Part shown: positions 1-34,652 of the stretch, piece after piece
How positions within the stretch are numbered: the first letter of the stretch is position 1
Layout: every line of letters starts with the position of its first letter
Origin: Oscillospiraceae bacterium
GTDB lineage: Bacteria; Bacillota; Clostridia; Oscillospirales; Acutalibacteraceae
NCBI GenBank assembly: GCA_015066215.1
Contig: SVOU01000004.1
Coordinates: forward strand, 1 to 34,652
Direction of reading: 5' to 3'
DNA length: 34,652 nt
The notes under the pieces: model-generated
What the model was told of the DNA's origin: nothing
The model's input: only the letters and a program-made list of their open reading frames with translations
The model's database searches: none
Position numbers and translations under genes: made by a program

Positions 1-56
1 ATACCTTTTTCACATCTACAAAATCGCTTGTAAAAATTTCGACCGTAGAAACGGCG

Positions 57-81
57 AAACCCCCGATAAAATCGGGGGTTT
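57..81 (-). terminator. Hairpin downstream of tRNA-Leu, candidate terminator
   Basis: AAACCCCCGAT-aaa-ATCGGGGGTTT inverted repeat; a second hairpin GGGCAAT...ATTGCCC lies at 85-107. Confidence 0.6.
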
Positions 82-112
82 CTTGGGCAATATCTTTTTC
101 ATTGCCCTTTGA

Positions 113-197
113 TGGTGCGGATAACAGGACTTGAACCTGCACGAAGTGAATCGCCGGATCCTAAATCCGGTGCGTCTGCCAATTCCGCCATATCCGC
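113..197 (-). tRNA. tRNA-Leu (anticodon TAG)
   Basis: Minus strand reads GCGGATATGGCGGAATTGGCAGACGCACCGGATTTAGGATCCGG...GGTTCAAGTCCTGTTATCCGCACCA: matching acceptor arms, TAG in the anticodon loop, long variable arm, encoded CCA. Confidence 0.96.
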
Positions 198-227
198 ATA
201 TTTGCCGACCGTAGTCGGCTTTTTAGA

Positions 228-776
228 TTATTCCCCGTAAACGGCACGCGCGCCGCCGATATATTTCGGGCGGGTACGGGCGCACAGAATGGGCGCCTCG
301 CCGATCTGCTTGACGGACAGGCGCACAGGCACCGCCACCGCACGCAGGTGCATACCGATCAGCGTGCCGCCGATATCCAAGCCGACGGCGGCCTTGACGC
401 TTTCCACCGCCACGGGTTCTTTCAGTTGCCGATACCACGCCGCGGACAGCGAGCCGCCCGCTTTGGGTTGCGGCACGACGCTGACGATCTCATAGCCGAA
501 ACGGCGTGCGGCTTCTTTTTCCATAATGAGTGCGCGGTTGAGATGTTCACAGCATTGGGTAGCCAAGAAAAGCCCGCGCTCGGCAATCACGGGGCAAATT
601 CCCGCCAGCACCGCTTCGGCAGCCTCGGGGCTGGAGCCTTTGCCGATATGCGCACCGACGATCTCGCTCGACGAGCAGCCGACCACCACCAGCTCCCCCG
701 CTTCGGGGTTGGCAATATCCAACAGTTCGGTCATCGCCTGTCTTGCCTGTTCGGTTATCGCGGTTTTCCAATCCAT
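228..776 (-). CDS. UPF0340 / YwlG family protein (TIGR01440-like)
   Basis: Protein MDWKTAITEQARQAMTELLDIANPEAGELVVVGCSSSEIVGAHIGKGSS... matches the YwlG family pattern; ATG at 776 preceded by AAGGAG (the ORF track start at 785 is a GTG). Confidence 0.88.
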   Translation of the reverse strand: MDWKTAITEQARQAMTELLDIANPEAGELVVVGCSSSEIVGAHIGKGSSPEAAEAVLAGICPVIAERGLFLATQCCEHLNRALIMEKEAARRFGYEIVSVVPQPKAGGSLSAAWYRQLKEPVAVESVKAAVGLDIGGTLIGMHLRAVAVPVRLSVKQIGEAPILCARTRPKYIGGARAVYGE

Positions 777-781
777 CACGC

Positions 782-1348
782 TCACTCCTTGCTTTCACGG
801 TCGTGCGGGAATAACGCGAGCCGCTGCCACAGCTTGGCACGCGACAGAGCGGCATACAGCACGGTTGCCACGACCACAGCCACGCCGCCTTGCACCAAAT
901 TGCCAACGATTTCTGCCGCGGCCGCCCAGCCGTAGCCAAGCACCCACGCTTCATAGGCAAAATAGCCCGCCGTCATCACCAGTTCGCCGACGACACCCGC
1001 GACCACGCAGGCGGTCAGCACTCTGCCCGTCTTTTCCGAGCGTCCCTTGACAGCGTAAAACAACAGTCCCGCCACCACAGCGGTGAGCGCTTTATCCACC
1101 ACCGTGCCGGGGATATAGACAAAATAACCGCCGATCAGATCGGCAAGTCCTGCGCCGACAGCCGCCGCAGGCCAACCGTACCAGGCACCCAGCACGAACA
1201 CGGTGAGCAGCAACATACCGTCACCGATATGGATATAGCCTTGCACGGGAGAGGGTATGCGCACGATATAGGTCGCCACGAAAATCAGGGCGGCACACAG
1301 AGCGGTAAACACCAGTCGGCGCAACGGTTTTAATGCTTTTGCTTTCAT
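782..1348 (-). CDS. ECF transporter S component (substrate unknown)
   Basis: 188 aa hydrophobic protein with YIHIGDGMLLL and several TM segments typical of ECF S components; good -35/-10 upstream. Confidence 0.8.
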   Translation of the reverse strand: MKAKALKPLRRLVFTALCAALIFVATYIVRIPSPVQGYIHIGDGMLLLTVFVLGAWYGWPAAAVGAGLADLIGGYFVYIPGTVVDKALTAVVAGLLFYAVKGRSEKTGRVLTACVVAGVVGELVMTAGYFAYEAWVLGYGWAAAAEIVGNLVQGGVAVVVATVLYAALSRAKLWQRLALFPHDRESKE

Positions 1349-1375
1349 ACTTCCACTTCCTTTTTGCTATTGAAA

Positions 1376-1404
1376 AGTATACTCGTCATCCCGCTTTTTG
1401 TCAA
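1376..1404 (-). promoter_or_regulatory. Sigma-A-type promoter for the ECF S-component gene
   Basis: Minus strand TTGACA (1399-1404), 17 bp spacer, TATACT (1376-1381). Confidence 0.8.
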
Positions 1405-1411
1405 TAGCTTG

Positions 1412-1439
1412 AAAACGTGTAAAAAGTTTTACAGGTTTT
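1412..1439. promoter_or_regulatory. 28-bp palindrome, candidate operator between divergent genes
   Basis: AAAACgTGTAAAA-AG-TTTTACAgGTTTT; 12 of 13 arm positions are complementary. Confidence 0.5.
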
Positions 1440-1461
1440 TCACACATCGGGTGATTTTTAT

Positions 1462-1469
1462 GGTATAAT
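1462..1469 (+). promoter_or_regulatory. Extended -10 promoter for the USP-like gene
   Basis: TGG-TATAAT (TATAAT at 1464-1469), about 30 nt upstream of the start region. Confidence 0.55.
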
Positions 1470-1501
1470 GCAGTTGCACCAAAAACAAAGGAGGCCTTTT
1501 T

Positions 1502-1906
1502 ATGCCCTCACCGTGCGTGCTCATTTGCGTTGCCAACCCCGCCTCCTGCCGCAACATTGTGGAAGCAGGTATGGCGATCGCCGCGCGTGAGCAGCTACCC
1601 ATCACCGTGGTCAGCGTTCTCACATCGGGCTTGCCGACCACCGAGGACGGCTTGACGATGCAGCAGCTTCACAATATTACCCGCCGTTGCGGCGCAGAGC
1701 TGACCGTTTTCTTTAATGACGAGCCTGCGCTCACCACCGCCGTGTATGCCCGCCAATGCAACGCCGCACATATCGTAGCCGGTGTCCCCGGCGAGGACGG
1801 TATGCCCAAGGCGACACCTTTTGTGGAGATGATACACGAGATGTTCCCGCAGATCCCGATGACGCTGGTCACCCCCGATGCCGAGACGTTTCTCCTGGAT
1901 ACTTAA
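1502..1906 (+). CDS. Universal-stress-protein-like small protein
   Basis: 134 aa alpha/beta protein CVLICVANPASCRNIVEAGMAIAAREQLPITVVSVL...; RBS AAAGGAGG upstream. Confidence 0.6.
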   Translation: MPSPCVLICVANPASCRNIVEAGMAIAAREQLPITVVSVLTSGLPTTEDGLTMQQLHNITRRCGAELTVFFNDEPALTTAVYARQCNAAHIVAGVPGEDGMPKATPFVEMIHEMFPQIPMTLVTPDAETFLLDT

Positions 1907-1926
1907 CATCGTTTTTCTTTCCAAGC

Positions 1927-1960
1927 AAAGAGCCCGACGGAAAACCGTCGGGCTCTTTTT
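1927..1960. terminator. Bidirectional intrinsic terminator
   Basis: AAAGAGCCCGACGG-aaaa-CCGTCGGGCTCTTTTT between convergent genes. Confidence 0.9.
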
Positions 1961-1970
1961 CGTTTGCTTA

Positions 1971-3122
1971 TCAGATGACACGCACGCGAATGACGCCGTC
2001 GATGGCCTCGATCGCTTTCACGGTGTCGGCAGAGGGATGACCGATCAGGTCAAGGATGGTGTACGCATAGTCCTTGCGGGAGCGGTTGACCATACCCTCG
2101 ATGTTGATGCCCTGCTCGGCGATCGCCGCAGAGATAGCGGTGAGCATCGCGGGGATATTCTTGTGCAGCACGCACACACGGCTGTCGCCCGTGCGCGCCA
2201 CTTCCAGCGCGGGATAGTTGACGGAGTTGCGGATGGTACCGTTTTCGAGGTAGTCACGCAGTTCGTCCGCCGCCATCACGGCGCAGTTATCTTCACTCTC
2301 GGGCGTGGAAGCACCCAAGTGGGGGATCGCGATGACGTTTTTGACGTCGATCATCTCTTCGGTCGGGAAGTCCACCACGTAAGCGGCAACCTTACCGTCG
2401 GCGAGCGCCGCGAGCATCGCGTCAGAGTCAACCAGACCCGCGCGGGCAAAGTTGAGGATGCGCACGCCGTCCTTCATCGTGGCGATGGTTTCGGCGTTGA
2501 TCATCTTGCGAGTGCCGTCGTTGAGCGGCACGTGCACGGTGATGTAATCGCACTGGGAATAGATCTGCGCCAGATCGGTGGCGTGGTGGATGGAGCGGGA
2601 AAGACCCCACGCGGCGTCGACCGACAGATAGGGGTCATAGCCGAACACTTCCATACCCAGCGCTTTGGCGGCGTTGGCAACCAGAATACCGATAGCACCC
2701 AGACCGATGACGCCCAGTTTTTTGCCCTTGATCTCGGGACCGACGAAGGCACCCTTGCCTTTTTCGACCAGTTTTTCGACGTCGGGCTGACCTTTGAGCG
2801 TTTTTGCCCATTCGATACCGCCGATCACGTCACGGGAAGAGAGCAACAAACCGGCAAGCACCAGCTCTTTAACGGCGTTGGCGTTGGCGCCAGGGGTGTT
2901 AAACACCACGATACCCTTTTCGGCGCAAGCGTCCACGGGGATATTGTTGACACCGGCACCTGCGCGGGCGATCGCCAGCACAGACGCGGGCAACTCCATA
3001 TCGTGCATCGCAGCGGAGCGCACCAAAATGCCTTCGGGATCAGTCACGTTGTCGCCCACGGTATAGCCGGGCAGACGATCGGTGCCGCAAGCGGCAATTT
3101 TGTTCAGAGTAAGAATTTGCAT
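1971..3122 (-). CDS. serA: D-3-phosphoglycerate dehydrogenase with C-terminal ACT domain
   Basis: GLGAIGILVANAAKALGMEVFGYDPYLS nucleotide-binding motif, HVPLNDGTRKMIN, IPHLGASTPESEDNCA, C-terminal ACT-like region; AGGAGG RBS. Confidence 0.94.
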   Translation of the reverse strand: MQILTLNKIAACGTDRLPGYTVGDNVTDPEGILVRSAAMHDMELPASVLAIARAGAGVNNIPVDACAEKGIVVFNTPGANANAVKELVLAGLLLSSRDVIGGIEWAKTLKGQPDVEKLVEKGKGAFVGPEIKGKKLGVIGLGAIGILVANAAKALGMEVFGYDPYLSVDAAWGLSRSIHHATDLAQIYSQCDYITVHVPLNDGTRKMINAETIATMKDGVRILNFARAGLVDSDAMLAALADGKVAAYVVDFPTEEMIDVKNVIAIPHLGASTPESEDNCAVMAADELRDYLENGTIRNSVNYPALEVARTGDSRVCVLHKNIPAMLTAISAAIAEQGINIEGMVNRSRKDYAYTILDLIGHPSADTVKAIEAIDGVIRVRVI

Positions 3123-3136
3123 TGTATTTTGCCTCC

Positions 3137-4222
3137 TTAGCTGTTGGCTTTTTCAAATTCTGCCATAAAGGCAACCAGTTTCTCCACGCCTTCCACGGGC
3201 ATAGCGTTGTAGATGGACGCGCGCATACCGCCGACAGAGCGGTGACCCTTCAAGTTGACAAAGCCTGCCGCTTTGGCTTCTTTGACAAACTTGGCGTCCA
3301 GTTCCTCGTTGCCGGTGATGAAGGGCACGTTCATCAGAGAACGGTCCTCAGGCACGACGGTGCCTTTGAACATCTTGGAGTTGTCGAGGAAGTCGTAGAG
3401 GAGCTTCGCCTTTTTCTCGTTGATCGCCTTCATATTTTCCAGACCGCCGATGTCCTCTTTGATCCATTTGAGCACCAGACCCGCCACGTAGATGCAGTAG
3501 CAGGGAGGGGTGTTGAACATGGAGTCGTTGTCCACGTGGGTCTGATAGTTGAGCATGGTCGGGCAGATGTCGCGCACGTTGCCGAGCAGATCCTCACGGA
3601 TGATGACGATGGTCAGACCCGCAGGAGCCATATTTTTCTGCGCGCCCGCATAAAGCATACCGAACTTGGACACGTCGATGGGCTCGGACAAGATGCAGGA
3701 AGAAATATCACCGATCAGCGGCACGTCACCGGTGTCGGGGAACTCGTTATATTTGGTACCGTAGATGGTGTTGTTCACGCAGATGTGGAAATAGTCCGCA
3801 TCCTTGGTGAAGGTGGAAGGATCCAGCTTCGGGATGTAGGAGAAGGTCTTATCCTTGGAGCTGGCGATCACGTTGGCTTCGCCGTAGCGGGCGGCTTCCT
3901 GATAGGCTTTGTTCGCCCACTGACCGGTGATGACGAAATCGGCTTTGCCAGAACCGTTCATCAGGTTTAAGGGCATCATCGCAAACTGGGTGGAAGCACC
4001 GCCCTGCAGGAACAGCACTTTGTAGTTGTCGGGGATGTTCATCACTTCGCGCAGCAGCGCCTCGGTCTCTTTGATGATGGCGTCATACTCCTTGGAGCGG
4101 TGGGACATTTCCATCACGGATTGACCGGACGTACCGTACTCCATCATCTCGGCAGCGGCAGTAGCCAGCACCTTTTCGGGCAGCATAGACGGACCGGCGG
4201 AAAAATTATACACTCTTGCCAT
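3137..4222 (-). CDS. serC: Phosphoserine aminotransferase
   Basis: MARVYNFSAGPSMLPEKVL, FLQGGASTQFAMMPLNL, AGAQKNMAPAGLTIVIIREDLL. Confidence 0.97.
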   Translation of the reverse strand: MARVYNFSAGPSMLPEKVLATAAAEMMEYGTSGQSVMEMSHRSKEYDAIIKETEALLREVMNIPDNYKVLFLQGGASTQFAMMPLNLMNGSGKADFVITGQWANKAYQEAARYGEANVIASSKDKTFSYIPKLDPSTFTKDADYFHICVNNTIYGTKYNEFPDTGDVPLIGDISSCILSEPIDVSKFGMLYAGAQKNMAPAGLTIVIIREDLLGNVRDICPTMLNYQTHVDNDSMFNTPPCYCIYVAGLVLKWIKEDIGGLENMKAINEKKAKLLYDFLDNSKMFKGTVVPEDRSLMNVPFITGNEELDAKFVKEAKAAGFVNLKGHRSVGGMRASIYNAMPVEGVEKLVAFMAEFEKANS

Positions 4223-4255
4223 AACAATTACCTCCTGAATATATCAAAAATATTA

Positions 4256-6190
4256 TCAGCGTGTTTTTTGGGCGACTTCCAGCAGCGCTTTGGCGAGGAA
4301 ATCGCTTACCGACATCGTACCGAGGTCGCCGTCCTTGCGGGAACGGACAGATACAAGACCTGCTTCGACCTCTTTATCACCCATAACCAGCATATACGGC
4401 ACCTTTTCCATCTGTGCCTCGCGGATCTTGTAGCCGACCTTTTCGTTGCGCAGATCCGCCTCGGCACGCAGGCCTGCGGCTTTGAGCTGTTCAGTCACCT
4501 TCTCGACCGCGTCGTTCTGGCGCTCGGAGATGGGCATCACGCGCACCTGCTCGGGAGCGAGCCACAAGGGGAACGCGCCCGCATATTTTTCAATGAGCAG
4601 GGCGAGCGTGCGCTCGTAGCAGCCCAGCGAGGTGCGGTGGATGATATACGGCAGTTTCTTTTGACCGTCGCTATCGATATAGTACATACCGAATTTTTCG
4701 GCCAGCAGCATATCGATCTGGATGGTGATGAGGGTGTCCTCTTTGCCAAACACGTTCTTGATCTGGATATCGAGTTTGGGACCGTAGAACGCCGCCTCGT
4801 CAATGCCGACGGTGTAGGGCACGTTGAGATCATCGAGGATCTGCTTCATAGTCGCCTGTGCAACCTCCCACTGTTCGGGCGTGCCTTCGTATTTGTTGTT
4901 GGGGTTGGCGGGATCCCACTGGGAGAAGCGGAAGGTGCAATCCTCTTTGAGCCCCAGCGTTTCCAGTATATAGTTCGCCAGATCCAAACAGCCCTTAAAC
5001 TCTTCTTCGAGCTGATCGGGGCGCAGAACGAGGTGACCCTCGGAGATGGTGAACTGGCGCACACGGATGAGTCCGTGCATCTCGCCCGAATCCTCGTTGC
5101 GGAACAGCGTCGAGGTCTCGCCCAGACGCATCGGCAGGTCACGATAGGAACGGGCACGGTTGAGATAGACCTGATACTGGAACGGGCAGGTCATCGGGCG
5201 CAGAGCGAAGCACTCTTTCGTCTCATCGTCGGGGTCGCCCATCACGAACATACCGTCGAGATAGTGATCCCAGTGACCGGAAATTTTGTAGAGTTCACGC
5301 TTTGCCATCAGCGGCGTTTTGGTGAGCAGATAGCCGCGTTTTTGTTCCTCGTCCTCGACCCAGCGCTGCAACAGCTGAATGATGCGTGCGCCCTTGGGAA
5401 GCAGAATGGGAAGACCTTGACCGATATAGTCCACCGTGGTGAACAGTTCCAGCTCGCGACCGAGCTTGTTGTGGTCACGCTTGCGCGCTTCCTCCAGCTG
5501 CGCGAGATGCGCTTCCAGCTCGCTCACTTTGGGGAACGCGATGCCGTAGATACGTTTGAGCATCTTATTCTTGGAGTCGCCGCGCCAGTAGGCACCCGTG
5601 GCAGAGAGGAGTTTGACCGCTTTGAGGCGACCCGTAGAGGGCAGGTGCGGACCTGCGCACAGGTCGGTGAAATCGCCCTGCTTATAGAAGGAAATCTCCT
5701 CATCGGCGGGCAGATCGTTGATAAGTTCCACCTTGTAGGGCTCTGCCGCCATTTCGGCGAGCGCCGCCTCGCGGGGCAGGGTGAAACGCTCGATCGGCAG
5801 ATCTTCCTTGATAATCTTTTTCATTTCCGCTTCGATGGTTTCCAACACCTCGGGGGTGAAGGTCACGTCGGTATCGAAATCGTAGTAAAAGCCCGTGTCA
5901 ATGGACGGACCGATGGTCAGTTGCACCTGCGGATATAACCGCTTGATTGCCTGTGCCATCACGTGGGAGGCGGTGTGCCAATAAGCTTTTTTGCCGTCCT
6001 GATCGTCAAATGTCAAAAACTCCACCTCGGCGTCCGCCGTCAGGGGGGTGCGCAGGTCGGTGACGACGCCGTTTACGCGCGCAGCACACACCGCACGGTA
6101 AAGACCCATCGAAATCTCCCGACAGAGCGCGTCGAGGGTAGTGTTTTCGGCCACCTCTCGCACATCGCCGCGCAGACTGATCTTCAACAT
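4256..6190 (-). CDS. thrS: Threonine--tRNA ligase
   Basis: TGS domain, HTASHVMAQAIKRLYP, RPMTCPFQYQVY, C-terminal anticodon-binding domain; ATG at 6190 with SD AAGGAGAG. Confidence 0.97.
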   Translation of the reverse strand: MLKISLRGDVREVAENTTLDALCREISMGLYRAVCAARVNGVVTDLRTPLTADAEVEFLTFDDQDGKKAYWHTASHVMAQAIKRLYPQVQLTIGPSIDTGFYYDFDTDVTFTPEVLETIEAEMKKIIKEDLPIERFTLPREAALAEMAAEPYKVELINDLPADEEISFYKQGDFTDLCAGPHLPSTGRLKAVKLLSATGAYWRGDSKNKMLKRIYGIAFPKVSELEAHLAQLEEARKRDHNKLGRELELFTTVDYIGQGLPILLPKGARIIQLLQRWVEDEEQKRGYLLTKTPLMAKRELYKISGHWDHYLDGMFVMGDPDDETKECFALRPMTCPFQYQVYLNRARSYRDLPMRLGETSTLFRNEDSGEMHGLIRVRQFTISEGHLVLRPDQLEEEFKGCLDLANYILETLGLKEDCTFRFSQWDPANPNNKYEGTPEQWEVAQATMKQILDDLNVPYTVGIDEAAFYGPKLDIQIKNVFGKEDTLITIQIDMLLAEKFGMYYIDSDGQKKLPYIIHRTSLGCYERTLALLIEKYAGAFPLWLAPEQVRVMPISERQNDAVEKVTEQLKAAGLRAEADLRNEKVGYKIREAQMEKVPYMLVMGDKEVEAGLVSVRSRKDGDLGTMSVSDFLAKALLEVAQKTR

Positions 6191-6207
6191 CTGTTCATCT
6201 CTCCTTT

Positions 6208-6462
6208 TCCTGAAAATAAAAAACACCCCGTCCCGCAAGGGACGAGGTGAAAAATACCCCGTGGTGCCACCCTAATTCGACAGACCGCAGTCCGTCCTCG
6301 TGCGGCAGATAACGGTGCCAACCGACGCGAATTACCCCGACGTTTCGTCGGCTCGCCCGCGCGCTCCGGAGTGGTGGTCGTCCGCCGTCGCCTGCACGGC
6401 TCACACCAACGCCGCGCTCTCTGAACAAGGTCTCAAACGGATCCGTCTCCATCAACACTTTG
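6208..6462 (-). promoter_or_regulatory. T-box leader (threonine specifier)
   Basis: Minus strand contains AGAGAGCGCGGCGTTGGTGTGAGCC, a candidate ACC specifier followed by A-CTCC (6373-6375), the AGGGTGGCACCACG antiterminator core, and a terminator CCTCGTCCCTTGCGGGACGGGGTGTTTTTT. Confidence 0.93.
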
Positions 6463-6468
6463 ACAGTA

Positions 6469-6497
6469 ATGATACCACCACCGCACGGCATTGTCAA
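6469..6497 (-). promoter_or_regulatory. Promoter for T-box-thrS
   Basis: Minus strand TTGACA (6492-6497), 17 bp, TATCAT (6469-6474). Confidence 0.85.
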
Positions 6498-6576
6498 GGC
6501 TTTTTTGCCGATTTTTATACGCAAACACCGTATATTTCACCGCCGTGCAGTCATACTGAAAACGGAGGTGATCTCG

Positions 6577-6720
6577 TTGCACTATACTTGTGAAATTTGC
6601 GGCTACAGCACCGAGCCCGCAGAAGAACCCCCTTCCAATTGGGAGCCGTCTTGGTGCTGCCCCGTTTGCGGCAGTGACGGTGAACTGTTTTATCCCGAGG
6701 ACGAGGAAGACATCCGATAA
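6577..6720 (+). CDS. Short rubredoxin-like protein
   Basis: 47 aa LHYTCEICGYSTEPAEEPPSNWEPSWCCPVCGSDGELFYPEDEEDIR with two CxxC knuckles; TTG start preceded by GGAGGTGA. Confidence 0.7.
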   Translation: MHYTCEICGYSTEPAEEPPSNWEPSWCCPVCGSDGELFYPEDEEDIR

Positions 6721-6756
6721 AAAAACGACCGAAGCACAAAAGCTTCGGTCGTTTTG
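6721..6756. terminator. Bidirectional intrinsic terminator
   Basis: AAAAACGACCGAAGC-acaaaa-GCTTCGGTCGTTTT. Confidence 0.88.
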
Positions 6757-6760
6757 TCAA

Positions 6761-8695
6761 TTACGCCTGTTGTTCGCGGGTGTAGTCCAAAAGACCGCCT
6801 GCGAGCAGCATATCGATCTGGCGTCCCGAGAAGGTGTGGCACAGCTCGATGGTCTGACCCGTGGTGCGGTTTTCCAGCACAACGGGCTCGCCCATCATCA
6901 AGCGGCGGCGCACGTCGGGCAGGCACAGCTCGTCGCCCAGCGTGAGTTTATCGTAATCCGCTTCGTTTTTGAAGGTGAGCGGCAAAATGCCTGCGTTGAT
7001 GAGGTTTGCCACGTGGATGCGGGCAAAGGATTTCACGATGACCGCTTTGATGCCCAGATACAAGGGGGCAAGTGCCGCGTGTTCACGCGAGCTGCCCTGA
7101 CCGTAGTTGGCACCGCCCACGATGATACCGTCGCCCTCGCGCTTGCAGCGCGCGGGGAACTCGGGATCACAGCGGACAAAGCAGTGCTCGGAAATGGCGG
7201 GAATATTCGAGCGCAGGGGCAAAATCTTGGCGCCTGCGGGCATAATGTGGTCGGTGGTGATATTGTCCTCGACCTTGAGCATCAGCTTGGCATTGATGGT
7301 ATCGGCAAGGGGGGCGGTCTTGGGGAAAGGCTTGATGTTGGGACCGCGCTCGATCACCACGCTGTCCGCTTCTTCCACAGGAGCGGGCAGCACGATCATA
7401 TTGTCGTTGAGCAGGAATTTTTCGGGCATTGTCACCACGGGAGCGTCGCCCAGTGTGCGCGGGTCGGTGAACACGCCCGTCAGCGCAGCGGCAGCCGCCG
7501 TTTCGGGGCTGACGAGATACACCTGTGCGTCAGCAGTACCCGAGCGGCCTTCAAAGTTGCGGTTAAAGGTACGCAGGGACACACCCGCGGAGTTGGGGGA
7601 TTGACCCATACCGATACAAGGACCGCAAGCACATTCGAGAATACGCGCACCCGCGGCGATCAGATCGGCCAGCGCACCGTTTTCGGCGAGCATATTATAT
7701 ACCTGCTTGGAGCCGGGGGCGATGGAGAGGCTCACGTCGGGATGGACGGTCTTGCCTTTGAGGATTGCCGCGACTTTGAGCATATCTTGCAGGGAGGAGT
7801 TGGTGCAGGAGCCAATGCAGCATTGATTGACGCGCATACCTGCCAACGCCGACACGGGTTTGACCGCATCGGGAGAGTGGGGGCAAGCCGCCAAGGGTTC
7901 AAGTGCAGACAGGTCGATGGTGATGACCTCATCGTACACCGCGTCCTCATCAGCTGCCAGCGCCACCCAGTCGGCCTCTCTGCCCTGCGCCGCCATAAAC
8001 TGACGGGTCACGTCGTCGGAGGGAAACACGGAAGTGGAAGCGCCCAGTTCCGCGCCCATATTGGTGATAGTGGCGCGTTCCGGCACGGACAAGGTCTTGA
8101 CGCCCTCGCCCGCGTATTCGACGATCTTGCCCACGCCACCCTTAACGGACATACGGCGCAGCACTTCGAGGATGACGTCCTTCGCCGCCACCCACGGGGA
8201 CAGCTTACCTGTCAGCTCGACCTTGACGATGCGGGGCATCGTGATGTAATACGTACCGCCGCCCATCGCGACTGCCACGTCCAGACCGCCCGCACCAAAC
8301 GCCAGCATACCGATACCGCCGCCCGTAGGGGTGTGGCTGTCGGAGCCGATCAGGGTTTTGCCGGGGATGCCGAAACGCTCCAGATGCACCTGATGGCAGA
8401 TGCCGTTGCCGGGGCGGGAAAAGTATAAGCCGTGCTTTTTGCACACGGTCTGGATATACCGATGGTCATCGGCGTTTTCAAAACCCGTTTGCAGGGTGTT
8501 GTGATCAATATACGCCACCGAGCGCTCGGTGCGCACACGCGGCACGCCCATGGCTTCAAATTCCAGATAAGCCATTGTGCCCGTAGCATCCTGCGTCAGT
8601 GTTTGGTCGATCCGCAGACCGATCTCCTGTCCCACGACCATTTCGCCGCAGACCAAGTGTGCGCGGATGAGCTTTTGTGCTAAAGTATCTCCCAT
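6761..8695 (-). CDS. Aconitate hydratase (Aquifex-type, TIGR01342-like)
   Basis: SDSHTPTGGGIGMLAFGAGGLDVA, Fe-S ligand motifs CIGSCTNSS and CACGPCIGMGQ, C-terminal swivel domain GGANYGQGSSREHAAL. Start at 8695 or 8704, because the promoter -10 covers 8729-8734. Confidence 0.94.
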   Translation of the reverse strand: MGDTLAQKLIRAHLVCGEMVVGQEIGLRIDQTLTQDATGTMAYLEFEAMGVPRVRTERSVAYIDHNTLQTGFENADDHRYIQTVCKKHGLYFSRPGNGICHQVHLERFGIPGKTLIGSDSHTPTGGGIGMLAFGAGGLDVAVAMGGGTYYITMPRIVKVELTGKLSPWVAAKDVILEVLRRMSVKGGVGKIVEYAGEGVKTLSVPERATITNMGAELGASTSVFPSDDVTRQFMAAQGREADWVALAADEDAVYDEVITIDLSALEPLAACPHSPDAVKPVSALAGMRVNQCCIGSCTNSSLQDMLKVAAILKGKTVHPDVSLSIAPGSKQVYNMLAENGALADLIAAGARILECACGPCIGMGQSPNSAGVSLRTFNRNFEGRSGTADAQVYLVSPETAAAAALTGVFTDPRTLGDAPVVTMPEKFLLNDNMIVLPAPVEEADSVVIERGPNIKPFPKTAPLADTINAKLMLKVEDNITTDHIMPAGAKILPLRSNIPAISEHCFVRCDPEFPARCKREGDGIIVGGANYGQGSSREHAALAPLYLGIKAVIVKSFARIHVANLINAGILPLTFKNEADYDKLTLGDELCLPDVRRRLMMGEPVVLENRTTGQTIELCHTFSGRQIDMLLAGGLLDYTREQQA

Positions 8696-8728
8696 AGTTG
8701 CCATCGCCTCTCTTTTGGAATATCTCTC

Positions 8729-8757
8729 ATTATGCACGATTTTTCTCTTTTTGTCAA
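8729..8757 (-). promoter_or_regulatory. Promoter for aconitase
   Basis: Minus strand TTGACA (8752-8757), 17 bp, CATAAT (8729-8734). Confidence 0.75.
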
Positions 8758-8818
8758 CCGTTGCCGCATATTTGCACGCGCGGCGGCATACACCGAAAAC
8801 AGAGAGGAGTTGCGTAAT

Positions 8819-9121
8819 ATGGTCTGTCGCATTACCGAATTACATAATAAGGAAGTTATTGACCTCGACACAGGCAATCGGCTTGGCTGTGTGGACGACG
8901 TGGAGGTGGATTCGTGCAGCGCGTGTCTTTGCGCCATCGTGATACACGGGCGACCGCGCTTTTTGGGGCTGGGCGGTCACGAGCCCGACATCGTTATCCG
9001 CTGGGAAGATATTGCCGTGATCGGCGACGAAACGGTTTTGGTACATTTTCGCTGTCCGCCGACCCCCGTTTCCTGCAAGCGCAAGGGCGGAATTTTGAAA
9101 GAACTGTTCGGTCGGCGTTGA
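8819..9121 (+). CDS. YlmC/YmxH family sporulation-associated PRC-barrel protein
   Basis: MVCRITELHNKEVIDLDTGNRLGCVDDVEVD...DIVIRWEDIAVIGDETVLV. Confidence 0.88.
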   Translation: MVCRITELHNKEVIDLDTGNRLGCVDDVEVDSCSACLCAIVIHGRPRFLGLGGHEPDIVIRWEDIAVIGDETVLVHFRCPPTPVSCKRKGGILKELFGRR

Positions 9122-9179
9122 CACCAAGGCATTGCGGGTGTAAAATGCTTGTGTATATGCAAAAAAGGAGGTGCGGCTT

Positions 9180-10238
9180 TTGGCTAAGACCGTTGTGGTG
9201 GGTATGAGCGGCGGCGTAGACAGCTCGGTGGCGGCTTTGCTGTTAAAACAGCAGGGCTTTTCGGTCATCGGCGTGACGATGCGGCTTTTGGATAGCCGCA
9301 CCTTGCCGCCCGATAAAGATCCGCTGGCGGAGGCAAATGACGCCGCCACCGTTTGCGAGGTGCTGGGTATTCCCCACCGCGTACCCGATTTCACCGAGCC
9401 GTTTCGGCGGCAGGTGGTGGATATTTTCGCGGCGGAATATGCCGCGGGGCGCACCCCCAACCCCTGCATTTTGTGCAACCGCGCGCTCAAATTCGGCGCG
9501 ATGTGGGAATATGCCAAGGCTATCGGCGCGGACTATATCGCCACGGGGCATTACGCACACGTCATACAGGACGACACAAGCGGGCGGTGGCAGTTGTGTT
9601 GCGGCGACAGCGCCAAAGATCAAAGCTATATGCTTTATTCGCTCACGCAAGAGCAGCTCGCGCACACGCTGTTTCCGCTGTGCGGTATGGACAAGGCGCA
9701 GGTGCGCGCGCTGGCGGCGGAATATCGGTTGCCCGTCGCCAACAAGGGCGACAGTATGGACATCTGCTTTGTCCCCGACGGCGACCACGCGGCGTTTTTG
9801 CGCCGCTACACGGGGCGCACGATGCCTGCGGGCGATTTCGTTGACGAAAACGGCACCGTTTTGGGGCAACACGCGGGACTTGACCGCTACACCGTCGGTC
9901 AGCGCAAGGGGCTCGGCATTGCGCTGGGACAACCGATGTACGTCGTGCGTCTTGACGCCGCCGCCAATCAGGTGGTGCTGGGCGTTGAGGGGCGGCAATA
10001 TGCCGACGCGCTGGTCGCCGAGCAGTTAAACTTCGTATCCATTCCGCCCCCCACGGCACCGCTTACGGTCACCGCGCGTATTCGCTATCAGGCGAAGCCT
10101 GCGGCGGCGACGGTGACAATACAGGCTGACGGCACCGCTTTGGTGGCATTTGAACAACCGCAGCGCGCGGTGGCACCGGGACAGGCGGTCGTATTTTACG
10201 ACGGTGACCTGCTGCTTGGCGGCGGCACTATCCGTTGA
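9180..10238 (+). CDS. mnmA: tRNA 2-thiouridine(34) synthase
   Basis: PP-loop VVGMSGGVDSSVAALLL, NPCILCNRALKFG, DSMDICFVPDG; TTG start at 9180 after AAGGAGGTG. Confidence 0.95.
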   Translation: MAKTVVVGMSGGVDSSVAALLLKQQGFSVIGVTMRLLDSRTLPPDKDPLAEANDAATVCEVLGIPHRVPDFTEPFRRQVVDIFAAEYAAGRTPNPCILCNRALKFGAMWEYAKAIGADYIATGHYAHVIQDDTSGRWQLCCGDSAKDQSYMLYSLTQEQLAHTLFPLCGMDKAQVRALAAEYRLPVANKGDSMDICFVPDGDHAAFLRRYTGRTMPAGDFVDENGTVLGQHAGLDRYTVGQRKGLGIALGQPMYVVRLDAAANQVVLGVEGRQYADALVAEQLNFVSIPPPTAPLTVTARIRYQAKPAAATVTIQADGTALVAFEQPQRAVAPGQAVVFYDGDLLLGGGTIR

Positions 10239-10288
10239 CGGAAAATCCAGAAAAAGGACGGCGAAAAAGCGGCTTCCCGCTTAAAAAT

Positions 10289-11011
10289 ATGAAGCACAAC
10301 TCTTTCAAAAAAGGACTGGTGGACGGTCTGCCTATCGGCATCGGCTATCTGTCCGTTTCCTTTGCCTTTGGCATATTTGCCATTGCCAACGGGCTGGCTA
10401 TCCCCGAAACGCTGCTCATCTCGATGACCAACGTCACTTCGGCGGGACAGCTGGCGGCAGTCCCCATCATCGCGGGCGGCGGTCTGCTCAGCGAGCTGGT
10501 GGTGTCACAGATCATCATCAACCTGCGCTATGCGCTGATGTCGGTATCTCTGTCGCAAAAGCTGGGGCCGTCGGTGCGGCTGTTTGACCGCTTTCTCATC
10601 AGCTTTGTCAACACCGACGAGGTGTTTGCGGTGGCGTCCGCACAAAGCGGCACCGTCGGGCGCGGCTATATGTACGGGCTTATCACCACGCCCTATCTCG
10701 GTTGGAGCTTGGGTACGCTGCTCGGCGCGGTGGCGGGCGATATTTTGCCCGAAATTATCACCGCCGCCTTGGGGCTGGCGATTTACGGTATGTTTATCGC
10801 CATCGTGATGCCCGGTGTGCGCTCGCACCGCGCAACGGCGTTCTGCGTCGGCGTGGCGGCGGCTTTGAGCGTGGCGTTTTACTATCTGCCCGTCCTGCGG
10901 GATATCCCCGATGGATTTGTCATCATCATCTGCGCCGTTGCCGCCGCTTTGCTGTGCGCGGCGGTCGCGCCCATTGAGGTGACCGAGGAAGGGGGCGCAG
11001 ACAATGCCTGA
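10289..11011 (+). CDS. azlC: AzlC family branched-chain amino acid permease subunit
   Basis: FKKGLVDGLPIGIGYLSVSFAFGIFAIANGL...; overlaps the AzlD-like ORF. Confidence 0.9.
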   Translation: MKHNSFKKGLVDGLPIGIGYLSVSFAFGIFAIANGLAIPETLLISMTNVTSAGQLAAVPIIAGGGLLSELVVSQIIINLRYALMSVSLSQKLGPSVRLFDRFLISFVNTDEVFAVASAQSGTVGRGYMYGLITTPYLGWSLGTLLGAVAGDILPEIITAALGLAIYGMFIAIVMPGVRSHRATAFCVGVAAALSVAFYYLPVLRDIPDGFVIIICAVAAALLCAAVAPIEVTEEGGADNA

Positions 11012-11327
11012 ATACGGCTTTTTCGTCTATCTGGCGGTGTGTGCGGGTGTGACCTATCTCATCCGTATGCTCCCCTTGGTGCTGGTGCGCAAAAAAATCA
11101 AAAACCGCTTTGTTTTATCTTTCCTTTACTATATTCCCTTTGCGGTGCTGACCGTGATGACCGTCCCTGCCTGTTTTTATGCCACGGGCAATATCTGGTC
11201 GGCTATAGCGGGCGTGGCTGTTGCGCTGTTTGTCGCGTGGAAGGGCAAGGGTCTGCCCGTGGTGGCGGCTTGCGCCTGCGTGGGTGCGTTGGCGGTAGAA
11301 GTTCTGTGTCGATACGTGTTGGTTTAA
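11004..11327 (+). CDS. azlD: AzlD domain protein
   Basis: 107 aa with YLIRMLPLVLVRKKIKNRFVLSFLYYIPFAVLTVMT; start overlaps the azlC stop. Confidence 0.9.
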   Translation: MPEYGFFVYLAVCAGVTYLIRMLPLVLVRKKIKNRFVLSFLYYIPFAVLTVMTVPACFYATGNIWSAIAGVAVALFVAWKGKGLPVVAACACVGALAVEVLCRYVLV

Positions 11328-11460
11328 GGCGAAAAATTATTTCGTTTTGTATACACATTGTTCATAATTTTCTGCTATTATTTTCCTATACTGAAATTGG
11401 ACTAAAAAACACCACGCTGTGTGCGCTGTTCGTTCGCACGGCAGGAAAGTGGGTATCTGT

Positions 11461-14400
11461 ATGTTAAAACTGGAAAATATCGTCAAAACCTATGCGCTGG
11501 GCGACACCGAGGTGCACGCGCTCAAAGGCGTGAGCCTGCAATTTCGCCGCAACGAGTTCGTGTCGGTGCTGGGCCCTTCGGGCTGCGGCAAAACGACGCT
11601 GCTCAACATTGTCGGTGGTCTTGACCGCTACACCAGCGGCGACCTGTCCGTAAACGGCGTGTCCACCAAAAAGTTCACGGACGGTGACTGGGACGCCTAT
11701 CGCAACCATTCCATCGGCTTTGTGTTCCAAAGCTACAACCTCATCCCCCACCAGACGGTGCTGGCAAACGTGGAATTGGCACTAACACTGTCGGGCGTGT
11801 CCAAAGCAGAGCGCACCCGCCGTGCAAAGGAAGTGCTCGAGCGCGTCGGTTTGGGCGATCAGCTCAAGAAAAAGCCCAATCAGATGTCGGGCGGTCAGAT
11901 GCAACGCGTGGCGATTGCCCGTGCGCTCATCAACAACCCTGAGATCTTGTTGGCGGACGAGCCTACCGGTGCGTTGGATTCGACGACCAGTGAGCAGATC
12001 ATGGACCTTTTGCGCGAGATCGCCAAGGACAAGCTGGTCATTATGGTCACCCACAACCCCGAGTTGGCGGAGCAATACTCCACCCGCATCATCCGCCTGT
12101 TGGACGGCGAGGTACAAAACGACAGCAACCCCTATGACGGTGAAGAGGTCGTTACTCCTGCGGCTGTTGACGACAAGGTCGCACGCCGCGCCGCCAAAAA
12201 GGCACGTAAAAAGCGCTCGATGTCTTATTTTACCGCCATTTCTTTGAGTCTTAACAACCTGATGACCAAAAAAGGGCGCACGATTTTGACCTCGTTTGCG
12301 GGCAGCATCGGTATCATCGGCATCGCGCTGATCTTGTCCCTGTCCACGGGCATCAACGCCTATATCAATCAGGTGCAAGAGGACACCCTTTCGTCCTACC
12401 CCATCTCGTTGCAGGCGGAGAGTGTCGATATGTCTGCGCTGATGCTCACGTTGATGGGCAATAACGCCGAAAAGGAAGAAAATGCCCACCCGCTCGACAA
12501 GGTCTACGGCAGCCAGATCACCTATGAGATGTGGAACGACCTCAACTCGGCGGAAACCACCCTCAACAACCTCAAGGATTTCAAGGTGTGGCTGGAAAGC
12601 GAAAACTGCCCGCTCACAGCCTACACCAGCGCGATACAGTATCAATACGCCGTCAAGCCTTCGATCTACACCAAAGATAAAAACGGCAAGATCGTCAAGT
12701 CGGACGTTGAACAGCTGATGCAAGAGCTGATGAAATCGATGTACGGCGGCGTCGGTAGCGTCACCTCATCGTCAATGTATCAGACCGCTTTTTCCAACAT
12801 CTCGGTCTGGCAGGAGATGCTCGCGGGTAAAAACGGTGAGCCTGTCAGCGACCTGGTCAAGGGACAATATGACGTGTTGGCGGGCAAATGGCCCGAAAGC
12901 TATAACGAGATCGTGCTGATCGTGGACAAAAACAACGAGATCAGTGACCTTGTGATGTATGCGCTGGGTCTGGAAACTGCCGAGCACATGGAAGAGATCA
13001 TGCAGGCGGCAATCAATCAGCAGGAAATTGACACTTCCAATCAGTTGGCGTTTGGCTACGACGAGATCCTGGCGATGGAGTTCAAGATGCTGCTGGAAGC
13101 GGACACCTACCAAAAGAACGCCGACGGCAGCTACACCGACCTGACCGCCACAGAGGCGGGGTTGGATATTCTTTACAACGGCTCGGACAAGGCGGTCAAG
13201 CTGCGCGTGGTGGGTATTTTGCGCCAGAACGCCGACGCTGCGGCAGGTATGCTGGGCGGCGGCATCGGCTACACCGCCGCGCTGACCGACTATATGATCG
13301 ATAAAACGATGGCGTCTGATCTGATCGCCGCACAGCTCGCCGACAAAACGGTGGACGTGCTCACGGGCAAGCCGTTTAAGCCCGCACAGGTGCCGACCCT
13401 CACCGACGCCGAAAAAACGCAGGCGGTCAAGGAGCATATTGCCAAGCTGACCACCGCCGAAAAGGCCACCCTCTACGCCGCCGTGATGGCCACCCCTTCG
13501 GAAGCCTATCTCTCCGCCAAGGTGACGGAATATCTGGGCAACACCGACCGCGCCGCGCTGGAGCAGATGATCATTCAGTCTTACAGCCAGCAAGCGGGTG
13601 TGACCGACACCTCGACGATTGAAAAATATATCGGCGAGATGGAGGACGAAACTCTGTTTTCCTATGCCGCACAGATGGTGCGGCAGGTGGTCACCGAGCA
13701 ATACGCCGCCGCTGTGCAAGCACAGCTTGGCGGTTTGTCGGGCGAACAGTTGGCGATGATGCTCGACGGCGCGGTGGCAAGTGACACCTTCACCGCTGAG
13801 CAATATGCGGCGATCTACGAAAACCACGTTCCCTCCCCCTATTCCGACAGCACCTATGAGGATACGCTGACCGCTTTGGGTCACGTGGACAAATCCTCTC
13901 CTGCTGTCATTCAGTTGTTTGCTTCCAGCTTTGAAAACAAGGATATGATCGCCGAGGCGATCGCTGATTATAACGTGGGCAAGCATGAGGACGATCAGAT
14001 CACCTACACCGACTACGTGGCCCTGCTGATGTCCTCCATCACCACCATCATTAACGCTATCTCCTACGTGCTGATCGCTTTCGTGGCTATCTCGCTGGTG
14101 GTATCCTCCATTATGATCGGTATCATCACCTATATCTCGGTGCTGGAACGCACCCGCGAGATCGGTATTCTGCGTGCGATCGGCGCGTCCAAGCGCGACG
14201 TGTCCCGCGTATTCAACGCAGAAACGCTGCTGGTCGGCTTGGTGGCAGGACTTATGGGTATCGGCATCACGCTGCTGCTCATCATCCCCATCAATATCAT
14301 CATCCGCGCCTTGACCGAGATCTCCACCCTTGGTGCTTCGTTGCCGCCGGTGGGTGCCGCCGTTCTGGTGGGCGTCAGCGTGGTGATGACGATGGTCGCG

Positions 14401-14463
14401 GGTCTGATTCCCGCCCGCGTTGCAGCGCGCAAAGATCCCGTCGAAGCCTTGCGCAGCGAATAA
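11461..14463 (+). CDS. ABC transporter, fused ATPase plus FtsX/MacB-type permease with large extracytoplasmic domain
   Basis: Walker A GPSGCGKTTL, signature MSGGQMQRVAIARAL, Walker B ILLADEPTGALD; TM1 after KKGRTILTSFAG; C-terminal FtsX block ERTREIGILRAIGASKRDV. Confidence 0.95.
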   Translation: MLKLENIVKTYALGDTEVHALKGVSLQFRRNEFVSVLGPSGCGKTTLLNIVGGLDRYTSGDLSVNGVSTKKFTDGDWDAYRNHSIGFVFQSYNLIPHQTVLANVELALTLSGVSKAERTRRAKEVLERVGLGDQLKKKPNQMSGGQMQRVAIARALINNPEILLADEPTGALDSTTSEQIMDLLREIAKDKLVIMVTHNPELAEQYSTRIIRLLDGEVQNDSNPYDGEEVVTPAAVDDKVARRAAKKARKKRSMSYFTAISLSLNNLMTKKGRTILTSFAGSIGIIGIALILSLSTGINAYINQVQEDTLSSYPISLQAESVDMSALMLTLMGNNAEKEENAHPLDKVYGSQITYEMWNDLNSAETTLNNLKDFKVWLESENCPLTAYTSAIQYQYAVKPSIYTKDKNGKIVKSDVEQLMQELMKSMYGGVGSVTSSSMYQTAFSNISVWQEMLAGKNGEPVSDLVKGQYDVLAGKWPESYNEIVLIVDKNNEISDLVMYALGLETAEHMEEIMQAAINQQEIDTSNQLAFGYDEILAMEFKMLLEADTYQKNADGSYTDLTATEAGLDILYNGSDKAVKLRVVGILRQNADAAAGMLGGGIGYTAALTDYMIDKTMASDLIAAQLADKTVDVLTGKPFKPAQVPTLTDAEKTQAVKEHIAKLTTAEKATLYAAVMATPSEAYLSAKVTEYLGNTDRAALEQMIIQSYSQQAGVTDTSTIEKYIGEMEDETLFSYAAQMVRQVVTEQYAAAVQAQLGGLSGEQLAMMLDGAVASDTFTAEQYAAIYENHVPSPYSDSTYEDTLTALGHVDKSSPAVIQLFASSFENKDMIAEAIADYNVGKHEDDQITYTDYVALLMSSITTIINAISYVLIAFVAISLVVSSIMIGIITYISVLERTREIGILRAIGASKRDVSRVFNAETLLVGLVAGLMGIGITLLLIIPINIIIRALTEISTLGASLPPVGAAVLVGVSVVMTMVAGLIPARVAARKDPVEALRSE

Positions 14464-14474
14464 TATACGCTCAC

Positions 14475-14510
14475 AAAAAGACCGCTTGCCCAATGCAAGC
14501 GGTCTTTTTT
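14475..14510. terminator. Bidirectional intrinsic terminator
   Basis: AAAAAGACCGCTTGC-ccaat-GCAAGCGGTCTTTTTT. Confidence 0.9.
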
Positions 14511-15223
14511 CAGTCGTCGATAGGTTTGCGGGGACGGTCACCCTGTTCATAGCGGCAGCGCAGTTTTGACAGCGCTTTGGTTTCGATGCGGGATACGTAA
14601 GAGCGCGAAATACCGTAAAGCTTTGCCACCTCGCGCTGGGTCATCCCCTCTCCCACCAAGCCGTAGCGGCGTTCCAATATTTCCCGCTCACGTGCGGTCA
14701 GGCACTCCTGCATATACCGTTTGAGCCGTGCCGCATTCCACTTGGTCGCGGTGTCCTCCTCCAGCGAGTCCTCCCCCACCAGCACGTCCAGCAGCGTTAA
14801 AGGATTTCCCTCCTTATCCACGTCAATAGGCTCGGACATCGACATCTCTTGCTGGGTGCGCTTGCTCGCCCGAAAATACATCAGGATCTCGTTTTCAATA
14901 CAACGGGCGGCGTAGGTCGCGAGCCGCGTACCTTTGGTATAGTCAAAGGTTGCCACCGCTTTCATCAGTCCTATGGTACCGATGGAAATAAGATCTTCCT
15001 GCTCTCGCGCCGTGCCGTAATATTTGCGCACTACGTGCGCCACCAGCCGCAAATTATGCTCCACCAGCCTGTCACGCGCTTTCAAATCGCCGCCCTCGCG
15101 GTACGCCACCCACGCCTCCATCTCTTGCTGTGCCGTCAGCGGTTTGGGGAATGCGCCCGTCTGCACCACGTGCAGTGCCATATACCATATTTGCGACAAG
15201 GCTTGCAGCCATTGTAATAACAA
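14510..15223 (-). CDS. sigK: RNA polymerase sporulation sigma factor SigK (with N-terminal pro-sequence)
   Basis: AFPKPL, ARDRLVEHNLRLVAHVVRKY, EDLISIGTIGLMKAV, YAARCIENEILMYFRA, YGISRSYVSRIETKAL; TTG start at 15223 seven nt after AAAGGAGG. Confidence 0.93.
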   Translation of the reverse strand: MLLQWLQALSQIWYMALHVVQTGAFPKPLTAQQEMEAWVAYREGGDLKARDRLVEHNLRLVAHVVRKYYGTAREQEDLISIGTIGLMKAVATFDYTKGTRLATYAARCIENEILMYFRASKRTQQEMSMSEPIDVDKEGNPLTLLDVLVGEDSLEEDTATKWNAARLKRYMQECLTAREREILERRYGLVGEGMTQREVAKLYGISRSYVSRIETKALSKLRCRYEQGDRPRKPIDD

Positions 15224-15261
15224 TACACTCCCTCCTTTCTACACAACCTATGCATAAACAG

Positions 15262-15303
15262 ACAAAAAACTGCCCGTCCCCCAAAATAGGGACGGGCAGT
15301 TCG
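15262..15303 (-). terminator. Intrinsic terminator of the kinase-like gene
   Basis: Minus strand ACTGCCCGTCCC-...-GGGACGGGCAGTTTTTTG. Confidence 0.88.
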
Positions 15304-15315
15304 TTTTTGGTGATA

Positions 15316-17076
15316 TTATCCTACAAAAGAATAGCTCGGCTCGGTGACGCCGGTTTCCGTATCCGTCGAGGTGGTGTTGTCGCCCGTGTCCGACGGATCG
15401 GTGGGGTCGGTGACAATCTGGGTGGTCGGCGGCGTGCTGATATACAGACGGATGACCGAGTTGCGTTTGACCTCGGCACCCACTTCCAGATCGGTCTTGT
15501 CAACGCGACCCGCTTCCTGCGTGGAAACGAGAAGCGGGATGCTTTCGCCAACCTTAAAGCCGCACTGTTCCAGGAACAACCGTGCATATTGTTCTTCCCA
15601 ACCGGTCATATCGGGGACGGTAATGGTCTCCTTGCCGGCACTGATGACAACGGTGATGGTCGTACCTTTGTCGGCACTGGCAGAGGGTGCGGGGTTTTGC
15701 TCCAAAATAGTGCCGGCGGGCTTGTCGCTGATCACCATTTTGTCAATTTTCAGCACCATATTACCGTTGAGCGTCTCGTGAATGAGCTCATAATAGTTTT
15801 TGTTCAGCACTTCGGGAACAACGTGCTGCGGGTTATAGTCGCCGTAGGTCGTAGAGGTGGTCGGCTGGGTCGACGAAGCGGTCGTAGAGGTGGTGGTCGT
15901 GGTACCCGTACTGTCGCCGCCGAACATTTCGGGGAACAGCATCTTTATGATACCAAATGCAAGCAGGAACAACACTAAGAACACGCACAACGCAATGACC
16001 GCGATCATTACACCGCGCTTGCTCTTTTTACCCTCGCGCGGCTCTTCGTCAAAATCGGGAATGACCACTGCGGCCGCGCCGTCGTCGTCATCCTCCACCA
16101 GCAGATCGTTCACGGCTGCCGAAGCGGTCAACGCTTCCTGCCACTGTTCCACCTTGCGCGGACGGCGATCAGCCACCACCTGCAAGCCGTTAAACAGGCT
16201 CACCGCCACCTGATCGGGCAATTCCTCTGCCACGGAAGCGGGTACGAAGAGATCGTTTCCGGCCGCAGCGCGGTTGCCGGCGTCGGGTGCGGGTGCGCCC
16301 GTCAGCACACGGAACAGGGTTGCGGTCAAGCCGTAGACGTCGGTGGATGTGGTGATCGGCGCGTCAAAATTATACTGTTCGGGCGCAGCGTAGCCTGCGG
16401 CAAGTGCGGGCTTGAGATCGCCGCTGACAGTCCGCGCTTCGGGAATCATAAAGCCGCGCAAACGCAGACGCCCCTCGTTATCCACCATCACGGTTTTGGT
16501 AGAGATACCCATATGCAGCACACCTGCGGCATGCAACGAGCGCACACCCACCAAAAGCGGTATCAGCAAGGGACGTACGTCGTCCCAGCGCATACGACCG
16601 CCCTTTGCAGACAGATACGCTTCCCACGTTTGTCCCTCTTCCACCTCGGTGATAACGTAGGCGGTGTTGTTGTCCTCGAAAATATCATAGGTGGGGTACA
16701 GGATCGCCACGTCACGCATACGCGCCAATGCACGGGCGTGGGACAAGAACTTCGTCTTGTAATCGGCGTAGGTATTCTCACAACCGCCGATGATGCGCAC
16801 GGTCATATCCGTGTCGCGCTCGCAAAGGGTGTAAGGGAAAAACTCGTGGATCTGGCAGGGGGATTTCGCCACCGTGTCCATACCGATATAGGTGATGCGG
16901 TCGCCGCCCTCGACGACGCCCACGCCCACCAGATACCGCTCAGACAGCATCGTGCCGACGGGCAGACAAAACGCGTCGTTTTGCGCATTGACGGAGTGCC
17001 CGCAGATCCCACAGGTATCGCGCCCTGCGGGCAACGGGTTCATACAGTTCATACAAAGCTCTTCCTTGTTCATCAT
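15316..17076 (-). CDS. Zinc-ribbon / kinase-like (probable pseudokinase) / TM / PASTA-repeat protein
   Basis: N-terminal CMNC...CGIC; kinase-like fold with IHEFFP, HMGISTKTVMV and LRLRGFM in place of VAIK, HRD and DFG; APEQ motif retained; TM segment VMIAVIALCVFLVLFLLAFGI; two PASTA-like repeats. Confidence 0.85.
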   Translation of the reverse strand: MMNKEELCMNCMNPLPAGRDTCGICGHSVNAQNDAFCLPVGTMLSERYLVGVGVVEGGDRITYIGMDTVAKSPCQIHEFFPYTLCERDTDMTVRIIGGCENTYADYKTKFLSHARALARMRDVAILYPTYDIFEDNNTAYVITEVEEGQTWEAYLSAKGGRMRWDDVRPLLIPLLVGVRSLHAAGVLHMGISTKTVMVDNEGRLRLRGFMIPEARTVSGDLKPALAAGYAAPEQYNFDAPITTSTDVYGLTATLFRVLTGAPAPDAGNRAAAGNDLFVPASVAEELPDQVAVSLFNGLQVVADRRPRKVEQWQEALTASAAVNDLLVEDDDDGAAAVVIPDFDEEPREGKKSKRGVMIAVIALCVFLVLFLLAFGIIKMLFPEMFGGDSTGTTTTTSTTASSTQPTTSTTYGDYNPQHVVPEVLNKNYYELIHETLNGNMVLKIDKMVISDKPAGTILEQNPAPSASADKGTTITVVISAGKETITVPDMTGWEEQYARLFLEQCGFKVGESIPLLVSTQEAGRVDKTDLEVGAEVKRNSVIRLYISTPPTTQIVTDPTDPSDTGDNTTSTDTETGVTEPSYSFVG

Positions 17077-17108
17077 CAACGACCTCCTGATCGTAAATAC
17101 ACTATATA

Positions 17109-18089
17109 TCAGCGCAGCAGCTGCTCGCGCTTGACCTGACGGATATCTCTGCCGACAAACACGATCGGCTGGAACGCCCCGATAACGCGGGACGCCACCG
17201 CTTCGCCGTAACGCTCCGCGATCTGCCCTAATGACAGATTGGTGCTGATGATCGTCGGCAGACCTGCCAGCTGGCGGGTGTTGAGCAGCTCGTACAGGCT
17301 GGCGGTGTAAAACGGGCCCGTAAACTCCGTGCCGAGATCGTCGATCACCAAGAGGTCACAGGCGGACAGCTTCTCCAGCGTATCGCCGTCGGCTCTGCCG
17401 AAATGCTCGCGTTCAAGCTGGTGGAACAGTCTGCCTGCGGGGCCGTAGACCACGCCGAAGCCTTTTTCTGCCGCCGTGCGGGCGATCGCCAGCGACACCT
17501 GCGTTTTGCCCGTACCCGTAGGGCCGCACAAGAGCAAGCTTTCGGACTCGTTGGAAAAGTCAGCCGCATAGTGACGGCAAAAATCCAGCACCCGCTCCAT
17601 TCGTACGCGGGGGGACATCCCGTTTTCAGCGGTATCGGGATAATAGGCGGTGGTCAGGCTGTCAAAGGTGGGAAGCTTGACCTGTGCGGAGCGTTCCAGA
17701 TGCTGTACCGCCAACTCTTTGAGCAGCGCATCCAGACAGGCGCACCGCTTTTGATCAACGTAGCCCGTGTCGCGGCACAGAGGACAGGCGTATTGCGGCT
17801 CGAAGTTCGTCACCGTTTCGCCCGCTTCCCGCAAGATGGTCGCCAGCTCCGTCTGCAACGCCAGATTTTCGTCGCGGATACGCGCCACGACCGCCGTCAC
17901 GTCCGCGCGGTCGAGCACCGCCCTGACCACCTGCGCGGAGCTCGCCGCCAGCGCGCGCTCCACCTGAGCCACGCGGGGGTTTTGTGCCCGCATACGGTCT
18001 TGCAGCTGCGCCGCCTGTTGGTTGGCACGGGTGCGGCGCTCGGTCAGAATATTGTGGGCTTCTTCATATATACTTTGCTCCAAAGGCAT
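17109..18089 (-). CDS. DnaI/DnaC-like AAA+ helicase loader
   Basis: Walker A CGPTGTGKTQVSLAIA, Walker B LLVIDDLGTEF, IISTNLSLGQIAERYGEAVASR; N-terminal CPLC...CAC cysteine cluster. Confidence 0.9.
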   Translation of the reverse strand: MPLEQSIYEEAHNILTERRTRANQQAAQLQDRMRAQNPRVAQVERALAASSAQVVRAVLDRADVTAVVARIRDENLALQTELATILREAGETVTNFEPQYACPLCRDTGYVDQKRCACLDALLKELAVQHLERSAQVKLPTFDSLTTAYYPDTAENGMSPRVRMERVLDFCRHYAADFSNESESLLLCGPTGTGKTQVSLAIARTAAEKGFGVVYGPAGRLFHQLEREHFGRADGDTLEKLSACDLLVIDDLGTEFTGPFYTASLYELLNTRQLAGLPTIISTNLSLGQIAERYGEAVASRVIGAFQPIVFVGRDIRQVKREQLLR

Positions 18090-18094
18090 AGCAT

Positions 18095-19096
18095 TTACCC
18101 TTCTTTCTTTTGCGGATAGGTCGGCACGTAGTCGCTCAACAGGGCGTCATAGCCCGCCGTGTCCAGCGACCCGCCCGCAGGCTTGGTCGGCTGCTTTTTC
18201 TCGGGTTGCAGCTGGGCGACGGCGGTGATGCCGTCCTCGTGCCACGCGCCGAGGATCTGGTCCATATATTTGACCTGAAACTTACCCGTTTTGTTAAGCG
18301 TGCGGACATAGGCTTCCTTGATAAGCTCGTCGGCGAGCTGCCACTCGTTAAACCAACGGTCGGCGGCTTGCTTTTGCGCCGACGAGGGGCGGGCAACGGC
18401 AAGATCGAGCAACACTTCCAGCCGCTCAAAGGCTTTGCGCAGGCGTTCCAGCCCGCACAAGTATTCTTCTGCCGCCGTGACGGTGGTAATATCGCGGTCC
18501 ACCCAATCGAGTGCCATTTTTTCAATATAGCGCATATTGTTGTGGCTGTGCGCTACCGCCCACGTGACCGCCATCGTGATCACCTCGGACGGCATACCGC
18601 AGGTGTCGAATAAGTAAAGCAGCGTTTCGCTGTCGCCGCCCGACAGGGGTTTGCCGAGGCGCATAGACACGGTTTCCAAGAGATCGGCAAACTCCTTGCA
18701 AGTTTGCTGGCGTCGCGTTACCTCGAACAGTTGCGGCTTGACTGCCGCGGGGCGCGCTTTGGCAACAGGGGCAAACTCCGTGGCTGTTGCGGGCACTTCC
18801 TCTGCTGCAGGCGCGGGGGCTGGCTTATTTTCCGCAGGCATTGCCGCGAGGGCGGCGCTGTCCGCCCCAGTCAGCACGCCTGCCGCCATCCAAAACTCCA
18901 ACGCGTCGACACATTCCGTCCGATCACATTTGAGCGCGGCCGCGCAGGCGTTTTCGTCAAAGGGGGCGCCGTGGCGGGCAAACCACAAAAGCACCTTGAG
19001 CGGCAAAGCGCCCGCCGTCGGCAAGCAGCCGTCTGCCACCGCTTTCGGCACCAGCATCATATCGGTCAAGTCCATACTGCTCCACCGCACATCCAT
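18095..19096 (-). CDS. DnaD domain protein
   Basis: LSGGDSETLLYLFDTCGMPSEVITMAVTWAVAHSHNNMRYIEKMALDW; immediately upstream of the DnaI-like ORF. Confidence 0.86.
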   Translation of the reverse strand: MDVRWSSMDLTDMMLVPKAVADGCLPTAGALPLKVLLWFARHGAPFDENACAAALKCDRTECVDALEFWMAAGVLTGADSAALAAMPAENKPAPAPAAEEVPATATEFAPVAKARPAAVKPQLFEVTRRQQTCKEFADLLETVSMRLGKPLSGGDSETLLYLFDTCGMPSEVITMAVTWAVAHSHNNMRYIEKMALDWVDRDITTVTAAEEYLCGLERLRKAFERLEVLLDLAVARPSSAQKQAADRWFNEWQLADELIKEAYVRTLNKTGKFQVKYMDQILGAWHEDGITAVAQLQPEKKQPTKPAGGSLDTAGYDALLSDYVPTYPQKKEG

Positions 19097-19282
19097 AGGT
19101 TTGCCCCCTTTCTTTCCATAGATACTTTTATTATATCAGCGTCAACGCCGCAAGGCAAGGAAAACTTTTGAGGCTTGTTTGGTGCATTTTGCGCGAAATA
19201 AAAATTTTTATCTTTTTTCCAACTTTTTGCCCACTCTCCCGCATATATACACAGAATATCAAAAAAGAAAGGGTGCTTTTTG

Positions 19283-20209
19283 ATGAAACGTCGTTTATGT
19301 GTACTCGCCGCCGTGGCGGCTATGTGTCTGTGCTTGTTGGTAGGCTGTTCTGCCGCGGGCGACAAGCTTTCGGACTCCCCCTCCAATATGGCACCGGACT
19401 ATTCCGCGGGCGACCGCGGCAACGAGATGTACGGTGACAAATATTACGGCTCCGACGTGGATATGGAAAACGGCAGCTCCGTGAGCGGCGGCCTGTCTGC
19501 CGACCTGACCGGATCTGCCGACGCCAACCGCAAAATTATTGAGCGCACCGAGATGTCGGTGCAGACCAAGACCTACGACGCGCTGATGAGCGCTTTGTCC
19601 GCGCGGCTCAAAACGGTGGGCGGATATGTCGAAAGTGCGCGGGAAAACGCGTCGGGACAGCGCTACGCTAACATCGTGGTGCGCGTGCCTGCAGACAAGA
19701 CCGCCGATTTTCAAGCGGCACTCACCGAAAACGGCACGGTGACCGACAGCTACACCACCACCGAGGACGTCACGCTCTCCTACGTGGATATCGAGAGCCG
19801 TATCGCCGCGCTCAAAGCGGAGCAGACCGCCCTGCTCGCTATGCTGGAAAAGGCGCAGGAGATCAAGGATCTTTTGGATATCCAAAGCCGCGTCACCGAG
19901 GTGACCGCCCAGCTGGAATCCTATCAGTCCCGCCTGCGCACCTACGATTCGCTGATCGCGTACAGCACCGTCACGCTCAACATCTATGAGGTCGAGCGGG
20001 TGCAGATCGTGGAGGAGCTGACCGTTTGGGAAGAGATCGGGCAAACGCTGTCCAACAACCTCGAGGATATCGGCGACGGCTTCGTCGGTTTCTTCGTGTG
20101 GTTTGTCGGCGCGCTTCCCTATCTGCTGCTTTTTGCTATCCCCGTTTGCGTGGTGTTGTTTATCATCATCAGACGCTGCCGCCGTCGCCGCAAGGCTGAC
20201 AAGGAATAA
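19283..20209 (+). CDS. DUF4349 domain lipoprotein
   Basis: Lipobox LLVGC; RKIIERTEMSVQTKTYDALMSAL...VRVPADKTADFQAAL...VDIESRIAALKAEQTALLAML; C-terminal TM. Confidence 0.9.
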   Translation: MKRRLCVLAAVAAMCLCLLVGCSAAGDKLSDSPSNMAPDYSAGDRGNEMYGDKYYGSDVDMENGSSVSGGLSADLTGSADANRKIIERTEMSVQTKTYDALMSALSARLKTVGGYVESARENASGQRYANIVVRVPADKTADFQAALTENGTVTDSYTTTEDVTLSYVDIESRIAALKAEQTALLAMLEKAQEIKDLLDIQSRVTEVTAQLESYQSRLRTYDSLIAYSTVTLNIYEVERVQIVEELTVWEEIGQTLSNNLEDIGDGFVGFFVWFVGALPYLLLFAIPVCVVLFIIIRRCRRRRKADKE

Positions 20210-20220
20210 AGGCATAGTTG

Positions 20221-20254
20221 CCCTCACCCCCACATAATTTTGTAGGGGTGAGGG
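20221..20254 (+). promoter_or_regulatory. Stable hairpin overlapping the SD region of the M23 gene (or a terminator)
   Basis: CCCTCACCCC (20221-20230) pairs perfectly with GGGGTGAGGG (20245-20254); ATG at 20258. Confidence 0.75.
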
Positions 20255-20257
20255 TTT

Positions 20258-21265
20258 ATGTTTTTGGTGTGGAGCAGACGGGCAAAACTGTGGTTTTGGG
20301 GCGTGGCGGCTTTGTGTCTCTTGTTGCCGCTGACAGCAGGACTGTTGGCGGGGCGCGGCGCGCCTACTGACGGCAAATATATCCGCTGGGTGGATTTTGA
20401 CGTGCCGTACGAGGCACTTGACTACGCGCTCAGCTTGGATATTCGCTCGCACACCGAGGAAGAAGTGCCGCTCTGCTGGGTGGATCTGCTCGCCTGCGTG
20501 GCCGCCCGCTACGGCGGCTTTCAAAACTATCAAAAAAGTCAACTGACCGCGGTCGCCGACCGTCTGCGAGGCGGCGAATCACTCGAAAGCATCACCGAAA
20601 AATTGACCGCCTTTTCCTATTACCGCGAAGCCTACGGCGCGGTACTGGATGGGCTGGTGGGGGTGTTTTGCGAGGAGCGTCCCTCCGAAAACGGCGAAAT
20701 GGCACAAGAGTGGGTCTACGGACTCAAAGCCTTTTCCCCCATCGCGCAGGGGTATTATTATAACGACTACGACGATTTCGGTGCGAGCCGCTCTTACGGC
20801 TATCGCCGTCGCCACCTCGGGCACGATCTGATGGGCAGCGTCGGCACCCCTGTTATTGCCGTCGAGAGCGGTGTGGTGGAGGCGGTCGGCTGGAACACCT
20901 ACGGCGGTTGGCGGGTCGGTATCCGCAGTCTTGACGGGCGGCGGTATTACTACTACGCCCACCTGCGCAAGGATCACCCCTACGCCGCCGACCTCGCGGT
21001 GGGGCAGCGCGTGACCGCGGGGGACGTGATCGGCTATATGGGACGTACGGGATACAGCACCACCGAAAACGTCAACAATATCGACACGACGCACTTGCAT
21101 TTTGGGTTGCAGCTGATTTTTGACGAGTCGCAAAAAGAAGGCAATAACGAGATCTGGGTGGACGTGTATGCGCTCACCCGCCTGCTCTATCGCCACCGCA
21201 GCGCGGTGGTGCGGGCGGAAAACGGCAAGGATTTCGTGCGCAAATTTGCTGTGCTTGAAAAATAA
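20258..21265 (+). CDS. M23 family peptidase (LytM domain), membrane anchored
   Basis: GHDLMGSVGTPVIAVESGVVEAV...YYYYAHL...GYMGRTG...THLHFGLQ; N-terminal TM segment. Confidence 0.92.
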   Translation: MFLVWSRRAKLWFWGVAALCLLLPLTAGLLAGRGAPTDGKYIRWVDFDVPYEALDYALSLDIRSHTEEEVPLCWVDLLACVAARYGGFQNYQKSQLTAVADRLRGGESLESITEKLTAFSYYREAYGAVLDGLVGVFCEERPSENGEMAQEWVYGLKAFSPIAQGYYYNDYDDFGASRSYGYRRRHLGHDLMGSVGTPVIAVESGVVEAVGWNTYGGWRVGIRSLDGRRYYYYAHLRKDHPYAADLAVGQRVTAGDVIGYMGRTGYSTTENVNNIDTTHLHFGLQLIFDESQKEGNNEIWVDVYALTRLLYRHRSAVVRAENGKDFVRKFAVLEK

Positions 21266-21266
21266 C

Positions 21267-21298
21267 AAAAAGGCGTCAGGAACACCTGACGCCTTTTT
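21267..21298. terminator. Bidirectional intrinsic terminator
   Basis: AAAAAGGCGTCAGG-aaca-CCTGACGCCTTTTT. Confidence 0.92.
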
Positions 21299-21312
21299 GT
21301 TTTGGGAGGCAC

Positions 21313-21492
21313 TTACTTCTTCATCTCAAAGGATTTGCAGTCGGTGCACTGGTCCATCGTGGGGTTCGCCTCGTGGGTGCCCACCAGAATCTGGTTGAGC
21401 GAGCAATAGTTTTCGTGATCACAATGGTGTACGCACTGCGCAACCGTGCACTGAATGCTCTTGTTGGATTGGGTTTTATCACAGCAGCCCAT
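21313..21492 (-). CDS. DUF1540 Cys-rich small protein
   Basis: 59 aa MGCCDKTQSNKSIQCTVAQCVHHCDHENYCSLNQILVGTHEANPTMDQCTDCKSFEMKK; SD GGAGG upstream. Confidence 0.85.
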   Translation of the reverse strand: MGCCDKTQSNKSIQCTVAQCVHHCDHENYCSLNQILVGTHEANPTMDQCTDCKSFEMKK

Positions 21493-21613
21493 TTTTCGCC
21501 GCCTCCTTCGTGAAAATTGACGCCAAACCGCGTCTTTTACAGTATGCGCGAATTTGGCGCGGCTATACGCCCGAAAAACTGCTGTGATTTCTGCAAATTT
21601 TCTTAAAAAAGGC

Positions 21614-21642
21614 TTTACAAACGCAAAAGTGCGTGTTATACT
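21614..21642 (+). promoter_or_regulatory. Promoter for rpsO
   Basis: TTTACA (21614-21619), 17 bp, TATACT (21637-21642). Confidence 0.8.
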
Positions 21643-21756
21643 AAATCGGTACGCGATGTACAATCCTTTGTCTCGGCTCGCGGAGTATGCCTCTTTGAGG
21701 AGCGCCGTTTCCCGACGCTGGGGCTTTGGAAATATCATGAAAGAGGTGCTGCTATT

Positions 21757-22023
21757 ATGATGCTGCCCGAGGAAAAAACCGCCATTATGAAGGAATTTGC
21801 GACGCACGAGGGTGACACCGGTTCTCCTGAAGTTCAGATCGCCGTGCTGTCCCGCCGCATTTCCGACCTGACCGAGCACTTGCGTGTGAACAAGAAGGAC
21901 TACCACTCCCGTCGCGGTATGCTCAAGATGATCGGTCATCGCCGCAACCTGCTCAACTATCTGCAGAAGAAAGATATCAACAGATATCGTGCTATCATCG
22001 AAAAGTTGGGTCTGCGCAAGTAA
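21757..22023 (+). CDS. rpsO: 30S ribosomal protein S15
   Basis: [54 protein letters not shown]. Confidence 0.98.
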
Positions 22024-22032
22024 TTCCTTGGG

Positions 22033-22056
22033 GGCAGGCGGGTTTTCCCGCCTGCC
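22033..22056 (+). terminator. Hairpin after rpsO, weak or partial terminator
   Basis: GGCAGGCGGG-tttt-CCCGCCTGCC, without a strong immediate U-tract. Confidence 0.6.
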
Positions 22057-22105
22057 TCAAACTGCATTTTCCCCTTTTTGTCCGCTTTGCGGCGCAGAAT
22101 GCGCA

Positions 22106-22157
22106 ATTAGCAGTGAAACGAGCGCTTTCTCGAAAAAGCGTTGGTTTTATTGCTAAT
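22106..22157 (+). promoter_or_regulatory. Long leader hairpin upstream of pnp
   Basis: ATTAGCAGTGAAACGAGCGCTTT-ctcgaa-AAAGCGTTGGTTTTATTGCTAAT; 22 of 23 positions pair when G-U is allowed. Confidence 0.75.
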
Positions 22158-22205
22158 GGTCGTGGCTGTGCCGCCGGAAATATATTATTTTAGGAGGTCA
22201 ATACC

Positions 22206-24395
22206 ATGTCCGAAAATTTTCGCACCTTTGAAACAACCCTCGCCGGTCGTCCTTTGGTAGTGGAAATGGGCAAAATGGCGCAGCTCGCGAGCAGCGCTTG
22301 CCTCATTCGCTACGGCGAGACCGCTATTCTCTGCTCGGTCACCGCTTCTGACAAGCCCCGTGAGGGTGTGGACTTCTTCCCCATGTCCGTGGACTATGAG
22401 GAGAAGCTCTATGCCGTGGGTCGTATTCCCGGCTCTTTCCAGCGCCGTGAAAGCCGTCCCTCCGAGAAGGCGATCCTCACCTCTCGTGTGATCGACCGCC
22501 CCATCCGTCCCCTGTTCCCGAAAGATATGCGCAACGACGTGACGGTGGTCTGCACCGTGATGTCCGTTGATCCCGATTGCGCGCCCGAGACCACCGCTAT
22601 GATCGGTGCTTCCGTGGCGATCGCCACCTCCCCCATTCCGTGGGACGGCCCCATCTCCGGTGTGGTCGTGGGTATGGTTGACGGCCAGTTCGTCATCAAC
22701 CCCACCGCCGAGCAGGAGAAGCGTTCCGAGATGCACGTGACCGTGGCGTCCACCGCCGATCTGGTTGCGATGATCGAGGCCGGTGCCAACGAGATCGACA
22801 ACGACACGATGTTTGACGCGATCATGGCGGGTCACGAGGCCAACCAGCAGATCGTCAACTTCATCAACGATATCGTCAAGGAAGTGGGCAAGCCCAAGTT
22901 CGAGTTCACCTCCAACGATCCCGATCCCGAGATGTACGAAGCCGTCAAGGATTTCTGCATCGAGGACGTGCGCTATGCGCTCGACACCGACGACAAGCGT
23001 ATCCGCGACGAGCGTTTGCGCCCCGTCTATGATGCTATGCACGCTAAGTTTGACGAGGTGTATCCCGAGCAGATCGCGAAGCTCGACGAGTGCCTCTACA
23101 AGCTGCAGAAATACGTCGTGCGCCGCTGGCTGCTCGACGACGGCAAGCGCGTGGACGGCCGTGGCATCAACGATATCCGTCCTTTGAGCGCGGAAGTGGA
23201 TCTGCTCCCCCGCGTGCACGGCTCCGGTATGTTCACCCGCGGTCAGACTCAGGTGCTCACCACCGTGACCCTGGGCAGTGCCCGCGACCGTCAGCTGCTC
23301 GACGGCTTGGATGACGAGACTGACAAGCGCTATATGCACCACTACAACTTCCCCTCCTACTCCGTGGGCGAGACCAAACCCTCCCGCGGCCCCGGCCGTC
23401 GCGAGATCGGTCACGGTGCGCTGGCTGAGCGCGCGCTCGTGCCCGTGCTGCCCTCCGAAGAGGAGTTCCCCTACACCATGCGTCTGGTGAGCGAGGTGCT
23501 CTCCTCCAACGGTTCCACCTCTCAGGCCTCCATCTGCGGCTCTACGCTCGCGCTGATGGCTGCCGGCGTGCCGATCAAGGCGCCCGTTGCCGGTATCTCC
23601 TGCGGTCTGGTGACCGAGGGTGACCGCTTTATGACCATGGTCGATATTCAGGGTCTTGAGGACTTCTTCGGCGATATGGACTTTAAGGTCGGCGGTACCA
23701 AAAAGGGTATCACCGCCATTCAGATGGACCTCAAGGTGCACGGTCTGACTCCCGCCATCATCCGTGAGGCGCTGGACAAGACCTACACCGCTCGTTGCTA
23801 TATTCTCGACGAAGTGATGCTCAAGGCTATCCCCGAGGTGCGCACTGAGCTGTCCAAATATGCTCCCAAGATGCTCTCCACCAAGATCGACGTCGACAAG
23901 ATCGGCGGCGTGATCGGTAAGGGCGGCAAGGTCATTCAGCAGATCCAGGCTGAGTGCGAATGCACCATCACCGTGGAAGAGGACGGCACCGTGTCTATTC
24001 TCGCCACCGACATCGACAATGCGCGCCGCGCGTTGCAGGTGATCGAAACGATCGCCAAGGATCCCGAGATCGGTGCGATCTACAAGGGTAAAGTCACCCG
24101 CCTGATGGACTTCGGCGCATTCGTTGAGATCGCTCCCGGCAAAGAGGGGCTGGTGCACGTCAGCCGCTTGGATCTCAAGCGTGTTGAGCGTGTGGCTGAC
24201 GTAGTGTCCGTCGGCGATACCATCGCCGTTATGGTGACCGAGATCGACGAGCAAGGTCGTCTGAACCTTTCCCGCAAAGACGCCATCATCAAGATGGAAG
24301 GCTTAAACCCCGCCGACTACGCCGAAGCGCCCCGCGCGCCCCGTCGTGAAGGCGGCAACTTCCGTCGCGGTGAGGGTCGCGGTCCCCGTCGCTGA
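22206..24395 (+). CDS. pnp: Polyribonucleotide nucleotidyltransferase
   Basis: RNase PH domains, KH motif VIGKGGKVIQQIQAE, S1 domain YKGKVTRLMDFGAFVEIAPGKEGLVHVS. Confidence 0.98.
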   Translation: MSENFRTFETTLAGRPLVVEMGKMAQLASSACLIRYGETAILCSVTASDKPREGVDFFPMSVDYEEKLYAVGRIPGSFQRRESRPSEKAILTSRVIDRPIRPLFPKDMRNDVTVVCTVMSVDPDCAPETTAMIGASVAIATSPIPWDGPISGVVVGMVDGQFVINPTAEQEKRSEMHVTVASTADLVAMIEAGANEIDNDTMFDAIMAGHEANQQIVNFINDIVKEVGKPKFEFTSNDPDPEMYEAVKDFCIEDVRYALDTDDKRIRDERLRPVYDAMHAKFDEVYPEQIAKLDECLYKLQKYVVRRWLLDDGKRVDGRGINDIRPLSAEVDLLPRVHGSGMFTRGQTQVLTTVTLGSARDRQLLDGLDDETDKRYMHHYNFPSYSVGETKPSRGPGRREIGHGALAERALVPVLPSEEEFPYTMRLVSEVLSSNGSTSQASICGSTLALMAAGVPIKAPVAGISCGLVTEGDRFMTMVDIQGLEDFFGDMDFKVGGTKKGITAIQMDLKVHGLTPAIIREALDKTYTARCYILDEVMLKAIPEVRTELSKYAPKMLSTKIDVDKIGGVIGKGGKVIQQIQAECECTITVEEDGTVSILATDIDNARRALQVIETIAKDPEIGAIYKGKVTRLMDFGAFVEIAPGKEGLVHVSRLDLKRVERVADVVSVGDTIAVMVTEIDEQGRLNLSRKDAIIKMEGLNPADYAEAPRAPRREGGNFRRGEGRGPRR

Positions 24396-24408
24396 TTTAT
24401 AAAAATCG

Positions 24409-24524
24409 CATATTCTTCAGGGCGGGGTGAAATTCCCCACCGGCGGTACAGCCCGCGAGCGCCTTTGGCGTTGATTCGGTGAAATTCCGAAGCCGACGGT
24501 TACAGTCCGGATGAAAGAAGACAC
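24409..24524 (+). ncRNA. FMN riboswitch (RFN element)
   Basis: TTCTTCAGGGCGGGGTGAAATTCCCCACCGGCGGTA...AGCCCGCGAGC...GATTCGGTGAAATTCCGAAGCCGACGGTTACAGTCCGGATGAAAGAAG. Confidence 0.97.
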
Positions 24525-24539
24525 GCATCGGCATTTTTG

Positions 24540-24571
24540 CGCGCCCTGCTTTTTGGCAGGGCGCGTTTTTT
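24540..24571 (+). terminator. Expression-platform terminator of the FMN riboswitch
   Basis: CGCGCCCTGC-ttttt-GGCAGGGCGCGTTTTTT. Confidence 0.85.
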
Positions 24572-24596
24572 GTCGGGTGCAAAGGAGTTAAATAGT

Positions 24597-25202
24597 ATGG
24601 CACACCGCAAACATAAACTGTTCACCCCCGCCAATATCGCGCTCATCGGCGTGATGACCGCGCTTTCCACCATTCTTTATATGTTTTTGCCCGAAATCCC
24701 CCTCGTTCCCGGTGTGGGATATCTGAAAATTGACTTTTCCGATATTCCCGCCATTATGTTGGGGGTGTTGGTCAACCCCGTCGCAGGCGTGTGGGTGGAA
24801 GTGTTCAAAAACCTGATCCACCTGACAAAAACCACCACCTTTGGCGTAGGCGAACTGATGAATATCGGCGTGGCTACTGCGCTGATTTTCGGTATGTGGG
24901 GCGGACTCAAACTGTTTGCGCGGCTGTCGCACCGTCACGCCTTTCACCCGTTTCCCTATTTCTCTGCCGCCACCGTGACGGTGGGGCTGACGGTCTTGGC
25001 AGGCTGGCTGCTCAACGCCGCACTCACGCCTGTGTTTTATCGCGTGATGGGTTGGCCGCTGACGGCGGAGCTTTTATGGGCGGGCGTGTGGGGCTCTACC
25101 GCCCTCAACGCCGTCAAGGCGGCGCTCAACCTGTTTCCCTTTTACCCCGTGATGTATGCCGCACACAAAGCGTTGGAGCGCAGCGGTAAACTTTTCTCTT
25201 GA
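24597..25202 (+). CDS. ribU: Riboflavin ECF transporter S component (RibU-type)
   Basis: LPEIPLVPGVGYLKIDFSDIPAIMLGVLVNPVAGVWVEVFKNLIHL; directly downstream of the FMN riboswitch. Confidence 0.9.
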   Translation: MAHRKHKLFTPANIALIGVMTALSTILYMFLPEIPLVPGVGYLKIDFSDIPAIMLGVLVNPVAGVWVEVFKNLIHLTKTTTFGVGELMNIGVATALIFGMWGGLKLFARLSHRHAFHPFPYFSAATVTVGLTVLAGWLLNAALTPVFYRVMGWPLTAELLWAGVWGSTALNAVKAALNLFPFYPVMYAAHKALERSGKLFS

Positions 25203-25227
25203 CAAGCTATACCCCTTATGCTACAAT
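25199..25227 (+). promoter_or_regulatory. Promoter for SAM-I-metK
   Basis: TTGACA (25199-25204), 17 bp, TACAAT (25222-25227). Confidence 0.85.
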
Positions 25228-25244
25228 AAGTCGAAAACTGTATA

Positions 25245-25343
25245 TCCTTATCCAGAGTGACGGAGGGATCAGGCCCGATGATGTCCGGCAACCTGCCAAT
25301 TTCGGCAAGGTGCTAATTCCTGCGGGGCGACCCGACAGATGAG
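25245..25343 (+). ncRNA. SAM-I (S-box) riboswitch
   Basis: CTTATCCAGAGTGACGGAGGGATCAGGCCCGATGATGTCCGGCAACC...AAGGTGCTAATTCCTGC...ACAGATGAGG. Confidence 0.97.
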
Positions 25344-25362
25344 GTGGATTTTTTGTTCTCCC

Positions 25363-25394
25363 CTGCCGTCGGTTGCGCCGACGGCAGTTTTTTT
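25363..25394 (+). terminator. Expression-platform terminator of the SAM-I riboswitch
   Basis: CTGCCGTCGG-ttgcg-CCGACGGCAGTTTTTTT. Confidence 0.9.
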
Positions 25395-25424
25395 ACGTAT
25401 TTTTTCTCAAAGGAGATTTTGACT

Positions 25425-26609
25425 ATGGCAAGACATTTCTTTACATCCGAATCGGTCACCGAGGGACATCCCGACAAAGTTTGTGACCAGATTTCAGACG
25501 CGGTGCTGGACGCTATTTTGGCGAAAGACCCGAGCGCCCACGTCGCTTGTGAAACCACCGCCACCACCGGTATGGTGATGGTGATGGGCGAGATCACCAC
25601 CACCGCCACGGTGGACGTGCCGTCTATTGCCCGCCAAGTGGTGTGCGATATCGGCTATGACGGTGCGGATCAGGGCTTTGACGGCAACACCTGTGCGGTG
25701 TTGTCCACCATTCACGAGCAATCCCCCGATATTGCACAGGGCGTCAACGAGGCGCTTGAACATCGTGAGGGCAACGCTGACAACTACGACCTCACGGGTG
25801 CGGGCGATCAGGGTATTATGTTCGGCTATGCCTGCAACGAGACCCCCGAGCTGATGCCGCTGCCCATCTCGCTGGCACACGCGCTGGCAAAGCGCTTGGC
25901 GCAGGTGCGCAAGGACGGCACGCTTTCCTATCTGCGTCCCGACGGCAAAACGCAGGTGACGGTGGAATATGACGGCAACACCCCCGTGCACGTGGAAGCC
26001 ATTGTGGTATCCACCCAGCACAGCGATGCGGTGGAGCTTGACACCATCCGCGCCGATATGATTGCCCACATCATCAACCCCGTGGTGCCCGCCAACCTGA
26101 TCGACGACAACACCCACATCTTCGTCAACCCCACCGGCCGTTTCGTGGTGGGTGGCCCTCACGGTGACAGCGGTCTGACCGGCCGTAAGATCATCGTGGA
26201 TACCTACGGCGGCTATGCGCGCCACGGCGGCGGCGCTTTCTCGGGCAAGGATCCTACAAAGGTTGACCGCTCCGCCACCTATATGGCGCGCTATGCGGCG
26301 AAAAACGTGGTCGCTGCGGGTCTGGCGAAACGCTGCGAGATCCAGCTCGCCTATGCTATCGGCGTGGCGCGCCCCGTGTCGGTGTTGGTCGACACCTTTG
26401 GCACGGGCGAGGTGCGTGACGATGCGCTCGCCGCGGCGGTGGCTAAGGTGTTTGATTTCCGTCCCGCCGCCATCATTGAGCAGCTCGGGCTGCGCAACCC
26501 CATTTACCGCCGCTTAGCAGCTTACGGCCATATCGGCCGTGAGGAGTTGGGCGTGGCTTGGGAAAAGACCGACAAGGTCGAAGCTTTGCGTGCCGCGCTC
26601 GCACAATAA
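25425..26609 (+). CDS. metK: S-adenosylmethionine synthetase
   Basis: [59 protein letters not shown]. Confidence 0.98.
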
Positions 26610-26626
26610 TGCTGTAAAATGCGATT

Positions 26627-26661
26627 GGGGACAGTCTTTGCAGACTGTCCCCGATTTTTTT
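26627..26661 (+). terminator. Terminator of metK
   Basis: GGGGACAGTCT-ttgc-AGACTGTCCCC followed by GATTTTTTT. Confidence 0.92.
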
Positions 26662-26669
26662 ACAAGAAA

Positions 26670-26706
26670 AACGGCGCACACCGCAAGGTGTACGCCGTGT
26701 TTTTGT
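26670..26706. terminator. Second (bidirectional) terminator, serves GH20 on the minus strand
   Basis: ACGGCGcACACC-gcaa-GGTGTaCGCCGT flanked by A-rich and T-rich tracts. Confidence 0.8.
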
Positions 26707-26708
26707 TT

Positions 26709-28418
26709 TTACAGTTTTTCGCAGGCATCAAAGAATGCTTCAATGCGAGGCAGTTCGCTTTCCTTGTTGCGCGCCATCCAGCTGGCACGGTATTTGGCAA
26801 GCCAGCTTGCGGTGTCCGTCACACGCTCAATCGGCTCTGCATCCGGCCAATGAACGTGTGCAAGCTCTGCCGACACGCAGACAGCCTCGGCAGCAAGCAG
26901 CATTTCCTTGCGGAACTCGTCTTTTTCCCAAACCTCGTCGGAAAGACGGTCGCGCAGAGCGATATAGCGTTCTTGAATTTCGCCGATGCTTTTGACCAGC
27001 GTGGTAGACAGAGGCTCATCCACCAGCTTGGCAAGGCGGAAATAGTTCACGCACAGTCCGGAATAGTAGATACCGTCGTTGAGTTCGCTGACTTCGCGCA
27101 AGGTGGCCATCGCCCCCTCGTGGTGATAGCACTGGAAGTCCATCAGCGCATCAAACGCATCTCCCGTTTGGGTCGCCACAGTCCATGATTTGGCAGCGCC
27201 CAGCACCATACCGTACATCGACAGTTCCAGGCTGCAGGTGTGACCGAAGTCGCCCCAGTTGGTGTTGAGCACACCGACGGCACCGTGCTTGTAGCCGTAT
27301 TCCGCCATCAGCGATATGTTCTTTTCGGCCTCCGCCGTCTGCTCGCAGAAGCGGTTCCAAATGCTGGTGCCGGGGCAAACGATCTGCTTGCGCCCCATTT
27401 CGGCGAAGCGGATGATATCCTGCTCGGGCGGGTTGGAACTGTAATGCCAGTTGAGGAAATAGGTATCCTCAGGGATTTCGGCAATGGTTTCGGGGTGTTT
27501 GAGCAGAATATCCGCCCACATCATCACCTGCTTGCCCTTACTTTTCAAGTGGGCAATGATCTGCTTGACGAAGTCCACGTACAGTTTGGCAGGATCGTGT
27601 TCGGTGCCTTTATAAGCCTGTGTGAGGTCAAAGGTTTCATCGCAGCAGATGTTAAAGAGATTGGTCTCGAAATTGGGGGCATATTGGTCAATAAGGCTCT
27701 TGATGACCTCGATGCTCTCAGGCTGCAGAGGATCGATGGTGTGGTGAGCCATACGGTCGAACCAACGGTTGGGATGACCTTTATAATCCTTCAGCACACG
27801 CAGATGCGCGTATTTTTCCTGATTGAGCAGCTCGAACAGGTGTCCGAAGGTGGACAGAGAAGGCACAAACTCGATAAAGTTTTCTTTGCAATAAGCATCC
27901 AGCTCGCGCAGATCCTCTTTGGTGAGATAGCCCGTCTTTTGGATGAGGTCTTTCGTTTCCTCAAACTCAAAAACGTGCTCCACGTAGAGCTGCAAAGAGT
28001 TCATCTTGAAATACGCCATCTGGTCGATGAGCCATTTCATAGAGGTCAGATTCGGCACTTTGCCGCGCGTCACGTCGTGGTAGAAGCCACGGTAAGCGAA
28101 GTCGGGGCAGTCCTTGATATACAGGCACGGAACGGTGTCGTGACAAAAGATCTGGCGCAGCGTCTGGATAGCATAAAACGCACCCGCAGGGCCTTGCGCC
28201 TTGATGCGAATGGCGTTTTCTTCGATCCACAGCTCATAGCCCTCACCCTCGTTGCCGACCTCCACGGTCAGCTCCGCGCCGTCGTTGGCGGTGGGAAGTG
28301 CTTTGAGGGCTTTGGTCAGACGGCCATCCGCCAAAGTACCGTTAAAACAAACAGCTTTTTTGGTCAAGGTACCCTCGCCGATCTGCAGGGTCTTGACTTC
28401 GGGAATCAGTTTGAGCAT
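26709..28418 (-). CDS. Glycoside hydrolase family 20 (beta-N-acetylhexosaminidase-like)
   Basis: YRGFYHDVTRGKVPNLTSMKWLIDQMAYFKMNSLQLYVEH, acid pair in NICCDETFDLTQ; no evident signal peptide. Confidence 0.87.
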   Translation of the reverse strand: MLKLIPEVKTLQIGEGTLTKKAVCFNGTLADGRLTKALKALPTANDGAELTVEVGNEGEGYELWIEENAIRIKAQGPAGAFYAIQTLRQIFCHDTVPCLYIKDCPDFAYRGFYHDVTRGKVPNLTSMKWLIDQMAYFKMNSLQLYVEHVFEFEETKDLIQKTGYLTKEDLRELDAYCKENFIEFVPSLSTFGHLFELLNQEKYAHLRVLKDYKGHPNRWFDRMAHHTIDPLQPESIEVIKSLIDQYAPNFETNLFNICCDETFDLTQAYKGTEHDPAKLYVDFVKQIIAHLKSKGKQVMMWADILLKHPETIAEIPEDTYFLNWHYSSNPPEQDIIRFAEMGRKQIVCPGTSIWNRFCEQTAEAEKNISLMAEYGYKHGAVGVLNTNWGDFGHTCSLELSMYGMVLGAAKSWTVATQTGDAFDALMDFQCYHHEGAMATLREVSELNDGIYYSGLCVNYFRLAKLVDEPLSTTLVKSIGEIQERYIALRDRLSDEVWEKDEFRKEMLLAAEAVCVSAELAHVHWPDAEPIERVTDTASWLAKYRASWMARNKESELPRIEAFFDACEKL

Positions 28419-28530
28419 ATCGTTCTCCTCCTTGCATTGCTACCGATTATTATACATAACATTTCTGAAAAGTGCAAGGAGATAAACGAAATAAGTCCCA
28501 TTATATTTCAGTTTTTACCGCAAATGTCAC

Positions 28531-28869
28531 TCAACTGGTATAGTCCTCGATAAGAGCCGCCAGCGCGGGGCGGTCGGGCACGGCAACGCCCGCTCTCAGG
28601 CGTGCCTGCTCCTCAAAGGGGAGCGACGCCACGAACACTTCGTACACCTGTGTCGGCAGCGGCGCGCCCATCTCAAACACCGCCAGCTGCCCTTCCCACA
28701 CGCCGATAATAAAGCCGCTTTCGCGTTTGGTCGCCGTTGTCGTGGGCGGCGTTTCGTGCTGCGGCAATATTTTGCCCGCGCGCTCCATACGCATCAGTAT
28801 CACCGTCGCGGTGCAAAAAAATAAGATCCCCAACCCGAGAAGCGCCACGCGCCATCCGTTTTTTCTCAT
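28531..28869 (-). CDS. Small membrane-anchored protein with BofC-C-like domain
   Basis: N-terminal TM WRVALLGLGILFFCTATVILM; C-terminal GFIIGVWEGQLAVFEMGAPLPTQVYEVFVASLPFEEQARLRAGVAVPDRPALAALIEDYTS. Confidence 0.6.
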   Translation of the reverse strand: MRKNGWRVALLGLGILFFCTATVILMRMERAGKILPQHETPPTTTATKRESGFIIGVWEGQLAVFEMGAPLPTQVYEVFVASLPFEEQARLRAGVAVPDRPALAALIEDYTS

Positions 28870-28979
28870 TTTACGCCACCTCCCGCCATATTGACAGGAT
28901 AAGTTTGCCCCACAAGGCGACAGATATACGCTCGCACTGCATAATTCTGCCAAAGCGGGAAATTCTTACGGTATACCGT

Positions 28980-29008
28980 TTGACTTTTTGATACTTTTGA
29001 GGTAGAAT
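28980..29008 (+). promoter_or_regulatory. Promoter for the class A PBP
   Basis: TTGACT (28980-28985), 17 bp, TAGAAT (29003-29008). Confidence 0.75.
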
Positions 29009-29070
29009 ATAGGCGTATACCTGTGCGGCTTTGCCGCTTTTTATCGGATGACAAAGGAGGAGCTTGGGAT

Positions 29071-31413
29071 ATGGAGAATTCCAACCGTAAATGGTACCGC
29101 CATCCGGCGTTGGTCATTACGAAACAGGCGTTTTCCGCTTTGGCCAAGATTCTGTTGACGGTTATGCTCATCGGTGCTATCACCGTTTGCCTGGTGGTGT
29201 CGGTGTTGGCAATTTATGTGTCCACCAACTTTGACGGCACGGAAAACCTGCCCGATCTCAATCAGGTGAGTGCCGAAAGCAGCAGTTACATCTACGTTCT
29301 CGACCCCGCCACGGGCGAGTGGAAGGAAGATATGAAGCTGCAAGGTGCCAACCAGATCTGGACGCCGCTGGAAGAGATGCCCCCTTATATGAAATACGCC
29401 ATCATCGCCATTGAGGACGAGCGTTATCTCGATCACAACGGCGTTGACTGGAAGCGTACGGTGTCTGCTTTCGCCAACGAAGTGCTCAAATACCTCAATC
29501 TGTCGGACAGCACCTACGGCGGCTCGACCATCACCCAGCAGCTCATCAAGATCCTCAACGAGAAAAACACCCCCGACCAGCGCCGTATTGAGGTGAAAAT
29601 CACCGAGATCTTGCAGGCGTTGGAGATGGAACGCGGCACGTCCTATTCCAAGGACGATATCATTGAGGCGTATCTCAACATTATGCCGATGTCCGAAAAC
29701 ATCGTCGGCGTGGGCTATGCTGCCACTGCCTATTTCAACAAGGACCTGATCGATTGCTCGCTTGCGGAGTGTGCGCTGCTCGCCAGCGTCACCAACAACC
29801 CCTCGGTCTATGACCCCTATGAAAACCCCGAAGCCGCCCGCCGCCGTCAGCGTTTAGTGCTGGCGAAAATGTACGAGTGCGGCTTTATCACCGAGGATGA
29901 GTACAAACAAGCACTCGGCGAGGAGCTGGTGTTCCGTCGCCGCAATAACACAAGCTTGATCCAAGACTACTACGTCGATATGGTGATCGAAGAGGTCATC
30001 AACGACCTGATGGAAAAATACGGCTACTCGTACAGCTACGCGCAGACGATGGTGTTCTACGGCGGTCTTAACATCTATTCCGCCGAGAACAAACAGGAGC
30101 AGGCCACCGTCGAAGCAGTCTACAAGGACGATACCAAGTCCCCCTACCCCGCCAAGATCGAAGGCGATCTTGAGGATCCGCAGACCGGTCTTTTCGTTAT
30201 GGACTATGACGGTCGCGTGGTCGCAACTATCGGTGCGCGCGGTGAAAAAACCGCCAACCGTATCCAAAACTTTTCTACCCAGACCCTGCGCCAGCCCGGT
30301 TCGGCTATCAAGCCGCTGTCGGTGTTTGCGCTGGCAACGGAATATGATCTCATCCACTATTCGTCGATGGTGCGCGACTGCTATCTGACGATGCCTGACG
30401 GCTCGAAATGGCCGACCAACTACAAGAAAAAGCCCGCCGACAACGGCGACGTGCTGATGACCTATGCGGTGCAAAACTCCTATAACACCGTGCCCGCCCG
30501 CCTTTTACAGGTCATCACCCCGAAAAAGAGCTTTGATTTCCTCACCAACTCGCTTGGCTTTGAAAACCTCTACCGCACCTATGTGGATGCCGACGGCACT
30601 GTCTTTACCGATATGGATATGGCTCCTTTGGCACTCGGCGCACTGACACAGGGCGTCACCGTGCGCGAAATGTGCGCCGCCTATCAGATCTTCGGCAACG
30701 GCGGTGTCTACAATGATCCGTGGTGCTACTATTCCGTGACACAGGGCGAGAATGTGTTGCTTGAAAAGGATTCCAACTCCTATCAGGCCATCTCTCCCCA
30801 ATCCGCTTACATCGTCAACCGCCTGCTGCAAGAGGTCGTTTTCGGCGCACAAGGCTCCGGTCGCGATATCCGCAGCAGCTGGACGGGTTGGGAGTTCTTT
30901 GCCAAGACAGGTACCACCTCCGGTACCGACAACGGCGACCGTGACGTGTATTTCTGCGGCGGCTCACCGCGCTATGTGGCGGCAAGCTGGTTTGGCTATG
31001 CCTATAACAAAAACCTGCGCAGTGCCCAAAAGGCGGCGCGTCCGCTGATGAACGCCGCGATGGTGGCGTTGCACAAGGGTATGGACAAGATGGCGTTTGA
31101 GGTGCCCGAGGGCATCGTGGAAGCCAACTATTGCGTCGACACGGGTCTTTTGGCTACTAAGGACTGCAAAAAGACGATGGTGGGCGTGTATAAAGAGAAC
31201 TTTATGCCCGCCAACTGCACACTGCACGGTGCCGTGCCTCCGACCGGCACTAATCCTTCGGGCGGCTCCACCACCGGCGCAGGCACTACCGACAGCACCT
31301 CCGCCGGCAGCACAGACGCTACGCAAAGCGGCACCGCTGCCGACACAAGTTCGACCGGCAGCACCGCTTCTACGAGCACTTCTGCTTCCACAAGCAGCAC
31401 TTCCGCTCAATAA
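29071..31413 (+). CDS. Class A penicillin-binding protein (transglycosylase/transpeptidase)
   Basis: GT51 motifs AIEDERYLDHNGVDWKRT and GGSTITQQLIK; TP motifs RQPGSAIKPLS, NSYNTVPA, KTGTTSGT; Ser/Thr/Gly-rich tail. Confidence 0.95.
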   Translation: MENSNRKWYRHPALVITKQAFSALAKILLTVMLIGAITVCLVVSVLAIYVSTNFDGTENLPDLNQVSAESSSYIYVLDPATGEWKEDMKLQGANQIWTPLEEMPPYMKYAIIAIEDERYLDHNGVDWKRTVSAFANEVLKYLNLSDSTYGGSTITQQLIKILNEKNTPDQRRIEVKITEILQALEMERGTSYSKDDIIEAYLNIMPMSENIVGVGYAATAYFNKDLIDCSLAECALLASVTNNPSVYDPYENPEAARRRQRLVLAKMYECGFITEDEYKQALGEELVFRRRNNTSLIQDYYVDMVIEEVINDLMEKYGYSYSYAQTMVFYGGLNIYSAENKQEQATVEAVYKDDTKSPYPAKIEGDLEDPQTGLFVMDYDGRVVATIGARGEKTANRIQNFSTQTLRQPGSAIKPLSVFALATEYDLIHYSSMVRDCYLTMPDGSKWPTNYKKKPADNGDVLMTYAVQNSYNTVPARLLQVITPKKSFDFLTNSLGFENLYRTYVDADGTVFTDMDMAPLALGALTQGVTVREMCAAYQIFGNGGVYNDPWCYYSVTQGENVLLEKDSNSYQAISPQSAYIVNRLLQEVVFGAQGSGRDIRSSWTGWEFFAKTGTTSGTDNGDRDVYFCGGSPRYVAASWFGYAYNKNLRSAQKAARPLMNAAMVALHKGMDKMAFEVPEGIVEANYCVDTGLLATKDCKKTMVGVYKENFMPANCTLHGAVPPTGTNPSGGSTTGAGTTDSTSAGSTDATQSGTAADTSSTGSTASTSTSASTSSTSAQ

Positions 31414-31422
31414 TGTAAACAC

Positions 31423-31462
31423 AAAAAATCTCTCCGCACGGTGTGCGGAGAGATTTTTTTAT
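31423..31462. terminator. Bidirectional intrinsic terminator
   Basis: AAAAAATCTCTCCGCAC-ggt-GTGCGGAGAGATTTTTTT. Confidence 0.93.
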
Positions 31463-31468
31463 TGTGCA

Positions 31469-32221
31469 TCAAGAAAGTGTCAGCCACATAGCGGGGCGCA
31501 CCGCACAGGCATCGTAGTACGCGCTGCTGCCACCGAAATCGATCTCGCCGTCAACGCTCATACGCGCGACCATACTTGCCGTGCGACCGGGGGCGCGTAA
31601 CCAGCCATAGCTATTGCCCGTATCATAGTTTTGGAACGCGCCCTGTGCCACCGCATAGTCGGTGGGCCATACTGCACGGTAGGCACTGGTGGCTGTATCG
31701 TGGGTGTTGGGGAGGTGCTGGTTGACCTCACCGATAGACAGCACAAACAAGCGGTCGGTCGTTTTTTCGCCGCCGGCTATATCGGTGACGGTGTTGGCGG
31801 GGTTTTCCAATTCGGTTTCGAGGATAAGCGCTTTTTCGGCATCCCCAAACACGGTGTTATAGAAGGTATCGTTAAGCCAAGTGCGCAGGGAGCAGTCACC
31901 CCAAGTGACAGACTGCACGTTTTTGTCGTGATAGGGGCGGTTATCCAAGCCGTAGAGACTGACCGCCAGCGCGCGGTTTTCCTCTTTATGGATGATCAGC
32001 CACAAAATCGGCTCTTCGTCGTTTTGGATATTGTTATCCTGCTCATAGTGCCCCAGCTCCACGACCTGACCGACCTCTGCCTCGGCAACCGACGCCGCTT
32101 TTGTCGGCGTGACAGGCGGTTTTGCCGTGTCCGCAATCAGCGGCGTTTGGGCGGCACAACCGCCAAGCAACAGCAACGCTGCCGCCAACAATATACAAAG
32201 AACTGATTTCATCCGTTTCAT
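31469..32221 (-). CDS. DUF6273 domain lipoprotein
   Basis: Lipobox LLLGGC; ILWLIIHKEENRALAVSLYGLDNRPYHD...SLRTWLNDTFYNTVF...WLRAPGR...VRPAMWLTL. Confidence 0.85.
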   Translation of the reverse strand: MKRMKSVLCILLAAALLLLGGCAAQTPLIADTAKPPVTPTKAASVAEAEVGQVVELGHYEQDNNIQNDEEPILWLIIHKEENRALAVSLYGLDNRPYHDKNVQSVTWGDCSLRTWLNDTFYNTVFGDAEKALILETELENPANTVTDIAGGEKTTDRLFVLSIGEVNQHLPNTHDTATSAYRAVWPTDYAVAQGAFQNYDTGNSYGWLRAPGRTASMVARMSVDGEIDFGGSSAYYDACAVRPAMWLTLS

Positions 32222-32287
32222 AAAAACGGCCTCCCATCAATACAAATTCATCTCTTGATTTATTATAGCACAGGTGTTTTCCCGCCG

Positions 32288-32908
32288 TCAATCCCCACAA
32301 ACGGTTGAAAGTTTTTGCGCCAGCGCATCCACGTCGCCGTCAAAGAGATAGCCGTCGATGCCGACCGCCCTTGCGCCCGCAATATTATCGGGGTTATCGT
32401 CGACGAACACGCAGTCTGCGGCGGCAAGACCGTAGGTGTTGAGCAGGTGGGCGAAAATCGGCGGGTGAGGTTTCACCAAGCCGAGCGGACCCGAAAATAC
32501 CAATCCGTCAAAAAGCGAAAACAGCTCCTTGAGCGTTGGAATATGTGGCCATTCCGATGCAAACCGACAGCTGATATTCGACAGCAAATAAAGCCGCACG
32601 CCACGCGCTTTGAGCGCTTTCACCTGTGCCACAACGCCGTCGATTGGCGGCAAATTTTCTATCCAGCCGTCGAATACGCGGCACGCGACCGCGTGCAAGC
32701 GCGCGGGCAGCTGCGCACAAAACAGATGCTTGACCTCATCGTCGGTGATCGCTCCTGCGTCCAGCTTATCCCAGTATTCACGGGCAAAAACCGCCTGTTC
32801 GACCTCTGCGCGATCCGCAGGATCCGCCACATAGACGGCGGTGAGCTGCGCGGGAATAAACCGCACCAGTACCTGCCCAAAATCAAATATTACGTGTTTT
32901 GCAGCCAT
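32288..32908 (-). CDS. HAD family hydrolase (HAD-IA-like)
   Basis: VIFDFGQVLVRF, LYLLSNISCRFA, KPHPPIFAHLL, CVFVDDNPDNIAGARAVG; SD GGAG 6 nt before ATG at 32908. Confidence 0.88.
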   Translation of the reverse strand: MAAKHVIFDFGQVLVRFIPAQLTAVYVADPADRAEVEQAVFAREYWDKLDAGAITDDEVKHLFCAQLPARLHAVACRVFDGWIENLPPIDGVVAQVKALKARGVRLYLLSNISCRFASEWPHIPTLKELFSLFDGLVFSGPLGLVKPHPPIFAHLLNTYGLAAADCVFVDDNPDNIAGARAVGIDGYLFDGDVDALAQKLSTVCGD

Positions 32909-32922
32909 AGCATTCTCCATTT

Positions 32923-33690
32923 TCAGCGCGCCAGCCGTTGCAAAAGCGGTCGGGCAGCCTTAATATCGCTGTCAAAATCGGTACAGGCCGCCTCGACCGA
33001 CACGTAGCCGTCATAGTCGCAAGCGGCAAGCACTGCGGCCACTTCCTCCACAAACGGTCGGTCAGCCTCCCGCGGTATGCCGCGGTCAATATTTGGACGG
33101 GCAATATGCAGATGTGCCAAACGCCCCTTGGTGCGCAAAATCTCCGTCATCGGCTCACCGTTGCAGGACATATGGTAGGTGTCGGCGTGTAACCTCAAGC
33201 GTTCGTCTTGGATGCTGTCCGCGAACGCAATCGCCTGTGCGACGGTGTTGATGGTGTTGGTTTCCGCCGCACGCAACGGCTCGATGACAATGGTAATGCC
33301 CCACTTTTCCGCCTCGTCGATCACCATACGCACCGTTTTCGAAAAGCGCTCGAAAAACACGTCCGCAGGCATATCATCAGGGCAGCGACGCGCCGTACCG
33401 CTACCGATAACCGCCACTTGGCAGCCAAGCGCGGCGGCGCGCGCCAAGGCCGCACGCACGTAGGGACGCACCGTATCGGCGGCGTCCTCTTGTAAGATTG
33501 GGGCGTCACCGGCAAAAAATTGGTTAAAAATGAGTGATTTGAGTCTCATTTCTTCCAACGCACACTTGACCTGCGCAAATTCCTCGTCGCTCAAACAGGA
33601 CGTGGGATACAGCGGCATTTCAATAAAATCATATCCCGCGGCTTTGATCGCCGCCGCTTGCTGTATATTACCGCAGACACCGAATTTCAT
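32923..33690 (-). CDS. Sugar phosphate isomerase/epimerase (xylose isomerase-like TIM barrel)
   Basis: KFGVCGNIQQAAAIKAAGYDFIEMPL...VIEPLRAAETNTINTVAQAIAFA...LHADTYHMSCNGE...YVSVEA; ATG at 33690 after GAGGAG. Confidence 0.87.
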   Translation of the reverse strand: MKFGVCGNIQQAAAIKAAGYDFIEMPLYPTSCLSDEEFAQVKCALEEMRLKSLIFNQFFAGDAPILQEDAADTVRPYVRAALARAAALGCQVAVIGSGTARRCPDDMPADVFFERFSKTVRMVIDEAEKWGITIVIEPLRAAETNTINTVAQAIAFADSIQDERLRLHADTYHMSCNGEPMTEILRTKGRLAHLHIARPNIDRGIPREADRPFVEEVAAVLAACDYDGYVSVEAACTDFDSDIKAARPLLQRLAR

Positions 33691-33710
33691 ACGATTCACT
33701 CCTCAAAAAA

Positions 33711-34391
33711 TTATACTTCAACAGCCAAGCCGTCGCAAGCGACCAGTACGCCGTGCGGCGCCATACGCTCGACCAGCGTTTCGTGGTCGGTGTGCAAGGT
33801 GCGCGCCATGTGCGAGATGCAAAAGCGTTTGACGTGTGGGGCGAGCGTTTTTTGCATTTCCAGCACCATATTGAGATTGTTATGTTCAAAAATGCGATAG
33901 TCTCCGTCAATATCGCCGATGGTGGCATCCAGCACCAACAGATCGGGTTTGGCGCCGATGATCGCCTGTACCTCCGTGTAGAGCAACCACGCGCTGTCCA
34001 GCGCATAAAACAGCGTGCGGTCGCCATCGGTGATAAGAAAATGCACCGACGGTGAGCAGGTGCCGTGGTTGGCCTGATAGGCGCTCACGGTGTAGTTACC
34101 CAGCGTCGCAGAAGTGTCCGCGGCAAGCGGTGTGAATTTGGCACCCAACGCCTCAAATTGCGCCACCGTTTCGGGACAAAAGTGGTCGGCGTGCGGGTGG
34201 GTGTTGATGATATATTTGACCTTGGCGGGATCTTTGCCAAAGGTTTTCATTGCTTCCATAGCGTGGGGACCCGGATCGATCAGCAATGCATCGTCCACCA
34301 GTGCCGACGACCAACGGCGATACTCGCCCTTGTTTTCCGTCAGATCGCGCGGCCAATCCGCCGCGCCCGTGCCCAAAAACAGCAGTTGCAT
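33711..34391 (-). CDS. MBL-fold metallo-hydrolase (PhnP-like)
   Basis: [14 protein letters not shown], metal-binding NTHPHADHF, downstream H/D residues; ATG at 34391 after GAGGTGA. Confidence 0.87.
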
Positions 34392-34484
34392 ATACTTCAC
34401 CTCAAACAGATTATAGCAAACAACCCCGACAAAAACAATCTTTTTGCGCCGAAATTTTTATTCGACAAAATCTTTGCAAAACGG

Positions 34485-34513
34485 GTGACAAGTTGCCGAA
34501 AATGTGCTATATT
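34485..34513 (+). promoter_or_regulatory. Promoter for xpt
   Basis: GTGACA (34485-34490), 17 bp, TATATT (34508-34513). Confidence 0.75.
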
Positions 34514-34541
34514 GGAGATAATCTCAAAGGAGGTTTTGGAT

Positions 34542-34652
34542 ATGAACTTTTTGGAAGAACGCATTTTGAAAGACGGTATCGTCAAGCCGGGAAACGTGCT
34601 GAAAGTAGACAGCTTTCTCAACCACCAGATGGATATTGCCTTGATGGAGGAG
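34542..34652 (+). CDS. xpt: Xanthine phosphoribosyltransferase, 5' part only (runs off window)
   Basis: [37 protein letters not shown] matches the Xpt N-terminus ([11 protein letters not shown]); RBS AAAGGAGG. Confidence 0.9.

Follow-up and report, generated by a model that had tools for sequence, protein, structure and literature searches.

Does a protein that looks like a PASTA kinase have to be a kinase? Pseudokinases of bacteria have been little studied, and the question is raised by one gene in a 34,652-nucleotide stretch of DNA (the window) from a draft genome of an Oscillospiraceae bacterium (contig SVOU01000004.1). The gene occupies 15316..17076 on the minus strand, from the ATG at 17076 to the stop at 15316, and encodes 586 amino acids. 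A ribosome-binding site, AGGAGG, can be read directly at 17083..17088 (minus strand). It sits 6 nt before the ATG, and therefore the gene coordinates of the first-pass annotation are right. The minus-strand frame as a whole (15316-17079) has 587 open codons. Residues are numbered here from TTG 17079, which makes the first Met residue 2.

The domain layout, all of it on the minus strand, is largely as the first-pass annotation had described it. The proposed N-terminal zinc ribbon (CxxC..CxxC, residues 9-26, 17002..17055) stands in that its four Cys are invariant in 80/80 aligned sequences, but the Pfam DZR match is weak (14.9 bits, under the cut-off). Next comes a kinase-fold domain (residues ~45-325, 16105..16947), recognized by Pfam Pkinase (44.5 bits against a cut-off of 31.7), AlphaFold2 and Foldseek. 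A single transmembrane helix spans residues 357-375 (15955..16011; hydropathy 3.32) and is also a helix in the structure model. It is followed by a Thr/Ser-rich extracellular linker (15835..15909), which has low confidence in the model. The rest of the ectodomain consists of the two PASTA domains already recognized in the annotation (62.9 bits in Pfam), located at 15640..15822 (PF03793, 31.5 bits) and 15433..15624 (PF03793, 39.9 bits).

What the kinase domain has lost was established by alignment with intact paralogues, which bears out the earlier motif readings. His78 (16846..16848, minus strand) replaces the ATP-binding beta-3 Lys, IKEYxP having become IHEFFP. The sequence HMGISTKT (residues 189-196, 16492..16515, minus strand) replaces the HRDxxxxN catalytic loop, with Thr196 at the position of the Asn, and GFM (residues 209-211, 16447..16455, minus strand) replaces DFG. 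There is also a loss that had gone unmentioned, in that the position of the alpha-C Glu has a different residue. Thus, the Lys, the HRD Asp and the DFG Asp are all missing, where the lack of any one of them is enough to define a pseudokinase at the level of sequence. Residues with a structural role are kept. The APEQY motif is present (residues 232-236, 16372..16386, minus strand; E234 and Q235 in 80/80 sequences, Y236 in 78/80), as are the HRD His, the APE Glu, the alpha-F Asp and the C-lobe Arg306, by position the subdomain XI Arg. The fold itself is predicted with confidence. An AlphaFold2 model based on 72 sequences has a mean pLDDT of 86, with ~87-98 by block in the kinase domain, the greater part of which is above 95. 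In Foldseek the best solved fold is PpkA (5hnv, E 2.6e-20), followed by the PASTA kinases of S. aureus and M. tuberculosis. PpkA is the top sequence match too (1.9e-18).

One explanation for these losses is trivial. The gene might be decaying, or be a sequence error in one MAG, and have no function. It does come from a single draft genome that is 81% complete. However, a search of 118 genomes (the window's own and its relatives) found an orthologue in ~64/71 other genomes of the same family, a count that includes contig-edge fragments, and absence from only seven. The frame is open in nearly all of these orthologues, and identical losses recur across the ~64 genomes and again at the 79 loci of a second set. 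At the catalytic Asp position, 63 orthologues have Gly (51), Ala (9) or Ser, Glu or Leu (one each), and none has Asp (the remaining row of the 64 has a gap in this column). The beta-3 Lys is present in three of the 63 and the DFG Asp in five. The second set is made up of those 79 loci, which come from the GTDB contig collection, and the window protein. It partly overlaps the first and has Gly in 65, Ala in 15 and Asp in 0/80. The DFG Asp position is mostly Gly or Asn, and no sequence among the 80 has the full triad of Lys, Asp and Asp. Conversely, fold residues, including the APE Glu, are almost invariant. PASTA domains are present in 25/25 orthologues scanned, and exactly one transmembrane helix is found in 61/63, the other two being contig-edge fragments. 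The dN/dS ratio (NG86) over the ribbon and pseudokinase part is well under 1, at 0.025-0.14 in 13 close pairs, with a fourteenth pair saturated. Conservation and dN/dS together rule out decay or assembly error for practical purposes, leaving it a vanishingly small chance. The designation "likely pseudokinase" is now strongly supported, the losses being common to an orthologous group under purifying selection. As judged from sequence, this is a non-catalytic protein under maintenance and not a decayed gene. The named hits belong to Oscillospiraceae-type Clostridia, known from MAGs and from isolates, among them Faecalispora (Clostridium) sporosphaeroides DSM 1294 and C. minihomine. A very fast-evolving orthologue on a long branch (L097:2998-4866, genome G003) has catalytic motifs that read IHEFFP, HAGIN and SAP.

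A conserved protein could still be an enzyme of an unorthodox kind. What if other residues stand in for Lys/Asp/Asp, as in WNK, SelO and SidJ? Part of the Gly-rich loop remains, a beta-3 Arg is common among the 80 aligned sequences, and a 2025 review argues that families with a beta-3 Arg may still bind ATP (PMC12599244). From these two features the pseudokinase domain may bind ATP. However, Gly or Ala occupies the catalytic Asp position in 80/80, the alpha-C Glu is missing, and Gly or Asn is usual where DFG would have its Asp. Moreover, neither a substitute active site nor an intact Lys/Asp/Asp elsewhere in the domain was seen in alignments of the orthologues. An active enzyme is therefore very improbable, and a non-catalytic function for the PASTA pseudokinase is, on its sequence, very probable.

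From what kind of kinase did the pseudokinase descend? The obvious candidate is PrkC/PknB, an ancestry implied in the first-pass annotation, by duplication of the canonical PASTA kinase. Like PrkC, PknB and Stk1, the window protein combines a cytosolic kinase fold, one transmembrane helix and extracellular PASTA domains, and it matches the NCBIfam PknB_PASTA_kin model (NF033483) with 123 bits. However, this is far under the curated 450-bit cut-off, and the best matching stretch, residues 344-561, is outside the kinase domain. The window protein also differs from these kinases in its missing catalytic residues and its N-terminal zinc ribbon. The kinase lineage is different too. In a tree for which the columns of the catalytic residues, the Gly loop, alpha-C and APE had been taken out, PrkC forms its own separate clade (100/100). 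The sampled pseudokinases, some of them from another family of the same order (f26), all fall into a single clade (98/99), which branches among catalytically intact zinc-ribbon IKEYxP kinases. Together with PpkA being the best match in both sequence and fold, the tree leads us to reject PrkC ancestry of the kinase domain, and a degenerate duplicate of PrkC is highly improbable. It is possible that PrkC donated the C-terminal half.

The zinc-ribbon IKEYxP Ser/Thr kinases of Clostridia, to which PpkA is the closest structure solved, have intact members across the class. They share with the pseudokinase the four-Cys CxxC..CxxC ribbon, a beta-3 motif of the form IxE(F/Y)xP and the GYAPxEQY segment. 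They differ in keeping the VAIK Lys, the alpha-C Glu, HRDISPDN and DFG, and most of those scanned have other C-terminal domains (Sel1, LRR, FHA, DUF5050). The HRD/DFG competence of this group is missing in the pseudokinases, which makes them a derived non-catalytic branch, and by this sequence evidence the PASTA pseudokinase arose once. The combination of zinc ribbon and PASTA also occurs outside the dead branch, one genome encoding intact zinc-ribbon kinases with PASTA. Elsewhere, two degenerate zinc-ribbon kinases lie outside the PASTA pseudokinase clade (L103:10282-12177, with HGNIRPEN, and L220, with IDEYLP and HGNICPDT), suggesting that catalysis has been lost repeatedly in the zinc-ribbon kinase group. 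Single Clostridia genomes can also contain clusters of mostly intact zinc-ribbon IKEYxP kinases (L099, L103, L096), whose C-terminal domains vary (PASTA, List_Bact repeats, Sel1, RDD-FHA, DUF285).

The 2025 review recognizes seven pseudokinase families, none of which is described with PASTA domains (PMC12599244). The DYD pseudokinases are likewise membrane-associated proteins of Firmicutes with a beta-3 Lys to Arg change and no alpha-C Glu (PMC12599244), but they carry a DYD motif plus HRD and/or DFG, whereas the orthologues here have GF(S/C) and H.G without the catalytic Asp. The ActPs3 family includes the MviN (MurJ) pseudokinase, also a membrane pseudokinase, with a place in the peptidoglycan pathway and a PASTA kinase above it. 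However, ActPs3 is actinobacterial, is fused to the MviN membrane protein and has an activation-loop deletion, with no PASTA or ribbon described. The orthologues have Clostridia hosts and retain the segment through GYAxxEQY. In the GLW family GLW takes the place of HRD, where the orthologues have H.G/A with the His kept in 80/80. ActPs1/2, CP1 and DLHK are set apart from the window protein by their descriptions, which do not include PASTA. Therefore, the PASTA pseudokinase matches no family of the review, DYD, ActPs3 and GLW having been tested and the others compared by description. It may overlap one of the 42 kinase families in the primary classification behind the review. A literature search for zinc-ribbon plus PASTA protein kinases in Ruminococcaceae gave no papers.

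The next issue is whether the pseudokinase coexists with a working PASTA kinase. Canonical PrkC is encoded in 68/71 genomes of the family, the three without it being 59-71% complete, and in 63/64 of the relatives that have the pseudokinase. Some genomes (G033, G041, G046, G056) keep PrkC but lack the pseudokinase. PrkC is near-universal in the order, and for this reason its co-occurrence is weak evidence of interaction. The first-pass annotation had suggested looking for a canonical PASTA kinase in the window's own genome. No second kinase match was found in this incomplete draft. However, it does contain a PASTA-type fragment that matches a relative's PrkC (55% over 42 residues) and stops at a contig edge beside rsgA. 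In 4/8 relatives' loci rsgA adjoins prkC, so the genome's own PrkC was probably cut by the assembly. Retention of the dead form across the family, beside an apparently working kinase, probably points to a sensor or scaffold without enzymatic activity, as opposed to a decayed gene.

What might such a protein do? The idea in the first-pass annotation of a non-catalytic envelope receptor or scaffold fits all of the observations. Our main reading, with a probability of roughly 0.6, is that it is a non-catalytic PASTA membrane receptor or scaffold, the most likely target of which is PrkC or its substrates. The probable ligands of the two extracellular PASTA domains would be lipid II or fragments of peptidoglycan, and the transmembrane helix would pass the ligand state to the inside, where the pseudokinase domain and zinc ribbon would serve as a protein-binding platform. 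The pseudokinase could then tune or localize PrkC-dependent envelope control through hetero-association, ligand competition or substrate scaffolding. Here we infer the absence of kinase activity, the ligand, the partner and the direction of the effect.

A role in modulating PrkC, taken by itself, is suggested by co-occurrence, the shared type of ectodomain and two precedents, and we advance it tentatively, at a little under an even chance. The first precedent is CD2148 of Clostridioides difficile, a degenerate kinase of the membrane, which modulates the phosphorylation of CwlA that depends on PrkC (PMC9674922). Its HRD Asp and Asn are replaced and it did not autophosphorylate in reported tests (PMC9674922). 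By its published description it is a similar case, in which PrkC is accompanied by another Hanks protein that is degenerate and anchored in the membrane, but it has no PASTA domains where the window protein has two (PMC9674922). The second is MviN of M. tuberculosis, which recruits FhaA after phosphorylation by PknB (PMC12599244). A conserved juxtamembrane PrkC phosphosite like that of MviN was considered and rejected. The most frequent candidate, a Thr at column 322, occurs in no more than 32/80 sequences, and the window protein has Ala there.

The partner could instead be something other than PrkC, with PASTA guiding a scaffold to a PBP, a hydrolase or the division machinery, much as EssB, a scaffolding pseudokinase without PASTA (PMC12599244), acts in type VII secretion. 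PASTA domains occur in PBPs too, including one (C36) of the window's own genome. In addition, the kinase domain does not derive from PrkC and no neighbourhood link to PrkC was found. However, no conserved partner gene was found either, and PrkC or PknB features in the closest functional precedents from the literature, so we regard this as rather doubtful. A more specific version of the PrkC-directed receptor is a lineage-wide decoy or co-receptor, in which a pseudokinase of non-PrkC lineage hetero-associates with PrkC at the membrane. This is an unlikely proposal, but if true it would make peptidoglycan signalling the work of a catalytic and a pseudo receptor pair, with a logic like that of HER3-HER2. 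More generally, a kinase-dead PASTA receptor is fixed in a family of gut and rumen Clostridia in the same genomes as the canonical PASTA kinase. The PASTA pseudokinase would thus be a natural, conserved separation of catalysis from cell-wall sensing, one that can be tested in cultivable species such as F. sporosphaeroides.

The genes around the pseudokinase gene were also compared. A DnaI/DnaC-like helicase loader (17109..18089) lies upstream on the same strand, 32 nt away, and the next gene upstream encodes a DnaB/DnaD-domain replication initiation protein (18095..19096, minus strand). These two genes are conserved together, and the dnaB-dnaI pair precedes the pseudokinase gene in the closest clade only. 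Among the orthologue loci contexts are many and no constant partner gene was found, so an inferred operon partner was dropped. A YebC-like gene is nearby in 8 loci. Further upstream in the window, between a DUF1540 gene and dnaB, are two ORFs of 415 and 229 aa (19295-21268, minus strand) with no Pfam or NCBIfam match. Directly downstream on the same strand (14510-15223) is an uninterrupted gene for the sporulation sigma factor SigK, not a conserved neighbour, which scores above the cut-off with NCBIfam PRK05803 (271 bits) and under it with TIGR02846.
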